From an uncultured Parafilimonas sp. (GTDB lineage: Bacteria; Bacteroidota; Bacteroidia; Chitinophagales; Chitinophagaceae), in contig CAIRZB010000059.1 of NCBI GenBank assembly GCA_903882935.1, positions 1-64,000 of the forward strand: a DNA stretch of 64,000 bases, read 5' to 3'. How positions within the stretch are numbered: the first letter of the stretch is position 1; each line of letters opens with the position of its first letter. The notes below the pieces were generated by a model that did no database searches, was not told the origin of the DNA, and saw only the letters and a program-made list of their open reading frames with translations. Shown here in pieces: positions 1 through 64,000 of the stretch. The position numbers and the translations under genes are program-made.

Positions 1-83
1 TATTCCAAGCAAGAATCGTCATCCGTAAACCGCTTATGAAAATTTATAGAATTCACGCCTTTGAATTTATCCAACATATCCAT
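1..83 (-). CDS. IS1595-family-like transposase, N-terminal fragment cut by window edge
   Basis: Reading the minus strand from an ATG at 81-83 gives 27 codons that stay open to the window edge. The peptide contains FHKRFTDDDSCLEY, which matches the F-x2-RF-x5-C-x2-Y pattern I associate with the N-terminus of IS1595/ISXO2-type transposases of Bacteroidota, where the Cys belongs to a zinc-binding region. A perfect -7 box (TATATTTG, 88-95) sits 4 nt before the ATG. The catalytic domain is outside the window, so whether the gene is intact cannot be judged, and the element's terminal inverted repeat was not identified. Family assignment rests on this short motif only. Confidence 0.5.
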   Translation of the reverse strand, partial: MDMLDKFKGVNSINFHKRFTDDDSCLE

Positions 84-87
84 GTCG

Positions 88-95
88 CAAATATA
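88..95 (-). promoter_or_regulatory. -7 box TATATTTG of the transposase fragment
   Basis: A perfect match to the Bacteroidota -7 consensus TAnnTTTG on the minus strand, with 4 nt (CGAC) between its last G and the ATG. No TTTG -33 box at the usual 19-20 nt distance is seen. Confidence 0.5.
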
Positions 96-246
96 AATCT
101 TCTAATTTTAAAGTGCGACCTAAGTGCTAATTCCTAATTATCTTTTTCATAAAAGGTTTTTAGGTACCCTAAAAGTACGCAATTTTATAAAAAAATACAT
201 TATTGTACTTGCCGTGTATACAAACCCAATTGCAGCTGGTTGTTCC

Positions 247-353
247 TGCCCCATTGGGGCTACCTGTTTGTAGGATAGAAATCAATAAATAATGTTTTGC
301 CCCCTTGTGGGGCTACCCGTTAGGCTTTATGAGTAGCCGCTGCGGGGCATTTT
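247..353. repeat. Cluster of three short GC-rich dispersed repeat copies
   Basis: Three related units lie in the otherwise empty 84-471 interval: GCCCCATTGGGGCTACC at about 248, GCCCCCTTGTGGGGCTACC at about 299, and an inverted copy (GCCCCGCAGCGGCTAC read on the minus strand) at about 331-350. The first continues as TGTTTGTAGGATAGAA. Each has a small palindrome (CCCC..GGGG) followed by CTACC. This resembles short dispersed repeats common between genes in Bacteroidota. No coding sequence was found in this interval apart from the edge fragment. Confidence 0.55.
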
Positions 354-471
354 GCAATATCTTTTTTCTTTTTACAAACAGGCAATGCCCAATGCACATA
401 TTGGTGAAAATTTGCTTTGTACCCCTTGCCGAACATGAAACAGGACAGCGTAACAGCAATTGAAAATTCCC

Positions 472-1563
472 TTAGCCTTGCGAATAAGCTGGGTAATCAG
501 TGTACCCTGCGTCGCCAGCCGCGTAGAATAAATCAGCATGCAAAACGTCTGACAAAGGCCAGTTGTTCCGCAGCCTATCCACTAGGTCTGGGTTGTTAAT
601 AAACGGACGCCCAAAGGCAATAAAGTCACCCAAGCCGCTTTCTAATTCAGCCTCAGCCCTTTGCTTGTCGTATCCACCGCAAAGGATAATGGTATTTTTA
701 AAATTCTTGCGGATGAGTTTTTTAATCTCTAACGGTACAGCGGGTGCACCCATGGCCGAATGATCAACATGGTGTATGTAAGCAATATCGGCTTCGTTCA
801 ATTTGGTGGAAAGATAATCGTAGGTAACGTCAATTTCAGGGTAATGCGGCATGTCGCTGGCTACCCCGTATGGCGAAAGGCGGATGCCCGTTTTGTTTTT
901 GCCAATCGCGGCTGCCACTTCGGCTACCACCTCCAGCACAAACCTGCTCCGGTTTTCAACAGAGCCGCCGTAGTCGTCGGTGCGTATATTGCTTACCGGC
1001 GACAGGAATTGTTCCAGCAAATAACCATTGGCACTATGCAGTTCAACGCCGTCAAAGCCAGCGGCAATGGCATTTTTTGCTGCGGTAACATATTCTGCTT
1101 TTGCTTGCAATATGTATTCGCTGCTCATGGCCTTGGGTACCTCAAAATCCTGCATTTGTTTTGCGTCCGTCCACATTTGGCCGGCAGGCTTTACCGCCGA
1201 TGGGGCGAGTATTTCTGCACCCGCTGGCATATTCAACGGGTGGCTTATCCTGCCTGTATGCATCAGCTGAATAAATATTTTACCGCCGGCTTTATGCACC
1301 GCATCGGTCGTTTTGCGCCAGCCCTCTACTTGTTGTGCACTATAGATGCCGGGTATCCTTGCATAACCCAACCCATTGGGTGATGGTGAGGTACCCTCTG
1401 TTATTATAAACCCTGCGCCAGCCCTTTGCGCGTAATATGCTGCTATCAGGTCGTTGGGTATGTTGCCTAGTGCCCTACACCTGGTCATTGGTGCCATCAC
1501 TATTCGGTTGCTGGTAGTTGTTAACCCTGCTTGTCCGTTGCTAAAAAGTGTAAATTCTTTCAT
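472..1563 (-). CDS. Old Yellow Enzyme family alkene reductase (NADH:flavin oxidoreductase)
   Basis: Predicted FMN-dependent ene-reductase that reduces activated C=C bonds using NAD(P)H in the cytoplasm. The 363-residue TIM-barrel protein has N-terminal IVMAPMTRCRA (start of the barrel), a central GKIFIQLMHTGR, the substrate-binding pair in ELHSANGYLLEQFLSP (H-x2-N), the DDYGGSVENRSRF signature and C-terminal FIAFGRPFINNPDL, which binds the FMN phosphate. Length is normal for the family. I chose the ATG at 1561-1563 rather than the upstream in-frame Met at 1614 because the latter overlaps a perfect -7 box (1612-1619). The gene stands alone and its physiological substrate cannot be inferred. 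Confidence 0.93.
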   Translation of the reverse strand: MKEFTLFSNGQAGLTTTSNRIVMAPMTRCRALGNIPNDLIAAYYAQRAGAGFIITEGTSPSPNGLGYARIPGIYSAQQVEGWRKTTDAVHKAGGKIFIQLMHTGRISHPLNMPAGAEILAPSAVKPAGQMWTDAKQMQDFEVPKAMSSEYILQAKAEYVTAAKNAIAAGFDGVELHSANGYLLEQFLSPVSNIRTDDYGGSVENRSRFVLEVVAEVAAAIGKNKTGIRLSPYGVASDMPHYPEIDVTYDYLSTKLNEADIAYIHHVDHSAMGAPAVPLEIKKLIRKNFKNTIILCGGYDKQRAEAELESGLGDFIAFGRPFINNPDLVDRLRNNWPLSDVLHADLFYAAGDAGYTDYPAYSQG

Positions 1564-1930
1564 ATCGTTTTTAGTTTGTAAAAAATTATTGCTACAGTAA
1601 AAATGGCAATGCAAAAGTAACGGCTGTTGTAAAGTGTAACCAATTAATGTGTGAACCTATACCCGAATCTAAGGGCCGCCTCCACAAAAATGCAGGTAAT
1701 TAACCAGTTTTGGTGGTTGCCTTAGGCCATTTTACCTTGTATACATTAATAAAGGCAACCTGAAAAACCCCATCCGTTTGGCCGGCTATTTACCAGCCAA
1801 GGGAATTTTTACGCCAATGCCTGGTATAATTATAAAGGTCTCTATCAACTTGCTTGGTATTTATTTCGCCAGTTTCGGCCGAACATGTATATTTAGCCAC
1901 ACAATTTTCTTCACTAATAAATTGCCATAT
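1564..1930. other. Divergent intergenic region, 367 bases, no gene seen
   Basis: Apart from the minus-strand -7 box at 1612-1619, a near-match TATATTTA (1888-1895, plus strand) precedes the 1931 gene by about 35 nt, with a TTTCG 20 nt upstream of it. I see no RNA gene or ORF worth calling here. Confidence 0.5.
1612..1619 (-). promoter_or_regulatory. -7 box TACTTTTG of the Old Yellow Enzyme gene
   Basis: Perfect TAnnTTTG on the minus strand, about 49 nt upstream of the chosen ATG. A TTG at about 1641-1643 is a possible weak -33 element. Its position fixes the start codon at 1563. Confidence 0.5.
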
Positions 1931-2923
1931 ATGTCTTCCTCCAAATACGTTGCCAAAAGCCAAAGCCGCAGAACATTTTTTTTAAACAGCAGCATGGCTT
2001 CCTTGGGCCTGCTGGTTGGTGGTAAAGCGGCCTGGGCCAGCCGAGCCGGAAATATATTCGGCGGCAAGCCCGATTCGAAATTTGCGGGTGTGCAAATTGG
2101 GGTAATTACTTATTCGTTCCGTAGCCTGCCGGGCAGTGTTGGGCAAGTGTTACAATATGTTGTTGACAGTGGCATAAGTGCCATTGAGTTGATGGGTGAT
2201 GCCGTGGAGGAGTACGCGGGCAAACCCGCAGAGGCCGAAAAGGGACATGACCAGGCGATGAGGCAAGCCCATACTAAGGAGGTGGCCGAATGGCGCGCGA
2301 ATGTTGCGATGGATAAATTTGAGGAAATAAGAAAAATGTATCACAAGGCAGGCGTGCATATTTATGCGTTTAAGCCCGATGCCCTAAATGCAAACAATAC
2401 TGATGCCGAAATTGAATATGCCTTAAGGGTTGCCAAAGCCCTCGGCGCAGTTTCGGTAACTGTTGAATTGCCAAGAGATGCGGCGCACAGCAAACGCTTG
2501 GGCGAGCTTGGTGAAAAACACAAAGTGTATATAGGGTACCATGCGCATACGCAGGCCACCGATACCGCCTGGGATGTAGCACTGGGCCAATCGCCCTACA
2601 ACTCAATGAACCTTGACTGCGGCCATTACATTGCGGCTGGGGGAAACAACAATAAGGAGACTTTGTTGGCGTTGATTGCGGCAAAACATGATAGGATTAC
2701 CAGCATGCATATTAAAGACCGCAAGGTGAAAAACGCGGGTGGCCAGAATATGCCTTGGGGCCAGGGCGACACGCCTATAAAAGAAATATTGACCCTTTTG
2801 AAAGAAAAAAAATATAAAATTCCCGCCACCATTGAGTTGGAGTATGATGTACCCGCCGGGTCGGATGCGGTAAAGGAAACAAAAGTTTGCGTGGCTTACG
2901 CAAAAGCTGCATTGCAAGGGTAG
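1931..2923 (+). CDS. Tat-exported sugar phosphate isomerase/epimerase-like TIM-barrel protein
   Basis: A 330-residue protein of the xylose isomerase-like TIM-barrel superfamily, often annotated sugar phosphate isomerase/epimerase. The N-terminus has SQSRRTFF followed by a hydrophobic stretch ending near AWA, a plausible twin-arginine signal, so the folded enzyme may be exported to the periplasm. Barrel features are VQIGVITYSFR, ISAIELMGD, a metal-ligand-type segment NLDCGHYIAAG and SMHIKDRK, and a final ATIELEYD. The start at 1931 places the RR motif near residue 12; a longer in-frame reading from 1778 would bury the signal. Tat export fits with the tatA gene at 22838. The substrate is unknown. 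Confidence 0.85.
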   Translation: MSSSKYVAKSQSRRTFFLNSSMASLGLLVGGKAAWASRAGNIFGGKPDSKFAGVQIGVITYSFRSLPGSVGQVLQYVVDSGISAIELMGDAVEEYAGKPAEAEKGHDQAMRQAHTKEVAEWRANVAMDKFEEIRKMYHKAGVHIYAFKPDALNANNTDAEIEYALRVAKALGAVSVTVELPRDAAHSKRLGELGEKHKVYIGYHAHTQATDTAWDVALGQSPYNSMNLDCGHYIAAGGNNNKETLLALIAAKHDRITSMHIKDRKVKNAGGQNMPWGQGDTPIKEILTLLKEKKYKIPATIELEYDVPAGSDAVKETKVCVAYAKAALQG

Positions 2924-3158
2924 AACAACATACAAATTTTTAAGATAGCCCCGCTGGCTAAGGCTGAAATGCCCACGCATTGCTATGCCATTGCAGGGCT
3001 GGTGATTCTAGATGTATAAACAGGTTTGGGCAAAAAAGTTTGTAGGTTTAAAAACGTTTATTATGTTTACCGAGTAAGATTGCCGCCAAACAAATACCGT
3101 AGCTACGTCCAGGGCTATTTGAGGTTGTTTGTAGTTTGCCCTAACTGAACACGCTTAT

Positions 3159-4208
3159 ATGAAAAAAATCTTCTGGCTTTTGCCGGTCGCCATACTTTTA
3201 AACAGTTCTTGCAACCGTAACGGAAACCGCCCGCATGTAACAACTTTTGCTGGTAGCGGCAATATGGCTTACACCGAGGGTATTGGCATAACAGCCGCTT
3301 TTTCAAATTTAATGGGGCTGGCCACCGACACCGCAGGTAATATATATGTGGCAGACGCCCGCAATAACGCCATACGGAAAATAACGCCGCAAGGCGCGGT
3401 AACCACCTTGGCAGGCAGCGGTGTGGTAGGTTGCGCAGACGGTAAAGGCAGCCTAGCTACTTTTTTTAGCCCGGTAGGCGTTGCCACTGACAAAAGCGGC
3501 AATGTTTACGTGGCTGACACGCATAATAGCTTGATACGGAAAATTACGCCAGATGGCTTGGTTACAACCCTGGCTGGGCGCAGGCCTGACAGGCCTTACC
3601 CGGTAAGCGATACCACTATTAGTTTTGATAACCCCACCGGTATAACAATTGACGCGTTGGGCAATGTGTACGTTGCTGACTGGGCAAACAATAAAATACG
3701 TAAAATTAACCCTGCGGGTGTTGTTACAACGTTGGCAGGCACCGGGATGCCGGGCCTAAAAGACGGGAAAGCCGATACTGCTACATTCTATTTGCCCTGG
3801 GGCTTGGCTATTGACACCAACAACAATTTATATGTGGCAGATAGTTACAACAATGCCATCCGCAAAATATCACCTGCCGGGTTTGTTACTACCATTGCGG
3901 GCAAAAAAGCCAAAGGCGCGGCCAATGGCATTGGCAAGGCCGCATCATTTTTTCACCCAACGGGCATTGTGGCAGATGCTATGGGTAACGTGTTTGTGGC
4001 CGATATGGGGAATAACAAAGTACGCAAAATAAGCCCCACAGGCGTGGTAAGCACCGTAGCCGGCAGCGGCTTGCGCGGTGCCGCGGATGGATTAGACACA
4101 ATAGCCCGTTTTTACAAGCCGTACGGCATAGCCCTAGATAAGAGTGGCAATTTATTTGTGGCAGACTACCAAAATAATCTGGTGCGAAAAATAGTTTTTG
4201 GTGAATAA
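3159..4208 (+). CDS. NHL-repeat beta-propeller lipoprotein
   Basis: 349 residues. The N-terminus (MKKIFWLLPVAILLNSSC) is a lipoprotein signal with lipobox-like NSSC, so the protein is probably anchored in an outer or inner membrane leaflet. The rest is about six repeats of one pattern: a GIA-type turn, then GNxYVADxxNNxIRKI-P-G-VTTLAG, as in NHL repeats that form a six-bladed propeller. No enzymatic domain is attached. Such proteins serve as binding scaffolds or extracellular sensors, and the ligand cannot be read from sequence. The 34-bp gap to the next propeller lipoprotein in the same direction suggests co-transcription. Confidence 0.85.
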   Translation: MKKIFWLLPVAILLNSSCNRNGNRPHVTTFAGSGNMAYTEGIGITAAFSNLMGLATDTAGNIYVADARNNAIRKITPQGAVTTLAGSGVVGCADGKGSLATFFSPVGVATDKSGNVYVADTHNSLIRKITPDGLVTTLAGRRPDRPYPVSDTTISFDNPTGITIDALGNVYVADWANNKIRKINPAGVVTTLAGTGMPGLKDGKADTATFYLPWGLAIDTNNNLYVADSYNNAIRKISPAGFVTTIAGKKAKGAANGIGKAASFFHPTGIVADAMGNVFVADMGNNKVRKISPTGVVSTVAGSGLRGAADGLDTIARFYKPYGIALDKSGNLFVADYQNNLVRKIVFGE

Positions 4209-4242
4209 CACCCCATTTACAATTTATTATAAAACTTATAAT

Positions 4243-5922
4243 ATGTTCAAACAAGTAACCCTCGTACTATTGGTTTCAGTTACTGCCGTTGCGTGTTCTA
4301 AAAAAAATTCAGGTGGTACCACCAATGCGCCAAACAGCCAGCATGTGTCGGTGCTTACCCAGCATAACGACAACACAAGAGCCGGCTTAAACAGTTCAGA
4401 AACTAGCTTAACAACCGCCAACGTGAATGCCAAGCAATTTGGCAGGCTGTTTACATTGCCTGTTGACGATCAGGTATATGCGCAGCCGCTGGTGGTGGGT
4501 AATGTGGCGATGGCTTCGGGCACCCGCAACATTGTGCTGGTTGCCACCGTCAACAACTCAGTGTACGCATACGATGGCGACAACGGTAAACTGTATTGGG
4601 AAAATAATTACACCGCGTCAGGCATGCGTACGCCCAACGCTGGGGATATGAAATCGGGCTGGTGCACGCCTTATACCAATATTACCGCTAAAATAGGCAT
4701 CATTGGCACGCCTGTAATTGACCCCACCACGCAAACCATTTACTTTGTGGCACGCAGTACCGACGGCAATAACTTTGTGCAACATTTGCATGCCGTAAAC
4801 ATTTTAACCGGGGCTGATAAGGCGGGAAGCCCGGTTGCCATTACAGCGAGTGTGGCAGGCACGGGTGACGGTGCGGTGGGCAACACCGTAAGTTTCGACC
4901 CTATGCGCAACAACCAGCGGCAGGGGCTGGCATTGGTTAACGGCGTAGTGTATATAAGCTATGCCTCACACTGCGATTGGAACCCTTACCACGGTTGGAT
5001 ATTGGGGTACAATGCCCAAACGTTAAAGCAGCAGATTGTATATAACGATACCCCGGATGGGGAAGGTGGCGGCATTTGGCAAAGTGGGCAGGGTATTGCG
5101 GCAGACGCCGAAGGCAACCTGTATATTACAACGGGTAATGGCACTACAGGGCAGGGCAACCAATACACGGCAACCAGCAACGGCACAGACGACAACGGCC
5201 CTAACCCCGACCCCACCAACCTTAGAAACCGCTCAGAAAGTGCCTTAAAGCTCACGCCTTCTGGTTCAACTTTGCAAGTAAGCAGCTATTTTACGCCCAC
5301 CAACTACTTTAACCTTAACAACGACGATTTAGACTACGGTGTAATGGGTACGCTGTTAATACCCAATTCAACCTATTATTTTACAGGCTGCAAAGACGGG
5401 AACTTGTATGTGTTGAACAAGGACAACATGGGCAGCTATTCTGCCGCATCAAACCAGGTACAGCAAACAATACCGTTGAATGTTAACCTGCATTGCCAGC
5501 CGGCCTATTATAAAGGCAGCACCAAAGAATATGTGTATGTATGGAGCGAAAACGACCAGCTGCGTGCACTTACATTTAACAGAGCCAGTAGTATGTTTGA
5601 TGATAAACAAACCGTTTCAACGGAAAACGGACCTACCGGCCAAAGTGGCGCGGTATTGTCAGTATCATCAAACGGCACAACTGATGGCACGGGCATATTA
5701 TGGGCCTCATTTGCATCCAGTGGCGATGCCGAATCAAATGTTACACCCGGCATGTTGGTGGCGTTTGATGCCAACGATATTACCAAGGAGCTTTGGAACA
5801 GCAAGCAAAACCCTGCTGATTACCCCGGTAATTTTGCGAAGTTCTCCCCGCCAACCATTGCCAACGGGCATGTGTACCTGCCCACTTTTTCAAACCAAGT
5901 GGTGGTGTACGGGCTAAAATAG
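4243..5922 (+). CDS. PQQ-like beta-propeller lipoprotein
   Basis: 559 residues from the ATG at 4243, which gives a clean lipoprotein signal (MFKQVTLVLLVSVTAVAC); the in-frame upstream codon at 4198 overlaps the previous gene. The body has propeller-blade motifs typical of PQQ-type repeats, e.g. VYAYDGDNGKLYW, TIYFVARS, LYITTGNG, NLYVLNKDN and a final HVYLPTFSNQVVVYGL. Early residues HNDNTRAGLN are common in outer-membrane or secreted quinoprotein-like proteins. No clear PQQ-binding disulfide or metal site is seen, so dehydrogenase activity is not claimed. It probably forms a unit with the NHL lipoprotein upstream. Confidence 0.8.
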   Translation: MFKQVTLVLLVSVTAVACSKKNSGGTTNAPNSQHVSVLTQHNDNTRAGLNSSETSLTTANVNAKQFGRLFTLPVDDQVYAQPLVVGNVAMASGTRNIVLVATVNNSVYAYDGDNGKLYWENNYTASGMRTPNAGDMKSGWCTPYTNITAKIGIIGTPVIDPTTQTIYFVARSTDGNNFVQHLHAVNILTGADKAGSPVAITASVAGTGDGAVGNTVSFDPMRNNQRQGLALVNGVVYISYASHCDWNPYHGWILGYNAQTLKQQIVYNDTPDGEGGGIWQSGQGIAADAEGNLYITTGNGTTGQGNQYTATSNGTDDNGPNPDPTNLRNRSESALKLTPSGSTLQVSSYFTPTNYFNLNNDDLDYGVMGTLLIPNSTYYFTGCKDGNLYVLNKDNMGSYSAASNQVQQTIPLNVNLHCQPAYYKGSTKEYVYVWSENDQLRALTFNRASSMFDDKQTVSTENGPTGQSGAVLSVSSNGTTDGTGILWASFASSGDAESNVTPGMLVAFDANDITKELWNSKQNPADYPGNFAKFSPPTIANGHVYLPTFSNQVVVYGLK

Positions 5923-6042
5923 GCTGGTTGCCAATGCTTTTTTTATAGTGCAGGCTGCAAGGTGAACTGCTACAGCCTGCCTGGAAAAGTACACTCGGCT
6001 TTGCTGTACCCAACGCATTCGTGTACAGCCAATTATTAATCA

Positions 6043-7011
6043 TCAAAACTTTAGATAAACACCCAATTGAATATAAAAGGTATTGGATATTTGTTCGGTG
6101 GAGGAACTTGTGTTTTTTGTACGGGTAATAGTACCATTGTTCGTAACTCTTTTTGTATTTACCGTGGTTACGTACGTTGCTGGGTTTAATGGTATGGCAA
6201 AATAGGGCGTAACAAAAGCACCCCATTTTTTACTGTCGTATGTAACAGGCAATGAAAATTCGTAGTTAAGTACTATAAATTTATTAGGGTTTAGCGTGGT
6301 TACGGTGGTTGTGGTGGTTACGGTACCTGTATTGGTAACCACGGTTGAACTGTCACTGAGCTTCTTTTTCTTGCCAGTCTTTATATGCCTTGTTTGTTTA
6401 TACTTGTCGTAATAATACTGTGTGCCGATGCTGGCCATACAACTTGGCTCTATCGCCCACTCATCATTTTCGCCAAAATCAAATTCATGGGATAAGCCTG
6501 CGTTAAACAATACATCCGAAGGCCCTGACGTAAGTAAATAATCAGCCCCAGCATTAATTTTCACAGCGTTGGCCACATTGTATGATAAATTGGCATTGAA
6601 ACTGGCTTTTATTTCAGATTGTACCGAAACGCTGTATTGGTTGTAAAAATCTTTATGGGCACTGGCACTGTAAACAAAATTGTCGCCAATGCTTCCGTTG
6701 TAGCCCCCCTCAATTTGAAAAAGGTCAATTCTGTTGGCATAGCTGCTAACAAGATAAGAAAGCGTGGAGCTAATATAAACGCCACTTTTATGGTAATAGC
6801 CAAACGAGGCATTTAAGTAAGGCACTGCCAACGAATCTTTCCTGCCATTGTACAGGCTGTTGGAAATATAATTCAGCTCTGTTTTAAAGTAGGAGGAGTC
6901 TTGGTCATCCCCAGCAGGCGTTGTCTTTTTCTGTTGTGCATGCAATGGTTGCAGTAAAAAGGTAAGCATTGCAAGAGTCAATACCTGCGCTATCGAAGTA
7001 CATCTATTCAT
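6043..7011 (-). CDS. Outer-membrane beta-barrel-like protein of unknown function
   Basis: 322 residues from the ATG at 7009-7011; Met 27 of the longer frame begins a normal signal peptide (MNRCTSIAQVLTLAMLTFLL..LHAQ). The mature part is full of alternating hydrophobic/polar strands (e.g. YYHKSGVYISSTLSYL, YSVSVQSEIKASFNANLSY) and ends in QLGVYLKF, with the terminal Phe typical of outer-membrane barrels. A Ser/Thr/Val-rich loop near residues 220-240 repeats TVTTTTTVTT. I do not recognise a named family. It is transcribed from its own -7 box at 7063-7070, downstream of the Ala/Lys-rich gene. Confidence 0.65.
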   Translation of the reverse strand: MNRCTSIAQVLTLAMLTFLLQPLHAQQKKTTPAGDDQDSSYFKTELNYISNSLYNGRKDSLAVPYLNASFGYYHKSGVYISSTLSYLVSSYANRIDLFQIEGGYNGSIGDNFVYSASAHKDFYNQYSVSVQSEIKASFNANLSYNVANAVKINAGADYLLTSGPSDVLFNAGLSHEFDFGENDEWAIEPSCMASIGTQYYYDKYKQTRHIKTGKKKKLSDSSTVVTNTGTVTTTTTVTTLNPNKFIVLNYEFSLPVTYDSKKWGAFVTPYFAIPLNPATYVTTVNTKRVTNNGTITRTKNTSSSTEQISNTFYIQLGVYLKF

Positions 7012-7050
7012 CAGTTGTTTGGTTAAGGTATGCCGTTGGGGTTCATAAAA

Positions 7051-7085
7051 AACAGGCCTGCGCAAATATAAGTGCCAGGCCTGTT
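7051..7085 (-). terminator. Terminator hairpin whose loop holds the next gene's promoter
   Basis: AACAGGCCTG (7051-7060) and CAGGCCTGTT (7076-7085) form a perfect 10-bp stem. Read on the minus strand the second arm runs into TTTTTT, so it should terminate the gene ending at 7100. The 15-nt loop contains TATATTTG (7063-7070), a perfect -7 box for the barrel gene starting at 7011. Confidence 0.7.
7063..7070 (-). promoter_or_regulatory. -7 box TATATTTG of the beta-barrel gene
   Basis: Perfect consensus on the minus strand about 52 nt upstream of the ATG, lying inside the loop of the hairpin at 7051-7085. No good -33 TTTG at 19-20 nt; a CTTG occurs 16 nt upstream. Confidence 0.5.
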
Positions 7086-7099
7086 GCAAGTGTTATTGA

Positions 7100-7522
7100 T
7101 TAGTGGTGGTGAAGCTGGTGGTTTGCCCTATGGATGGGGTGTTTCACGCCCTCATGCTTTAGTGTTTTTGCATCAGCATGTATGTCTTTTTCATCTTTTC
7201 TTATGTCTTTCGTTTCTTTCGCAGCAGCGGCCTTATCGGCTGCCGCTTTCTCTTCTGCTTTTGCTGCGGCTTGATCTGCCTTGGCTGCGGCCTTGTCTAA
7301 ACCTGCTTTTTCGTCTGCCTTTGCTGCAGCCTCGTCTCTAACAGCCTTTTTTGTTTCGTCTTTTGCGGCTTCAAGGTCTCCTTTTCTTTCTTTTTTATCT
7401 TTTTTTACATCGCGCAGGTCTTTTCTTAAATCCTTCATACCTGCTTTTGTCGTTGAGTCCTGCGCTTGCGATACCAGCGATAATGTGGTTAAGCAAACCA
7501 CTACGAATAAAAACTTTTTCAT
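7100..7522 (-). CDS. Exported Ala/Lys/Asp-rich coiled-coil protein with His-rich tail
   Basis: 140 residues. A signal peptide (MKKFLFVVVCLTTLSLVSQAQ) is followed by a highly charged, low-complexity helix: DLRKDLRDVKKDKKERKGDLEAA, then repeats of the type AAAKADEKA/AAKAEEKAAADKAAA, then DIRKDEKDIHADAKTLKHEG. The end, about 15 residues, contains six histidines and finishes LHHH. The pattern predicts a long periplasmic helix or coiled coil, possibly metal-binding at the tail. No family is recognised. Upstream (7548-7561) is TGTTTACAAAATAT, also found upstream of the exported protein at 51139. A terminator follows at 7051-7085. Confidence 0.65.
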   Translation of the reverse strand: MKKFLFVVVCLTTLSLVSQAQDSTTKAGMKDLRKDLRDVKKDKKERKGDLEAAKDETKKAVRDEAAAKADEKAGLDKAAAKADQAAAKAEEKAAADKAAAAKETKDIRKDEKDIHADAKTLKHEGVKHPIHRANHQLHHH

Positions 7523-7618
7523 GTTGCAATTTTTGAGATTGTGTGACTGTTTACAAAATATGTGACTTTACAACATGCGGCGGGTTTAAACGCCGTGTAA
7601 TTTTTTTTCGTCTGCTTA

Positions 7619-10048
7619 TTATTCGTTTTTAAGGGCCAACACCGGGTTGGCCAATGAAGCTTTGATGGTTTGGAAACTTATGGTAAACAAGGCAATAATA
7701 AGCGTTAGCACACCCGCCACTGGGAATATCCACCAACCGATGGTTATTTTATAAGCAAAATCTTCCAGCCATTTATTTAAAAAATACCAGGCCACCGGCG
7801 TGGCAATTAAAAAGGCCAGCAGTACCAGTTGTAAAAAATCTTTTGAGAGCAACGTGGTTATTTCCACTACAGAAGCGCCAAGTACCTTGCGAACCCCAAT
7901 CTCTTTGCGGCGTTGCTGCATAACAAGCGACACGATGGCAAACAAGCCCAGGCAGGACAGTAAAATGGCCACCGCAGCGGAGGAGAAAAATATGGATGAA
8001 AGTTTGGCTTCCTTCTCATACCAGCGGCGGGTGTTTTCGTTAAGAAATGATGCTGCCACGGTATTGTCGGGTTCAATTTTGGCGTAGGCTGCTTTAACTA
8101 TGCCCATTGCCTGCATGGGGTTGCTGGTTTTTACTTTTACAAACAGATAAGCAAGTGCGTTGGCCTTGTTCATTAAAAAAGTGATGGGTACCATTTTTTC
8201 ATGCATGCTATACAGGTGAAAATCGGGTATGATACCCACAATGTTCCATTTGGGTTGGGCGCTGTCGGGTAAAAATGATAGGCCCAAAGCATCTTTAACA
8301 CCAAACTGTTTGGCCATGCTTTCGGTAACTACTACATTATTAACTGTGGCGGAAGTGTCGGTGGCGTAAGCCCGGTCAAAATCCCTGCCTGCGGCAAGTT
8401 TTATGCCCATTGTTTTAAGGTATTCATAGTCCACGCTGAGTACGTGGGTAAAGATGGGTTTGCCATTGTAATCAAAGCCAATGGCAGAGGTGCTTTGGCT
8501 GCCATCCGCACCAATGCCAATGTTGGTTGAGCTGCCCGTAACGCTTTCTACCTGCGGCTGGGCTAATAGCGCCAGCCTTAATTGCCTTATATATTGGCCG
8601 CTGTTTTCGTTGTTTTTAATGGGTATGCTGATGACCGATTCCTGCTCAAAACCAAGCGGTGCGTTACGCAAGTGTTTAAACTGGCTGTAGATAACAAATG
8701 TGCTGCATATGAGCAGGCTGGCCATGATAAACTGGAATGTGATAAGGCCATTGCGTACATACACCGACTTGTTTACTGACACCTTGCCCTTCAATACCTC
8801 CACCGTTTTAAACCGGGCCACCATCCATGCCGGGTAGCCGCCTGCCATTAATGAAACCAGAACCATGCCTGCCACCACCCACAGCACCACCGCCGGTTGC
8901 ATAACCGTATGCAGTTTTAGCTTTTCGGTAAACACAGCGTTAAAAGGCGTTAGCAACGCCGAAGATGCAAACAAGGCAATCACCAGCGCAATTACACAAA
9001 GCAAAAAGCTTTCAATCCACAATTGTAAAAATATCTGCTTTTTTGCCGCGCCAATTGTTTTACGCACCCCCACCTCGCGGGCCCGGGTAAATGCCCTGGC
9101 CACGTTAAGGTTTATAAAATTAAAGCAGGCAATAACCAACACTATAATGGCTATTAAAACAAGGGTGTATAAATACTGTTTGCTAACAGTAAAGCCATAG
9201 CCAAGCTGGCTGTTAAAATGTAACGCTTTGAAAGGAATAAGTTTAAAAGCAAACATATCTCCGTTGGCATCCTTGCGGTAGCCTTGGTTTTTCATCATCA
9301 CCTCATCGGCAACCCGGTATTTTTTTACTGCCATGCGCAGGCCGCCTTCCACCTGCTGCAAGGTGGCATTGGGTGCCAGTTGTACAAACACGGTATGGTT
9401 TTGGGCGCTCCAGTTATTTTTATTTTGTGCGTAACTGCTGTTTATTTCAATGCGGGCAAACATATCATAACGCAACGATGAATTATCGGGGAAGTCGGCA
9501 ACAACTGACGAAACAGTTACGGCCCGCCATACACCATCCACTTTTATGTCTACTTTTTTGCCAATGGGGTCTTCTTTTCCAAATACGGCGTCGGCCGTTG
9601 TTTTACTTATCACCACATTGCTGGTTGATGCAAGTGGTGCAGTTGCGTTGCCCGCCAACACGGGAAAAGTAAACATGCTAAAAAAATCATTGTCAACCAG
9701 CATAATATTTTTGGCCACCTCCTTATTGTTATATCGTATGCCATTGCCGCCACTCATGTAGCGGGTTGTTTTTGCAATGCCTTGTATATCGCTTTTAAAC
9801 GCGGGTGCTGCGGGGTAGGCAAAGCTGGTGCCAAACTCTTCGCCAGTGCCGGTGTGGCTTACACTGTAAGCCCTGTAAATGGTGTTAAGATTGGTGTGGA
9901 AGTTGTCATATGAAAATTCAAAATATACTGTAAGAAAAAGCAAGATGCTGCATATAAAGGCCACGGAAAGGCCTATTATGTTTATAGAAGCATTCAATTT
10001 GTTTTTTACCAGGTTGCGCCACGCCGTTTTAAAATAATTACGTAACAT
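7619..10048 (-). CDS. MacB/FtsX-family ABC transporter permease
   Basis: 809 residues with the double-module layout common in Bacteroidota: a TM helix near residues 20-45 (ASINIIGLSVAFICSILLFL), a periplasmic MacB-type core domain, three TM helices around 285-425 (with VGVRKTIGAAKKQIFLQLWIE), a second TM helix and periplasmic domain, and a last FtsX block (IGVRKVLGASVVEITTLLSKDF) near 725. It would work with a cytoplasmic ATPase, in lipoprotein or peptide extrusion or in mechanotransmission. No ATPase gene is adjacent, which is usual for these lone permeases. Substrate unknown. Confidence 0.9.
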   Translation of the reverse strand: MLRNYFKTAWRNLVKNKLNASINIIGLSVAFICSILLFLTVYFEFSYDNFHTNLNTIYRAYSVSHTGTGEEFGTSFAYPAAPAFKSDIQGIAKTTRYMSGGNGIRYNNKEVAKNIMLVDNDFFSMFTFPVLAGNATAPLASTSNVVISKTTADAVFGKEDPIGKKVDIKVDGVWRAVTVSSVVADFPDNSSLRYDMFARIEINSSYAQNKNNWSAQNHTVFVQLAPNATLQQVEGGLRMAVKKYRVADEVMMKNQGYRKDANGDMFAFKLIPFKALHFNSQLGYGFTVSKQYLYTLVLIAIIVLVIACFNFINLNVARAFTRAREVGVRKTIGAAKKQIFLQLWIESFLLCVIALVIALFASSALLTPFNAVFTEKLKLHTVMQPAVVLWVVAGMVLVSLMAGGYPAWMVARFKTVEVLKGKVSVNKSVYVRNGLITFQFIMASLLICSTFVIYSQFKHLRNAPLGFEQESVISIPIKNNENSGQYIRQLRLALLAQPQVESVTGSSTNIGIGADGSQSTSAIGFDYNGKPIFTHVLSVDYEYLKTMGIKLAAGRDFDRAYATDTSATVNNVVVTESMAKQFGVKDALGLSFLPDSAQPKWNIVGIIPDFHLYSMHEKMVPITFLMNKANALAYLFVKVKTSNPMQAMGIVKAAYAKIEPDNTVAASFLNENTRRWYEKEAKLSSIFFSSAAVAILLSCLGLFAIVSLVMQQRRKEIGVRKVLGASVVEITTLLSKDFLQLVLLAFLIATPVAWYFLNKWLEDFAYKITIGWWIFPVAGVLTLIIALFTISFQTIKASLANPVLALKNE

Positions 10049-10450
10049 GCTTTGCGGTTAAATGAATTGGAATAATATTTTCAGTGTCTACAACTTGTAT
10101 TATCTACAAAAATGCCATTTTTTTATGTTGTTGAAATTCATGCAGTTGCTACCGCGGAAACTACGTTCGCTGTTCGCTTTCGATACACTTATTGCCCGCA
10201 GGCGTACAGCGTATGGTGTATACCTTTTTGCTAGCACGTTATAATTATTTAACCATACTGTCGGGCATGCCGCTCACCTTGTTTTTTTGTAAATTGGGTG
10301 GATAGAAATATTGTGCTGTATACTTTGAAACTTTTAACGGAATTGCTAGTATATTTATCAAATTGGCGGCGGGGTAACCTAAGGGGCTATGCCTGCTTTT
10401 TCTAAATCAAAATCTACGGTTGGGTTTTATCATAAACAAAACGGTTTGCT
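10049..10450. other. Divergent intergenic region, 402 bases, no gene seen
   Basis: AT-rich spacer between the permease (minus) and the CBM6-like gene (plus). A short GC-richer stretch at about 10150-10215 has no convincing ORF or fold. No perfect -7 box was found for either gene. Confidence 0.5.
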
Positions 10451-11161
10451 ATGGAAAATTTTAAAAGAATCTGTTTTTGCGTTGTAGTAATGCTGGTTAT
10501 TCTTGCGTACAGTGGTAAAGTTTTTGCCCAACTTCCCAGTGGTTATAAGGGGAAGCCATTTAAGGACTCCGTGTACACTTTGGGGGCCCAGGCAGTGCCA
10601 GGCCGCGTGGAACTAGCCTATTACGATCTGGGGGGCGAAGGTATTGCCTACCATGATACTGATTCAATCAATAACGGCAGTGGAAAGTTAAACAGGGACC
10701 CGATTCATTTGAGGCCAGGCATTTCGGATTATATTGAGCATTTCAGGGAAAATGAGGGGGTTGATATTTCCTTTACAAAAGACTTTGCTGATTTTAACCA
10801 CCCGAATAAAGTTGACCCAAAGGTAAACCAATTGTATATTGGGTGGGAAGCCGATGGAGAGTGGACAAATTATACTATTGATGTGAAGGCCCCTGATACC
10901 TATAAAATAGTAACAGTGTATGGTTTTCAAGACAATAAATCATCCTTGTGGCTGAATAACCAAAAGGCACTTGACTTGGTAATGCCTGAGAACACCGGCA
11001 ATTTTCATTATTGGACACAGGCTACCGTAGGTGAAATTGTTTTCCCGGTTGCAGGCCTTAACCTGCTTACCTTAAAATATAACAAGGGTGCCAACTTGGC
11101 CTACCTCGATTTTATACGGTTAGATAAACCAGATGGTAAACAAGCGGCGGAAAAGAAATAA
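10451..11161 (+). CDS. Exported carbohydrate-binding-module (CBM6/DUF5010-like) protein
   Basis: 236 residues with a signal peptide ending near VFAQ. The mature protein begins a beta-sandwich with VELAYYDLGGEGIAYHDTD, the pattern at the start of CBM6-like and DUF5010 C-terminal domains (EAE-YD-GG-G-AYHD), followed by VDISFTKDF, GEWTNYTIDV and a final NLAYLDFIRL. No catalytic domain is attached, so it is a stand-alone binding protein, likely periplasmic or surface exposed, that could recognise a polysaccharide. The C-terminus (KQAAEKK) is charged. Neighbours do not form a polysaccharide utilisation locus, so the ligand is open. Confidence 0.75.
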   Translation: MENFKRICFCVVVMLVILAYSGKVFAQLPSGYKGKPFKDSVYTLGAQAVPGRVELAYYDLGGEGIAYHDTDSINNGSGKLNRDPIHLRPGISDYIEHFRENEGVDISFTKDFADFNHPNKVDPKVNQLYIGWEADGEWTNYTIDVKAPDTYKIVTVYGFQDNKSSLWLNNQKALDLVMPENTGNFHYWTQATVGEIVFPVAGLNLLTLKYNKGANLAYLDFIRLDKPDGKQAAEKK

Positions 11162-11275
11162 CTGGAAGTTTATAGGGCCAGGCCGGCAACGCCATGCCGT
11201 TCAAATAAAAAACGCCCCAACAAAAAGCAATTTGCGTTTGTTTACCTATTTTACATATTTCCTAAATACCAATAC

Positions 11276-14200
11276 ATGAGAAAATTTGCCCGGTGTAACG
11301 CCGGTACATCAGCACTGCTAGTAGCTTTTGCTTTGGGTAGCCTTTACAATGGCCCCTCTTTTGCCGGCAAAAAACCCGTGGGCTTTGAAAAAGTGCCCGT
11401 TGCAGATTCAACCAAAAAAGACAGTTTTAAGTACGAGACCGTAAAGGGCCTGCCTTTAAAACCGCAGCGCAACATCACGCTCTCCACCACAGAAGGTACT
11501 TGGACTTCGTTGGATGTTAGCCCCGATGGCAAAACCATTGCGTTTGACATGATGGGCGATTTGTATACCATGCCCATCACTGGCGGCCAGGCAACGCAGG
11601 TTACCAAAGGCATAGCCTTCGATTCCCACCCCAGGTACAGCCCCGATGGTAAAAAGCTGCTATTCAGTTCTGACAGGAGCGGTTCTGAAAACCTTTGGTG
11701 GATTGATTTTGAGAAAAAAGACACATTTCAGGTAACCAAGGAGCAAGACCAAAACTTTCCCAGCAGTTGCTGGACACCCGACGGCGACTACATTGTTTAC
11801 TCAAAAGGCAAGCTGAATGTGCAGTTGTATATGGTGTATAAAAACGGCGGCGGTGGCACCCAATTGATTGATGCCCCAGCCAACCTTAAAACCATAGACC
11901 CTGCCGTTAGCCCAGACGGGCGGTTTATCTATTACTCCCGCCGTTTTGGCCCTTGGAACTACAATGCCGACCTTCCGCAATATGAAATTGGCGTGTACGA
12001 CCGTGAAAATGCCAAAACAAGCGTGGTTACGTCCCGCTATGGCTCGGGTTTTACGCCAGTGCTGTCCAAAGACGGAAAATGGCTTGTGTACGGCAGCCGT
12101 TTTGAAGATAAAACAGGGCTGGTGTTGCGTAACCTTACAAACGGTGAAGAAAAATGGCTGGCTTACCCCGTACAACGCGACGACCAAGAGTCTATCGCCA
12201 CGATGGGCGTGTTGCCAGGCATGGCCTTTATGCCCGACAGCAAGGCAGTACTTGCCTCCTACGGCGGCAAAATACACCTGATACCCATTGACGGGGCCGC
12301 ACCCACCGAAATACCCTTTAATGTAAACCTGCAGCTGGAGCTTGGCCCCAAGCTTGCGTTTAAATACCCTGTTAAAGACACTTCGGTGGCTTTGGCTACC
12401 CAAATAAGGGATGCAGTGCCCTCGCCAGACGGTAAAAAGCTGGCATTTACTGCGCTTGACCGCCTGTATGTAATGGATTACCCCAACGGTACCCCCAAAA
12501 GGTTAACAAACAACGATTTTACCGAGGCCCAACCAGCTTGGAGCAAAGATGGCAAAACAATTGTTTTTGTAACATGGGCACCCCAAGGCGGCAACCTTTA
12601 CAAAGTAAATGTTGGCGGCCCGGCGGGGTTGCAAAAAATAAACAAAGAGGTGGGCTTTTTTCAAAACCCGGCTTTTGACAATAAAGGTGAGCGGATAGTG
12701 TTTACCCGTACCAAGGCCCAAAAGTTTAAGGATGCTTTTGAAACTGGGTACGACGATGGCGAAGACGAACTTTGTTGGGTGCCTGCTGCCGGCGGTGATA
12801 TTACCGTGATTGAAAAAGCAAACGGCCGAACCAACCCCCATTTTGTGCAGGGTGTTGACCGCATTTACCTTAACAGTGGTACCGGCAACTTAATATCCAT
12901 TAAATGGGACGGCACCGACGAAAAAACAATAGCCCATATAACCGGCATAACCACCTACGGCATAAGCGTGTTAAAAAAAGGTAAGCCTGCTGGCGATAAT
13001 TGCCTGATGAAAGAAAACGACCCCCAGGCGGCAGAAATGAACTTGCCGTCTCCGGCTGGGCAGATAAACATGTCGCCCACCGGTAAACGGGCACTTGCAC
13101 TCATCAACAACGAAATTTATGTGGTAACCATACCACAAACAGGTAAAACCGCGAATATTTCACTGGCCGACGCTGGTTCGGCCGCTTGGCCTGCACGCAA
13201 ACTAACTGAGTTAGGGGGTGAGTTCCCTTTTTGGGAAGCCGACGGCAAAAAAGTACATTTTAGCCTAGGTAACGCCCATTTTGTATATGATGTGGATGCC
13301 GCCGAGGCATTTGATGATAGCGTGAAAACCGCGAAAAAGCATATTGCCGATTCTATTGCTGCCATTAAGCCTGATACCACAAAGCCAAAGGGCGACCCGG
13401 CATTGGCCAAAACAGATTCTACCAAAGCGAAAACCGACAGCACTGCCAAAAAGGCCACGAAAAAAGACGATGCCGAATATAAGGCAACAGAAACAGAGGT
13501 AAAAGTATATTACCCCAAAGACCAGCCGCAGGGCGTGGTGTTGTTTAAAGGCGCAAGAATTATTACCATGGAGGGCGATGAGGTTATTGAAAATGGCGAC
13601 CTGCTGGTGGAGAATAACCGTATTAAGGCAGTTGGTAAAACGGGTACGTTAACCGTGCCAGCCAATGCCAAAGTAATTGACGCTGCCGGTAAAACCATAA
13701 CCCCCGGTTTTGTGGATACCCATGCACACATGTGGCCAATGTGGGGTGTGCATAAAAACCAGGTTTGGAAATATGCCATAAACCTTGCCTATGGCGTAAC
13801 CACCACCCGCGACCCGCAAACAGGCACCACCGATGTGCTTACCTATGGCGATGAAGTAAACGCAGGCAAAGTGTTTGGCCCGCGTATTTACTCAACAGGC
13901 CCAGGTGTAGGGTTTTGGGATTACAATGTAAAAGACTCCGCGCAGGCAGAGGGCATTTTAAAGCAGTACAGCAAATACTACCACACCAACTACATTAAAA
14001 TGTACCTTACTGGCAACAGGCAGCAACGCCAATGGATAATTATGGCTGCCCGTAACCAGCAACTGATGCCCACTACCGAAGGCGGCCTTAACATAAAGTT
14101 GAACATCACCAACATGCTGGACGGTTACCCGGGCCATGAGCATGCCATACCCATTTTTCCGCTGTACGGCGATTTGGTAAAATCGTTCGCGCAATCGCAA

Positions 14201-14791
14201 ATGTGTGTTACACCAACGTTGATAGTATCTTACGGTGGGCCTTTTGCAGAGAACTATTTCTGGGAAACTGAGAACGCTTATAGCGACCCCAAACTGCAGT
14301 ATTTAATGCCTTATGAGGAGTTGGCAGGCAAAACCAGGCGCGATAAAGCCGGTTGGTTTAGTTACGACGAGCAGGTTTTTCCAAAGCACGCGAAATCTAT
14401 GAAGGCATTGGTTGAAGCGGGTGGCTTGGCAGGCATAGGCAGCCACGGCGAATTTAACGGCATTGGCTACCATTGGGAAATGTGGGCTATGCAGAGCGGC
14501 GGTATGAAGCCGCTGGATGTGCTGAAGGTGGCCACTATACTTGGCGCAACCGGGCTTGGGTTAGACAAAGACTTGGGGAGCCTGGCCACCGGTAAATTGG
14601 CCGACTTAGTTATTATGGATAAAAACCCATTGGAAAACATACGTAATACCAACAGTGTGGTATATGTTATGAAAAACGGCAGGTTATACGATGGTAATAC
14701 TTGTAACGAAATTTACCCAGCCCAACGCAGCTTGGACAGGAGTGAATGGAATTACGATAAGCCGTCGAATAATACCGGGGTAAAGGAATAG
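11276..14791 (+). CDS. TolB-like propeller plus amidohydrolase fusion protein, exported
   Basis: 1171 residues. A signal-like N-terminus is followed by WD40-like (PD40) repeats over about residues 70-680, each with SPDGK or SKDGK turns (e.g. SPDGKKLLFSSDRSG, SPDGRFIYYSRR). A low-complexity linker near residues 700-745 repeats KTDST/KAKTD. The C-terminal amidohydrolase begins at about 755 (VVLFKGARIITMEGDEVI) with the metal site DTHAHMWP near 815 and ends with SLATGKLADLVIMDKNP. This two-part architecture is known in bacterial peptidase/amidohydrolase-like proteins; the substrate is unpredicted, with prolidase-like or other cyclic amide hydrolysis possible. A strong terminator follows at 14808-14848. 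Confidence 0.88.
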   Translation: MRKFARCNAGTSALLVAFALGSLYNGPSFAGKKPVGFEKVPVADSTKKDSFKYETVKGLPLKPQRNITLSTTEGTWTSLDVSPDGKTIAFDMMGDLYTMPITGGQATQVTKGIAFDSHPRYSPDGKKLLFSSDRSGSENLWWIDFEKKDTFQVTKEQDQNFPSSCWTPDGDYIVYSKGKLNVQLYMVYKNGGGGTQLIDAPANLKTIDPAVSPDGRFIYYSRRFGPWNYNADLPQYEIGVYDRENAKTSVVTSRYGSGFTPVLSKDGKWLVYGSRFEDKTGLVLRNLTNGEEKWLAYPVQRDDQESIATMGVLPGMAFMPDSKAVLASYGGKIHLIPIDGAAPTEIPFNVNLQLELGPKLAFKYPVKDTSVALATQIRDAVPSPDGKKLAFTALDRLYVMDYPNGTPKRLTNNDFTEAQPAWSKDGKTIVFVTWAPQGGNLYKVNVGGPAGLQKINKEVGFFQNPAFDNKGERIVFTRTKAQKFKDAFETGYDDGEDELCWVPAAGGDITVIEKANGRTNPHFVQGVDRIYLNSGTGNLISIKWDGTDEKTIAHITGITTYGISVLKKGKPAGDNCLMKENDPQAAEMNLPSPAGQINMSPTGKRALALINNEIYVVTIPQTGKTANISLADAGSAAWPARKLTELGGEFPFWEADGKKVHFSLGNAHFVYDVDAAEAFDDSVKTAKKHIADSIAAIKPDTTKPKGDPALAKTDSTKAKTDSTAKKATKKDDAEYKATETEVKVYYPKDQPQGVVLFKGARIITMEGDEVIENGDLLVENNRIKAVGKTGTLTVPANAKVIDAAGKTITPGFVDTHAHMWPMWGVHKNQVWKYAINLAYGVTTTRDPQTGTTDVLTYGDEVNAGKVFGPRIYSTGPGVGFWDYNVKDSAQAEGILKQYSKYYHTNYIKMYLTGNRQQRQWIIMAARNQQLMPTTEGGLNIKLNITNMLDGYPGHEHAIPIFPLYGDLVKSFAQSQMCVTPTLIVSYGGPFAENYFWETENAYSDPKLQYLMPYEELAGKTRRDKAGWFSYDEQVFPKHAKSMKALVEAGGLAGIGSHGEFNGIGYHWEMWAMQSGGMKPLDVLKVATILGATGLGLDKDLGSLATGKLADLVIMDKNPLENIRNTNSVVYVMKNGRLYDGNTCNEIYPAQRSLDRSEWNYDKPSNNTGVKE

Positions 14792-14807
14792 GAACGCATA
14801 CAATAAC

Positions 14808-14848
14808 AAAGCCACCTTGGGGATTATAAAAATCTTCAAGGTGGCTTT
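14808..14848 (+). terminator. Intrinsic terminator between convergent genes
   Basis: AAAGCCACCTTG (14808-14819) and CAAGGTGGCTTT (14837-14848) form a perfect 12-bp stem with a 17-nt loop, followed by TTTGC. It ends the amidohydrolase transcript and, read on the other strand, could also stop the convergent carboxylesterase. Confidence 0.75.
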
Positions 14849-14887
14849 TGCTGTTAAGGCATTCATGCAAGCCCAAACCTAAAATTT

Positions 14888-16492
14888 CTATTTTGCATTG
14901 CCAATCGCCAGCAATTCTTTATCGTGGTTGGCTTTTACCGCGCACTTGTTGTCAAATATCATGGCGTAACCATTGTCGGGAGTGTATGCAGGCCATTCAG
15001 GTAAGCCTTTTGCGTTCGGGTTGCCGGTGCGCGCAAAGTTTATCCAGGCACTGCTCATCTTGTCGGCCAATGTGTAGGCTTCTTTGCCGCCGCCGGTCAT
15101 CTCCTCACAACGTTGAATGTTGTTAAAAACAAATGGCAGCTCCATGCAATGCATGGCTTTAAATACGGTATCTAACACGGGGGACTGCCAAGTGAAAAGA
15201 TACATATACACCGGGGCCGCACTAGCTACACCAGCCTTTAAATTGGCCTGCTTAATGGCACCGGGCCTAAAATTAAGATCAATGTCTATATAATCTGAAG
15301 GCTTGGTGGTTTCTGGGTAGGCTTTTAACACGGCTGCCATGTAAGCATCGGTGTTGCCCTTATATTTTTTTTGCAATATACTTTTAGCTTGGTCCATTGA
15401 AACGCCTCGTGACCCCGGAATAAAAGGAGTAAACTCGTTTTTGGTGGTGCCAACCAACAGCGGTACATTTTTAGCCAATTCAAGCCCGGCTGCGTCGGTA
15501 GGTTGGTAAGGCAAAAAACTACCGTCCAATACTGGGTTCCAGCCTAGGCCAAAGGCAGGCACATTTTCTGCTTTTAACGTTTGTTGCACTTTAATAAGTG
15601 CTTTTTTGCCAGCGGCATATAAACGGTCATATGGTACTTTTTGCAGGGAATCTGCTTGGTTGGGCTGTAACCCCAGTTCTTCCAGCAAGGCTGCGCTTAC
15701 TTTTTTGGTAATATTGGGGTCCGTAAAGCCAGTAAGGTAGCTGCCACTTTGTACGATGGCCTTGTGAAACAGGCCTTTGGCCGAAGGGGCATACATCATG
15801 CAAGTAACTTTACCGCCGCCGCCAGACTGCCCAAAAATGGTTACATTATCTGCGTCGCCGCCAAATTGGGCTATATTTTCTTTAACCCATTGCAGTGCGG
15901 CAACAAGGTCCATCAGCCCGGCATTGGCCGACGATTTGTATTTTTCGCCGTAGGCCGACATGTCTAAAAAGCCCAGCACATTCAGCCGGTGGTTTACACT
16001 AACCACCACCACATCGCCTTTTTTGGCCAGGCTTTCGCCATCGTAGGAGGGCAGTTCAACCGACGAGCCTGCCGTAAAGCCACCGCCGTGAAACCATACC
16101 AGCACGGGTTTTTTTTCAGTGTCGGCTATTTTCTTCGTCCAAACGTTTAGGTTAAGGCAGTTTTCGTTGGTATAACCCCAGTCGTGGTGAAACGGGAATT
16201 CAAATTCATCGTTGGTGGTAGCGGTAACATCCGTGGGGCAAACAGGGCCGTAGGTCATCGAACTCCGTATGCCCTGCCAGGCCGCAGGTTTTTCGGGTGC
16301 CATAAACCGTTCTGCTTTGGCGTAAGGCATGCCCTTGAAGGTAAAAATACCGTTGTGGATGTAGCCGCGCACCTTGCCATATGCTGTTTCAACAATGGCT
16401 ATGTTTTTGCCGGCCACTATAGGGCTGTTTTGGCTGAAAGCCAACATTTGCGTAAGGCTCACAAACGCAACTAATAACAGTTTTCTTTTCAT
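14888..16492 (-). CDS. Type-B carboxylesterase/lipase family protein, exported
   Basis: 534 residues with an alpha/beta-hydrolase fold and a signal peptide (ending near AFSQN), so it acts in the periplasm or outside. Motifs: oxyanion-hole segment VWFHGGGFTAGSS (about 132-144), nucleophile elbow FGQSGGGGK with Ser223, an acidic residue in the KNEFTPF segment near 345, and a candidate catalytic His in MHCMELPFVF near 450. The elbow is GQSGGG rather than the commoner GESAGG, a known variation. It hydrolyses carboxylic esters, with the natural substrate unknown. It converges on the amidohydrolase gene. Confidence 0.9.
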   Translation of the reverse strand: MKRKLLLVAFVSLTQMLAFSQNSPIVAGKNIAIVETAYGKVRGYIHNGIFTFKGMPYAKAERFMAPEKPAAWQGIRSSMTYGPVCPTDVTATTNDEFEFPFHHDWGYTNENCLNLNVWTKKIADTEKKPVLVWFHGGGFTAGSSVELPSYDGESLAKKGDVVVVSVNHRLNVLGFLDMSAYGEKYKSSANAGLMDLVAALQWVKENIAQFGGDADNVTIFGQSGGGGKVTCMMYAPSAKGLFHKAIVQSGSYLTGFTDPNITKKVSAALLEELGLQPNQADSLQKVPYDRLYAAGKKALIKVQQTLKAENVPAFGLGWNPVLDGSFLPYQPTDAAGLELAKNVPLLVGTTKNEFTPFIPGSRGVSMDQAKSILQKKYKGNTDAYMAAVLKAYPETTKPSDYIDIDLNFRPGAIKQANLKAGVASAAPVYMYLFTWQSPVLDTVFKAMHCMELPFVFNNIQRCEEMTGGGKEAYTLADKMSSAWINFARTGNPNAKGLPEWPAYTPDNGYAMIFDNKCAVKANHDKELLAIGNAK

Positions 16493-18319
<1,827 letters not shown>

Positions 18320-18401
18320 ATTAGGGCTGTAATATTGTTAAAACTTTTTTTTGTTGATTAAAAAATCCGTTGAAATTTTACGCAGATAATTTTCTTGGTA
18401 T

Positions 18402-18857
18402 ATGGCAGCAAAATCTGATAAAGACAAAAAACCAACTGGCCGCAAAACATCAGCGGCAGACGATGCAAAGGCAAAAAAGCCTGCACCCAAACCAACAAAG
18501 GCATCAGACGATGACGATGACCTTGATGACGATGACGACGACGCGAAAGCCCCTGCAAAAAAAGGAGCCAAAGCTTCGCCAGCCAAAAAGTCAAAGGACG
18601 ACGATGACGATGATGATGACGCTGATGTAGAAGTAAAAGATGATTGGGAAAAAGTAGAAGAAGACGAAGATTGGGACCCCGACTTTGACGAGTTTGACAT
18701 ACCTAAGTCCAAGGGTGCAAAACCATCCACCGGCGGTAGTGCCAAACCCGGCAAAAAAGGCGGTGATGATGATGAATTTAAGTTGGATGAGGACTTTAAG
18801 GAGTTTGACCTGTTTAGCGACAGCGGCTTTGACGACGGCGATGAGGATGATTTTTAA
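18402..18857 (+). CDS. Very acidic low-complexity protein, unknown function
   Basis: 151 residues, mostly Asp, Lys, Ala and Pro. The first 75 residues alternate Lys/Ala/Pro-rich segments with three poly-Asp runs (up to 8 in a row). The second half has a more ordered pattern, DDWEKVEEDEDWDPDFDEFDIPKSK, and ends FSDSGFDDGDEDDF. The aromatic-acidic segments look conserved enough to be the functional part, whereas the poly-Asp section is likely disordered. No signal peptide. Its stop codon overlaps the start of pabB (TAATG), which implies coupled translation. I do not recognise a function. Confidence 0.75.
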   Translation: MAAKSDKDKKPTGRKTSAADDAKAKKPAPKPTKASDDDDDLDDDDDDAKAPAKKGAKASPAKKSKDDDDDDDDADVEVKDDWEKVEEDEDWDPDFDEFDIPKSKGAKPSTGGSAKPGKKGGDDDEFKLDEDFKEFDLFSDSGFDDGDEDDF

Positions 18858-20182
18858 TGTACCCCAATTGTAACTTGCAAAGGAACATTGCCACCTTCGG
18901 CATAACCGATATTGATACATTTAAACAACAGATGCTGGCTTGGGTTAACCAATTTAGCATCTGTTGCTTTTTAGACAACCACCACTACAAACAGGCATAT
19001 GATGGGTATGAGTGTTTGGTGGGCGCAGGTGCTAGCCAGGTTTTTGCCCCAACTAATAATGCTATTGAGCAACTAAAGCAGTTTTGCAAAGGCCACAGCG
19101 ATTGGCTGTTTGGCAGCCTAAGCTATGGCCTTAAGAATGAAATAGAAGGGTTGGTACCCAGCCCGCCGATTGATACACAGTTTCCGACGGTGTTTCTTTT
19201 CCAGCCTTCTGTAGTTATTGAGCTTGCCGGGGGCGTGGCAACCATATCCTCGCTAACATTGCCGCCCAGCGAAGTATTTGGGCAAATTTGCCAGTACCGC
19301 CCCCCTGAAAAAACAACCATTAAAAACATTGCCATTAAGCCGCGGATAAACAAGGCGGCTTACATAGAGGTGGTTAAACAAATAAAAGCCCATATACAGA
19401 AAGGTGATTGTTATGAGTTAAATTTTTGCCAGGAATTTTACGATGATAACGTTTACATTAACCCTGTTAGTGCTTATAATGCCCTGGCGCTTGTGTCACC
19501 AACGCCGTTTGGGTGTTTTTATAAAGTAAAGGATAATTATTTGTTATGCGCCAGCCCCGAGCGTTACCTTAAAAAGATAGGCGATACAATTGCCTCCCAA
19601 CCTATAAAAGGAACAGCCAGGCGAAACAATAGCAATGCTGATGACGATGAAGGAATAAAGCGGGCTTTGCAGGCAAGCGAAAAGGAGCGGAGTGAAAATG
19701 TAATGGTTGTTGACCTAGTGCGAAATGATTTGAGTAAAATTTGCATGGAAGGCTCTGTTACTGTGCCTGAGCTTTTTGGGCTATACACGTTTCCGCAGGT
19801 GCACCAATTAATATCCACCATCGCAGGGGTTTTGCAGCCCGGTATTGGATTTGCCGACATTATACAAGCCACCTTTCCCATGGGATCGATGACAGGTGCA
19901 CCAAAAAGAAGGGTGATGGAATTGATTGAAAAGTATGAAACCACCCCTAGGGGGCTTTTTTCTGGTGCCGTAGGCTACATAAAGCCGGGAGGTGATTTTG
20001 ATTTTAACGTAGTGATACGCAGTATTTTTTACAATACCCATACCCGTTATTTAAACTACTTTGTTGGGGGCGGTATTACGTTTTATAGCGACCCCGAGCG
20101 TGAGTATGAAGAATGCCTGCTAAAAGCCGAAGCCATTAAGCAGGTGCTTACACAAAAAAGCCCTGCATTGCTGCAAGGCTAA
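18857..20182 (+). CDS. pabB: Aminodeoxychorismate synthase component I
   Basis: Chorismate-binding enzyme that makes 4-amino-4-deoxychorismate for folate synthesis. 441 residues with the chorismate-binding domain in the C-terminal half: CASPERYLKK, QPIKGTARR (Lys251), RNDLSKI, MGSMTGAPKRRVMELI and PRGLFSGAVGYI. The PIKGT motif with Lys is the PabB signature, where Lys forms a covalent intermediate, whereas TrpE has PIAGT; this favours pabB over trpE. The start ATG overlaps the stop of the acidic gene by one base. No glutamine amidotransferase subunit is adjacent. A terminator for the opposing gene lies within its last codons. Confidence 0.92.
   Translation: MYPNCNLQRNIATFGITDIDTFKQQMLAWVNQFSICCFLDNHHYKQAYDGYECLVGAGASQVFAPTNNAIEQLKQFCKGHSDWLFGSLSYGLKNEIEGLVPSPPIDTQFPTVFLFQPSVVIELAGGVATISSLTLPPSEVFGQICQYRPPEKTTIKNIAIKPRINKAAYIEVVKQIKAHIQKGDCYELNFCQEFYDDNVYINPVSAYNALALVSPTPFGCFYKVKDNYLLCASPERYLKKIGDTIASQPIKGTARRNNSNADDDEGIKRALQASEKERSENVMVVDLVRNDLSKICMEGSVTVPELFGLYTFPQVHQLISTIAGVLQPGIGFADIIQATFPMGSMTGAPKRRVMELIEKYETTPRGLFSGAVGYIKPGGDFDFNVVIRSIFYNTHTRYLNYFVGGGITFYSDPEREYEECLLKAEAIKQVLTQKSPALLQG
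20159..20180 (-). terminator. Terminator of the lytic transglycosylase gene, inside the pabB 3' end
   Basis: AGCC-TGCA (20159-20167) pairs with TGCA-GGCT (20172-20180) with one bulge on each side. Read on the minus strand it is followed by TTTTTT. It lies 29 nt past the lytic transglycosylase stop and overlaps the last pabB codons. Confidence 0.55.
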
Positions 20183-20208
20183 AAATATGTTGATGAAAAG
20201 TATTACAG

Positions 20209-21297
20209 TTAGTTGTTAACTGCAGACGAAATAAACAGTTGTAAACTTTGTTCAAGAATTTGTACCCTGTTGGCCAAAAACAGTGGCAGTTTATTATTGG
20301 GTAGCGTTAAAGGGTAAGGCTTGCCTTGCAAAAGTGCATCGGCCATACCGGGATTTAACTTGTTAAACACGTCGGCATCAATCATTAAGCTGCTCACCAA
20401 TACTGTGGGGTTGTATTTGCCCCGTATTTCAATGGTAGTGGTATTGGTTAAATCATCGGCCTTGTTGGTGCTTAATTTGGCAATAGCAGCCCTGCACTCA
20501 GCCGCCTCATAATTTGTAATGGTGGTCCAGCCGCCACTACCCTCAAATATGTAATGGGTGGCAATGTACTTTTTAACATGGTTACGCGCCTGGGTAGAAA
20601 GATATTTTTCCACTACCCAGTAGTCTCTAGAGCCTGCCTTGGCAATAGCCCGCCTCATGGCACCATTGCCACAATTGTAGGCACCAATCACCAACAGCCA
20701 ATCCCCAAACTCATTGTATAGGTTCTTTAGCAAGCCTGCGGCCACCTTGGTGCTTTTTTCATAATCTTTTCGTTCATCACAGCCTTTTTTCATGCACAGC
20801 CCAAACCTACGGCCTTCATCAGGCATCAGTTGCCAAGGACCAGTAGCCCCAGAATGCGAAACTGTGCCGGCTTTTAGGTTGCTCTCAATTACGCATAGGT
20901 ACTTAAGTTGTATAGGCAGCCCATTTTTTGCCAATACTTCATCCATCATATCAAAATAAGGTTTGCCCCATACCTTCATATCGGTAAACTCTTCTGTTTC
21001 CTTCCGTTTAAAACTTTTTAAAAAGGGTTCCATGGTATGGTTTACCTTAAACAACCCTCTTAAAACGGAGTCTTCACTTGCCATGGGGTCGGCCAGTAAA
21101 TTTGAGATTGTTTTGTTTGAATTAACGGTACTGGTATCGGTTGTGTGGGTAACAGATTTTTTCGAATAATTAACGATTTTGCCAAACCTGAAAGACATGA
21201 TGGATAACGTGAAAAGCATAAGCACAGTGATACCGGCCGAATGCCTAAAAAAGTGCACCGACAGAAATCCCCGTAAAAATGTAGTTGTTTTCCGCAT
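20209..21297 (-). CDS. Membrane-anchored lytic transglycosylase (SLT domain)
   Basis: Cleaves peptidoglycan glycan strands to 1,6-anhydro-muropeptides in the periplasm. 362 residues: an N-terminal TM anchor (GITVLMLFTLSIMSF), then the SLT fold at about 110-260 with catalytic Glu138 in CVIESNLKAGTVSHSGATGPWQLMP and later GAYNCGNGAMRRAI, as in MltD-type enzymes. The C-terminal ~80 residues (YNPTVLVSSLMIDADVFNKLNPG) look like a degenerate LysM-like segment. It sits 78 bp downstream of gatA on the same strand and is followed by a terminator, so it may close a tatA-gatA-transglycosylase unit. Confidence 0.9.
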   Translation of the reverse strand: MRKTTTFLRGFLSVHFFRHSAGITVLMLFTLSIMSFRFGKIVNYSKKSVTHTTDTSTVNSNKTISNLLADPMASEDSVLRGLFKVNHTMEPFLKSFKRKETEEFTDMKVWGKPYFDMMDEVLAKNGLPIQLKYLCVIESNLKAGTVSHSGATGPWQLMPDEGRRFGLCMKKGCDERKDYEKSTKVAAGLLKNLYNEFGDWLLVIGAYNCGNGAMRRAIAKAGSRDYWVVEKYLSTQARNHVKKYIATHYIFEGSGGWTTITNYEAAECRAAIAKLSTNKADDLTNTTTIEIRGKYNPTVLVSSLMIDADVFNKLNPGMADALLQGKPYPLTLPNNKLPLFLANRVQILEQSLQLFISSAVNN

Positions 21298-21375
21298 TAT
21301 TTATATTCTTTTGTAAAGAAAACTGCCGTTTGGTTAATTTAACCCGCAGTAGATTGTTTGATATCTGGTAACCCG

Positions 21376-22809
21376 TTAAAGTGCTTTTGTTAAGCGTTGG
21401 GAAAGTTTGAACAAAATTTCCTCGTTCTCTTTAGCGGACATGACTTGAATACCAAAATTCATGCCAGAATTATTTGTGAACAGCGGCAGGGAGATGCCGG
21501 GTATACCTACCAGGTTGGCAAAAACGGTATAAATATCGGCAAGAAACATCTCCGTTGGGTCGTTGCTTTTTTCCCCAAACTTAAAAGCCGGGGAAGGCAC
21601 GGTGGGGGATATGATGGCATCGTACTGCTTAAAAATAGCATCCGTACGCTCGGTTAATATAGTTCTAACCTGTTGGGCCTTAGTAAAATACGCGTCAAAA
21701 TAACCTGCGCTAAGCACAAACGTACCCAATAAAATACGGCGCTTAACCTCTTTACCAAAGCCTTCGCTACGGGTTTTTTTATAATAATCCGTAAGGTCGC
21801 CAACGGGCTTTTTAGTGGCATAGCCATATTTTATACCGTCAAAGCGGGATAAGTTGCTGCTCGCTTCCGCAGTTGTTAATACGTAATATGCAGGTACAAT
21901 ATAATCCAGCAGCTCAAAATCAACCTGCTCAACGGTATGGCCTTGCGATTTAAGGGTGGTGAAGAAATTTTTGATGGCGGTAGAAATTTCAGGGTCAAGG
22001 CCCGGGTGTTCCAGCGCTTCCTTAAAATAGGCTATTTTGTATTTCTTGCCGTTGTCGTCAAGGTGCTGTGTGTATTGGGGTACGGGTGTGGTAAGGGCGG
22101 TACTGTCAAAGTCATCGCTGCCCGCTATCACCTCCAACACCAACGCTGCGTCCTCAACGCTGTTTGCAAAAACACCTACCTGATCAAACGATGAGGCATA
22201 GGCAATAAGCCCGTACCGCGAAACCCTGCCGTAGGTAGGCTTAAGGCCCACGATACCGCAAAAGTCTGCCGGTTGCCTTACTGAGCCGCCAGTGTCGCTG
22301 CCCAAGCTTACCATGCACAAACCTGCCTGCACCGATACGGCAGACCCGCCCGAAGATCCGCCGGGTACCCGGCTGGTGTCTTTCGCGTTAAGCACGTTGC
22401 CAAAGGCAGAGTTTTCGTTGCTACTGCCCATGGCAAATTCGTCGCAGTTTTGGCGGCCAATGATGATGGCACCTTCTGCCAACAGCTTTTCGGTAACGGT
22501 GGCGTTGTAAATGGCCGTGAATCCTTCCAATATTTTTGAAGATGCAGATAGTTTGTGCCCCTTATAACTAATCACATCTTTTAAGCCTATCACTACGCCG
22601 TGCAGCTTACCCAAAGGTAAACCGGCTTGTTGCTTTGCGTCAAGCTCGGCCGCCCGGGCCAAGGCCTCGTCGGCATACACTTCTAAAAAAGCATTAAGGT
22701 GTATGTTTTGCTGTATGCACTGCAAATAATAAGAAACGGCCTCAACACAGGTGGTTTGGCCGTTTAATAATTTTTGATGGTAGTCTTTGACCGAAGTAAT
22801 TCGAAACAA
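21376..22809 (-). CDS. gatA: Asp-tRNA(Asn)/Glu-tRNA(Gln) amidotransferase subunit A
   Basis: Glutaminase subunit of GatCAB, which converts mischarged Glu-tRNA(Gln) and Asp-tRNA(Asn) to Gln- and Asn-tRNA. 477 residues of the amidase-signature family. The Ser-cisSer-Lys triad is visible: Lys77 in VIGLKDVI, Ser152 in PGGSSGGSA and Ser176 in GSDTGGSVRQPADFCG. The start codon is TTG (22807-22809): no in-frame ATG exists upstream and FRITSVKDYHQ matches the usual GatA N-terminus. gatB and gatC are not nearby. It lies 28 bp downstream of tatA on the same strand. Confidence 0.97.
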   Translation of the reverse strand: MFRITSVKDYHQKLLNGQTTCVEAVSYYLQCIQQNIHLNAFLEVYADEALARAAELDAKQQAGLPLGKLHGVVIGLKDVISYKGHKLSASSKILEGFTAIYNATVTEKLLAEGAIIIGRQNCDEFAMGSSNENSAFGNVLNAKDTSRVPGGSSGGSAVSVQAGLCMVSLGSDTGGSVRQPADFCGIVGLKPTYGRVSRYGLIAYASSFDQVGVFANSVEDAALVLEVIAGSDDFDSTALTTPVPQYTQHLDDNGKKYKIAYFKEALEHPGLDPEISTAIKNFFTTLKSQGHTVEQVDFELLDYIVPAYYVLTTAEASSNLSRFDGIKYGYATKKPVGDLTDYYKKTRSEGFGKEVKRRILLGTFVLSAGYFDAYFTKAQQVRTILTERTDAIFKQYDAIISPTVPSPAFKFGEKSNDPTEMFLADIYTVFANLVGIPGISLPLFTNNSGMNFGIQVMSAKENEEILFKLSQRLTKAL

Positions 22810-22837
22810 AAAGCAATCTTTTTTGGGGTATAAAAAT

Positions 22838-23113
22838 CTATTTTACCGCAGCTTCTTTAGTAGAAGACAGTTCTTGCTGTTTTTTCCAATCTAGGTATTC
22901 GTTATAGTCGTTAGAAGCAGCGGCTTGTGTGGGCTTTTGCTCTTTCTCCTTAATACCTTCTTCTAACTCTCTTTTCACATTTTCTTTGGCATCGTTAAAT
23001 TCACGAACACCACGGCCTAAACCCCTCATGAACTCGGGTATTTTGCGGCCACCGAATAAAACCAGTACCACTACCGCAATAAGCAATATTTCCTGGAAAC
23101 CTAAACTGCCCAT
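22838..23113 (-). CDS. tatA: Sec-independent protein translocase TatA/E-type subunit
   Basis: Forms the pore-type component of the twin-arginine translocase in the inner membrane. 91 residues with the family layout: an N-terminal TM helix ([15 protein letters not shown]), the FGGRKIPE hinge, an amphipathic helix ([16 protein letters not shown]) and a charged, flexible tail. Transcribed from a perfect -7 box at 23137-23144 and followed by gatA after 28 bp. The window's own Tat-signal protein at 1931 would be a substrate. TatC is not in this window. Confidence 0.95.
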
Positions 23114-23136
23114 ATAAATTTATTTGAGATGAGAAC

Positions 23137-23144
23137 CAAAGATA
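23137..23144 (-). promoter_or_regulatory. -7 box TATCTTTG of tatA
   Basis: Perfect TAnnTTTG on the minus strand 23 nt before the tatA start. Several TTTG copies occur further upstream, the best 15 nt away. Confidence 0.55.
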
Positions 23145-23189
23145 ATTACAAAAGCAAAACAAAAAAAAACATTAACATTTGCCGATAAA

Positions 23190-23224
23190 TAAAAAAGGCA
23201 GAAAACCCCGCGAGATTTTCCGCC
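23190..23224 (-). terminator. Terminator of rplS
   Basis: On the minus strand a GGCGGAAAA / TTTTCTGCC stem (one mismatch) with a GC-rich loop is followed by TTTTTT. It starts 23 nt past the rplS stop. Confidence 0.7.
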
Positions 23225-23246
23225 AATATTATTGTATGACAAAGTA

Positions 23247-23597
23247 CTACATTCTTTTTTCCTTAATCCTAGCGCTCTTGCCGCTTCTTTCACGCAGGTA
23301 AAACAGTTTGGCGCGGCGTACCTTACCAACTTTGTTTAATAAAATGGAATCAACGTTGGGAGACAAGAAAGGGAATACCCTTTCAACACCTACGCCATCA
23401 GATATTTTGCGTACAGTAAACGTAGAAGTAGCCCCGGTGCCTTGTATTTTTAATACATCGCCACGGAAGCCTTGGATACGTTCTTTACCGCCTTCGATAA
23501 TTTTATAATTAACGGTAACGTTGTCACCGGCTTTGAACTTTGGATGCTGCTTTTTAGCAGTAAGTTGCTCGTGAATATATGTAACTGCTGCACTCAT
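23247..23597 (-). CDS. rplS: 50S ribosomal protein L19
   Basis: Large-subunit protein at the 30S-50S interface. 116 residues, normal length. Recognisable by [31 protein letters not shown] and by [42 protein letters not shown] in two contiguous blocks. It is a single-gene unit with a canonical promoter (TTTG, 19 nt, TACCTTTG) and its own terminator. Confidence 0.98.
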
Positions 23598-23616
23598 GGC
23601 TTAAATTTTTGGACGG

Positions 23617-23647
23617 CAAAGGTAGCTGTAAAATATTTAACGACAAA
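23617..23647 (-). promoter_or_regulatory. Canonical Bacteroidota promoter of rplS
   Basis: Minus strand: TTTG (23644-23647), 19-nt spacer, TACCTTTG (23617-23624). This is the full -33/-7 consensus, about 20 nt upstream of the start codon. Confidence 0.75.
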
Positions 23648-23649
23648 AT

Positions 23650-23699
23650 AAAAAATCCCGAATTCCAAATAATACTCCCTTTTTTTTGGAATTCGGGAT
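23650..23699 (-). terminator. Terminator of rny
   Basis: A perfect 15-bp stem between 23655-23669 and 23685-23699 (arm CCCGAATTCC), 15-nt loop, followed on the minus strand by a T-rich run. It lies 27 nt past the rny stop and overlaps the rplS -33 region. Confidence 0.85.
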
Positions 23700-23725
23700 G
23701 TGGCCTTTGTATTGGCCATACCAAT

Positions 23726-25291
23726 TTACCTGGCTATGTTCACGGCTCTCTTTTCCCGTATCACGGTAACTTTAATTTGGCCCGGGTAAGTCATTTCCGT
23801 TTGTATCTTCTGGGCTATTTCAAAACTCAGCTTGTCGCTGTCCATATCGGTTACTTTGTCTGCCTCCACAATAACCCTAAGTTCGCGGCCGGCTTGTATG
23901 GCATAGGCTTTTTCAACACCTTGGTACGATACCGCAAGTGTTTCAAGTTCCTTAATACGCTGTAGGTATTGCTGCATAATCTCGCGCCTTGCGCCGGGCC
24001 TTGCGCCGCTTATGGCGTCACAAGCCTGCACAATGGGCGATATTACGTATTGCATCTCCATTTCATCGTGGTGGGCACCAATGGCATTAATTACACTTGG
24101 GTGCTCACCATATTTTTCAGCCAGTTTTGCACCCAGCAGGGCATGGCTCAATTCCGTTTCTTCATCAGGCACCTTGCCTATATCATGCAGCAAGCCAGCG
24201 CGTTTTGCCAGTTTTGGGCTCATACCCAACTCTGCCGACATGGTAGCACAAAGGTTGGCCACCTCGCGGCTGTGCATCAGCAAGTTTTGACCGTATGATG
24301 AACGGAAACGCATTTTACCTATAATACGCACCAGTTCCTTATGCAAACCGTGTATACCTAATTCAATAACGGTACGCTCCCCAATTTCCATCACCTGTTC
24401 TTCCAGTTGCTTGCGGGTTTTTTCTACCACTTCTTCAATACGGGCTGGGTGTATACGTCCATCAGCTACCAGGCGCTGCAAGCTTAGGCGGGCAATTTCG
24501 CGGCGCAACGGGTCAAATGATGACAATATAATGGCCTCGGGTGTATCATCAACCACCAAGTCAACACCGGTGGCGGCTTCAATGGCGCGTATGTTACGCC
24601 CCTCGCGGCCTATTATCTGGCCTTTTATTTCGTCGCTTTCCAAATTAAAAACCGTTACCGTGTTTTCAATCGTTTGTTCAGCAGCTGTACGCTGTATGGA
24701 CTGGATAATTATTTTGCGGGCCTCTTTGTTGGCCTTTTGGCGGGCATCTTCAATAATCTCCTGCTGTAGGGCTAATGCCTGCGTATGTGCTTCCTGCTTA
24801 AGGCCTTCAATCAATTGGTTTTTGGCTTCCTCGGCAGTAAGGCCGGCAATTTTCTCCAATCGGCGCATATGCTCTTCCTGGTGTTTCTCCAGCTCAGTGC
24901 GCTTTTGGTTAACTACTTCAATTTGCTTGTTGAGGTTTTCTTTAATGGCCTCATTGTCTTTTAACTGTTTTTCAAGGGCCGACTCCTTTTGGGTTGCCGC
25001 TAGTTCCTTTTGTTTAATCCGGTTTTCCGCATCGTTTATTTTCCGGTTTTTTTCTAAAATTTCCCTGTCGTGTTCTGATTTTAATTGTACAAATCGTTCT
25101 TTTGCCTCAAGATTCTTTTCTTTTTTTATAGTTTCTGCCTTTATTTCGGCTTCGGCTATAATCTTTTGGGCCTGAATGTCTGCCTCGTCTATCTGCTTCT
25201 TTGTGTCTTTCGCGAAGATGGCCTTACCCGCCGCTACTCCCGCTGCTAGTGAAATTAATCCAATTATAATGTAATAAACTGCCTGGTCCAT
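23726..25291 (-). CDS. rny: Ribonuclease Y
   Basis: Membrane-tethered endoribonuclease that starts decay of many mRNAs. 521 residues in the usual order: N-terminal TM helix ([19 protein letters not shown]), a long coiled coil (about 30-190), a KH domain with [19 protein letters not shown] (about 215-275), and an HD domain with [14 protein letters not shown] and [10 protein letters not shown] (about 335-430) providing the metal ligands. It appears monocistronic, with a terminator at 23650-23699. A near-consensus -7 box (TATCTTCG, 25384-25391) would give a leader of about 85 nt. Confidence 0.97.
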
Positions 25292-25628
25292 GCGTGTGGA
25301 ATTTAAAATGATTCACAATCTTATGTTCTTTGCCTGTTTTGCTTTTTCTCATGTCTGTTATTTATATGAGAGCGCACAAGCTGCGAAGATAAAAAATGAA
25401 TTAGATATTATTAAAATGAATATTTCTCTCTTTTTGGGAGTGTTATTTTCCCAAAAATGGAAAATTGGTTTTTTTGAAAAAATTTATACGTTGATTATCA
25501 ATTAATTATGTGTATAAGACTGATTGGCATTTAATTTGGTTTATTAATAACATCAGTCCGTTTTTACCAAGTACCTTCTGAAAACTTTAATGAAAACAAA
25601 ATTAAAGTATCGAAAAATCTAAAATCCA
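25292..25628. other. Divergent intergenic region with one hairpin, 337 bases
   Basis: Very AT-rich. TTTTTGGGA (25431-25439) and TCCCAAAAA (25449-25457) form a 9-bp stem with a 9-nt loop, flanked by T- and A-rich sequence; its purpose is unclear because neither neighbour ends here. A 71-codon plus-strand frame at 25290 exists but has poor coding character. Confidence 0.4.
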
Positions 25629-26033
25629 ATGAAACTCCTATTCGCGGTATTATCGCTTTCGGCTATGTTGGTATCCTGTTCAAAACAGGCAGTGGTAGTA
25701 CCGCAAAAAGCGTCGGGCCAGCTTTTTTACAAAGATGGCAGCATTGCAGTGGCAGATTTACAAGCCGTGCAAACTGACGCATCAACCATAAAGGTTGATT
25801 TTGCCACACAGTACGCGAACAATGTTGCTAAAATTGAAGTAATGAGCGGGGCTACCCAAAGTTTACTTTGCACAATTGGGGAGATTAATCTGCCCGGCAA
25901 CATTGACAAGCTTACAAACTTCACGGTTACCGATACTAACCTGAAGGGGAAGACGATGTACTACATGCTGCGGTATACATCTAATTCCGGCGATTGGGGG
26001 TATACACCACTCGTATCCGTTACCTTGAAATAA
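25629..26033 (+). CDS. Small lipoprotein, unknown function
   Basis: 134 residues. The signal MKLLFAVLSLSAMLVSC has a clear lipobox (LVSC), and the mature part has alternating strands (LFYKDGSIAVADLQAVQT, KIEVMSGATQSLLC, TMYYMLRYTSNSGDWG), suggesting a single beta-sandwich of the immunoglobulin-like kind. I do not recognise a family. It is a single-gene unit ended by a hairpin at 26066-26092 shared with zapA. Confidence 0.7.
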   Translation: MKLLFAVLSLSAMLVSCSKQAVVVPQKASGQLFYKDGSIAVADLQAVQTDASTIKVDFATQYANNVAKIEVMSGATQSLLCTIGEINLPGNIDKLTNFTVTDTNLKGKTMYYMLRYTSNSGDWGYTPLVSVTLK

Positions 26034-26065
26034 TTCGTATTCATTCCCTTTGAAACAAAAAAATC

Positions 26066-26092
26066 TTCCTGCACCAAGTGCGGGATTTTTTT
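26066..26092 (+). terminator. Bidirectional terminator between the lipoprotein and zapA
   Basis: TCCTGCAC (26066-26073), CAA loop (26074-26076... short), GTGCGGGA (26077-26084), with one G-T pair, then TTTTTTTT. The minus-strand reading also ends in a T run, so it can terminate the zapA transcript. Confidence 0.75.
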
Positions 26093-26382
26093 TATGCACC
26101 CAGGGCCTTGTCAATTAGCCCTTCAATCGTTTGCAATTTTTCAGCCACATCTGCTAGGCCAATTTTGCTTGCCGCACCGTCGCTTTGTTCCGTGGCAAAC
26201 CAAAGAAATGCCATGGAAATATAATCCTGCATGTCTTTGCCTGCAAAATTGGTTTTAAATTCCATTATTTTTTCGTTGATAAACTTTACGGTCTTGCGCA
26301 ACTTTTCCTCATCTGCCGGTTCAATTTTTAAGCGGTAGGTTCTGTCGGCTATCAGTATGTTTACCGGAATAAGGTTTGGCAT
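26092..26382 (-). CDS. zapA: Cell division protein ZapA
   Basis: FtsZ-ring associated protein that cross-links FtsZ filaments at mid-cell. 96 residues: an N-terminal globular part with VNILIADRTYRLKIEPADEEKLR and a C-terminal helix for dimerisation. Length and order match the family. The upstream coiled-coil gene ends 3 bp before its start, so the two are co-transcribed. In many bacteria a 6S RNA gene lies beside zapA, and a fitting RNA fold is found 50 bp upstream of this pair. Confidence 0.93.
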   Translation of the reverse strand: MPNLIPVNILIADRTYRLKIEPADEEKLRKTVKFINEKIMEFKTNFAGKDMQDYISMAFLWFATEQSDGAASKIGLADVAEKLQTIEGLIDKALGA

Positions 26383-26385
26383 ACA

Positions 26386-26673
26386 CTAGGAATTTAATAA
26401 CAAAAGGCATTTTTCAATTTCAGAAAGGTACCCGTTAATGCGTTGTTCAAGTATCTTTTTTTCGCCGGCATCAATTTGGGAAGCATTAATATTAGCAGCG
26501 TCTAACTTTTCCTGCAACTTTTGTATTGTTTCATTTCGTTCCCTTATCAAAAGCTTTTGTTGTTCGGCTTCTTTTTTTATGGCAGCATGCTCCTTCTGCA
26601 ATTGCTGGTGGCTTTTAAGCAGCAACTGTAGCTTTTGGGTTATTGATTTTAGTTGTTCGTCAATATCGGCCAT
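26386..26673 (-). CDS. Small coiled-coil protein upstream of zapA
   Basis: 95 residues, nearly all helical with heptad hydrophobics: LKSITQKLQLLLKSHQQLQKE, then KLLIRERNETIQKLQEKLDAA, then IDAGEKKILEQRINGYLSEIEKCLLLL. No signal or TM helix, so it is cytoplasmic. Its tight linkage with zapA (3 bp) suggests a partner in Z-ring assembly, similar in kind to ZapB, though homology to ZapB is not shown by any motif. The gene follows a structured stretch (26724-26878) and may be transcribed with it. Confidence 0.8.
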   Translation of the reverse strand: MADIDEQLKSITQKLQLLLKSHQQLQKEHAAIKKEAEQQKLLIRERNETIQKLQEKLDAANINASQIDAGEKKILEQRINGYLSEIEKCLLLLNS

Positions 26674-26723
26674 AAAACGCAGGTTTCAAATCTCAAATTT
26701 CTGGTAAAAGCTTTCACGAACCA

Positions 26724-26878
26724 AGCTGTTGGTTCAAAAACTGGGTTTTGCATAAATGCCTAAAACTGGTTAAAATAATTTTCTGCGGCAATTGCGCCAA
26801 AAACTTGTTATAAACTGCCGCACCAGTCTGGCTTGTAAAAGCCTAAGCAGTTTGGCCAAAAAACAAACTTTCACAGCT
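26724..26878 (-). ncRNA. Candidate 6S-like RNA (rod-shaped fold between zapA pair and pheT)
   Basis: Five helices nest without conflict on the minus strand: AGCTGT/ACAGCT (26873-26878 with 26724-26729), CCAAACTG/CAGTTTTTG (26848-26855 with 26735-26743), GCC/GGC (26830-26832 with 26758-26760), ACTGGT/ACCAGT (26822-26827 with 26765-26770) and TGCCGC/GCGGCA pairing (26816-26821 with 26785-26790). A 14-nt bulge on one side and a 25-nt apical loop give a long rod with an open bubble, the general shape of 6S RNA. Location next to zapA also fits, since ssrS neighbours zapA in proteobacteria. No perfect promoter was found, so it may be processed from the pheT-zapA transcript. Ends are approximate and no family search was possible. 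Confidence 0.45.
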
Positions 26879-27015
26879 CTGTATTATTTAGCCAAGGCAT
26901 CTACATTTCTGCAATAGTACAAATTGTCCGTTGCTATATTGGCGAGGTTTTAATTGATGGGCCGCCAACGCGCAATATTGTATTTTTCTCTAACAACCGG
27001 CAACCTTAAACATTA

Positions 27016-29442
27016 TTACTTTCTAACTTCAGCTTGTACTTCCTTCTCCAATGCATCAATTATTTTCTGCACCATGCCGTCTGTTTCCTTATCAGTAAGG
27101 GTTTTGTCTTCGTCAACAAACGTAAAATTAAGTGCTACTGATTTTTTGCCTTGCCCAAGTTTTTCACTTTCAAAAATATCAAACAGCCTTACTGATTGCA
27201 GTTTTTGTAGGTTCGCTTTATGCACAGCTTTTTCAATATCGGCATATTTTACCGTCTTGTCCACTAAAAAAGCCAAGTCTCGCTCCACCGGGGGAAATTT
27301 TGACACCTCTGTGTACACAATCTTCTGCTTGCTTAGTATTTGCACCAACGTGTTATAATGCAGGTCAACAAAAAACACTGGCTGCTTTATGTCAAAAACC
27401 TGCAGGTGGGCAGCGCTTACCTCTGTAATAAAACCAACTGGGTGGTTGCGGTGGGTTATGGCATACTCCCTGCCCTGGGCAACGGCAGTCGGCTCTTCCA
27501 CCTTGGTATTGCCTAAACCGCAAACTGACAGTAGGTTTAATGCAATGCCTTTTGCTGTGTATACATCTTGCCTGGTGCTTTTGGCACGCCAGCCGTTTAT
27601 GGTGGCGTCGCCAGTTAAATACACGCAAAAATGTTCTTGTTCATTGTAATGGCCTGCCGATTTGGACGAATACGTTTTGCCAAATTCAAAAAGCTTGAGG
27701 CTAGTGTTTTTACGGTTTATGTTATACGCCATGCTTTCCAAGGCGGTTTCTAACATAGATGGGCGCAGCACATCCAAGTCTGCACTAAGGCTATTAATCA
27801 TTTTTACCGTATGGGCAAGCGTAGCCTCGTCAAAATACTTGCTGTTGGTAATGCTGTTGGTAAGTATCTCGTTGTAACCAAGGCCTGCAAGGTAGTTGGA
27901 TAGCTTTTCGCGCAATGTTTCATGCAACCCAAGCTCGTCTACCGCAGGGGAAATAGAGATGGCGGAAGGGATGGCGATGTTGTCCAAACCGTCGATGCGC
28001 ACTATTTCTTCCACCACGTCGGCGGGCAGGCTTATGTCGGGTTTTGAAAAAGGTACTTCAACCCATAACTCGTCCATGCCTTCGCGCATTATTTCAAACC
28101 CAAGGCTGCTCAATATTGTTTTTACCGCGTCGGCATGGTAGTTTTTACCGCTCAGTTTTTTTAGGTAGTGGTTTTTCAACACTACCTGTGCCTTTGGCTT
28201 GGGGTTAGGGTAAACATCCACCAAGTCACTGGCAATTTCACCGCCCGCCAGCTCCTTAATAAGCAGCGCGGCACGCTTTAGCACAGTAACGGTGCCCGAC
28301 ACGTCAACTCCTTTTTCAAAACGGGTAGCCGCTTCGGTACGCAGCCCGTGCTTTACTGATGTTTTGCGTATGCTAACGGGGTTAAAGCAAGCACTTTCTA
28401 AAAATATGTTGGTGGTGCTGGTTTTTACACCGCTTTGCAGGCCGCCAAAAACACCGGCAATACACATGCCCCCTTGGGTGTTACAAATCATCAGTTCCTC
28501 GCCGCCCAATATTCGTTCCTTACCATCAAGGGTGGTAAACAAGCTGCCTGCCGGCAAGTTTTTTACTATTACCTCGCCGCCGGTAATCTCGTCAGCATCA
28601 AAGGCGTGCAACGGCTGGCCGGTTTCGTGCAGTATAAAATTGGTAATGTCAACAATGTTATTGATGGGCCGTTGGCCTATTGCCTTAATCTTATCTTGCA
28701 GCCACTGTGGCGATTCCTTTACGGTTACTCCGCTAATGGCTACGCCTGCGTACCGGGCACAAGCATCGGTATTTTCTATGTCTACCTTTATGGTAATTGT
28801 ATGGTTATCAGCTTTAAACTGGTTTATATAGGGCAGTTTTGGCCTGGCCGGTTTTTTATGGTGGTAGGTAAGGTAAGCGCAAACGTCTTTGGCCACGCCA
28901 ATATGGCTCATGGCATCCATTCGGTTGGGGGTAAGGCCAATTTCGTAAATCCAGTCTTGGTAAACAGGAAAATAGTCAGCGGCCGGTGCGCCAACAACGG
29001 CATTTTCGTCCAGCACAATAACCCCTGCATGGCTTTCGCCTATGCCAATTTCGTCCTCGGCGCATATCATACCATAGCTTTCTACGCTGCGTATTTTGGC
29101 AACTTTCATAGTAACTGGCTCGCCTTTAAGGGGGTGTATAGTTACGCCAACCTGGGCCACCACTACTTTTTGCCCTGCAGCAACATTGGGTGCGCCGCAC
29201 ACAATTTGCAGGGGTTCACCATTGCCAACAGAAACCTTGGTTAGCTTTAACTTATCAGCATTGGGGTGCTGGCTGCATTCCAGCACCTCGCCAACCACCA
29301 GGCCTTCCAGGGCGCCCTTTATGCTCTCAAATTTTTCAAGGCTCTCCACCTCCAGCCCTATCGAGGTAAGTATTTTCGATAATTTTTCCGGGTCAATTGT
29401 TTCCGGCAGGTAATCGCAAAGCCATTTATAAGAAATTGTCAT
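27016..29442 (-). CDS. pheT: Phenylalanyl-tRNA synthetase beta subunit
   Basis: Beta chain of the alpha2-beta2 enzyme that charges tRNA-Phe. 808 residues, normal for the bacterial form: EMAP-type tRNA-binding domain (residues ~40-150, VVGEVLECSQHPNADKLK), the B3/B4 domain with editing site (ISGVTVKESPQWLQ, about 220-390), B5 (KNHYLKKLSG), the catalytic-like core (about 480-690) and the C-terminal anticodon-binding FDX domain (VSKFPPVERDLAFLVD). Its promoter box (29465-29472) leaves a leader of only about 17 nt. pheS is elsewhere. The zapA pair lies 343 bp downstream on the same strand. Confidence 0.98.
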   Translation of the reverse strand: MTISYKWLCDYLPETIDPEKLSKILTSIGLEVESLEKFESIKGALEGLVVGEVLECSQHPNADKLKLTKVSVGNGEPLQIVCGAPNVAAGQKVVVAQVGVTIHPLKGEPVTMKVAKIRSVESYGMICAEDEIGIGESHAGVIVLDENAVVGAPAADYFPVYQDWIYEIGLTPNRMDAMSHIGVAKDVCAYLTYHHKKPARPKLPYINQFKADNHTITIKVDIENTDACARYAGVAISGVTVKESPQWLQDKIKAIGQRPINNIVDITNFILHETGQPLHAFDADEITGGEVIVKNLPAGSLFTTLDGKERILGGEELMICNTQGGMCIAGVFGGLQSGVKTSTTNIFLESACFNPVSIRKTSVKHGLRTEAATRFEKGVDVSGTVTVLKRAALLIKELAGGEIASDLVDVYPNPKPKAQVVLKNHYLKKLSGKNYHADAVKTILSSLGFEIMREGMDELWVEVPFSKPDISLPADVVEEIVRIDGLDNIAIPSAISISPAVDELGLHETLREKLSNYLAGLGYNEILTNSITNSKYFDEATLAHTVKMINSLSADLDVLRPSMLETALESMAYNINRKNTSLKLFEFGKTYSSKSAGHYNEQEHFCVYLTGDATINGWRAKSTRQDVYTAKGIALNLLSVCGLGNTKVEEPTAVAQGREYAITHRNHPVGFITEVSAAHLQVFDIKQPVFFVDLHYNTLVQILSKQKIVYTEVSKFPPVERDLAFLVDKTVKYADIEKAVHKANLQKLQSVRLFDIFESEKLGQGKKSVALNFTFVDEDKTLTDKETDGMVQKIIDALEKEVQAEVRK

Positions 29443-29464
29443 GCACTCATCTTTTTCGTGGCTG

Positions 29465-29472
29465 CAAATATA
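29465..29472 (-). promoter_or_regulatory. -7 box TATATTTG of pheT
   Basis: Perfect TAnnTTTG on the minus strand, 22 nt upstream of the pheT ATG. No -33 TTTG at 19-20 nt. Confidence 0.55.
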
Positions 29473-29648
29473 ACTTATGGGCGGCAGTGTGGAGGGGAAA
29501 TTTAACCTGTGCTATTTACGGCAGACCCCTTTTGTGGACTTTTGCATAAAATCCAATACCGCGCCATGGAGGATGCCAGTGCTTATTCTGCTGGTATTTT
29601 TAACTATTTTTGGCCAGTTACTTGCAAAAAATATAGACACGCACGCGC

Positions 29649-30593
29649 ATGAACCGACTAGACCGCCTTACTGCCATTTTAATACAACTTCAATCGAGGC
29701 GCATTGTAAAGGCGCAGGATATTGCGGAGCGGTTTGGTATAAGTTTGCGCACGGTTTACCGCGACGTAAAAACACTGGAAGAAGCCGGCGTGCCCGTAAT
29801 TGGGGAGGCCGGTGTAGGGTACAGCATTATGGAAGGGTATCGGCTGCCCCCCGTTATGTTTACCCGTGAGGAGGCTACCGCCTTTTTAACAGCCGGCAAG
29901 CTGGTGGAAAAATTAACGGATAACAGTACAGAGGAAAGCTACAAATCGGCCATGTACAAAGTGCGTGCCGTACTGCGCACCACCGAGAAAGACCTGTTGG
30001 AAAATATAGAAGACCACATACAAGTGCTGCAGTCACCTACGCAGGCCAATACCGTTAGTGCTGCAAACCCCATGCAAACCATACTTAAAAGCATTGGCAC
30101 CAAAAACGTATTGCAAATAAATTATGCCGCTGTAGGCCATGGCGTAAACACCGAGCGGTATGTTGAACCCGTGGGGGTTTTTTACCAAAACAGTTTTTGG
30201 TACCTGATAGCCTTTTGCAGGCTGAGGAAGGATTACCGCAATTTTCGCATTGACCGTATTACGAAGATTATGGCGTGCAACGAGCGGTTTGGGCAGGAAC
30301 ACCCATCCTTAAAATCGTACCTGCAACGCGTTGCGGCCGACCAGGAGTTGCAAACGATAGTGATGCAGGTGGATAAAGGCACCCTGCGGTACTTGGAAGG
30401 CCAGAAATATTACCACGGCTTTGTAAGCCAAGAGGTACAGGGAGATATGGTTGAGATGACATTTTTAACTTCCTCGCTAGAGGGGTTTGCCCGTTGGTAT
30501 ATAATGTTTGGCGACAGGGCGGCCATTATTACCCCTGCTGTACTTAACCAAAGGGTGCGAGACCTATTGCGTACCATATTGGATAAATTGTAA
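29649..30593 (+). CDS. HTH and WYL domain transcriptional regulator (YafY type)
   Basis: 314 residues: an N-terminal winged HTH (MNRLDRLTAILIQLQSRRIVKAQDIAERFGISLRTVYRDV region, here in two parts: RLTAILIQLQSRR and AERFGISLRTVYRDVKTLEEAG) and a WYL domain around 150-225 (INYAAVGHG, VEPVGVFYQNSFWYLIAFCRLRKDYRNFRIDRI), followed by the WCX extension. WYL proteins sense ligands, often nucleic acid fragments, and repress or activate nearby genes. The target may be the DoxX gene, which converges on it, but no operator is visible. It starts from ATG 29649 after a poor promoter region (TTTTG, GACTTTTG). Confidence 0.92.
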   Translation: MNRLDRLTAILIQLQSRRIVKAQDIAERFGISLRTVYRDVKTLEEAGVPVIGEAGVGYSIMEGYRLPPVMFTREEATAFLTAGKLVEKLTDNSTEESYKSAMYKVRAVLRTTEKDLLENIEDHIQVLQSPTQANTVSAANPMQTILKSIGTKNVLQINYAAVGHGVNTERYVEPVGVFYQNSFWYLIAFCRLRKDYRNFRIDRITKIMACNERFGQEHPSLKSYLQRVAADQELQTIVMQVDKGTLRYLEGQKYYHGFVSQEVQGDMVEMTFLTSSLEGFARWYIMFGDRAAIITPAVLNQRVRDLLRTILDKL

Positions 30594-30622
30594 CGAAACC
30601 TGACGGAATAAAACAGCAAGAT

Positions 30623-30670
30623 GGCTGGGCTGGTAAAACATGTGAGCGGCCCAGCTGGGTTTATTTTTTA
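30623..30670 (+). terminator. Terminator of the WYL regulator
   Basis: GGCTGGGC (30623-30630) pairs with GCCCAGCT (30649-30656), 8 bp including one G-T, then GGGTTTATTTTTTAT. It overlaps the 3' end of the convergent DoxX gene. Confidence 0.5.
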
Positions 30671-31017
30671 TCGTATTTTGAGGCCCACCATATTAGCAAT
30701 ACCTGCAAAGGCAAACGCAAAATTGCCAGCCAGGTGGCGGGGTTGTGTTGGTAAGCGTAGTTGATGGCCATTTGCACATTGGCCGGAAAAACGGCTATCA
30801 ACAAAAAAATAATGCCGATGGAAGCCAGCCGACGGGTACTTGCTGGTATCAACAGCAGCCCCAATGCTATTTCTGCGCCGCCGCTAACTTTTACCAAGGC
30901 GGCATGCCAAGGCATGTAAGGCGGCATAATGCTTAAATACATGGCTGGTTGCAAAAAATGATTAACCCCTGCCCCAACATACAAGGCTGCCATTAGGTAT
31001 AAAAAAAACTTCTTCAT
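30661..31017 (-). CDS. DoxX family membrane protein
   Basis: 118 residues with four predicted TM helices: FFLYLMAALYVGAGVNHFL, then VKVSGGAEIALGLLLIPA, RRLASIGIIFLLIAVFPANV and WLAILRLPLQVLLIWWA. The N-terminal GVNHFLQP and the GGAEIALG segment are typical of DoxX/MauE-like proteins, which often partner with redox enzymes in the inner membrane. The role here is unknown. It is a single-gene unit, convergent with the WYL regulator. Confidence 0.87.
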   Translation of the reverse strand: MKKFFLYLMAALYVGAGVNHFLQPAMYLSIMPPYMPWHAALVKVSGGAEIALGLLLIPASTRRLASIGIIFLLIAVFPANVQMAINYAYQHNPATWLAILRLPLQVLLIWWASKYDKK

Positions 31018-31333
31018 ACAGTGAAAATAGTATTTATGCCGGGCATTCAGCTAGTATAAATAACAATGGCCGGCTTGTTTAGTACGGCGCTTTGAAATAG
31101 GCAGCCCAATAGAACTGATAAAAAAATACCGTGGTAGGCTTGTGTAATTTTATGCTACATTTATAGCCTTAAAATACCCGGGCCTTATTACGATTGCATT
31201 AAAACGATTACTGATTTTATAAAGTTTTGTTGCTTGCTAGCAACTACAGATTCTTATTGTTGCTTAGTGATTTTGCTTGGTAAATTTCTTAGCATGGCTC
31301 TACACTTACAAGTTCCTAAAACCCTAATAATGT
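31018..31333. other. Divergent intergenic region, 316 bases, nothing distinct
   Basis: AT-rich spacer with no perfect -7 box, hairpin or ORF. It must hold the promoter of the DUF4249 pair at 31334. Confidence 0.45.
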
Positions 31334-32464
31334 ATGTATCCGCGTATTTTTTGCCTAATATTCTGTTGCTCATTAGTACTGGCGTTTAGCTGCAAACAGC
31401 ACTACACGTTGCCCGCCCAAGCGATAAAGCAAACCAATTATCTAGTGGTGGAGGGCAATATTAATGTCGGTCAAGATTCAACCATTATTACCCTAACACG
31501 TTCGGTGCCGGTAACCGATACCACCAAAGCATTGGTGCCAGAAACCGGTGCCGCCATTACCGTGGAAACCGATGCAGGCCGAACCTTTCCATTGGTGGAA
31601 ATAGGGAACGGCGCGTATGCCGTTGCCAATATACAACAAGGTGCTGCCAGTGAAAAATACAGGCTAAACATAACCACGGCGAACAACAGGCAATACGTCT
31701 CCAGCTATGTGGAATTTAAGAAAACACCCCCAATAGACAGTGTTAGCTGGGAGCAGCATGACGACGGCGTGCATATTTATGTAAACACACACGACGACCA
31801 AAATAAATCCCTCTACTATAAATGGAATTTTACAGAAGTATGGGAATACCATGCCCCCTTTAAGTCAAGCATTATATATGTAAACGGTTTTGAAGTTGTT
31901 AGGCCAGTGCAGGTACAATTTTGTTGGCAAACCGTTGCTTCAACTGCCGTTATTATGCAAAACACGAATAACCTGGCGCAGGATGTTGTGTACAAAAAGC
32001 AACTGATGTTCATCCCCACATCCGACCATAAATTGGGGGTTTTGTATACCATGCTGGTTAGCCAAAATGTGTTGACCAAAGAGGGGTTTGACTACTGGAC
32101 AGGCCTGAGCAAGAACTCAGAGCAGTTGGGTAGCATTTTCGATGCCCAGCCATCCCAGTTAGCGGGCAACCTGCGTTGTGTAACCGACCCTGCTGAGCCA
32201 GTTGTTGGTTTTATTACAGCCACCACCACCGAGCAGCACAGGCTATGGATAAAACACCCTGCAGTGAATAATTGGAAATACCCCTTGGGCCGTTTCACTT
32301 CCTGCGACACGTTGCACTTGGACAGGCCAGGTGTACAAAACTTGGTAATGGCCAACATATACGCAGGGGTAGACGATGAAGTGCCTCCCTATGCCACATC
32401 AATTGATTGTGTTGATTGCACCTTGCAGGGAGGTGTAAATGTAAAACCTGCGTTTTGGCCTTAG
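31334..32464 (+). CDS. DUF4249 lipoprotein, copy 1
   Basis: 376 residues. Signal with lipobox-like AFSC, then the DUF4249 pattern: NYLVVEGNINVGQDSTIITLTRSVPV at the start (in segments YLVVEGNIN and ITLTRSV), GAAITVETDAGRTFPLVE, then YVNTHDDQNKSLYYKWNFTEVWEYHAP and the C-terminal CVDCTLQGGVNVKPAFW. These proteins are usually encoded beside a TonB-dependent receptor and act at the outer membrane surface; here no receptor gene is present. A paralogue follows after 66 bp, with long identical DNA stretches. Ligand unknown. Confidence 0.88.
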   Translation: MYPRIFCLIFCCSLVLAFSCKQHYTLPAQAIKQTNYLVVEGNINVGQDSTIITLTRSVPVTDTTKALVPETGAAITVETDAGRTFPLVEIGNGAYAVANIQQGAASEKYRLNITTANNRQYVSSYVEFKKTPPIDSVSWEQHDDGVHIYVNTHDDQNKSLYYKWNFTEVWEYHAPFKSSIIYVNGFEVVRPVQVQFCWQTVASTAVIMQNTNNLAQDVVYKKQLMFIPTSDHKLGVLYTMLVSQNVLTKEGFDYWTGLSKNSEQLGSIFDAQPSQLAGNLRCVTDPAEPVVGFITATTTEQHRLWIKHPAVNNWKYPLGRFTSCDTLHLDRPGVQNLVMANIYAGVDDEVPPYATSIDCVDCTLQGGVNVKPAFWP

Positions 32465-32530
32465 TGGTTTTTGGATACAGTTTTATGTACAACAGTTAAA
32501 TTGGTTATCTTTATAAAATAGACAGAACAG

Positions 32531-33673
32531 ATGTTTACCCGCGTTTTAAATGCCATATTTTGTTGTATGCTGCTGCTCGCACTTGGCTGCAAACAGCACT
32601 ACACGTTGCCCGCCCAAGCGATAAAGCAAACCAATTATTTAGTGGTAGAAGGCAATATTAACGTGGGGCAGGATTCAACCATTATAACACTAACACGCTC
32701 AGTGCCGGTAACCGATACCACTAAAGCTTTAGTGCCCGAAATAGGAGCCGCCATTACCGTGGAAACCGATTCAGGCCGAACCTTTCCCTTGGTTGAAATA
32801 GGAAACGGTGCCTATGCCGTTAGCAATATACCGCTTGGGCCAGCCAGCGAAAAATACAGAATTAACGTAACTACTGCCGGCAACAGGCAATACCTTTCCA
32901 GCTTTGTAGTGTACAAAAAAGCACCCGCTATAGACAGTGTTAGTTGGGAGCAACATGACGACGGTGTGCATATTTATGTAAACACCCACGACGACCAAAA
33001 CAAATCGTTGTATTATAAATGGAATTTTACCGAAGTGTGGGAATACCATGCCCCTTTTTCTTCTAGTTACGAGTACAAAGACGGCATTGAGGTTCGCCGG
33101 CCAGCGCAGGTTCAGTACTGTTGGCAAACGGTTGCCTCTACGGCAGTTATTATGCAGAATACCAATAACCTTGCAAAGGATGTTGTATACAAAAAGCAAC
33201 TTATGTTCATCCCCACATCCGACCATAAATTGGGGGTTTTGTATACCATGCTGGTTAGCCAAAATGTGTTGACCAAAGAGGGGTTTGACTACTGGACAGG
33301 CCTTAGCAAAAACTCTGAGCAGTTGGGCAGTATTTTTGATGCCCAGCCATCCCAATTAGCGGGCAACCTATATTGTGTAACCGACCCTGCCGAGCCTGTT
33401 TTGGGTTTTATAACGGCCACTACCACCGAGCAGCACAGGCTTTGGATAAAACACCCCGAAGTGAATGGCTGGCTGTACCCATTGGGCAAATTTGCTGCTT
33501 GCGATACATCGCATTTAGACCGCGCAGGTGTTTTGGCCTTGGTAATGGCGAATGTGTATGCGAAAGTAGACCAAGAACCTTTTACCAACGACCCGCCTTA
33601 TGCCACGTCAATTGATTGCGTTGATTGCACCTTGCAGGGAGGTGTAAATGTAAAACCTGCGTTTTGGCCTTAG
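32531..33673 (+). CDS. DUF4249 lipoprotein, copy 2
   Basis: 380 residues, about 85% identical to copy 1 by eye, with the same lipobox region (ALGC) and conserved cysteines near the C-terminus (CVDCTLQGG). Identity is uneven: residues ~20-75, ~137-175 and ~210-285 are almost unchanged, while blocks near 95-130, 175-195 and 335-365 differ. The DNA from about 33211 to 33302 is nearly identical to 32014-32105. It probably shares an operon with copy 1. The divergent blocks may be ligand-contact loops. Confidence 0.88.
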   Translation: MFTRVLNAIFCCMLLLALGCKQHYTLPAQAIKQTNYLVVEGNINVGQDSTIITLTRSVPVTDTTKALVPEIGAAITVETDSGRTFPLVEIGNGAYAVSNIPLGPASEKYRINVTTAGNRQYLSSFVVYKKAPAIDSVSWEQHDDGVHIYVNTHDDQNKSLYYKWNFTEVWEYHAPFSSSYEYKDGIEVRRPAQVQYCWQTVASTAVIMQNTNNLAKDVVYKKQLMFIPTSDHKLGVLYTMLVSQNVLTKEGFDYWTGLSKNSEQLGSIFDAQPSQLAGNLYCVTDPAEPVLGFITATTTEQHRLWIKHPEVNGWLYPLGKFAACDTSHLDRAGVLALVMANVYAKVDQEPFTNDPPYATSIDCVDCTLQGGVNVKPAFWP

Positions 33674-33898
33674 CGCGTGCAGATGGCGAAACTGCGCCTT
33701 TTTTGCTAAACCATAAAAAGCGGTTTGATACTACCAACTAAACATGCCGAATTGTAAGGCAAACCACAACGCACTGCTTTATAATATGCAACAATATTTT
33801 ATCGCAATATGCCACACACAGGTAGGGTAATGGCAATGGTATAGCACTACAAACCCAGCCATAATAACGCTTTAGGGGGGTGTTACCCGTTACACTTG

Positions 33899-35332
33899 TT
33901 ATTTGGGTAACACTGTAACAATAACACGTTTGTAGCGGGTTAGTGCCGGTGTGCCTTTATCGGTAACCTTTAGTATAAAATGTATTGTTTGGGCACCTTC
34001 TACCACAGGGGCTGTTACCGGCAGGTTGTATAAGTTTGCCGCAAAAGGCTTAAAGCTTACAAAGCCTTTATAGGTGCCTGCCTCAGGGTATTGAAACCAC
34101 AGGTAACTGATGGAATCCCCGTCGGGGTCGGTGGTACCCTCGGCATTTAGGTGGAACTCCTCCCCCGATTTCACCGTCAGGTGGTCGCTGTGGGCCAAAG
34201 CGGTTATTGGCGGATGGTTGCATTCGGCAAAGCTTTTGGTTGTCCAGGCCATGCGGGCCGCAAAATCGTTTTGATACTCCTGCCGCCAACGCCAAATGGT
34301 TGCGGTATTGCTTTTATACCCCTTTTTGTCCAGGGGGGACAGGATGGAATCGCTCGCGTTCGTCCAAGTAGCGCGTGTTTCTGGTGCATCCTTAGGCCAG
34401 TTTTCCCTTTTAAACATGCCTGTGTTAGAGTCTTCAAACTCGGGAAGGTAGTATTCATACCGCCCGCCCCAGCCGCCGTAGTTGGGGTGTTCGGGGTCGT
34501 TCAGGCCATTGCTTATCAGGCTTAAAAAGCTTGGGGTGTCGCCCTCCATGCCATAAGCCACATCAGGGTATGCGGCACCCAGCGGGCCATGGCCCTGCTG
34601 TATGTTTTTGGCCAGCCAATCGTTAGAAACCACCTCGGTGTTAGAACCCGGCATGCCAAACGACATGCCTAGCCAAGTTGCTTTTGCGTAATTGTAGCCG
34701 GGCGTAACCACGTAAAATATTGAGGGGAAGTTGCTCCTTATCCATGGGCCGCTGTCGTCTTGGTCAGATATGGTGTACACCCGTATTTTGTTGTATAACT
34801 GTGTAGCAAGCCCGGGTGCTTTCGTTTGCCTAATTTTCCACAAAGCTTGCGCCAAAGTATTGGTGCCGCCCCAAACGGTTATCCAAACCGGCCTGGGGTC
34901 GTTTTTTTCCAATACCTGTATGATCCAGTCAGCCCCTTCGGAATCATGGCCGCTGCCAACGCCTTCCATGCCATATATTGCTGGCCCTTTTTTTACCTTG
35001 GCCTTTAATGCCTCGTAGGCTGGGTAGCCCTTTTCGTGCTTCAGCAGGTTGGGCTGCACTTTTTTATAAGCCTCCAGCACGTTTACTATGCTTTCCGGCG
35101 CCACCCTTGTTTTTTGGTGTATGGATGTGGTGGCCACCAGCCCCTCCACATCCCATTGGTTGGCATAGGTTAAAAACCGGATGAGCGATTGCGTATCATC
35201 CACATCGGCCTCAATATCGGTAAGTACCAATACCCTCTTTTTAGGGCTTGCCTGCGCCGCGCTAGGGGCTGGCAACAGGTAAGCCAGTAACACCATTGCA
35301 GCTAACGCAGCCAATAATTTTTTCATATTCAA
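33899..35332 (-). CDS. DUF1593 nucleoside-hydrolase-like exported protein
   Basis: 477 residues (a second Met at residue 3 may be the true start). A signal peptide ends near APSAAQA. The N-terminal ~320 residues form a nucleoside-hydrolase-like fold with LTDIEADVDDTQSLIRF, the Asp-rich metal site in the N-terminal strand, and VWGGTNTLAQAL. The C-terminal ~110 residues are an Ig-like sandwich (TVKSGEEFHLNAEGTTDPDGDSISYLW in segments). DUF1593 proteins occur with glycoside hydrolases in Bacteroidota; the next gene on the same strand is a GH29 fucosidase, whose stop lies 72 bp upstream of its start, so they may act on one substrate. Confidence 0.87.
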   Translation of the reverse strand: MNMKKLLAALAAMVLLAYLLPAPSAAQASPKKRVLVLTDIEADVDDTQSLIRFLTYANQWDVEGLVATTSIHQKTRVAPESIVNVLEAYKKVQPNLLKHEKGYPAYEALKAKVKKGPAIYGMEGVGSGHDSEGADWIIQVLEKNDPRPVWITVWGGTNTLAQALWKIRQTKAPGLATQLYNKIRVYTISDQDDSGPWIRSNFPSIFYVVTPGYNYAKATWLGMSFGMPGSNTEVVSNDWLAKNIQQGHGPLGAAYPDVAYGMEGDTPSFLSLISNGLNDPEHPNYGGWGGRYEYYLPEFEDSNTGMFKRENWPKDAPETRATWTNASDSILSPLDKKGYKSNTATIWRWRQEYQNDFAARMAWTTKSFAECNHPPITALAHSDHLTVKSGEEFHLNAEGTTDPDGDSISYLWFQYPEAGTYKGFVSFKPFAANLYNLPVTAPVVEGAQTIHFILKVTDKGTPALTRYKRVIVTVLPK

Positions 35333-35403
35333 GCAATTCTGTTATTTACCAAAAAGTGGCGGTACCAAAACAGGCTAACAATAGGTGGTTAAGGCTTTAT
35401 TTG

Positions 35404-36798
35404 TTATAAAGCCCCTTGCAGCTTAAATACCCAAGCATATTTTAAATGGTTTGTGCCTGCGTTAATTACCGGCGGTTGTATGCTAACCGTATTGTTTTTT
35501 ACCGTGTATTTTACCGTGCCGTTTAACCCCAGCATGCTTACTGCCGCGGGTTTTTTAACACCAGGTATTTCCAGCGGCTGTGTGGGGTAGCTGGTGCACA
35601 GCACATATAAATCGTTGCCCTTGGCCGTATAGGCCACTCCGGGTTGCTTTTGGGCGGGTGCGCCTGCCCAGCCGGTGGTGCCGTATATGGCTTCGCCGTT
35701 TACACCCAGCCAATCGCCCATGTCTTTTAACCGCTGTTGAAAAATTACGGGTATGCGTCCGTCTGCGGTGGGCCCAATATCCAACAACAGGTTACCACCG
35801 CGCGAAACTTTTTCTATCAACACACTCACCAATTGTTCACTGGTTTGGTAATCGGCCAAATCCTCATTTCTGTTATACCCAAATGAGGAGCCGATGCCAC
35901 GGCACTCCTCCCAAGGGTGGGCAATCACCTTGTCTTTTAGGTTGTTATCCCCTTCCAAATCATACTCGGTGGTGTAAATGCCGCCGTGTTTGCTGCGGGT
36001 ATCGTTGCCCCAGCGGTCGTTTACCACAATATTGTCTTTTACGGGCGATTGGTTGTACAGCCAACTTAAAAACTGCTCGCTTTTCCATTCGGCACTGGTA
36101 TGCTCCCATTCACCGTCGGTCCATAAAATATCGGGGCGGTATTTCTCCACCAGGTCTTTCATCTGCGGCACCATGTGGGCATCCACATAGCTGTTAAAAT
36201 CGGTTTTGTAGGTGGGGTTAAACCATTCGTACAGGCTGTAGTAAAAGCCCATGTGCAGGCCTGCGGCTTTAACGGCATTGCTAAGCTCGCCGGCCAAATC
36301 GCGGTGCGGGCCAACATCAACCGAGTTCCAGTTCCAAGACTGCTTGCTGGGCCAAAGGGTAAACCCTTCGTGGTGCTTTGACGTGAGTACCACGTATTTT
36401 GCGCCGGATGATTTAATAATATCCGCCCATTCGGCGGCATTGAACATATTGCAGTTAAGGTCTTTCACAAAATCCTGGTATTTAAAACCGGCCCCGTAGG
36501 TTTTATCGTGAAAGTTTTTAAACAGGTTGTGCAGCTTTTTGCCGCCGTTGCTCGTATCCATCAGCCGTTGCCAGTACCATTCGGCATACCGCTCATAAAT
36601 ACCCACGCCTTCTTTGGCGGTGGGTGCCCAGGCCGGCACGGAGTACACCCCCCAGTGGATGAAGATGCCAAATTTAACATCGCCAAACCATGCCGGCACC
36701 GGCCGCGCATCCAGAGACTGCCAGTTGGGCGCATAAGTTTGGGCCGATAGGCGATTGAGTACTACAACCAATAACAGGAGCAGGCAAGCTTTTTTCAT
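35404..36798 (-). CDS. Alpha-L-fucosidase, GH29
   Basis: Retaining exo-hydrolase removing alpha-linked L-fucose from glycans, exported (signal ends near LSAQ). 464 residues: TIM-barrel with GIFIHWGVYSVPAW (about 44-57), HHEG (142-145), the nucleophile Asp228 in DILWTDGEW, then a C-terminal beta-sandwich. The general acid/base in GH29 is not fixed by motif, so it is not assigned. Linked to the DUF1593 gene downstream (72 bp) on the same strand; there is no SusCD pair, so this is not a full polysaccharide locus. Confidence 0.94.
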   Translation of the reverse strand: MKKACLLLLLVVVLNRLSAQTYAPNWQSLDARPVPAWFGDVKFGIFIHWGVYSVPAWAPTAKEGVGIYERYAEWYWQRLMDTSNGGKKLHNLFKNFHDKTYGAGFKYQDFVKDLNCNMFNAAEWADIIKSSGAKYVVLTSKHHEGFTLWPSKQSWNWNSVDVGPHRDLAGELSNAVKAAGLHMGFYYSLYEWFNPTYKTDFNSYVDAHMVPQMKDLVEKYRPDILWTDGEWEHTSAEWKSEQFLSWLYNQSPVKDNIVVNDRWGNDTRSKHGGIYTTEYDLEGDNNLKDKVIAHPWEECRGIGSSFGYNRNEDLADYQTSEQLVSVLIEKVSRGGNLLLDIGPTADGRIPVIFQQRLKDMGDWLGVNGEAIYGTTGWAGAPAQKQPGVAYTAKGNDLYVLCTSYPTQPLEIPGVKKPAAVSMLGLNGTVKYTVKNNTVSIQPPVINAGTNHLKYAWVFKLQGAL

Positions 36799-36853
36799 AT
36801 GGGATGTTTGAAATTGAAGGGGAAATTATGACAATTTTAGGCTCGGCACTATC

Positions 36854-36898
36854 ATATCACAAAAAATCCCCGCTTATGGCGGGGATTTTCTGTGATAT
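36854..36898 (-). terminator. Large bidirectional terminator after the M1 peptidase
   Basis: Outer arms ATATCACA/TGTGATAT (36854-36861, 36891-36898) enclose an inner AATCCCCGC/GCGGGGATT stem with a TTATG loop. Read on the minus strand the inner stem runs into TTTTTT. It lies about 30 nt past the M1 stop, between M1 and the GH29 start. Confidence 0.8.
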
Positions 36899-36928
36899 TC
36901 AATCTCTTTCCTCTTTCAAACGTACTTT

Positions 36929-39301
36929 CTACTTCTGCGCTGCTTTCTGCATCGGGCTCAACCCTTGCGAAACACCGCGCGCGGCTTGCTTTATTTTGTA
37001 GATGGCCAGTTTGCTCAGGCCTTCTACCTTAGGCCAGGTATTGTTGGTTTCGTTAATGTCGGCGGTTTCTTTCAGGGGGTCAAGCAGCACACTGGCCACT
37101 TCCTTATCCTTCAAAAACACTTTGCTAAAGTGGTTCTCGTTTTTGCGCCAAATTTGCACGGGTATGCGGTCAATTTCCTTGGTGCCGTCGGTAAACGTCC
37201 ATTCAAGTATAATGGGCATTACCAAACCGCCCTTGTTGGTAAACGATGCTTCGTATAAATATTTGCCTGCATATTTTTGTTTGGCTGCTTCATCCAAGTC
37301 GTCAAAAGTGGCAGGGGCAGCGTTAAACTTGTACGTGCTGTCGTAGGCTTCTAAACCACGGTCGTAACGCCAGTAAAAATCGCGCAGGGTGGTATCCACA
37401 TCCGTTAAAAAATGGATGCTCTTGTCTTCCCTGTTGCGTATTTTAGAAATGTCTTCAAAAGCATTTACTGAAGGTTTGTCCAAACCCCTGGTGGCAGGGC
37501 CGCGGCTGGGCAAAGGTGCTGGTTTTGCAGTAGGGTCAATTTGGTAGGCTTTAACGCTGTCCAACGATATATCGCAGGGGTCAATCCCATAAAACCAACC
37601 GCGCCAAAACCAGTCAAGGTCTTCACCGCTCGCGTCTTCCATCGTTCTAAACAAGTCGGCCGGTGTGGGGTGTTTAAAAGCCCAGCGGCGTGCATATTCC
37701 TTAAAGGCATAGTCAAACAAATCGCGGCCCATAATGGTTTCGCGCAAAATGTTTAAGCCGGTGGCCGGTTTGGTATAAGCATTAGGGCCAAAACCAATAA
37801 TGTTTTCGCTGTTGGTCATAATGGGTTCCAACTGCTCTTTGGGCATCTTCATATACCCTGTAATGGCAGAGGCTGCCCCCTTGCGGCTGGGGAATTTGTT
37901 ATCGTACAGTTCCTCGGTAAGGTATTCGCAAAAGCTGTTCAGGCCTTCGTCCATCCAAGTCCATTGGCGCTCGTCGCTGTTAACAATCATGGGGAAGAAG
38001 TTATGCCCCACTTCGTGTATTATCACACCCAGCATGCCGTTTTTAGTGGCTTCGCTATAGGTGCCGTCTTTCTCGGTACGGCCAAAGTTGAAGCATATCA
38101 TGGGGTACTCCATACCGTTGGCGGCTTCAATACTTTGTGCCACCGGGTAGGGGTACGGGAAGGTGAAACGGGAATACGATTTTATGGTATGTGCAACCAC
38201 CTTGGTGGAGTACTTGCTATACAGGCCGTAAGCCTCCTTGCCATAAAAACTCATACACATTACCTTTTTGCCTTCCACAAAGGCGGGCATGGCATCCCAA
38301 ACAAACTTGCGGCTCGCGGTCCAAGCAAAATCGCGCACCATATCAGCCTTAAATACCCAAGTTTTTGTGGCGGTGGCTTTGTGTTTTTCAGCTTCTTTGG
38401 CCTCATCCAACGTAAATATTTGCAACGGCTCCTTGGCGGTTTGTGCCTGCTGCCAGCGGGCAAAATGTTTTGCATCCAACACCTGCTGGTAATTTTGGCA
38501 TTCGCCTGTGCCGCCCACCACATGGTCGGCCGGTACGGTTATCTGCACTTTAAAGTTGCCAAAGGTTAGGGCAAATTCGCCACGGCCTGCAAACTGGTGG
38601 TTTTGCCAGCCTTGAAAATCGCTGTACACGCATAGGCGGGGGTACCACTGTGTCATGGTAAACAGGTCGTTTCCATCTTCCGGAAAATGCTCCAAGCCCC
38701 CGCGGCCATTGTATTTAAAACGGTCGCTTATTTTATAGTTCCAGCCAATATTAAAAATAAACTGCTGGCCGGGCTTAAGGGTGGCTGGCAGTTCAACACG
38801 CATCATGGTTTTGTTAATGGTGTACTTTAACGCTTTGCCGGTGGCATCGGTTAGCTTTTCAATCTTGTCGCCGTAACCGTTGTCGGTTTTTTGCTCTGTA
38901 AGCTGGTCAAGGCTGGCAATGTTAACCGAGCCACCTATAGAGGATGGGTCGGGGTAGCCCGCGTTGTTTTCGCTGCTATGCTCGTTTTCGTCCAATTGCA
39001 GCCACAGGTAAGTAAGTGGGTCCGGGCTGTTGTTGTAGTAAGTAATGGTTTCGCTGCCGGTAAGTTTTGAGTTAGGCTCGTCCAGGCTGCATTTAATGTC
39101 GTAATCGGCCCGTTGCTGCCAGTACTTGGGGCCCGGCGCGCCACTTGCCGTGCGGTACTCGTTGGGCGTGGGCAAAATGGTGCCCAGTTGCTCAAACTTG
39201 TTCCCGTGGTTTACACCCGGGTTGTTTTTAATGTCCTGCGCTTCAGCCTGGCTTATTGCCGCCAACGCTGCGATGCATGTAAACAGTTTTCTCATTGTCA
39301 T
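36929..39301 (-). CDS. M1 family zinc metallopeptidase, exported
   Basis: 790 residues with a signal peptide (ends near QAEAQ). The gluzincin site is HEVGH at 429-433 and Glu452 (HExxH-18-E), and the exopeptidase-type GxMEN position reads GMEYP at 396-400, so the free N-terminus recognition of classical aminopeptidases may be altered. N-terminal ~370 residues form the saddle domain. The start overlaps the end of the HupE/UreJ gene by 59 bp (Met3 is an alternative start, 39295), indicating one transcript. It probably trims peptides in the periplasm. A strong terminator follows. Confidence 0.93.
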   Translation of the reverse strand: MTMRKLFTCIAALAAISQAEAQDIKNNPGVNHGNKFEQLGTILPTPNEYRTASGAPGPKYWQQRADYDIKCSLDEPNSKLTGSETITYYNNSPDPLTYLWLQLDENEHSSENNAGYPDPSSIGGSVNIASLDQLTEQKTDNGYGDKIEKLTDATGKALKYTINKTMMRVELPATLKPGQQFIFNIGWNYKISDRFKYNGRGGLEHFPEDGNDLFTMTQWYPRLCVYSDFQGWQNHQFAGRGEFALTFGNFKVQITVPADHVVGGTGECQNYQQVLDAKHFARWQQAQTAKEPLQIFTLDEAKEAEKHKATATKTWVFKADMVRDFAWTASRKFVWDAMPAFVEGKKVMCMSFYGKEAYGLYSKYSTKVVAHTIKSYSRFTFPYPYPVAQSIEAANGMEYPMICFNFGRTEKDGTYSEATKNGMLGVIIHEVGHNFFPMIVNSDERQWTWMDEGLNSFCEYLTEELYDNKFPSRKGAASAITGYMKMPKEQLEPIMTNSENIIGFGPNAYTKPATGLNILRETIMGRDLFDYAFKEYARRWAFKHPTPADLFRTMEDASGEDLDWFWRGWFYGIDPCDISLDSVKAYQIDPTAKPAPLPSRGPATRGLDKPSVNAFEDISKIRNREDKSIHFLTDVDTTLRDFYWRYDRGLEAYDSTYKFNAAPATFDDLDEAAKQKYAGKYLYEASFTNKGGLVMPIILEWTFTDGTKEIDRIPVQIWRKNENHFSKVFLKDKEVASVLLDPLKETADINETNNTWPKVEGLSKLAIYKIKQAARGVSQGLSPMQKAAQK

Positions 39302-39890
39302 GTGCTTTTTTTATTGGGAGACGTTCTATAGCCATTTGAAAAGCCAGTGCTGCAATACCGCCGCTTATAAAAAGCAGGTATGCGCGCCTGTTTACTTTTA
39401 ACAAATCTAAAACAAAGTACGACATTAACAGCATGGCGCTTACAATAACCAATTGGCCTACCTCAAGCCCTAGGTTAAAATATAGCAACTGCGCCACAAT
39501 GCTTTGGTTTTTGCCAAACATGTTTTTTAACACCTCACTAAACCCCAAACCGTGTACCAAGCCAAAAAACAACGCAAAAAAGTAAATGGACGGGTATTTT
39601 TGGTTAAACCCAAAGTTTTTTACAAAACAGTTGTTTACGGCAGTGATAATAATGGTGATGGCGATAAAAAACTCCGTTAGGTACTGGGGCACATTAATAA
39701 CATTAAAACTACTCAATGCCAGCGTAATGGAATGCCCAATGGTAAACGCACTTACCAATACCAGCAGCTTGCGCCAATTGGCCCAAACATACCGCAGGCA
39801 AAGCGCCATGATAAACAAAATATGGTCCAACCCGTTTAAAGCCGTGATGTGCTGGATACCCATTGGGAAGAACATGCTAAAATTACCCAT
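39243..39890 (-). CDS. HupE/UreJ-family membrane protein
   Basis: 215 residues with about six to seven TM helices. HupE/UreJ-type motifs are visible: GIQHITALNGLDHILFIMAL (in two parts) at the N-terminus, AFTIGHSITLAL, and FGLVHGLGFSEVL. The family is implicated in nickel or cobalt transport, but no hydrogenase or urease gene is nearby, so its metal role is not shown here. The last ~20 codons overlap the M1 peptidase start by 59 bp in a different frame. It is divergent from DUF6702 by 94 bp. The trio M1, HupE and DUF6702 recurs in Bacteroidota to my knowledge. Confidence 0.88.
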   Translation of the reverse strand: MGNFSMFFPMGIQHITALNGLDHILFIMALCLRYVWANWRKLLVLVSAFTIGHSITLALSSFNVINVPQYLTEFFIAITIIITAVNNCFVKNFGFNQKYPSIYFFALFFGLVHGLGFSEVLKNMFGKNQSIVAQLLYFNLGLEVGQLVIVSAMLLMSYFVLDLLKVNRRAYLLFISGGIAALAFQMAIERLPIKKAHDNEKTVYMHRSVGGNKPG

Positions 39891-39984
39891 GTGCCGTTTA
39901 CAGTTATTTTGGCTTTTTTATGCCGAGCATGGTAAAATTTTGAAATTAAGGCAGAGTTTTGCAGCAGAAAAAAATTATCGGTGA

Positions 39985-40476
39985 ATGGCAACTATGTTAC
40001 ACCAGTGGTTGATGCTGGCCTTTATGGGTTTTTTGCATCCTTTTTTTGTAAGCATGACAGATATGAACTACAACGCCAAGGATAAGGAGTTGGAAGTGAG
40101 CGTACGCATTTTTACCGACGATTTGGAAAACAGCATACGCAAATACCACCCTGGCATTAAGGTTGACGTTATACACCCCGCCAACCAGCAGCAGATGAAC
40201 CAGTTTGTAAACGAGTATATTCAAAAGCACCTGCAATTGAAAATAAATGGTGGGGCGGTACAAATGGCCTTTGCGGGTTACGAGCAGCAAAGCGAAAGCA
40301 TTTGGAGCTATTTTGAGGTAAAGAATGTTGCCGGCATAAAAAAGTTGGATGTAACCAACAACATACTGCACGACTATAACACCAACCAAATAAACATGCT
40401 GCATGTAATGGTTGGCAGCAACGAGCAAAACTACAAGCTGGATTACCCGGATAAAAGCACAACGTTTGGTTTTTAA
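39985..40476 (+). CDS. DUF6702-like exported protein
   Basis: 163 residues with a hydrophobic N-terminal segment (MLHQWLMLAFMGFLHPFFVS) that could be a signal or anchor. The core has SMTDMNYNAKDKELEVSVRIFTDDLENSI (as SMTDMNY and LEVSVRIFTDDL), LKINGGAVQMAFAGYEQQSESIW and a last NMLHVMVGSNEQNYKLDY. This pattern agrees with DUF6702, found next to M1 peptidases and HupE proteins in Bacteroidota. Function unknown. Met4 (39994) is an alternative start. Confidence 0.8.
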   Translation: MATMLHQWLMLAFMGFLHPFFVSMTDMNYNAKDKELEVSVRIFTDDLENSIRKYHPGIKVDVIHPANQQQMNQFVNEYIQKHLQLKINGGAVQMAFAGYEQQSESIWSYFEVKNVAGIKKLDVTNNILHDYNTNQINMLHVMVGSNEQNYKLDYPDKSTTFGF

Positions 40477-40700
40477 GCAATATCGCCTCACCCCTTATTC
40501 CCCTCTCCTTGCGGCAGAGGGGGGTGGAGGAGAGCTTGTTACAATCCATTAGTTAAATATTTCAGGTTAGTCTACAAAGTAAATCTTCCCAAAGCCTCCC
40601 GATAGTCGGGAAGAGGGGTTGGGAAGAGGCGACGTTAACCCAATATAATCGCCCGTTTTTCCAATGACCTATTGACGAATGACCTAATGACTTATCTTAT
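40477..40700. repeat. REP-like palindrome and degenerate 7/8-mer repeats before hflX
   Basis: Contains a palindrome around CCCCTCTCC..GGAGGGGG-type sequence at about 40498-40535, an inverted ACTCCCGA..TCGGGAAG element near 40597-40612, and a degenerate tandem series AATGACC/TATTGACG/AATGACC/TAATGAC at 40663-40691. These match the kinds of short dispersed repeats seen at 45.5, 46.3 and 47.2 kb. Confidence 0.5.
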
Positions 40701-40708
40701 AACAACAC

Positions 40709-40716
40709 TACCTTTG
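40709..40716 (+). promoter_or_regulatory. -7 box TACCTTTG of hflX
   Basis: Perfect TAnnTTTG 17 nt before the TTG start, leaving a leader of about 10-12 nt. The -33 region is replaced by the AATGACC-type repeat. Confidence 0.5.
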
Positions 40717-40733
40717 TAAAAATACAAGTACAC

Positions 40734-41924
40734 TTGATAGAGAAGAAACTTAACAGGAGCAAGGAAGAACGCGCAGTACTGGTGGGATTGATACAGAAAG
40801 ACCAAACAGATGCACAGGTGCAGGAATATATGGACGAACTGGCCTTTTTGGCCGAAACAGCCGGGCTGGATACCGTAAAACGGTTTGTGCAAAAAATGCA
40901 GCACCCCGACAGCAAAACCTTTGTAGGCAAGGGCAAGCTGGAAGAAATAAAAAACTTTGTAAAAAGCAAAGGGATTGACATTGCCATTTTTGACGATGAG
41001 CTTACCGGCAGCCAAATAAGCAATATTGCCGACGAACTGGGTATAAACGTAATTGACCGCAGCGACCTTATATTAGACATATTTGCCAGCCGCGCCCGCA
41101 CGGCACAAGCCAAGGTGCAGGTGGAACTGGCACAGTACCAATACATATTACCCCGCCTAAAAGGCATGTGGAAACACTTGGAAAGGCAGGGCGGCGGTAT
41201 CGGCTCCCGCGGGCCGGGTGAAACCGAAATAGAAACTGACCGCCGTATTGTAAAAGACAAGATTAGCCTGTTGCGCAAGCGCCTGGCCGAGATTGACAAG
41301 CAGATGTTTACGCAGCGTAAGGAAAGGGGTGAATTCATCCGCGTGTCGCTGGTGGGGTACACCAATGTGGGCAAAAGCACCATTATGAACCTGCTGAGTA
41401 AAAGTGAGGTATTTGCCGAAAACAAACTGTTTGCCACGCTTGACACCACCACCCGCAAAGTGGTTTTTGACGGCACGCCTTTTTTGCTGAGTGACACCGT
41501 TGGCTTTATTCGTAAGTTGCCACACCATTTGGTGGAGAGTTTTAAAAGCACGCTGGACGAGGTGCGCGAAGCGGATATTCTGCTGCATGTGGTAGATGTA
41601 TCGCACCAGCAATATGAGGAACAGATTGGCGTGGTAAACAAAACCCTGCAGGAGCTGAACACCTTTGAAAAGCCCACCCTGACCATTTTTAACAAAATGG
41701 ACCTGTACGAGGAAAAAAACTTTGACGCCTGGCTTGAACCGGAGGTAAAAGTGGAAATATTGCGCGAACTGCGGGAAAAATGGGAAGGCCTTACTGAGGG
41801 CAACTGCGTGTTTATATCAGCCAAAGAACGGCTGAACATTGACGGCCTGCGTGCATTTATGATGGACAAAGTGCGCAAAATGTACAAGATACGATACCCG
41901 TATAGGTCAGAATTTTTTTATTAG
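40734..41924 (+). CDS. hflX: GTPase HflX (ribosome-associated)
   Basis: Ribosome-splitting GTPase of the Obg-HflX class. 396 residues: an N-terminal HflX domain (GKGKLEEIKNFV, DDELTGSQISNI), a coiled linker with GGGIGSRGPGETEIETDRR, and the G domain with G1 GYTNVGKST, G2/G3 DTVGFIRKLPHHLVESF and G4 NKMD. The start codon is TTG: no ATG lies in frame upstream, and the reading opens directly after a perfect -7 box with a leader of about 12 nt. The Bacteroidota usually have a leader of this kind short. The preceding 200 bp are repeats. Confidence 0.96.
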   Translation: MIEKKLNRSKEERAVLVGLIQKDQTDAQVQEYMDELAFLAETAGLDTVKRFVQKMQHPDSKTFVGKGKLEEIKNFVKSKGIDIAIFDDELTGSQISNIADELGINVIDRSDLILDIFASRARTAQAKVQVELAQYQYILPRLKGMWKHLERQGGGIGSRGPGETEIETDRRIVKDKISLLRKRLAEIDKQMFTQRKERGEFIRVSLVGYTNVGKSTIMNLLSKSEVFAENKLFATLDTTTRKVVFDGTPFLLSDTVGFIRKLPHHLVESFKSTLDEVREADILLHVVDVSHQQYEEQIGVVNKTLQELNTFEKPTLTIFNKMDLYEEKNFDAWLEPEVKVEILRELREKWEGLTEGNCVFISAKERLNIDGLRAFMMDKVRKMYKIRYPYRSEFFY

Positions 41925-42049
41925 CGGCAGGCTGTTAGCCTTTGGCTACAAGCAAAATACAGTAGCACATTACCGCAGCGTATAATACAATAAAAATTAC
42001 TGGCATACACAAAAAGCTAACAGCTTGTGGCTAACAGCTAAAAGCTATT
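41925..42049. repeat. Degenerate GCTAACA/AGCTAAC repeats between hflX and the Rieske gene
   Basis: Copies of GGCTGTTAGCC, GGCTACAAGC (about 41930-41953) and AGCTAACAGC, GGCTAACAGCTAAAAGC (42013-42046) fill much of the spacer and run right up to the Rieske start at 42050, replacing a normal leader. Confidence 0.45.
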
Positions 42050-42397
42050 ATGAAGAAATACAAGTGGTATAAAATAGCCAGTGCAATGGCAGAGCTAGAT
42101 TTTGGCAGGGATAACCTGCTGGTGGCGGAGGCTGACGGCAAAAGGCTTACACTGGCCAACACCCCGGCCGGTTTGTTTGCCTGCGCCCATAAATGCCCAC
42201 ATACGGGCGGCATTATGGCCGACGGTTTTGTGGATGCCACCGGCAACATTGTTTGCCCCCTGCACCGCTACAAGTTTAGCCTGGCCAACGGCCGGAACAC
42301 CACCGGCGAAGGCTACTACCTTAAAACGTACCCCGTGGAGCTACGGGCCGACGGTATATACGTTGGTTTTGAGGAGAAGGGTTTGTTTGGCTGGTAG
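42050..42397 (+). CDS. Rieske [2Fe-2S] protein
   Basis: 115 residues with the Rieske pair: C45-A-H47 in CAHKCPHTGG and C69-P-L-H72, spaced 21 residues between C-x-H and C-x2-H, as in soluble Rieske ferredoxins and dioxygenase ferredoxin subunits. No signal or TM segment. It probably passes electrons to a redox partner; the membrane iron-sulfur protein at 43176 is the only other redox gene nearby, on the other strand. The region directly upstream is a degenerate repeat (42013-42046), with no -7 box seen. Confidence 0.93.
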   Translation: MKKYKWYKIASAMAELDFGRDNLLVAEADGKRLTLANTPAGLFACAHKCPHTGGIMADGFVDATGNIVCPLHRYKFSLANGRNTTGEGYYLKTYPVELRADGIYVGFEEKGLFGW

Positions 42398-42463
42398 GCA
42401 CTTATACATAAACGTATGTATTACAGCCTGTTGTAAATTTATTTTAAAAAAAATTAAAAGCCT

Positions 42464-42494
42464 TTTGGTAAAATACGCAAAACCCCTATTTTTG
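42464..42494 (+). promoter_or_regulatory. Canonical promoter of tRNA-Asn
   Basis: TTTG (42464-42467), 19-nt spacer, TATTTTTG (42487-42494): a full Bacteroidota consensus 18 nt upstream of the tRNA 5' end. Confidence 0.8.
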
Positions 42495-42512
42495 CAACCC
42501 CTTAGGGGAAAT

Positions 42513-42586
42513 TCCTCAGTAGCTCAGTTGGTTAGAGCATCTGACTGTTAATCAGAGGGTCTCCCGTTCAAGTCGGGACTGAGGAG
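42513..42586 (+). tRNA. tRNA-Asn (anticodon GTT)
   Basis: 74-nt cloverleaf. Acceptor stem TCCTCAG (42513-42519) pairs with CTGAGGA (42579-42585), D stem GCTC/GAGC, anticodon stem TCTGA/TCAGA with GTT at 42547-42549, and T arm TCCCG-TTCAAGT-CGGGA (42562-42578). Discriminator base G. CCA is not encoded. Terminator at 42598-42632. Confidence 0.97.
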
Positions 42587-42597
42587 CAAGAAAATCA

Positions 42598-42632
42598 AGC
42601 AGTTACGTTTAACAATCGTAGCTGCTTTTTTA
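42598..42632 (+). terminator. Terminator of tRNA-Asn
   Basis: AGCAG-T-TACG (42598-42607) pairs with CGTA-G-CTGCT (42617-42626), followed by TTTTTT. Confidence 0.75.
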
Positions 42633-42665
42633 TTTGCACAGGATTTGGATAAAGGATTAAAACCC

Positions 42666-42928
42666 CGCTGGCGCAGGTCTCCCGACCTGTGCCTAGCATT
42701 TACTTATTACTACTTTTCAACAGGCCGGAGCCAACGCGTTTACCGCCTGGCACAAACAACTTAAAACCTAGCAGCAGGCAGTGTTTTACATACACAAAAA
42801 TGAGCCTAACAGGTGCTTATCGAATGTGCACCGCTATATTGCGCTATGCAAGTTGCTTTTTATTGGCACTACCTACACTGTTGCAAACAAGTAAGTGCAA
42901 GGCATAGGTCGCGAGACCTGCGCCAGCG
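42666..42928. repeat. 33-bp imperfect inverted repeats bounding ~197 bp (MITE-like)
   Basis: The left arm 42666-42698 and the right arm 42896-42928 are inverted copies agreeing at about 30 of 33 positions. Each arm itself contains the palindrome AGGTC-tcgc-GACCT. The inner 197 bp has no convincing ORF. This fits either a non-autonomous transposable element or two copies of one dispersed repeat. It occupies the otherwise gene-free 42633-43175 stretch, whose remainder holds nothing recognisable. Confidence 0.6.
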
Positions 42929-43175
42929 CGGCGTTCACCAAGTCAAAGCCGCCGCTGCGGCCACCACGTTAATCTGCTCGTCAAACAAAAGCTTGTAAAG
43001 ACCTCTTAAAAAATAGCCAAGGGGTCTTTACACTAAACGGCTTTTGTATTAAACTAGTTTTTTGACCACTCGTTATCAATGACCGGCACTGCCGTGTTCC
43101 AATCAGGACACAAACTTTTAGAAGAATACCCAACAAGTGTTGCACTAACAAAGTGGGGGAGTAACACCGCTTTTC

Positions 43176-44309
43176 TTATAACCTAACAATGCCAGAAGCA
43201 GTGGAATCCACTTGCTTCAGCCGCTGCCCTGCTTGCTTACCCGCTGCCATTTGCTGCTTGGTGGCAAAAGCAGGCCTTGCCAGCCAACTGGTATTGGTTG
43301 GCTTGCGTACTACCAGCCAATAAAAAAAGAAGGCGGTTGTGGCTGTTGTAATGGCTGGCATAGACCAGCCCGGTAAGGTGTTCCGCAGGTTTACCAAAAG
43401 GCCGTCATAGCCTTGTTGCCCAAATCCTAACAAGGCCGGTATACGGTACCAGTAGTAGCACGATACGGCTGCTGCCCCAAAAACACTAATGAGCTTGCGC
43501 GTATGTTGCTCTTTTACAATGCCCCGCACGATGGCATACAATGCCAATGTAATGGCAAACCCCAGCGCGGGCATTTTGTATACGCCCATAAAGGCACCCA
43601 GGGTGGTAATTTTTTCAGCATCCGGCACCTGGAACCAACCCCATATAAAACCCGGCAGACCACCCACTACTGCCCAGCCGCCAATGGTATGGTAAATAGA
43701 CTTGTTGCCCGTTTTTGGGTGTATATTGGGGGTGGAGTCTGGGCAGGGTATAACACAGTTGGCGCATTTGCCACAGTGGGCATTGGGCAATGGCACATGG
43801 GTGTTGCCGCCATACAGTTTCTCCACCGGGTGCACAGGGCATAACCCAGCACACCAGGCACTTTTCCATTCATACACAAAACCAGTGGCGATGCCCACGG
43901 TTGCAAGGCCAATAATCAGTAAGCCAGTGGCCGGCCCGTTGTTGTTAAACAAGGCATGCCGTAGTGGCACAATTACATACAGGGCGGCCACACCCATTAG
44001 GTTAAGCCTGCCCAACTGTTTTACCGAGAGCCTTTTGCGTTTACTAAGGCCGGCATGCCTAGGTAACAAAATGGTGGTGGCCAGCGGGCAAATATTGCGC
44101 CAAAGCCCCGGTGCCAGTACCAGCACTGCGGGTGCAACGGGTATTAGCACATCCCAAAACAGGGTAAGGCCAAGGGCAGATACAAACAGCAAACAATACA
44201 AGATGGCCGCGCCAAGCAACCAAACGGCCACCTGCGCCACCCGCCACCCAAACATGTTGTTTGCAGGCAGGGGGCTAACCTTTTGCGGGGCAAGCAATAG
44301 TTTTGGCAT
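43176..44309 (-). CDS. Multi-pass membrane protein with a [4Fe-4S] motif (NapH-like)
   Basis: 377 residues with about 8-10 TM helices. Near residue 185-195 it has WCAGLCPVHPVEKLYGG and then CGKCANCVIPCPDS, a C-x2-C-x2-C-x3-CP [4Fe-4S] ferredoxin motif, as in NapH/NosR-like quinol-oxidising electron-transfer membrane proteins. Other hydrophobic blocks are AAILYCLLFVSALGLTLFW at the N-terminus and FFFYWLVV near the end. It likely passes electrons between the quinone pool and periplasmic or cytoplasmic partners; the actual partner is unknown. The gene is isolated and follows a repeat region. Confidence 0.75.
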   Translation of the reverse strand: MPKLLLAPQKVSPLPANNMFGWRVAQVAVWLLGAAILYCLLFVSALGLTLFWDVLIPVAPAVLVLAPGLWRNICPLATTILLPRHAGLSKRKRLSVKQLGRLNLMGVAALYVIVPLRHALFNNNGPATGLLIIGLATVGIATGFVYEWKSAWCAGLCPVHPVEKLYGGNTHVPLPNAHCGKCANCVIPCPDSTPNIHPKTGNKSIYHTIGGWAVVGGLPGFIWGWFQVPDAEKITTLGAFMGVYKMPALGFAITLALYAIVRGIVKEQHTRKLISVFGAAAVSCYYWYRIPALLGFGQQGYDGLLVNLRNTLPGWSMPAITTATTAFFFYWLVVRKPTNTSWLARPAFATKQQMAAGKQAGQRLKQVDSTASGIVRL

Positions 44310-44529
44310 ACAACTACATTATCAACTTTAAGCCTATAAAAACAGTGTACTTTTACGGCAACGAAATTATAGGCCACGCAGCAGGTAAAATATGATTTTA
44401 ATCATGCCAAAACCGCGTAATACTGTCGGTAGTGGCCGGTGCATGGTTAGCAATAAAAGTATCGACTGCGAACTTACCTTAGGCCATGAAAAATAGGGAT
44501 AGCGACTAGGGATGTTTTGATTAAATAAA

Positions 44530-44537
44530 TATATTTG
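44530..44537 (+). promoter_or_regulatory. -7 box TATATTTG of the alkylation repair gene
   Basis: Perfect TAnnTTTG, 25 nt before the ATG at 44563. Confidence 0.5.
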
Positions 44538-44562
44538 AAACAGTAACCAAACAAATAAAACC

Positions 44563-45270
44563 ATGACCACCGCTGAAATAATGGCCGACCTTGAACTACA
44601 CGGTGAACCCAATATTAAAAAAATATTGCTGAAGCACGGCGTTAAAGAGCCATTTTTTGGTGTAAAGGTGGAACACCTGAAAACAATACAGAAAAAAGTG
44701 AAGAACGACTACCAGTTGGCGAAAGACCTGTTTGCTACTGGTAATGCCGATGCCATGTATTTAGCAGGCCTGATTACAGACGATGACAAAATGACCAAGG
44801 CCGACCTGCAAACCTGGGTGCAGCACGCGGTATCGCAAAACATAAGCGAATATACCGTACCCTGGGTGGCCGCCGGCAGCCGCTTTGGCTACGAACTGGC
44901 ATTGGAGTGGATAGATGCACCGGAAGAGCATATTGCCGCAGCCGGATGGTGTACTTTGGGTAACATTGCGGCCTTAAAGCCCGACAGCGCATTGGATATA
45001 CCCGCCTTTAAAGCCCTGTTGGCTAATGTGGCTGAGACAATAAACGCCGCCCCTAACCGTGTAAAACAAACGATGAATGGCTTTATTATTGCCGCCGGGG
45101 CATATATAGTGGCCTTAACTGAAGAGGCTATTGCCGCCGCGAACAATATTGGCACCGTGGAAGTGGATATGAACGGCACGGCCTGCAAAGTACCCTCGGC
45201 CGTTGAATACATCAACAAAATAAAAGCGCGGGGCAGCTTAGGTAAAAAGAAGAAAACAGTGAAGTGCTAA
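44563..45270 (+). CDS. DNA alkylation repair protein (AlkD-like HEAT-repeat glycosylase)
   Basis: 235 residues, all-helical, with the N-terminal GEPNIKKILLKHGVKEPFFGVKVEHLK (parts NIKKILLKHG and GVKVEHLKTI) and TVPWVAAGSRFGYELALEWI, matching the DNA_alkylation (PF08713) family of HEAT-like repeats. AlkD-type enzymes remove N3/N7-alkylated bases without base flipping. The usual Trp/Asp catalytic positions cannot be located with certainty here, so glycosylase activity is inferred from the family. Monocistronic, convergent with ribF. Confidence 0.85.
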   Translation: MTTAEIMADLELHGEPNIKKILLKHGVKEPFFGVKVEHLKTIQKKVKNDYQLAKDLFATGNADAMYLAGLITDDDKMTKADLQTWVQHAVSQNISEYTVPWVAAGSRFGYELALEWIDAPEEHIAAAGWCTLGNIAALKPDSALDIPAFKALLANVAETINAAPNRVKQTMNGFIIAAGAYIVALTEEAIAAANNIGTVEVDMNGTACKVPSAVEYINKIKARGSLGKKKKTVKC

Positions 45271-45333
45271 AGTGCTGCAAACAGCCGAGCTGACTTAGGA
45301 TGATTGATGGCTCGAAACGAGTTAAAACGGGGG

Positions 45334-46326
45334 TTAACTTAATGCTTCCAAAGCATCTGCCCTGTCTTTGGCCAATTGTTGTTTCAGGGCATCCAGCCCA
45401 TTAAACTTTACTTCGCCACGCAGGTATTTTTTTAGGTATACCCGCAGTGTTTTGCCATATATGTCTTGGTTAAAGTCAAATATATTCACTTCAATCACCC
45501 TGTTTTTCCCATCAATGGTCGGCCTAACGCCAATGTTCATCATCCCAGCCCCCCGTCCCCTAAAGGCGGGCAAAAGCAACGGATCTTTATCATCCGCTTG
45601 GGAAACTGGAAACTGGAAACCGGAAACTGAAAAATCCACCTCCACCGCATACACCCCATTGCCTGGCACAAGCTTTTCTGCATCCTCAATATGCAGGTTG
45701 GCGGTGGGGTAGCCAATGGTGCGGCCCAATTGGTTGCCTTGCACCACCGTGCCTTCAAAAAAATAACTGTGGCCCAGGTAATTGTTCGCGGTTGCAACAT
45801 CCCCGGCAAACAGTGCCTCCCTAATGCGGGTTGAGCTGATGATGATGTCGTTCAGCAACTTTTCGTTAATCTCCTTTACCGCAAAGCCCAGCTTGTTGCC
45901 AAACGCTTCCAGCAAATGGTAGTCGCCACTGCGGCCCTTGCCAAAACGGTGGTCGTACCCTATAATAATGGTGTGTGGGTTAAATTTGGCCACTAAAAAA
46001 TCGGTAATGTATTCTTCGGCGGTTTGGTTGGCAAAGGTTTCGGTAAAAGGTACCACTACCAAGTGGTGGATGCCTTTCGCTTCCAGCAGGGCAATTTTTT
46101 CGGCCAGTGTGGTTAATATAGCCACGTTGGTTTGGCCTTCGCGCACCACTTTACGTGGGTGTGGGTGAAAAGTAATGATTACTGTTTCGCCGTTCACCAA
46201 GGCGGCCTCTTTTTTCAATTGCGCAATTATTTGTTGGTGGCCTGCATGCACGCCATCAAAAGTACCTATAGTAACAACTGCATTGCTAAAGCGGGGCAAT
46301 AACCCAATATCACGGTGAACCTGCAT
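45334..46326 (-). CDS. ribF: Bifunctional riboflavin kinase/FAD synthetase with in-frame repeat insert
   Basis: Makes FMN from riboflavin and then FAD. 330 residues from the ATG at 46324-46326, which gives the usual MQVHRDIG N-terminus; the longer frame is repeat sequence. FAD synthetase half: VTIGTFDGVHAGHQ (HxGH-type), IIGYDHRFGKGRSGD, ISSTRIREAL. Riboflavin kinase half: GRTIGYPTANL and GMMNIGVRPTIDG. Between AVEVD and GMMN there are about 31 residues where about 8 are usual; the DNA of this stretch (45541-45630) is a GC-rich palindrome plus four GGAAACT heptamers. The start follows the -7 box by only 8 nt. Divergent from purM. Confidence 0.95.
   Translation of the reverse strand: MQVHRDIGLLPRFSNAVVTIGTFDGVHAGHQQIIAQLKKEAALVNGETVIITFHPHPRKVVREGQTNVAILTTLAEKIALLEAKGIHHLVVVPFTETFANQTAEEYITDFLVAKFNPHTIIIGYDHRFGKGRSGDYHLLEAFGNKLGFAVKEINEKLLNDIIISSTRIREALFAGDVATANNYLGHSYFFEGTVVQGNQLGRTIGYPTANLHIEDAEKLVPGNGVYAVEVDFSVSGFQFPVSQADDKDPLLLPAFRGRGAGMMNIGVRPTIDGKNRVIEVNIFDFNQDIYGKTLRVYLKKYLRGEVKFNGLDALKQQLAKDRADALEALS
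45549..45628. repeat. Dispersed palindrome and 7-mer tandem repeat inside ribF
   Basis: 45549-45571 is CCCCCCGTCCCCTAAAGG then CGGGC, a close copy of the palindrome upstream of ribF (46343-46362). 45601-45628 is GGAAACT-GGAAACT-GGAAACC-GGAAACT, four 7-base units. Both lie in frame in the riboflavin kinase half. Confidence 0.8.
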
Positions 46327-46334
46327 ACAAGGCG

Positions 46335-46342
46335 CAAATATA
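46335..46342 (-). promoter_or_regulatory. -7 box TATATTTG of ribF
   Basis: Perfect TAnnTTTG on the minus strand with only 8 nt (CGCCTTGT) to the ribF ATG, so the leader is about 2-3 nt or absent. Confidence 0.55.
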
Positions 46343-46362
46343 CCCCCATCCCCTAAAGGGGG
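46343..46362. repeat. GC-rich palindrome CCCCTAAAGGGG, copy beside the ribF promoter
   Basis: CCCCCATCCCCTAAAGGGGG, the same element as inside ribF and near dnaJ (60831-60850). It abuts the ribF -7 box. Confidence 0.65.
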
Positions 46363-46398
46363 AAAAGAAATTTGCGGAAGCGTAGGCAAAGCAAACCT

Positions 46399-46406
46399 TA
46401 TTTTTG
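46399..46406 (+). promoter_or_regulatory. -7 box TATTTTTG of purM
   Basis: Perfect TAnnTTTG, 51 nt before the purM ATG; the closest TTTG upstream is 24 nt away. With the ribF box it forms a divergent promoter pair about 60 bp apart. Confidence 0.5.
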
Positions 46407-46457
46407 CACAAAATAACTATACAATTAAAAACCACCCCGCTGCGGCGGGCTTAGGCC

Positions 46458-47684
46458 ATGAGTTTATATTCACAACGCGGGGTTTCGGCACAAAAAGAGG
46501 AAGTACATGCGGCCATCCAAAAACTTGACCAAGGCCTTTACCAGCACGCTTTTTGCAAAATGTACCCCGATTTTATTGGGGGCAACAGCGATTTTGTAAA
46601 CATTATGCATGCCGATGGCGCCGGCACCAAGAGTATTTTGGCTTACTTGTATTGGAAAGAAACCGGCGACATAAGCGTATGGAAGGGCATTGCCCAAGAT
46701 GCGGTGGCCATGAACCTTGACGACCTGCTTTGCGTGGGGGTGTACGACAACCTGCTGTTCTCCTCCACCATTGACCGTAACAAAAGCGTTATACCTGGCG
46801 ACGTGCTTGAACAGGTAATTAATGGCACGCAAGCCTTTTTTGACGAGCTGAAAACCTACGGGGTAAATATACAATACCTGGGCGGCGAAACGGCCGATGT
46901 GGGCGACGTGGTACGCACCATAGCCGTTAACGGAACTATGATGGCCCGTTGGCCTAAAAACAAGTTGGTTACAAACGATAAAATAAGGCCGGGCAATGTT
47001 ATTGTAGGCTTTGCAAGCAGTGGTGTTGCTGCGTACGAAAACGCCTACAACAGCGGCATAGGCAGCAATGGGTTAACCAGTGCCAGGCACGATATTCTGG
47101 CCAAGCATTATGCCAAAAACCACCCCGAAACCTTTGAGCCAAGTTTAAATAACGAGGTGGTGTATATAGGCAAACATTTAATGACCGATGCGGTTAGCCC
47201 CGACAGGCTAACCGGCAGTAAAACGCCGTCGGGGGATCGTGATTCACGATTGACGATTGACGATGCACGTATTAACATCGGCCAGCTTCTCCTCAGCCCA
47301 ACCAGAACCTATGCGCCTTTGATGCGGGTTTTGCTGGAGAATTATTTTGACAAAATTGACGGTGTTATACATTGCAGCGGCGGCGGCCAAACCAAATGCA
47401 TGAAATACCTGCCGCAGCCATTAAAAATAATAAAAGACAACCTGTTTGAGGCTCCTGAAATTTTTAAACTAATACAGCAAAGCTCTGGCAGCGATAACAG
47501 GGAGATGTACCAGGTGTTTAACATGGGCCACCGTTTGGAGATATTTACTGACGAAACCACTGCCATAAAGATGATTGCAGATGCCAAGCACCTACACATC
47601 GAGGCCCAAATTGTTGGCCGCACGGAAGGCAGCGATAAAAAGGAATTGCATTTGAAGGTTAGGGATGAATGGATTGTGTATTAA
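46458..47684 (+). CDS. purM: Phosphoribosylformylglycinamidine cyclo-ligase with repeat insert
   Basis: Closes the imidazole ring to AIR in purine synthesis. 408 residues of the Bacteroidota PurM type: N-terminal HADGAGTKSILAYLYW, DDLLCVGVYDNLLFSSTIDRNK, GGETADVGDVVRT, VIVGFASSGVAAYE, GQLLLSPTRTYAPL and the C-terminal VFNMGHRLEIFTD. Between MTDAV and NIGQLLLSP there are about 25 extra residues (SPDRLTGSKTPSGDRDSRL and on), whose DNA at 47235-47265 is a tandem GATTGAC 7-mer. Followed by a hairpin at 47686-47714. Divergent from ribF. Confidence 0.93.
   Translation: MSLYSQRGVSAQKEEVHAAIQKLDQGLYQHAFCKMYPDFIGGNSDFVNIMHADGAGTKSILAYLYWKETGDISVWKGIAQDAVAMNLDDLLCVGVYDNLLFSSTIDRNKSVIPGDVLEQVINGTQAFFDELKTYGVNIQYLGGETADVGDVVRTIAVNGTMMARWPKNKLVTNDKIRPGNVIVGFASSGVAAYENAYNSGIGSNGLTSARHDILAKHYAKNHPETFEPSLNNEVVYIGKHLMTDAVSPDRLTGSKTPSGDRDSRLTIDDARINIGQLLLSPTRTYAPLMRVLLENYFDKIDGVIHCSGGGQTKCMKYLPQPLKIIKDNLFEAPEIFKLIQQSSGSDNREMYQVFNMGHRLEIFTDETTAIKMIADAKHLHIEAQIVGRTEGSDKKELHLKVRDEWIVY
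47235..47265. repeat. GATTGAC 7-mer tandem repeat inside purM
   Basis: Units GATCGT-GATTCAC-GATTGAC-GATTGAC-GATG, period 7. The tract is in frame and encodes GDRDSRLTIDD. The same kind of unit, AATGACC/ATTGACG, occurs in the hflX spacer (40663-40691). Confidence 0.75.
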
Positions 47685-47685
47685 T

Positions 47686-47714
47686 GGGTGCCTTAAAGGT
47701 GCTTTAAGGCACCC
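47686..47714 (+). terminator. Hairpin after purM
   Basis: Perfect 13-bp stem GGGTGCCTTAAAG/CTTTAAGGCACCC with a GTG loop, right after the purM stop. There is no T tract, so termination is uncertain. Confidence 0.55.
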
Positions 47715-47800
47715 TCAAAGCCATATATCCCAATAAAACGACAGGCTGTTAGAAGGCTGGCAGATAGGCACTGCGTGATAAAGTTGCCCAAAATGATGTT

Positions 47801-47808
47801 TATATTTG
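47801..47808 (+). promoter_or_regulatory. -7 box TATATTTG of nadE
   Basis: Perfect TAnnTTTG with exactly 4 nt (CCCT) before the ATG at 47813. A TTG at 47784-47786 is 14 nt upstream, too near for a standard -33. Confidence 0.6.
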
Positions 47809-47812
47809 CCCT

Positions 47813-49495
47813 ATGAAAATAGTGTTAGCCCAGCAGAATTATCACATAGGCAATTTTGACAGCAACCTGCAAAAAATAATTGCCGGGATAGCCGAGGCGA
47901 AGAGGCAAGGGGCAGACCTTGTGGTGTTTAGCGAAATGTGCATAAGCGGCTACCCCGCCCGCGATTTTGTGGAGTTTAACGATTTTATTAATAAATGCTA
48001 CCAAGGCATTGATGTTATAAAAGAGCATGCCGATACCATTGGCGTACTGGTTGGCTCACCCGCACGAAACAATACGGCAAAAGGTAAAGGCTTGTTTAAT
48101 GCGGCCTTTTTTTTATACGATAAACAAATTAAAGCCGAGATACACAAAACACTGCTGCCTACCTACGACGTGTTTGACGAGTACCGTTATTTTGAGCCTG
48201 CCTATGGCTGGGATGTTGTTACGTTTAAAGGCAAGCGCCTGGCCATTACCATTTGCGAGGATATATGGAATATTGACGACAACCCGCTGTACCGCATTTG
48301 CCCAATGGACATGCTGATGGAACAGAAGCCCGATGTGATGGTAAACCTTAGCGCATCGCCTTTTGATTACATGCACGATGAAGACCGCAAAGGGGTGGTT
48401 AAAGCCAATGTGCTTAAGTACAAGCTGCCTATGTTTTACTGCAATGCCGTTGGCAGCCAAACGGAAATTGTGTTTGACGGCTCATCGCTGATATTTGACG
48501 CCCAAGGCAATTTGTGCAAGCAACTACCCATGTTTGAAGAAGCGGTTGACGGTGCCGTGCTGAATGATGACGGCACATTGGATGCCCCTGTAATAGAACC
48601 CGCCGGCAGGCAAAAGCCATCGTACTGGAACCCCGCAGTGTTAAACGAAACACTTAACATACAGCAGGTTTACCAAGCGTTGATAATGGGCATAAGGGAT
48701 TATTTTACTAAAATGGGCTTTACAAAAGCCATTTTGGGTTCCTCGGGCGGCATTGATTCTGCGGTAACTTTGGCACTGGCCAGCGATGCGTTGGGTAAGG
48801 ATAATGTACGGGCGGTGTTGATGCCCTCGCCATACTCTACCGAACATTCAGTGGATGATGCCGTGCAACTAAGCAAAAACCTTGGCAACCCTTACGACAT
48901 TGTACGTATTAACGATGTGTACCAAACATTCCTAACCACTTTGCAACCAGTATTTAACGGCCTGCCTTTTTCGTTGGCCGAAGAAAACATGCAAAGCCGC
49001 ACAAGGGGCAACCTGCTAATGGCCATTGCCAACAAATTTGGCTATATACTGCTTAACACCTCTAACAAAAGCGAGCTAGCCACCGGGTACGGCACCTTGT
49101 ATGGAGACATGGCTGGCGGCTTGGGTGTACTGGGCGATTGTTACAAACTACAGGTATACGCGTTGGCTAATTATATAAACCGCAATGGTGAAATAATACC
49201 CCAAAATATTTTAGACAAAGCACCTAGTGCCGAACTGCGACCCGACCAAAAAGATATTGACAGCCTGCCTGAATACAATATTTTAGACAAGATATTGTAC
49301 CTGTATATTGAACGGCGTTTAGGGCCCGCAGAAATAAAAGCCCAGGGCTACGACCATGCCTTGGTTGACCGCATTTTAAAAATGGTTAATACCAACGAGT
49401 ACAAACGCAACCAATTTTGCCCCATTATACGCATATCGCCCAAAGCCTTTGGTATTGGCCGCAGGGTTCCGATAGTGGGCAAGTATTTGGGATAG
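47813..49495 (+). CDS. nadE: Glutamine-dependent NAD+ synthetase
   Basis: Converts nicotinate adenine dinucleotide to NAD+ using glutamine or ammonia. 560 residues: an N-terminal nitrilase-like glutaminase (about 1-250) with Glu41 in VFSEMCISGYPARD, Lys112 in HKTLLPTYDVFDEYRYFEP and nucleophile Cys148 in ITICEDIW, then the synthetase with the P-loop SGGIDSAVTLALA (about 309) and SNKSELATGYGTLYGDMAGG. Length matches the two-domain form. The ATG follows the -7 box by 4 nt, so translation of a leaderless mRNA is likely. Monocistronic. Confidence 0.97.
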   Translation: MKIVLAQQNYHIGNFDSNLQKIIAGIAEAKRQGADLVVFSEMCISGYPARDFVEFNDFINKCYQGIDVIKEHADTIGVLVGSPARNNTAKGKGLFNAAFFLYDKQIKAEIHKTLLPTYDVFDEYRYFEPAYGWDVVTFKGKRLAITICEDIWNIDDNPLYRICPMDMLMEQKPDVMVNLSASPFDYMHDEDRKGVVKANVLKYKLPMFYCNAVGSQTEIVFDGSSLIFDAQGNLCKQLPMFEEAVDGAVLNDDGTLDAPVIEPAGRQKPSYWNPAVLNETLNIQQVYQALIMGIRDYFTKMGFTKAILGSSGGIDSAVTLALASDALGKDNVRAVLMPSPYSTEHSVDDAVQLSKNLGNPYDIVRINDVYQTFLTTLQPVFNGLPFSLAEENMQSRTRGNLLMAIANKFGYILLNTSNKSELATGYGTLYGDMAGGLGVLGDCYKLQVYALANYINRNGEIIPQNILDKAPSAELRPDQKDIDSLPEYNILDKILYLYIERRLGPAEIKAQGYDHALVDRILKMVNTNEYKRNQFCPIIRISPKAFGIGRRVPIVGKYLG

Positions 49496-49612
49496 TTTTC
49501 TTACACCATGCAAAATAAAGGGGCTGTATATATAAACTATGTTATATGTACACACTCTATATTATTGGCAGGTGTACAATAATGCGGTAGGCTAAATGTA
49601 TATAAACAATAA

Positions 49613-49634
49613 CCCCCTGTAAAAGTACAGGGGG
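49613..49634. terminator. Hairpin between nadE and the paralogue trio
   Basis: Perfect 9-bp stem CCCCCTGTA/TACAGGGGG with an AAAG loop between convergent transcripts; a T run (GTTTTTTT) follows on the plus strand after a 7-nt gap. Confidence 0.55.
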
Positions 49635-49696
49635 CCATTCGTTTTTTTGAACCTCTATTTGCCGAAAAAATCAATTAATCAAAGCTGCAACGGTAA

Positions 49697-50122
49697 TTAT
49701 AACTTGGTTACCACTACGTTGTCAACAGTTTTAATAGTAGCATCTACCACAAATGATTGCTCAAGACTTTTGTTAGCAGAAGTAATTTTAAAGTTGTAGC
49801 TAGAGATGTCGTCGCTTTTTACCAGTTTAAACTTCTTAGCGAAATTTTTGTCGCTGAAATCTTTTGTAAACAATACATCGCCATTTTTGGTGGTGATGGT
49901 GATGGTAAATTTGTCAGCAGCCGCGTTATCCAGTGCTACATCAAAAAACAAAGCATTGTCTGTGCTGCCTGTAAACTTTACAGAAGCTTGTGCAGTGGTG
50001 CTGTTTGTTGATATATGGCTGGTGGTTTTGGCAAATGATGGCACCACAACTAATACGGTGGCTGAAAATAATACTGCGGCTAAAACTTTTTTAACGGTGT
50101 TTGCAATGGATGTGTTGTTCAT
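49697..50122 (-). CDS. Small exported protein, trio member 1
   Basis: 141 residues. Signal peptide (ends near VPSFAK), then a Ser/Thr-rich segment and a beta-rich core with KFTITITTKNGDVLFTKDF, FKLVKSDDISSYNF and a C-terminal TVDNVVVTKL. Two paralogues follow upstream with high identity, especially at the signal peptide and at the last 80 residues. I do not recognise a family; the pattern suggests one immunoglobulin-like or similar sandwich. No attachment signal (no lipobox, no sorting domain) is visible. Confidence 0.75.
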   Translation of the reverse strand: MNNTSIANTVKKVLAAVLFSATVLVVVPSFAKTTSHISTNSTTAQASVKFTGSTDNALFFDVALDNAAADKFTITITTKNGDVLFTKDFSDKNFAKKFKLVKSDDISSYNFKITSANKSLEQSFVVDATIKTVDNVVVTKL

Positions 50123-50208
50123 AACTGTGTTTTTTGTTTTACTAATAAATGATTGTTTATAAAGCTCTTATTGCTCGGCCCGAGTATCTTTTTTGGGGCT
50201 AACGGTAA

Positions 50209-50634
50209 TTATAATTTTGTTACTACTACGTTGTCAACGGTTTTAATGGAAGCGTTAACGCTGAATGTTTGCTCAAGGCTTTTGTTGCTCGACGTAATAG
50301 TAAAGTTGTAGCTGGAAATATCATCGCTTTTTACCAACTTGAATTTCTTATCGAAATTTTTGTCGCTGTAATCCTTGGTAAAAAGTACGTCGCCGTCTTT
50401 GGTGGTAATGGTGATGACAAACTTGTCAGCACTTGGGTTTGCCAGGGTTACATCAAATAACAAAGCATTATCAGTGCTGCCTGCAAACTTTACAGCAGCT
50501 TGCGCAGTGGCGTTGTTTGTTGATATGGGGCTGGCGGTTTTGGCAAATGATGGTACCACAACTAATACGGTGGCTGAAAACAATACTACGGCTAAAACTT
50601 TTTTAGCGGTGTTTACAATGGATGTGTTGTTCAT
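50209..50634 (-). CDS. Small exported protein, trio member 2
   Basis: 141 residues, about 85% identical by eye to member 1, with the same signal peptide and core (GDVLFTKDYSDKNFDKKFKL.. in parts). Differences cluster at residues 35-60. Transcribed separately: a perfect -7 box TATATTTG is at 50682-50689. The spacing of 87 bp to member 1 has its own RNA start signals, though co-transcription is also possible. Function unknown. Confidence 0.75.
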   Translation of the reverse strand: MNNTSIVNTAKKVLAVVLFSATVLVVVPSFAKTASPISTNNATAQAAVKFAGSTDNALLFDVTLANPSADKFVITITTKDGDVLFTKDYSDKNFDKKFKLVKSDDISSYNFTITSSNKSLEQTFSVNASIKTVDNVVVTKL

Positions 50635-50681
50635 AACTGTGTTTTTTGTACGAATAATGCTGTTTGTTAAAGATGGTTTTT

Positions 50682-50689
50682 CAAATATA
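50682..50689 (-). promoter_or_regulatory. -7 box TATATTTG of trio member 2
   Basis: Perfect TAnnTTTG on the minus strand 47 nt before the start of the gene ending at 50209. Confidence 0.45.
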
Positions 50690-50710
50690 ATTTTACGCTG
50701 TCAGGGGCTA

Positions 50711-51139
50711 CTATAATTTTGTTACTACTACGTTGTCAACAGTTTTTGTTGATGCGGCAACGCTAAAAAACTGTTCAAGGTTTTTGTTGTTTGCCGTAAT
50801 AGTAAAGTTGTAGCTGGCGATGTCATCGCTTTTTACCAGTTTAAACTTCTTTGCAAAACTCTTGTCATTAAACTCCTTGGCAAATAATACATCACCCTCT
50901 TTTGTTGTAATGGTGATGGTAAATTTTTCTGCAGTGGGGTTGTCAAGCAAAACATCAAACAGCAACGCATTGTCTGTTGATGTGCCGGCAAACTTTACAG
51001 ATGCTTGTGTTGTGCTGCTTAATATTTCAATATGGCGGGAAGCTTTGGCAAAAGAAGGAATTGCAAATAAAACGGCACCGGAAACCAACAATGCGGCTAA
51101 GGTTTTTTTGCTTGCTGTTGCAATAGATGTTTTGTTCAT
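50711..51139 (-). CDS. Small exported protein, trio member 3
   Basis: 142 residues, the most divergent copy (one extra Ser/Thr pair: GTSTDNALLFDV). Signal peptide ends near IPSFAK, core VLFAKEFNDKSFAKKFKL and the same C-terminus TVDNVVVTKL. As the first of the three in transcription order it may drive the group. The region upstream (51170-51183) has TGTTTACAAAATAT, shared with the exported gene at 7522, and its 5' UTR resembles that of member 1. Function unknown. Confidence 0.75.
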   Translation of the reverse strand: MNKTSIATASKKTLAALLVSGAVLFAIPSFAKASRHIEILSSTTQASVKFAGTSTDNALLFDVLLDNPTAEKFTITITTKEGDVLFAKEFNDKSFAKKFKLVKSDDIASYNFTITANNKNLEQFFSVAASTKTVDNVVVTKL

Positions 51140-51596
51140 AACACTTGTTTTTAGTTTTACTAACTTGATTGTTTACAAAATATTTAATCGCAGGCAAATA
51201 CAAACGCGTAGCTAACAATCGTGTAGGCAAAACAATGTTGTGTTATGGAAAAGCAATTTCGTTGGGGAAGCAATCTGGTGTACCGGTTAAGCAGGATCTG
51301 CTTTTAAAGCTTTGGTACAGTGTGTACCTTGTAATTGTTATGCAAATATATACCCAAATATTTAAAAGGTAACCTGCCTTTAGCAAAACTTTATGTAACA
51401 TACATTTGTTAGGTTTATGTATAGTATTGATTGTTATAGTGTTATGTTGTAGGTGATAAAATAATTAATTGTATATTTTACACTATTTCGCGTAATTTTT
51501 ACACATAGTTAACAAACATTGCACGGTTTTGAAACCAGGTGCAGGTTATAAAACTTAGGATAAAAAAGCCCCTGGCAATAGGGGCTTTTTCACAAA
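51140..51596. other. Intergenic region, 457 bases, shared regulatory motif and terminator
   Basis: Holds TGTTTACAAAATAT (51170-51183), then AT-rich sequence with no ORF of interest, and the terminator at 51563-51590. Nothing else recognised. Confidence 0.45.
51563..51590 (-). terminator. Bidirectional terminator after the thioredoxin-TPR gene
   Basis: Perfect 11-bp stem AAAAAGCCCCT/AGGGGCTTTTT with a 6-nt loop. The minus-strand reading ends in a T run, 7 nt past the stop of the gene at 51597. Confidence 0.85.
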
Positions 51597-52502
51597 TTAG
51601 TTATTAAGCAGTGATAGCATTTTTACTGCATTTTCGTTGCCGGGGCTAAGTGCAAGCACTTTTTCGTAGTTTAATTTTGCTGCGGCTTTGTTGCCAAGGT
51701 TATAAAATGCTTCACCTAGGCTGTCGTAAGTGCCGGCATAGTCAGGAAAAAGCAGCGTGTTGAGTTTAAAAATATTTAGCGCTTCAATATCATTATGTTG
51801 TGCAAGTAAAACATACCCGTACGCATTAAACTCGCCCATGTGCTTACAAATAGGTATTAATTGGTTGGCTGTCAGGCGCAACAGCCTATCATCCATAGGC
51901 AATCTTCTTTGATGTACGTTTTTTTGCCACCATGCAATGCCAGGGTAGTTTGGCGTATATGCGCGGTGCAACAATATGGCCAACAGATCTTTTTCCAACG
52001 ATATTTTTGGTGTCTCAATAATTCTGCCCATCTCTCCGTGGTGGTTGTATATAATTATAGTGGGCACATGGTGTATGTTTTTGCCCACCTCTTCATGCTG
52101 TGGGCTTTGTTTGTAGTTTTTGGTACTGTTGTCAACAAATATCAAATGTATATTGGCCGTGTCAGTACCCGCGGCACGCAGTATCTTTATCATTCTTGGT
52201 ACTTCGCGCCTGCTGTCCCCACACCAACTGCCCAAAAATATGTCTGCTACTTTGTTTTTTAGCAGCGGCCTTATACGGTTGAGCGTAAAGGAATCAATGG
52301 TATATGCGTCCCATGCCTTATAAAACCACTCTTTATAAGGTGCTGCATCGAGCATGGAAGCTGAGCAATGCCCCGCAAGTATCGTGTTGTTTTGCTCGTT
52401 TTGTATCTGCTTATTTACAATAGGTGTTGTTGATGGCATAATATGGCTGGTGCAGGCTGTTGCTGCAATAGATACTATTGCCATCATGAAAATATGTCTC
52501 AT
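51597..52502 (-). CDS. Thioredoxin-like lipoprotein with C-terminal TPR
   Basis: 301 residues. Lipoprotein signal with lipobox ATAC. The mid part (about 85-160) has a thioredoxin-like fold with FLGSWCGDSRREVPRM, a WC-x2-S active-site motif lacking the second Cys, and later VPTIIIYNHHGEMGRI. The C-terminal ~70 residues form two TPR-like helix pairs (IEALNIFKLNTLLFPDYAGTYDSLGEAFYNLG in parts). A monothiol protein of this kind may reduce, isomerise or simply bind thiols in the periplasm. The second CxxS lipoprotein at 54887 has a similar motif. Confidence 0.78.
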   Translation of the reverse strand: MRHIFMMAIVSIAATACTSHIMPSTTPIVNKQIQNEQNNTILAGHCSASMLDAAPYKEWFYKAWDAYTIDSFTLNRIRPLLKNKVADIFLGSWCGDSRREVPRMIKILRAAGTDTANIHLIFVDNSTKNYKQSPQHEEVGKNIHHVPTIIIYNHHGEMGRIIETPKISLEKDLLAILLHRAYTPNYPGIAWWQKNVHQRRLPMDDRLLRLTANQLIPICKHMGEFNAYGYVLLAQHNDIEALNIFKLNTLLFPDYAGTYDSLGEAFYNLGNKAAAKLNYEKVLALSPGNENAVKMLSLLNN

Positions 52503-52605
52503 GATAGTTTCTTATATGCTAGTATAAAAAGGGGTTTACCGGGCATGCGGAATGCCTGGCGTTAAACGGTTAGCAGCTTTGCTGCCTTTGCAAGTGCTTT
52601 AAACA

Positions 52606-52992
52606 TTAATACGGTTGCGCGGGTAAGCAGGGTGGGCGAAAAATACTGGCTGCATAAGCAAATTTGTAGCGGCCCTCATTGTATATGGGGTTTAGCATTG
52701 CATTTATAGGCAATGCGCAAGTAGTTACATTTTTTTGGGCCAGTAGGTATTTCCAATCTGTTTGTTGTTGCATTTCCTTTTGCTTTTCAGGAAAATTTGC
52801 CTGCTGGTCGGCGGGTATGCTATTTAAATTACAATCGCATTGCTGGTAAGCTGCCACCTGCAATGTGCATTTGGCATACAATAACAGCCTTGCCGCATTG
52901 GGTGCATACAAAATACAAATTAGCAATATTGCCAGCAGCTTTTTCAGAAGTGGAAATTTGTTGTAATGTAAGCATTGCGGCACGCCAATCAA
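52606..52992 (-). CDS. Small exported or membrane-anchored protein, unknown
   Basis: 128 residues with a hydrophobic N-terminal helix (LLKKLLAILLICILYAPNAARLLLY). The exact start is doubtful: the first Met (MIGVPQ) gives an unusually long stretch before KK, and no better ATG is present. The remainder is Gln-, Cys- and Pro-rich (QCDCNLN, PPCLPAQPY). Similar short proteins occur in Chitinophagaceae. It lies 32 bp downstream of the epimerase stop. Confidence 0.55.
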   Translation of the reverse strand: MIGVPQCLHYNKFPLLKKLLAILLICILYAPNAARLLLYAKCTLQVAAYQQCDCNLNSIPADQQANFPEKQKEMQQQTDWKYLLAQKNVTTCALPINAMLNPIYNEGRYKFAYAASIFRPPCLPAQPY

Positions 52993-53023
52993 AAAAATTA
53001 AATAGGCTTAGTTGGTTGTATTG

Positions 53024-54001
53024 CTATGCTAGGTGATAAATAGTTTTCAATTCATTACAAATCCGCTGCAAGGTGGCTGTTACAGGGGTATAACTAAAGG
53101 CTGGTAGGTATTTTATCAGCTTGGTATTGTCAAAATAAACCTTTGCTTGTGCGGTTTTGGCCGTTTCGCGGGTTAGTAACGGTCGTTTTCCGGTAAAGGC
53201 TGCCTTTAGTGCTTCAATGCGCCAAACCAAGGCTGCCATAAACGGCGTAACCTTTTTATTAGCTGGTTTTTTGCCAAAAAGCTGGGCAATTTCAGTAAAG
53301 AGTTCGTGGTAGCCAATATTTGCGGCGCTTACAATAAATCGTTGTCCGGTTATGGGGCTGTTCATAAGCAATTGCATGGCACAGGCCACATCGGCCACGT
53401 CTACAAACCCTGTAACTCCGTCGGTATACCAAGGAAACTCCTTATACACATTCTTAAACAATGCGCTGGATCCTCCGCCCCAATCACCGGCACCCAGTAT
53501 AATACTTGGGTTTACAATTACGCATTGCAGGCCTTCGCCAACGCCGCGCCATACTTCCATTTCCCCTAAATATTTTGTTTTACCGTATTCGCTGTTGCTG
53601 GTTTCTTCCGTCCAAACCATTGTTTCATTAATCATTTTGTGTTGGCGTAAGCGGCCCAGCGCGGCCACTGAGCTTACATGCACCAGCTTTTCCACACGCG
53701 CAGCCAAACAGGCATTTACCACATTGGCAGTACCTTCCACATTTGTTTTGTGCAATATTTCCTTTTGTTTGGGGTTAAATGAAACCATGCCCGCGCAATG
53801 GTACACCTGCCGCACGTTTTCCATTGCCTCGGCTAATAGGCTTGTATCTAAAATATCCCCCTGTATCCATTGTACCTGGTCGGCCCCTTCCATTTCGGGT
53901 TTTTCAGACCGATATAAAGCCCTTACCTGGTGGTGCTGTTTTACAAGTTGTGTTATTAAATGGGCACCCAATAAACCCGTACCCCCTGTAACAAAAACCA
54001 T
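53024..54001 (-). CDS. NAD-dependent epimerase/dehydratase, SDR superfamily
   Basis: 325 residues of extended SDR type: N-terminal Rossmann VTGGTGLLGAHLITQL, NAD-ribose region near VEGTANVVNACLAA, and the catalytic YGKTK (YxxxK) in SNSEYGKTKYLGEME with the upstream SSVAALG Ser. Similar proteins act on nucleotide sugars, or in dihydroflavonol-type and other ketone reductions, so the substrate is not assigned. The start ATG at 53999-54001 is directly at MVFVTGG. It is followed by the small gene at 52606. Confidence 0.9.
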   Translation of the reverse strand: MVFVTGGTGLLGAHLITQLVKQHHQVRALYRSEKPEMEGADQVQWIQGDILDTSLLAEAMENVRQVYHCAGMVSFNPKQKEILHKTNVEGTANVVNACLAARVEKLVHVSSVAALGRLRQHKMINETMVWTEETSNSEYGKTKYLGEMEVWRGVGEGLQCVIVNPSIILGAGDWGGGSSALFKNVYKEFPWYTDGVTGFVDVADVACAMQLLMNSPITGQRFIVSAANIGYHELFTEIAQLFGKKPANKKVTPFMAALVWRIEALKAAFTGKRPLLTRETAKTAQAKVYFDNTKLIKYLPAFSYTPVTATLQRICNELKTIYHLA

Positions 54002-54251
54002 TCGCTGCTAATTTTATTATTACCTTAACCAAGCGTGGTTGGTTGCTTAACGCTGCCAACTTGCCAATGGCCAATTGTTAAATGTTAATGTATGCCCTTT
54101 GGCGCAGAACCTGCTTTTTTGCCAGTAGGCAACAGTTGCAGGCCCCTAAAAATTATTTTACAAACATACAGCCTTAACAAGATACTTACATGTTATCCAC
54201 CGTTGCCGATAAAAATTACCCGTCAGTTTGAAGGATGCCTATTTTTACAGC

Positions 54252-54890
54252 ATGAGGCAGCTAGAACTATTTGGAATTACGGAAGAAGAACCAAAGCCGG
54301 CACCCGCTCAGGAGCCATTGGCCGTTGCCGTTAAACTGCTGCTCCCCGAAGATATTGGGGCGCCGGCTAAACCTGCCATGCCAGCCATTGCCGAAGAAAA
54401 GGAGGTAATATTTATACCGCTTAATTTATTTTCTGCACTGGAGCAGGACGACCCTGTGCCCCGGCCCCCAAAAAAAGCCGCCAAAATACCCAGCAAACGG
54501 GGCCGAAAATCGTTTAAAGACATAGATGCGGAATTAAACCTGGTGGAAGTACCCGACGATGAGGAACTGTTTAAAAAAATGTATTACCCCATTAGCGAAG
54601 TGGCAAAGTGGTTTAACGTAAACACAAGCCTGGTGCGTTTTTGGGAGAATGAGTTTGACATATTAAAACCCCGCAAAAACCGAAAAGGCGACAGGCTGTT
54701 TAGGCCCGAAGACATAAAAAACCTACAGGTTATACACTACCTGCTAAGGCAGCGCAAGTTTTCAATTGAAGGGGCCAAAAAATATTTAAAACAAAACAAA
54801 AGTAAGGCCGAGGTTAACATACAACTTATACAGTCTTTAACAAGATTTAGATCTTTTCTATTAGAAATGAAAGCTAACTTAGGCGCATGA
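54252..54890 (+). CDS. MerR-type transcriptional regulator
   Basis: 212 residues from ATG 54252 (an in-frame TTG at 54228 is a weaker start). The first ~105 residues are low-complexity and Pro/Glu-rich, with APAKPAMPA and an RPPKKAAKIPSKRGRKSF basic stretch. The C-terminal half has the MerR winged helix: YYPISEVAKWFNVNTSLVRFWENEF and ILKPRKNRKGDRLFRPEDIKNLQ (in two parts), and a coiled helix. Without a ligand-binding domain, it is a DNA-binding adaptor type seen in Bacteroidota. It overlaps the next gene by 4 bp (ATGA), suggesting joint translation. Confidence 0.88.
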   Translation: MRQLELFGITEEEPKPAPAQEPLAVAVKLLLPEDIGAPAKPAMPAIAEEKEVIFIPLNLFSALEQDDPVPRPPKKAAKIPSKRGRKSFKDIDAELNLVEVPDDEELFKKMYYPISEVAKWFNVNTSLVRFWENEFDILKPRKNRKGDRLFRPEDIKNLQVIHYLLRQRKFSIEGAKKYLKQNKSKAEVNIQLIQSLTRFRSFLLEMKANLGA

Positions 54891-55423
54891 AACGAACCCT
54901 TATTGCTGGTATGCTAACCTTGGGTGCATGGTCGTGCACGGTTAAAAAAATGGCATTGGCCGTACCACCGGTACACGCATTTGAAACCAGCTACGACCGT
55001 GGCAAAGTGTTAAAAGGCTTGGTTACGCGGCAGGATATTGAAAGCGATACGGCCTTTACATGGTTTAAACAAAACATGCAATTAGGCACCGCAAATGCCC
55101 AAGCCATAGATGCATTTAAGAAAAACGGCGCAAAATTTCAGGTGGTGGTGTTTTTTGGCACTTGGTGCGAGGACTCGCAAAACCTGCTGCCTGTATTTTA
55201 CCGGCTGGCCGACAAAAGCGGCTACCCCCTTGAAAACATTACCCTTATAGCCGTAGACAGGGCTAAAGCCACGTTAGATAACCTGCACAAGGCTTTTAAT
55301 ATAACCAACGTGCCCACATTTATTGTTATGAGGGATGGCAAAGAGGTGGCCCGGGTAGTGGAATACGGCAAGTACGGGGAAATAGATAAGGAGCTGGGCG
55401 AAATTGCCGCCGGTATTCAATAA
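54887..55423 (+). CDS. Thioredoxin-like lipoprotein with CxxS motif
   Basis: 178 residues. Signal with lipobox-like GAWSC, then a thioredoxin fold with VVVFFGTWCEDSQNLLPVFYRL (WC-x2-S; the second Cys is Ser), TLIAVDRAKAT and NVPTFIVMRDGKEV carrying the cis-Pro (VPTF). The start overlaps the MerR stop by 4 bp. Like the gene at 51597 it has a single active-site Cys. It may act in periplasmic redox or as a chaperone-like thioredoxin; no partner is evident. Confidence 0.85.
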   Translation: MKRTLIAGMLTLGAWSCTVKKMALAVPPVHAFETSYDRGKVLKGLVTRQDIESDTAFTWFKQNMQLGTANAQAIDAFKKNGAKFQVVVFFGTWCEDSQNLLPVFYRLADKSGYPLENITLIAVDRAKATLDNLHKAFNITNVPTFIVMRDGKEVARVVEYGKYGEIDKELGEIAAGIQ

Positions 55424-55564
55424 CACCTTTGTTGCCATTGAAATTACTGGCTGGCATTCCAAATTACAAAAGAACTATCGCGGAAACTGATAAGCATTTT
55501 TGGTGTACGCGCAAGGCTTACCAAAAATGCTTTTTCTCAAATATATAATACGTAAAAATTTCTG

Positions 55565-56398
55565 TTATTTCTGTTGGTTGGCAAGCGGGTTAATACCTGC
55601 AAAATTACTGTTGCCTGGTGCAGCGGTTGTTTGGGTTTGCAACAACGACATTACTGGCCAATCAAAATGGGCGTTTAATATCCTGGATGCCCTTGTGTAC
55701 AAATAGTCAGGGCTGTAAATAAAAAAGCAACTGCCATCCTTAATATTGTCAATAATTTCTTCGTGCTCACCAAAAGGCACTGCGGGGCAGCCAAAGCTGC
55801 GGCCAATCTTGCCTTCATCGGCCCGGTAGCCGTTTACATAAAAACTACCGTGTAAAACAATGTTTCTTGCCCGTACATGGTCGTTAATACCGGTTTCCAT
55901 ACCGTCAAAATGCATACTGTAACCAGCTCTGCCACGGTACGTTTCTCCAGTTACCATAAACCCAAGGGAACTTTTGTGGGAGTTGTTGCTGTTAGAAAAA
56001 CTGCTGGCATATTCCTTGCCTGAGTTTTTACCGTGCGAAACATAGGTGTTAAACAATATTTGGCCATTAACCATATCAATCACGTACAAACGCTTGCTGT
56101 TGCTAAGCTGGCTGTAATCGCAAATCGTTAAAATATCTGGGCGTTGCAATTTGTTTTGGCTCAACAGGTATTGGTAACCCTTGCAAGCATAGTAAAAAAC
56201 GTCGTGCTGTAGGCCAAAGGAATCCAAATGCATTTTGTTGTACATGGAATCAACCCAACCCATTACCATGGACGACTCATCAGACGAAAGCAAGGACCGG
56301 AATTTTTTGCCATCGGTAAATTTTGCGCGCATTGGGCGCGCGGATATTGATGTAGCCACACACAGGCAAGCAATACACAAAACCATTAATTTTTTCAT
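55565..56398 (-). CDS. L,D-transpeptidase catalytic-domain family protein
   Basis: 277 residues from ATG 56396-56398, which gives the signal peptide (MKKLMVLCIACLCVATSISA); the in-frame upstream Met adds a second hydrophobic stretch and is unlikely. The YkuD_2-type domain covers about 90-250 with RARNIVLHGSFYVNG and the active-site region GRSFGCPAVP (SxGCxAV with the catalytic Cys). Such proteins act in periplasmic or surface peptidoglycan cross-linking or Lpp attachment. Monocistronic. Confidence 0.88.
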   Translation of the reverse strand: MKKLMVLCIACLCVATSISARPMRAKFTDGKKFRSLLSSDESSMVMGWVDSMYNKMHLDSFGLQHDVFYYACKGYQYLLSQNKLQRPDILTICDYSQLSNSKRLYVIDMVNGQILFNTYVSHGKNSGKEYASSFSNSNNSHKSSLGFMVTGETYRGRAGYSMHFDGMETGINDHVRARNIVLHGSFYVNGYRADEGKIGRSFGCPAVPFGEHEEIIDNIKDGSCFFIYSPDYLYTRASRILNAHFDWPVMSLLQTQTTAAPGNSNFAGINPLANQQK

Positions 56399-57540
56399 CA
56401 AATATCTTTTATACAGAAGTGATAGATTAATTATACGTATTAGAAAAAGTTTTATTGTGAGTAACAAATATATATTTTTCTTTTTTTAACGAACATATTG
56501 CCAGCAAAATTTAAGCCGCTTTGGTGTTTATTTTAGCACATTTTAATAGAACAGTCGGTTGTTAAAATAAAATCTCAGCCTAATAGCAAATAAAAAACCA
56601 TAATATATTTTAAAACAGTTATTTACATATTAAAAAACAAGCTGAAACAAAAATGGCGAACACATGGATACTGCTTGTTAAAAAATTGTTATGGCGGGCA
56701 AAAAGAGGGCTGGCTAAATATGCTGGGCAAGCTTAGCGTTGTTTTTAACCGGCTAATTATTTACAACCAAGGGGGTAGATTATCCAGCATCAATATGTAA
56801 ATTTTGCCCGCGGGGGAATTCTTATAATTGGGCAGTAAGGGCAAAACCTAGTTAGGGGCAAAAAAAAGCAGGTGGTTGAAACCACCCGCGACACATGAGA
56901 AAAATGAGAAAAAGTTTACTATAATAAAGTATACGGTATAAAAGTAAATAGGTTGTAAACCCGTTGCAAAAATAATGCCCGTTACGTTAATAAATTATTT
57001 AAATACAATGAACAAAGGATTAAATTATTTGCTGAAAGGTTGAGGTTCACATATGGAGACACTAAAAAAGTATTCAGGCAATGCAATCGTCATCTTTCAA
57101 CGATGCAATTTATAAATATTTTCAATATACTAACATGTAATCTACATTTTTACGGCAAATGGGTAATTTTTTCGGGGAAATATTAAATAATAATACCCAG
57201 AGGCTAACTGCCGTTTTTTTGGGTGTTGAATGTTGGGCAAATAAGTGGATAAGTACCCATAAACTGGGCCTGCCACACAGGCAGCTGCGCAGCTGTTACG
57301 TTTAATTGCCAACATTTTAAAAGCCAACCTTAGCCCCCAGCAGGCACTTGGGTAAGCAAAAGCATTTGCGTACATTTTTTTCGCCGTTTATTATCAACAA
57401 ATGCCTTTTAGCGGTAAAAGGCCAGATGGCTCATTCGTTGTTTGCGGCAACGCGCAAAAAATGTACTCGCCAAAATAATCATTATCAGTTACCCATTACA
57501 TTTGTTGCATCTCTTGCATTATTTATACGACAACCGCCAA
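56399..57540. other. Long gene-poor stretch, 1142 bases
   Basis: AT-rich, without a well-supported ORF. It holds the candidate sRNA at 56860-56961 and a 27-codon ORF at 56653-56736 (cationic, amphipathic MANTWILLVKKLLWRAKRG.., no start signals). A 77-codon frame on the minus strand at 57142-57375 has low coding quality. The 3' half leads to the glucanase start at 57541. Confidence 0.5.
56860..56961 (-). ncRNA. Candidate ~100-nt small RNA with own promoter and terminator
   Basis: On the minus strand a perfect -7 box TATTTTTG (56967-56974) lies about 6 nt before the predicted 5' end near 56961. The 3' end is the hairpin GGTGGTT/AACCACC (56871-56877 with 56880-56886), 2-nt loop, followed by TGC and eight Ts (56860-56867). 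The 5' region can pair GTTTAC with GTAAAC (56955-56960 with 56914-56919), followed by an unpaired pyrimidine-rich stretch with two TTTTTCTCAT copies. No ORF. No -33 TTTG is seen, and the family is not recognised. Confidence 0.4.
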
Positions 57541-58950
57541 ATGAAAATTATTTTACCAGTATGCCTTTTAATATGTGCCGGTGCGCTTGCCCAAAACAAG
57601 CACGCTGCCGCCACCACCCCAGCCGGACCCTACGACATAGCACCGGTGGGAATTATTAAAAACCTTACCGACTCAGCCTTGTTGGATGTTGTGCAACGCC
57701 AAACCTTCCGCTATTTTTGGCATTACGCCCACCCGGTAAGTGGGTTGGCCCGTGAGCGCGACAATACCGTTAGGGGTGACTATTACTGGGATTATATTAA
57801 CGAGGCTTATAACGAACCTAATTTTAGCAAAGGCACCTACGGCCCGGAAGCTTGTGCCATTGGCGGCTCGGGCTTTGGGGTGCTGGCAACCATTGTTGCC
57901 GTTAACCGTGGTTGGGTTGGCCGAGACACGGCGGTTAAAAGGTTGGTTAAAATGGTTGATTTTTTAAACAAGGCAGACAGCTACCACGGTATTTTTCCGC
58001 ATTTTATGGATGGGGCTACTGGAAAAACTATTCCTTTTGGCAAACTGGACGATGGTGCAGATATTGTAGAAACATCGTACATGCTGATGGGGCTGCTGTG
58101 CGCCAGGGCATATTTTAACAATGAAACCCCAATTGAAAAATACCTGCGCAACCGTATTACCACCGTTTGGGATGCTGCCAACTGGAACTGGCATACCAAT
58201 GGCGGCAACACCTTGCTATACTGGCATTGGAGCCCGTGGAACAGTTTTGACATGAACTTTCCGGTAAGGGGCTGGAACGAATGCCTGATTACTTTTGTAA
58301 TGGCAGCCTCCTCCAAATGGCATCCCATTTCGGCAGAGGTGTACAACTATAGCTGGAAGAAAACAGATGTATTCATAAACGGCAAAACCTATTTTGGTAT
58401 TAAATGCCCTTTGGGCTTTGAGTATGGCGGCCCGTTGTTTTTTTCCCAATATACCTTTCAAGGCCTTAACCCACATGGCTTAAAGGATTCTGCAATTGAT
58501 TATTGGCAGCAGAACCTAAACCACACCCTTATTAACAGGGCCTGGTGTTTGGCAAACCCGCTGCATTATATAGGCTACGGCGAAAATTGTTGGGGCCTTA
58601 CCGCAGGCGACAGTTACAAGGGCTATGTAGCCCATTGCCCGCAGGAAGACTCTGGGGTTATACAGCCAACGGCAGCACTATCAGCTTTCCCTTACACCCC
58701 GCAATATTCCATGCAGGCCCTTAGGCATTTTTATTACGACCTGGGCGATAAACTATGGGGGCCCTACGGTTTTGCCGACGGCTTTAGCGAAACAAAAAAC
58801 TGGTACGCCAAAACCCATTTGGCCATAGACCAAGGGCCAATTGTGGTAATGATTGAAAACTACCGCAGCGGGTTGATATGGAATTTGTTTATGAACATAC
58901 CCGAGATACAAACAGGCCTTGCACGGCTTGGCTTTACCGTTGTTAAATGA
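57541..58950 (+). CDS. GH144-like exported glucanase (glucoamylase-family domain)
   Basis: 469 residues from ATG 57541 (clean signal MKIILPVCLLICAGALAQ). The protein has the (alpha/alpha)6 layout of the glucoamylase-family domain (PF10091), with RYFWHYAHPVSGLARERD near the start, EACAIGGSGFGVLATIVAVNRGW, ETSYMLMGLLCARAYF and GENCWGLTAGDSYKGY. GH144 was established on endo-beta-1,2-glucanases including one from Chitinophaga pinensis, so beta-1,2-glucan is the likeliest substrate. Catalytic acids are not assigned. No SusCD nearby. No clear promoter box; the next gene is on the opposite strand. Confidence 0.85.
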   Translation: MKIILPVCLLICAGALAQNKHAAATTPAGPYDIAPVGIIKNLTDSALLDVVQRQTFRYFWHYAHPVSGLARERDNTVRGDYYWDYINEAYNEPNFSKGTYGPEACAIGGSGFGVLATIVAVNRGWVGRDTAVKRLVKMVDFLNKADSYHGIFPHFMDGATGKTIPFGKLDDGADIVETSYMLMGLLCARAYFNNETPIEKYLRNRITTVWDAANWNWHTNGGNTLLYWHWSPWNSFDMNFPVRGWNECLITFVMAASSKWHPISAEVYNYSWKKTDVFINGKTYFGIKCPLGFEYGGPLFFSQYTFQGLNPHGLKDSAIDYWQQNLNHTLINRAWCLANPLHYIGYGENCWGLTAGDSYKGYVAHCPQEDSGVIQPTAALSAFPYTPQYSMQALRHFYYDLGDKLWGPYGFADGFSETKNWYAKTHLAIDQGPIVVMIENYRSGLIWNLFMNIPEIQTGLARLGFTVVK

Positions 58951-58958
58951 GGCAAGCC

Positions 58959-60131
58959 CTATTTGTCGCTAACCTCCACAATTAGAAACTTAAGGTAATT
59001 GGTATTTTCCATCCCCCAAATTATCGGGTGGTCGCTTGCTTGGGCCTTAAAGGTTACCTGCCTTATTTTTTTGCGGGCATCTTTGGCCGCGGCCTCTATG
59101 GTTTCTAAAAACAGGCCGGGCGATACAAGGTTGGTACAGCTGCTGGTAACCAAAAAACCGCCGTTCTTTATCAGCTTCATACCGCGCAGGTTTATTTCTT
59201 TATAACCGGTAACCGCTTTGTTTATGTTTTCGCGGCTTTTGGTAAACGCTGGTGGGTCAAGCATAACCATATCGTATTGGCGGCCATCCTTTGCCCAACT
59301 TTTTAACACATCAAACGCGTTAACGGCCTCAAAACGGCAAATTTTGTCCAGCCCGTTTAATGCGGCATTTTTATTGGCTTGTTCAACCGCGTTTTCCGAT
59401 ATGTCTATGCCCAGCACGCTCTTTGCCCCGTAATGGGCCGCATGTATTTCAAATGTGCCGGTATAAGTAAAAGCACCCAACACGTCAGCACCTTTGGCAA
59501 TGTGCTCAATGGCGCGGCGGTTGTCCTGCTGGTCTAAAAAATAACCGGTTTTTTGGCCGTTTTTTACATCCACATAAAACTGCAGGCCGTTTTCGCGTAT
59601 GGTTATGGTAGTATCAAAAGGCTGCGATAAAAAGCCCTTTTGTTGCTGCAGCCCTTCCAGCTCCCGCACGGGTACATCGTTGCGCTCGTAAATGCCCTTG
59701 GGGTTAAATATGGTTTCCAAGGCCTTTACAATAGCAGGCTTCCAGGCATCCATCCCTAGCGACAGGGTTTGTAACACAAAATAGTCGTTAAACTTATCTA
59801 TAATCAACGCGGGCAGGTAGTCGGCCTCCCCAAATACCAGGCGGCAGTTTTCGGTATAGCCTGTTTTTTGGCGGTATTGCCAAGCCTCTTGTATACGGTT
59901 TAAAAAAAAGGTGTCGTTAATCTCTTCTTTTTTGCGGGTAAGCAGCCGCACCGTAATTTGGCTTTTGGTGTTTACATACCCTTTACCCGCAAATGACCCG
60001 TCTGCGTAAAAAACGTCCGCAATGCCGCCTTCGGTTACTTGGCCGGTTATTTTATCAATTTCGTTGTTAAATATCCATGGGTGGCCGTTGGCAATGCGCA
60101 GTGCTATTTTTTTATTCAGGTAAACATTCAT
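58959..60131 (-). CDS. Class I SAM-dependent rRNA (cytosine-5) methyltransferase, RlmI-like
   Basis: 390 residues from the ATG at 60129-60131: a PUA domain at the N-terminus (IALRIANGHPWIFNNEI, GGIADVFYADGSFAGKGYVN), the EEHUD-type middle domain (residues ~75-200), and the methyltransferase with VLGAFTYTGTFEIHAAHYGAKSVLGIDIS, DMVMLDPPAFTKS and the cysteine in TSSCTNLV. RlmI methylates 23S rRNA C1962 in E. coli; the exact site in this organism is not proven. The promoter is canonical (60136-60167) and 4 nt from the start. Confidence 0.93.
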   Translation of the reverse strand: MNVYLNKKIALRIANGHPWIFNNEIDKITGQVTEGGIADVFYADGSFAGKGYVNTKSQITVRLLTRKKEEINDTFFLNRIQEAWQYRQKTGYTENCRLVFGEADYLPALIIDKFNDYFVLQTLSLGMDAWKPAIVKALETIFNPKGIYERNDVPVRELEGLQQQKGFLSQPFDTTITIRENGLQFYVDVKNGQKTGYFLDQQDNRRAIEHIAKGADVLGAFTYTGTFEIHAAHYGAKSVLGIDISENAVEQANKNAALNGLDKICRFEAVNAFDVLKSWAKDGRQYDMVMLDPPAFTKSRENINKAVTGYKEINLRGMKLIKNGGFLVTSSCTNLVSPGLFLETIEAAAKDARKKIRQVTFKAQASDHPIIWGMENTNYLKFLIVEVSDK

Positions 60132-60135
60132 CCTG

Positions 60136-60167
60136 CAAATATACCGTGGCTTGGCAAAGGCATCAAA
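60136..60167 (-). promoter_or_regulatory. Canonical promoter of the RlmI-like gene, 4 nt from the start codon
   Basis: Minus strand: TTTG (60164-60167), 20-nt spacer, TATATTTG (60136-60143), CAGG, ATG (60131). Both promoter elements are at consensus and the ATG is where transcription should begin. Confidence 0.8.
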
Positions 60168-60236
60168 CTGCCAATTTTTCCCATTATCTTGCCTTGGCAA
60201 ATTTTTTGAGCAATGTAAGGGCTAACTACAAATACT

Positions 60237-60809
60237 ATGGAACAAAAAGAATTTGACAATAAGGGTGAAGAAAATACGGCGGATTTGTCTGATATGGCTT
60301 TTAGCACTGACGAAAATGCAGCAGGTACCAGTTTTTTAGAGGGCAATTTGGCCGATGAAGGCGAAATTGAAAAACTGAAGGAAGAAATTGCAGAGCAGAA
60401 AGACAAATATCTGCGCTTGCTGGCTGAATTTGACAATTTTAGGCGCCGCACGGCCAAGGAAAACCTTGAGCTAAGACAAACCGCCGCCCGTGATGTGATT
60501 ACCAGCTTGCTGGATGTGCTTGACGACTGCGAACGTGCCGAGCGGCAAATACAAAAAACCGATGATGCCGCCCAAATACGCGAAGGCGTTACACTGGTTT
60601 TTGACAAGCTGCGCAAAACCATGCTGGCCAAAGGGGTTAAGCCCATGGAAAGCATTAACCAGCCGTTTGATGTGGAGAAGCATGAGGCGATTACCGAAAT
60701 AACCGCCCCCAACGACAAAATGAAAGGCAAAGTGTTGGACGAAGTACAAAAGGGTTACTATCTTAACGATAAATTGATACGTTTTGCCAAAGTGGTAGTA
60801 GGCAAGTAA
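60237..60809 (+). CDS. grpE: Nucleotide exchange factor GrpE
   Basis: Exchanges ADP for ATP on DnaK in the heat-shock chaperone cycle. 190 residues: a disordered acidic N-terminus (1-45), the long dimer helix (KEEIAEQKDKYLRLLAEFDNFRRR in parts, with LAEFDNFRRR signature), and the C-terminal beta-wing ending EVQKGYYLNDKLIRFAKVVV. dnaJ follows after 112 bp on the same strand, the usual order in Bacteroidota; dnaK is elsewhere. No CIRCE-like operator was seen. Confidence 0.97.
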   Translation: MEQKEFDNKGEENTADLSDMAFSTDENAAGTSFLEGNLADEGEIEKLKEEIAEQKDKYLRLLAEFDNFRRRTAKENLELRQTAARDVITSLLDVLDDCERAERQIQKTDDAAQIREGVTLVFDKLRKTMLAKGVKPMESINQPFDVEKHEAITEITAPNDKMKGKVLDEVQKGYYLNDKLIRFAKVVVGK

Positions 60810-60828
60810 GAATAGCAGTACCCTCGCT

Positions 60829-60897
60829 TCATCCCCCCTTTAGGGGGTGGAAGGTTAATTATTTAAAATGTAGAACACCCCCGGGGAGGGTGTATAA
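60829..60897. repeat. Two GC-rich palindromes between grpE and dnaJ
   Basis: CCCCCCTTTAGGGGG (60833-60847) is an inverted copy of the CCCCTAAAGGGG element at 46343 and 45549. ACACCCCCGGGGAGGGTGT (60875-60893) is a second, different palindrome (ACACCC/GGGTGT arms). Either may act as a processing or attenuation signal between the two co-oriented genes. Confidence 0.6.
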
Positions 60898-60921
60898 AAT
60901 TTTTCCCCTTTTAGGCCTGGT

Positions 60922-62082
60922 ATGAAAAGAGATTATTACGAAATATTAGGCGTAGCCAAATCCGCTTCAGCCGACGAAATTAAGAAGGCCTACCGCAAGG
61001 TTGCCATGCAGTTTCACCCAGACCGCAACCCAGGCGACAAGGCCGCCGAGGATAAATTTAAAGAGGCCGCCGAAGCATACGAAGTGCTTAGCGACACAGA
61101 CAAACGTGCAAAATACGACCGCTTTGGGCACCAGGCATTTGCACCCGGCACCGGCGGCTTTAGCGGCGGCAGTGGTAATATGGATGATATATTCAGCCAG
61201 TTTGGTGATATTTTTGGCGATGACGTGTTTGGCAGCTTTTTTGGCGGCAGCGGCGGCAGGCGTGGTGGCGGTGCGGGCAGGGCCCGTGGCGTACGCGGCA
61301 GCAACCTGCGTGTTAAAATGAAGCTTACCTACGAGGAAATTGCGAAAGGCGTTACCAAAAACATAAAAGTAAAAAAATACGTAGGCTGTAATACCTGCGG
61401 CGGCAGCGGGGCAAAAGATAAGGGCAGCATACAAACCTGCCAAACCTGCGGCGGCAGCGGCCAGGTTAGAAAAGTTACCAACACGTTTTTGGGCCAAATG
61501 CAAACCGTAACCACTTGCCCAACCTGCAATGGCGAGGGTACCACGGTAACCGCCAAATGCGGCAACTGTAAAGGCGAAGGCCGGGTATTTGGCGAAGAAA
61601 CGGTGAGCGTTGATATACCGGCAGGCGTGGGCGAAGGCATGCAGCTAAGCCTTAGCGGCAAAGGCAACATGGGCGAACGGGGCGGTGCGCCGGGCGATTT
61701 AATTATATTGGTAGAAGAGGAGCCGCATAAAGAATTGCAGCGCGAAGGGCTTAATGTGGCGTTTGAACTGCACCTCACTTTTTCTGATGTAACGTTTGGT
61801 ACCACTGTTGAAGTACCCACTATTGACGGCAGGGCCAAAATTAAGGTGCCCCCCGGCACGCAAAGCGGTAAAATATTTAGGTTGAAAGGCAAGGGCTTTC
61901 CGGAAGTGAACGGCTACCAAAGGGGCGACCAGTTGATACACGTAAGTGCATGGACCCCGCAGAACCTTACTGATGATGAGAAACTGATGTTGGAGAAGCT
62001 GGCCAATAGCCCCAACTTTAAACCACAGCCTACTAAAGGTGATAAAAGCTTTTTTGATAAGGTGAAAGAGGCATTTTCGTAG
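60922..62082 (+). CDS. dnaJ: Chaperone protein DnaJ
   Basis: Type-I Hsp40 that delivers substrates to DnaK. 386 residues in standard order: J domain with the HPD triad in [10 protein letters not shown] (about 33-35), a Gly/Phe-rich region (75-130, [12 protein letters not shown]), four CxxCxGxG zinc repeats (starting [32 protein letters not shown] at about 155-220) and the C-terminal substrate-binding and dimer domains. Co-oriented with grpE, with two palindromes in the gap. Strong terminator at 62113-62148. Confidence 0.98.
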
Positions 62083-62112
62083 CCTTTGGCAACACCGTTA
62101 AAAAAAGTTAGG

Positions 62113-62148
62113 CCGGCGAAGGGTAATTTACCTTTCGCCGGTTTTTTT
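62113..62148 (+). terminator. Terminator of dnaJ
   Basis: CCGGCGAA/TTCGCCGG stem (62113-62120 with 62134-62141), an inner GGT/ACC pair in the loop, then TTTTTTT. Confidence 0.88.
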
Positions 62149-62264
62149 ATTAAGTAACTTTTTAATGGCTATTACCAAGCGACATGTATTTTACATAATA
62201 CCGCGGCTTTTTGTACAGCTGCCGCCTTTTAGTAGTGCTGGCTGTTTGTGTTTTAAAAACTGCG

Positions 62265-63260
62265 TTATCGGCTAATCTTAGCCAAGGCAGTTTTTTTAAT
62301 CATAGCCACTATCTCCACCTTTGGGTCTACAATTTCAGCAATCTTGTACTCCAAGCTTGAGCCCATAACTTGTGTAGCCTCAGCATCAGTAAGGTTGTAT
62401 TTTTCCTGCAACCAACGCAGTAAACCTTTGGTGGCAATTTTAAGGGCAACATCCAACGATGAGTCAGCACCAACGGCCATCAGGTATTCGTTATTTTCCA
62501 CACGTGGGGCTGCCAATGCTACAGTTGGCTTTTTTATCAGCTGCACGGTAAACGCCACGTTCAGTGAGGTTTCAATCGCATCCCAATTTAGTTCGCCGTC
62601 ACCTTGGGCAGCGTGTCCGTCGCCTAGGGTAAGCAATGCCCCGTTATGGTAAACTGGTAAGTAAACGCTGGCATGGTCGGTAACGGCGGTAAAATCCATA
62701 TTGCCGCCAAAAGGCCCAGAGTCTGTGGTGGGGAAGGGCTTGCCTTCCGGTGCAACGCCTACGCAACCAAGGAACGGGTGTATTTTTACGTTGAAGTTTT
62801 TTAAGTGTGCCGAGTTCATCCTTGGCGAGGCGATCATTTTTTTTACGTCTAAGTCCCAAATAACAGGGGTTATTTTTGAGAACGGGGCATAATCACTGGC
62901 TGGCAATGCCCTTTCATGAAAAAACGCAGACGAGAAAGCCGTTTTTCTGCTGAATGACAACTTAACCAGGTTAACTTTTAAAACATCGCCGGGTTCGGCA
63001 CCTTCCACATAAAACGGCCCGGTCAGTGGGTTAAGCGCATCTTTTTCGGTTAACTGATGGCCCAAGCTGTCAAAACCGTTACAATCTACGGTAGAGGTGT
63101 AAACAGTGTCGCCGGGGCGTATGGTTAACATGGGTGCGTTGGCCGATGAAAATTCGGAGAAATATTTAGTGGGCGTAAACGCAATGGCCGTATGTTTTTG
63201 TGCTTGCAGGTTGCTTTGAAGTATAACCAGCGCGATAACGATGTATTTTTTCATCAGCAA
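62265..63260 (-). CDS. Acetamidase/formamidase-family protein, exported
   Basis: 331 residues (Met3, at 63254, is an alternative start); signal peptide ends near LQAQK. Family features are PGDTVYTSTVDCNGFD near the start, NPLTGPFYVEGAEPGDVLKVNLV (family GP-x-GAEPGD pattern), HPFLGCVGVAPEGKPFPTTDSGPFGGNMD (as HPFLGCVG and TDSGPFGGNMD) and LTLGDGHAAQGDGE, matching FmdA_AmdA (PF03069). Members hydrolyse short-chain amides, and periplasmic forms in Bacteroidota have unknown substrates. Divergent from the yqgE-like gene. Confidence 0.92.
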   Translation of the reverse strand: MLMKKYIVIALVILQSNLQAQKHTAIAFTPTKYFSEFSSANAPMLTIRPGDTVYTSTVDCNGFDSLGHQLTEKDALNPLTGPFYVEGAEPGDVLKVNLVKLSFSRKTAFSSAFFHERALPASDYAPFSKITPVIWDLDVKKMIASPRMNSAHLKNFNVKIHPFLGCVGVAPEGKPFPTTDSGPFGGNMDFTAVTDHASVYLPVYHNGALLTLGDGHAAQGDGELNWDAIETSLNVAFTVQLIKKPTVALAAPRVENNEYLMAVGADSSLDVALKIATKGLLRWLQEKYNLTDAEATQVMGSSLEYKIAEIVDPKVEIVAMIKKTALAKISR

Positions 63261-63464
63261 ATTTTTAATGCAATCTACGCATAAAGCAAATAAGTGCCGA
63301 GGCTAAGTATTTGTAACAGTGTTGTTTGCGTTTGGTAAATGGCGGTTTTGCGTTCCACCAAAAAAATGGCCACTTGCCAGCAAATAGCGCTGGGGCATAT
63401 TTGGCAAACAGCCTGCCACCGACCAAGATTCCCAACCTCTGCTGACCGTTTCCGTTTCCCGCCC

Positions 63465-63472
63465 TAACTTTA
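63465..63472 (+). promoter_or_regulatory. Near-consensus -7 box TAACTTTA of the YqgE gene
   Basis: Seven of eight conserved or free positions fit TAnnTTTG (last base A), with 4 nt (CACC) to the ATG at 63477. No clear -33 box. Confidence 0.35.
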
Positions 63473-63476
63473 CACC

Positions 63477-63923
63477 ATGCATACTGGCGCATTTATACAA
63501 AGTACAACGCTGTTGGATGGTTCCATTTTTCAACAGGCCACCATTTATATTACCCAACACGATGCCAGTGGCACAGTGGGGTTTGTGGTAAATAAACCTT
63601 TTGGCCGAACGTTGAACCAGTTGGAGGAATTTAAACATTACCCGCCTTTGCCGCTATACGATGGTGGCCCGGTTGACACTGAACACCTGTTTTTTATACA
63701 CCGCCGACCCGATTTAATCACCAGCGGCACATTGGTGGCTGACAACATTTATGTAGGCGGTAATTTTAAAGAGGTGCTTGCGCACTTAAACAATAAAACC
63801 TTGACCACCAAAGATGTAAAATTGTTTATCGGTTATTGCGGCTGGGATGATAATGAATTAGAAAGCGAAATAGCAGAAGGCAGTTGGGTTATGCTTGAAG
63901 GTGTGGAGATGTTTAATAATTGA
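63477..63923 (+). CDS. YqgE/AlgH family protein, short form
   Basis: 148 residues, no signal. The family signature is present: GAFIQSTTLLDGSIFQQATIYITQHDASGTVGFVVNKP (in segments LLDGSIFQQATIYI, GTVGFVVNKPFGRTL), YDGGPVD, LFFIHRRPDLI and FIGYCGWDDNELESEIAEGSW. Usual proteins are about 180 residues; this one stops about 30 residues early after EMFNN, and the following sequence to the window end gives no continuation. The function of the family is unknown. Confidence 0.88.
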   Translation: MHTGAFIQSTTLLDGSIFQQATIYITQHDASGTVGFVVNKPFGRTLNQLEEFKHYPPLPLYDGGPVDTEHLFFIHRRPDLITSGTLVADNIYVGGNFKEVLAHLNNKTLTTKDVKLFIGYCGWDDNELESEIAEGSWVMLEGVEMFNN

Positions 63924-64000
63924 TTGACAGCAAATGCCTAATGTTTACTTTTTTGCTTTTGCTTGGTTGGCTAGAAACAGTGCTTATTTGAAGAAATTTA

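Follow-up and report, generated by a model that had tools for sequence, protein, structure and literature searches.

Heptameric tandem repeats recur in frame within an internal loop of the bifunctional flavin enzyme RibF in Chitinophagaceae and related bacteria

The ribF locus and the extended loop of RibF

The locus described here belongs to a 64,000 nt stretch of DNA (the window) from an uncultured Parafilimonas sp. of the family Chitinophagaceae. It includes ribF and purM, located on opposite strands, each with heptameric repeats inserted into its reading frame (Table 1). The RibF product contains both the FAD_syn and the Flavokinase Pfam domains and matches the NCBIfam models NF004160 and TIGR00083 over cut-off. 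A search of the whole window against Rfam at gathering thresholds has found only a tRNA (42513-42586).

Table 1. Features of the ribF and purM region (positions in the window)
Feature	Position	Strand	Basis and remarks
ribF, bifunctional riboflavin kinase/FAD synthetase, 330 aa from ATG	45334..46326	-	Pfam, NCBIfam, ATG position
In-frame extended loop of RibF, 29 residues, FSVSGFQFPVSQADDKDPLLLPAFRGRGA	45547..45633	-	Translation; between AVEVD and GMMNIGVRPT
CCCCTAAAGG-type palindrome core, 20 nt, within ribF	45550..45569		90% identical over 20 nt to the leader copy
Four heptamers GGAAACT, GGAAACT, GGAAACC, GGAAACT	45601..45628		On the minus strand encode part of FSVSGFQFPVS
Second palindrome core copy, in the ribF leader (ribF-purM intergenic region)	46343..46362		Upstream of the ribF ATG
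purM (AIR synthase) with an in-frame heptamer insert	46458..47684	+	Pfam AIRS, AIRS_C; NCBIfam purM match below cut-off
Stretch with inverted ends CCCCGAC...GTCGGGG, in the purM insert	47198..47234		
Heptamer array GATTCACGATTGACGATTGACGAT in purM	47241..47264		Near the genome's dominant WCGKGAA class on the other strand

The commonest loop of related RibF proteins has 12 residues counted from AV, that is, 7 past the fifth residue, versus 29 in the window RibF. The original prediction, made from the sequence of the window, had correctly recognised the extension, but its sizes (about 31 residues against a usual 8) were inexact. The whole insert is 87 bp long. The four GGAAACT-type heptamers that the prediction had named are indeed there, the third of them being GGAAACC, and Tandem Repeats Finder reports period 7 at 45601-45633. 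Alignment with the RibF proteins of relatives, which had been suggested as a check, has shown the insert to be lacking in most of them and its unit to be lineage-specific. In G013, a second genome of the genus, RibF carries a composite insert of a like kind, with its own length and sequence.

The AlphaFold2 model of the window RibF has a mean pLDDT of 89.8, and values below 50 occur solely at residues 228-235 and 239-244, both in the insert. The model assigns no secondary structure to the insert, which is placed between the flavokinase-domain strands 215-222 and 249-261, and thus answers the question of its structural position: it is predicted to be a disordered loop segment connecting two strands. 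The model matches solved RibF structures well (3op1, Z 31.4; 2x0k, Z 30.7). RibF of Corynebacterium ammoniagenes has a comparably long loop at the equivalent site, so the length of this loop appears to be naturally variable, and tolerance of the insert is less surprising than its recurrence.

Period-7 arrays in the RibF loops of relatives

We compared 203 distinct RibF loops, 126 from a family sample and 77 from named genomes, the latter coming from a scan of the best 80 of 585 relatives. In the family sample, 141 genomes had a RibF match, and 130 loci were extracted from them; some of the genomes with G handles are incomplete, and seven of the eleven genomes left out (G054, G056, G057, G075, G089, G095, G101, G111, G120, G122, and G131) had fragmentary or weak RibF matches. 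Five of 210 RibF loci could not be parsed (L052, L211, L217, L247, and L250), and two named loci (L044 and L055) were removed as duplicates of family loci. The array score thresholds and the loop definition are our own and were fixed after the first loops had been seen; the named set and the PurM loops serve as partly independent checks.

A period-7 DNA array (score of at least 11) is present in 18 of the 203 distinct loops, including 11/126 in the family sample and 7/77 in the named genomes (best 80 of 585 relatives). The insert of the window ribF, which is real as predicted, is not a one-off, as other genera hold other heptamer arrays in the same loop. The only other periods reaching this score were 14 (14 loops) and 11 (one loop). 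In the 65 loops of at least 17 residues, the fractions of matching bases at lags 7, 14, and 21 were 0.383, 0.354, and 0.341, versus 0.265, 0.267, and 0.281 in codon-shuffled sequences. Where long loops lack a strong array (43 of them), the period-7 excess is just slight (0.299 versus 0.265), suggesting that other sources of inserts exist.

The units vary by genus, e.g., GGGAGTC, TTCACCA, AGACCTC, CAATCGG, and GGCAAAT. Among the best 80 of 585 relatives, arrays are also found in Pedobacter (L068, L071, L081, and L104), whose RibF proteins are 44-48% identical to that of the window. On a RibF tree built with FastTree without the loop, the 18 array-positive loops require at least 15 state changes, a parsimony count which does not distinguish gain from loss. 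In one genus represented by 10 genomes, six RibF loops have strong arrays, with several different units among them, one has a degenerate array and three have none. The differing units between and within genera, together with the number of state changes, indicate that the RibF loop turns over and does not hold one old inherited insert. Some array-bearing loops are hardly longer than usual (14 residues in L197 and 17 in L011), so repeat DNA may replace the native loop sequence besides lengthening it.

In the named loci (best 80 of 585 relatives) ribF carries arrays at a rate of 7/77 versus 8/1041 for the other called genes (Fisher p 2.3e-5), three of these eight other hosts (one in L077 and two in L065) being possibly spurious or of low complexity. 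We considered a supply model, in which an array-rich neighbourhood leads to colonisation of RibF. This model was rejected, since RibF-positive named loci (up to 21 kb) are not richer in other arrays (1/7 versus 19/70, p 0.67); supply alone fails to predict which RibF gets an array.

RNA folds more stable than those of codon shuffles (z below -1.5) were obtained for 7 of 15 heptamer-bearing long loops versus 2 of 27 others (Fisher p 0.005). This excess, which comes from an afterthought analysis and needs independent data, hints at a constraint beyond neutrality. The window loop itself is not more stable than its codon shuffles (z 0.16). In the RibF loops of L035, L152, and L068, as well as in the futalosine hydrolase gene of L085, two roughly reverse-complementary arrays flank a spacer; the pairs in L035 and L085 were found by comparison of array orientation, those in L152 and L068 by eye. 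RNA of the three RibF loops folds more stably than codon shuffles.

Arrays in PurM and other host genes

PurM loops were parsed in 113 loci, yielding 92 distinct loops, seven of which (the window PurM included) contain a period-7 array. The purM gene of G013 has no counterpart of either the array or the inverted-end stretch of the window purM. The PurM loop of L272 contains sixteen in-frame tandem heptamers of the ATCCCGC/ATCCCGT type.

In 738 kb of the window's own genome, arrays are located in 5 of 576 called genes, coding for EPSP synthase (AroA), PcrA/UvrD helicase, an FAD-dependent oxidoreductase, RibF, and PurM. Further hosts in other genomes are LeuRS (in the editing domain), TruA, futalosine hydrolase, AnmK, a P-type ATPase, and PrmC. 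Genes were called by a simple longest-ORF method, so the calls include spurious ORFs, e.g., three of the four coding-array hosts in G071. The host proteins share no common pathway.

PrmC of G112 contains the peptide VSGFQFPV, identical to one in the window RibF. By eye, an extra 7-periodic stretch of the AACCTGT/AACCAGT/AACTTGC type can be seen right before LLDIGTGSGC in PrmC of both G112 and G000 (L339 and L340), so a third hot-spot loop may exist in PrmC. In the own genome, the PcrA/UvrD linker at the array is seven residues (21 bases, three units) longer than in both genus mates according to the protein alignment. More small gaps are located close by, and the DNA alignment shifts the gap (27 and 6 nt). 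The difference looks like a 21-base step. At the array site, uvrD of G112 has a single AAACCGG, with which local slippage from a seed fits as well as copying does.

The array population of the genome and its lineage-private units

Period 7 prevails in the sampled part of the own genome. Exact period-7 runs of at least 12 matches occur 10 times in 738 kb of the own genome, versus 0-2 times for each other period from 4 to 13; at the multiples 14 and 21 the same count gives 11 and 6. When arrays are counted by period in the same 738 kb, there are 15 at period 7 and 13 at period 14, no further period between 5 and 16 has more than one, and triplet-shuffled own sequence has no array at period 7. 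Heptamer arrays are non-coding in 11 of 15 cases in the own genome, 59 of 63 in the G071 sample and 8 of 11 in G085.

A 20 nt run of almost three consecutive GGAAACY units is present at two loci of the genome versus none for the control. Such arrays are present in 5 of 147 family genomes, including all three of the genus, with two loci each, and only 2 of the 144 other family genomes have them. The six loci of the genus are RibF (twice), PcrA/UvrD, methylmalonyl-CoA mutase, PrmC, and one intergenic site. The claim of the original prediction that two repeat families entered the coding sequence stands, as both are in frame in ribF and occur elsewhere in the genome; calling the GGAAACY array intergenic was wrong, as five of its six loci in the three genomes lie inside protein-coding frames. 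The reversed-letter control had no match in 146 genomes and nine matches in G026, which indicates that heptamer arrays of other sequence are readily encountered. Three consecutive WCGKGAA units gave 130 matches in the own genome and two and three in the two genus mates; any match was found in 18 of 147 family genomes, the reversed-letter control giving none throughout.

Of 135 array pairs within the own genome, 55 have an exact unit in common, versus 1 of 187 and 23 of 1071 pairs formed with two other genomes. Such sharing is far weaker within G071 (122/1927) and G085 (4/54), and between these two it amounts to 4/693. Private units common to different loci of one genome suggest that, in addition to slipping locally, units are copied from locus to locus. 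The unit of the G071 RibF was found in just one of 147 genomes, G071 itself, at three loci. In L008, the RibF and PurM arrays of one genome are built of different units.

Another idea, that the arrays might be miniature transposons or inverted elements in pairs, was rejected for lack of an overall orientation bias among neighbouring arrays: 13 pairs are inverted and 11 direct, with four ties, at score 11, and 23 are inverted and 21 direct, with seven ties, at score 9. The three neighbouring pairs in coding regions of the named loci (L035, L061, and L085) are all inverted.

G071 contains 33 period-8 arrays at a score of at least 13 in 400 kb (L301-L320, e.g., L310:2885-2945), while only one was found in 738 kb of the own genome, one in 400 kb of G085 and one in 1.33 Mb of the named loci. 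The process is thus not strictly limited to 7.

The palindromic element

The original prediction was right that the palindrome in ribF is nearly identical to a copy next to the same gene (Table 1). The 11-mer CCCCCTAAAGG occurs 36 times in the genome, versus once for its reversed-letter control. Ten-base CCCCTAAAGG cores are found at 51 sites in 738 kb of own sequence, a sample picked partly around the longer exact palindrome core and therefore enriched for the CCCCTAAAGG core. Outside called ORFs lie 37 of the 51. Eleven of the remaining 14 lie no more than 35 codons from the called start, and the starts of such ORFs may be miscalled, the ribF leader copy being one such case. The ribF copy at 45550 is among the few located deep within a gene. 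Another site of the element in the window is at 60837; by eye, the element often reads ACCCCCTCCGCCCCCTAAAGGGGGAACTTTAAGC and is often close to called gene starts.

Twelve pairs of neighbouring CCCCTAAAGG cores less than 300 bp apart are present in the 738 kb. Ten of them face each other in one inverted order, spaced 77-234 bp, and two are direct repeats 57 bp apart. The element is thus a short, high-copy and mainly extragenic palindrome and, being short, abundant and often arranged in inverted pairs, resembles REP-type palindromes (PMC3733652). In ribF, an element of REP type seems to have settled in the very loop that tolerates the heptamers.

The RibF loop of G013 contains a related, longer palindrome-like sequence. 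A different palindrome, CCCGATAGCTATCGGG, is present in frame and without heptamers in the RibF loop of a genome from another genus (L160, G074); the RNA of this loop folds with a z of -4.4 versus codon shuffles. The idea that the heptamers and the CCCCTAAAGG palindrome form one composite element was dismissed, as ribF is the sole place in the 738 kb where less than 500 nt separates the two.

Origin of the coding arrays

As 7 is not a multiple of 3, period 7 in coding DNA would not be expected from selection at the peptide level and is the mark of a DNA process. We propose that tandem arrays of 7-base units private to the lineage are scattered over the genome, chiefly in intergenic DNA, and would be created and renewed at many places by a DNA-level process, most likely slippage in 7-base steps during replication combined with copying of units between loci. 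Such copying could proceed by template switching or ectopic conversion. A gain or loss of 7 bases breaks the reading frame, so arrays in genes can enter or lengthen only in steps that add up to a multiple of three, and they would persist only if the frame is free of stops and the loop is not needed by the fold. The strand-to-strand loop of the RibF flavokinase domain and a loop of PurM are presumably such sites and would have been colonised repeatedly in separate lineages, and a REP-like palindrome would have entered the same RibF loop in the genus of the window. The copying step and the order of events are what we infer, and the added peptide itself is probably neutral. Overall, we consider it probable that the coding arrays are repeat DNA turned protein, generated by heptamer slippage and copying and kept where it is frame-safe in dispensable loops. 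We hold this explanation slightly less firmly because the DNA alignment shows the PcrA/UvrD step less clearly and the control gave matches in one genome.

Growth of the arrays in place from 7-base seeds in the loop, with a polymerase favouring 7-base steps and no copying between loci, is possible but doubtful. The excess of heptamers in bacteria was put down to polymerase slippage by a study cited in the available part of PMC4692102, the PcrA/UvrD linker of the own genome is three units longer than that of the relative with one AAACCGG, and two genes of one genome may differ in unit, as RibF and PurM do in L008. However, units are common far more within than between genomes, and the two RibF units tested recur elsewhere in their own genome or genus and hardly beyond (147 genomes), which unrelated seeds would not do; single 7-base growth steps in a coding loop would also have to pass via frameshifts. 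In our opinion unlikely is a dedicated process that writes lineage-private heptamers (in one genome also 8-mers) and overwrites tolerant enzyme loops in register, for instance one in which an enzyme akin to reverse transcriptases, or one adding terminal repeats, makes the arrays from a template. We similarly consider it improbable that the arrays are functional elements, such as sites of RNA- or DNA-binding proteins or mRNA hairpins, selected also in ribF and purM. TAACTGA heptamers of Beggiatoaceae were proposed as sites of a translational regulator (PMC4679880, available part), and the better folding of nearly half of the heptamer loops would agree with such a role; against it speak the patchy presence within a genus, the differing units, the host proteins without a common pathway and the lack of a preferentially inverted arrangement of neighbouring arrays overall, and the authors of PMC4692102, in its available part, could identify no regulatory role for the GGGAATC-type repeats.

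The two RibF genes recovered from the genus both have a composite insert of one heptamer unit, so the window insert predates their split. Extended to the whole family, this would mean one ancestral loop insertion that later diverged and was often lost, and parsimony counts, being blind to gain versus loss, leave room for it. Such a scenario is highly unlikely given the unrelated units, the positives in Pedobacter and the prevalence of 12-residue loops, and the state changes needed on the loop-free tree (at least 15 for 18 positives) led us to reject a single ancestral insert as the family-wide account. As for an assembly error or frameshift, which the original prediction had named as a possible refutation, nothing favours it except that the assembly is a draft in 114 contigs. 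Comparable open inserts are found in independent genomes, two of them in single-contig assemblies (G085 and G149), and the comparable composite insert in RibF of G013 shows that the one in the window is not an assembly slip; we regard the chance of an artefact as negligible. The explanation by slippage and copying, with retention in dispensable loops, is the one we adopt below.

Relation to known repeat systems

Cyanobacterial STRR heptanucleotides are tandem 7-base repeats present at many genome sites and also inside RNase P RNA. Heptamers are over-represented in bacteria, which has been linked to polymerase slippage, and heptameric simple sequence repeats include GGGAATC in Xanthomonas and GGGGAYT in Nostoc (PMC4692102, available part). 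The arrays described here resemble these in having many tandem 7-base loci which are mostly non-coding and differ among close relatives in both length and sequence; a 7-base unit in excess at many, mainly non-coding loci is exactly what we found. According to the same part of that source, the Xanthomonas and Nostoc repeats are G-rich, quadruplex-forming and strongly biased to non-coding DNA, whereas here there are many units, one class is largely located in genes and an internal enzyme loop is recurrently colonised. Judged from its sequence, GGAAACY, the unit in RibF, lacks three consecutive G and would fall outside the G-rich quadruplex subtype. GGGAATC units are present elsewhere in the own genome (L131).

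TAACTGA direct repeats are known from Beggiatoaceae, Cyanobacteria and five Bacteroidetes; in the studied Beggiatoaceae genome a few of them lie in ORFs, mostly at protein ends (PMC4679880, available part). They are likewise tandem 7-base repeats, are found in Bacteroidetes too and in a few cases enter reading frames. In contrast to this single unit, the arrays described here have varied units and lie mid-protein in conserved enzymes, recurrently at the same place. TAACTGA is not among the listed array units of the own genome.

Rickettsia palindromic elements (RPE) are repeat DNA inserted in frame in unrelated genes (review PMC10969869, available part). The likeness is that, within one lineage, short repeated DNA lies in the reading frames of metabolic genes unrelated to each other, and in-frame insertions in unrelated genes were found here too (RibF, PurM, AroA, PcrA/UvrD, LeuRS, TruA, futalosine hydrolase, AnmK, and PrmC). 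As described in that part of the review, RPE are about 150 bp long and encode a conserved peptide, whereas here we see short tandem arrays without one conserved unit: the RibF insert is 87 bp long, and both unit and peptide differ between genomes.

Simple repeats were reported to be suppressed in the middle of coding regions in prokaryotes by a study cited in the available part of PMC4692102. Among the literature matches listed on heptameric repeats and in-frame insertions, which cover little of the subscription journals, none described heptamers recurring in RibF or PurM; under the same coverage, no literature was found on heptamers in Chitinophaga or Pedobacter. Heptamer repeats have been described before, and so has selfish DNA in reading frames; as recurrent lineage-private colonisation of fixed enzyme loops does not appear among the matches listed, we count it as a new form of a known phenomenon.

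Implications

The favoured 7-base step is an oddity noted years ago, and the slippage hypothesis is the sole explanation offered for it in the available part of PMC4692102. According to the explanation adopted here, a DNA-level repeat process would furnish stretches inside housekeeping enzymes, returning to the same positions time and again, with strong turnover of the arrays. The RibF and PurM loops would thus provide many natural replicates for studying by what route repeat DNA turns into protein sequence, which kinds of loop accept it and what favours the 7-base step. Should a dedicated heptamer-writing process be at work instead, repeat DNA would be a continuing source of new protein segments.
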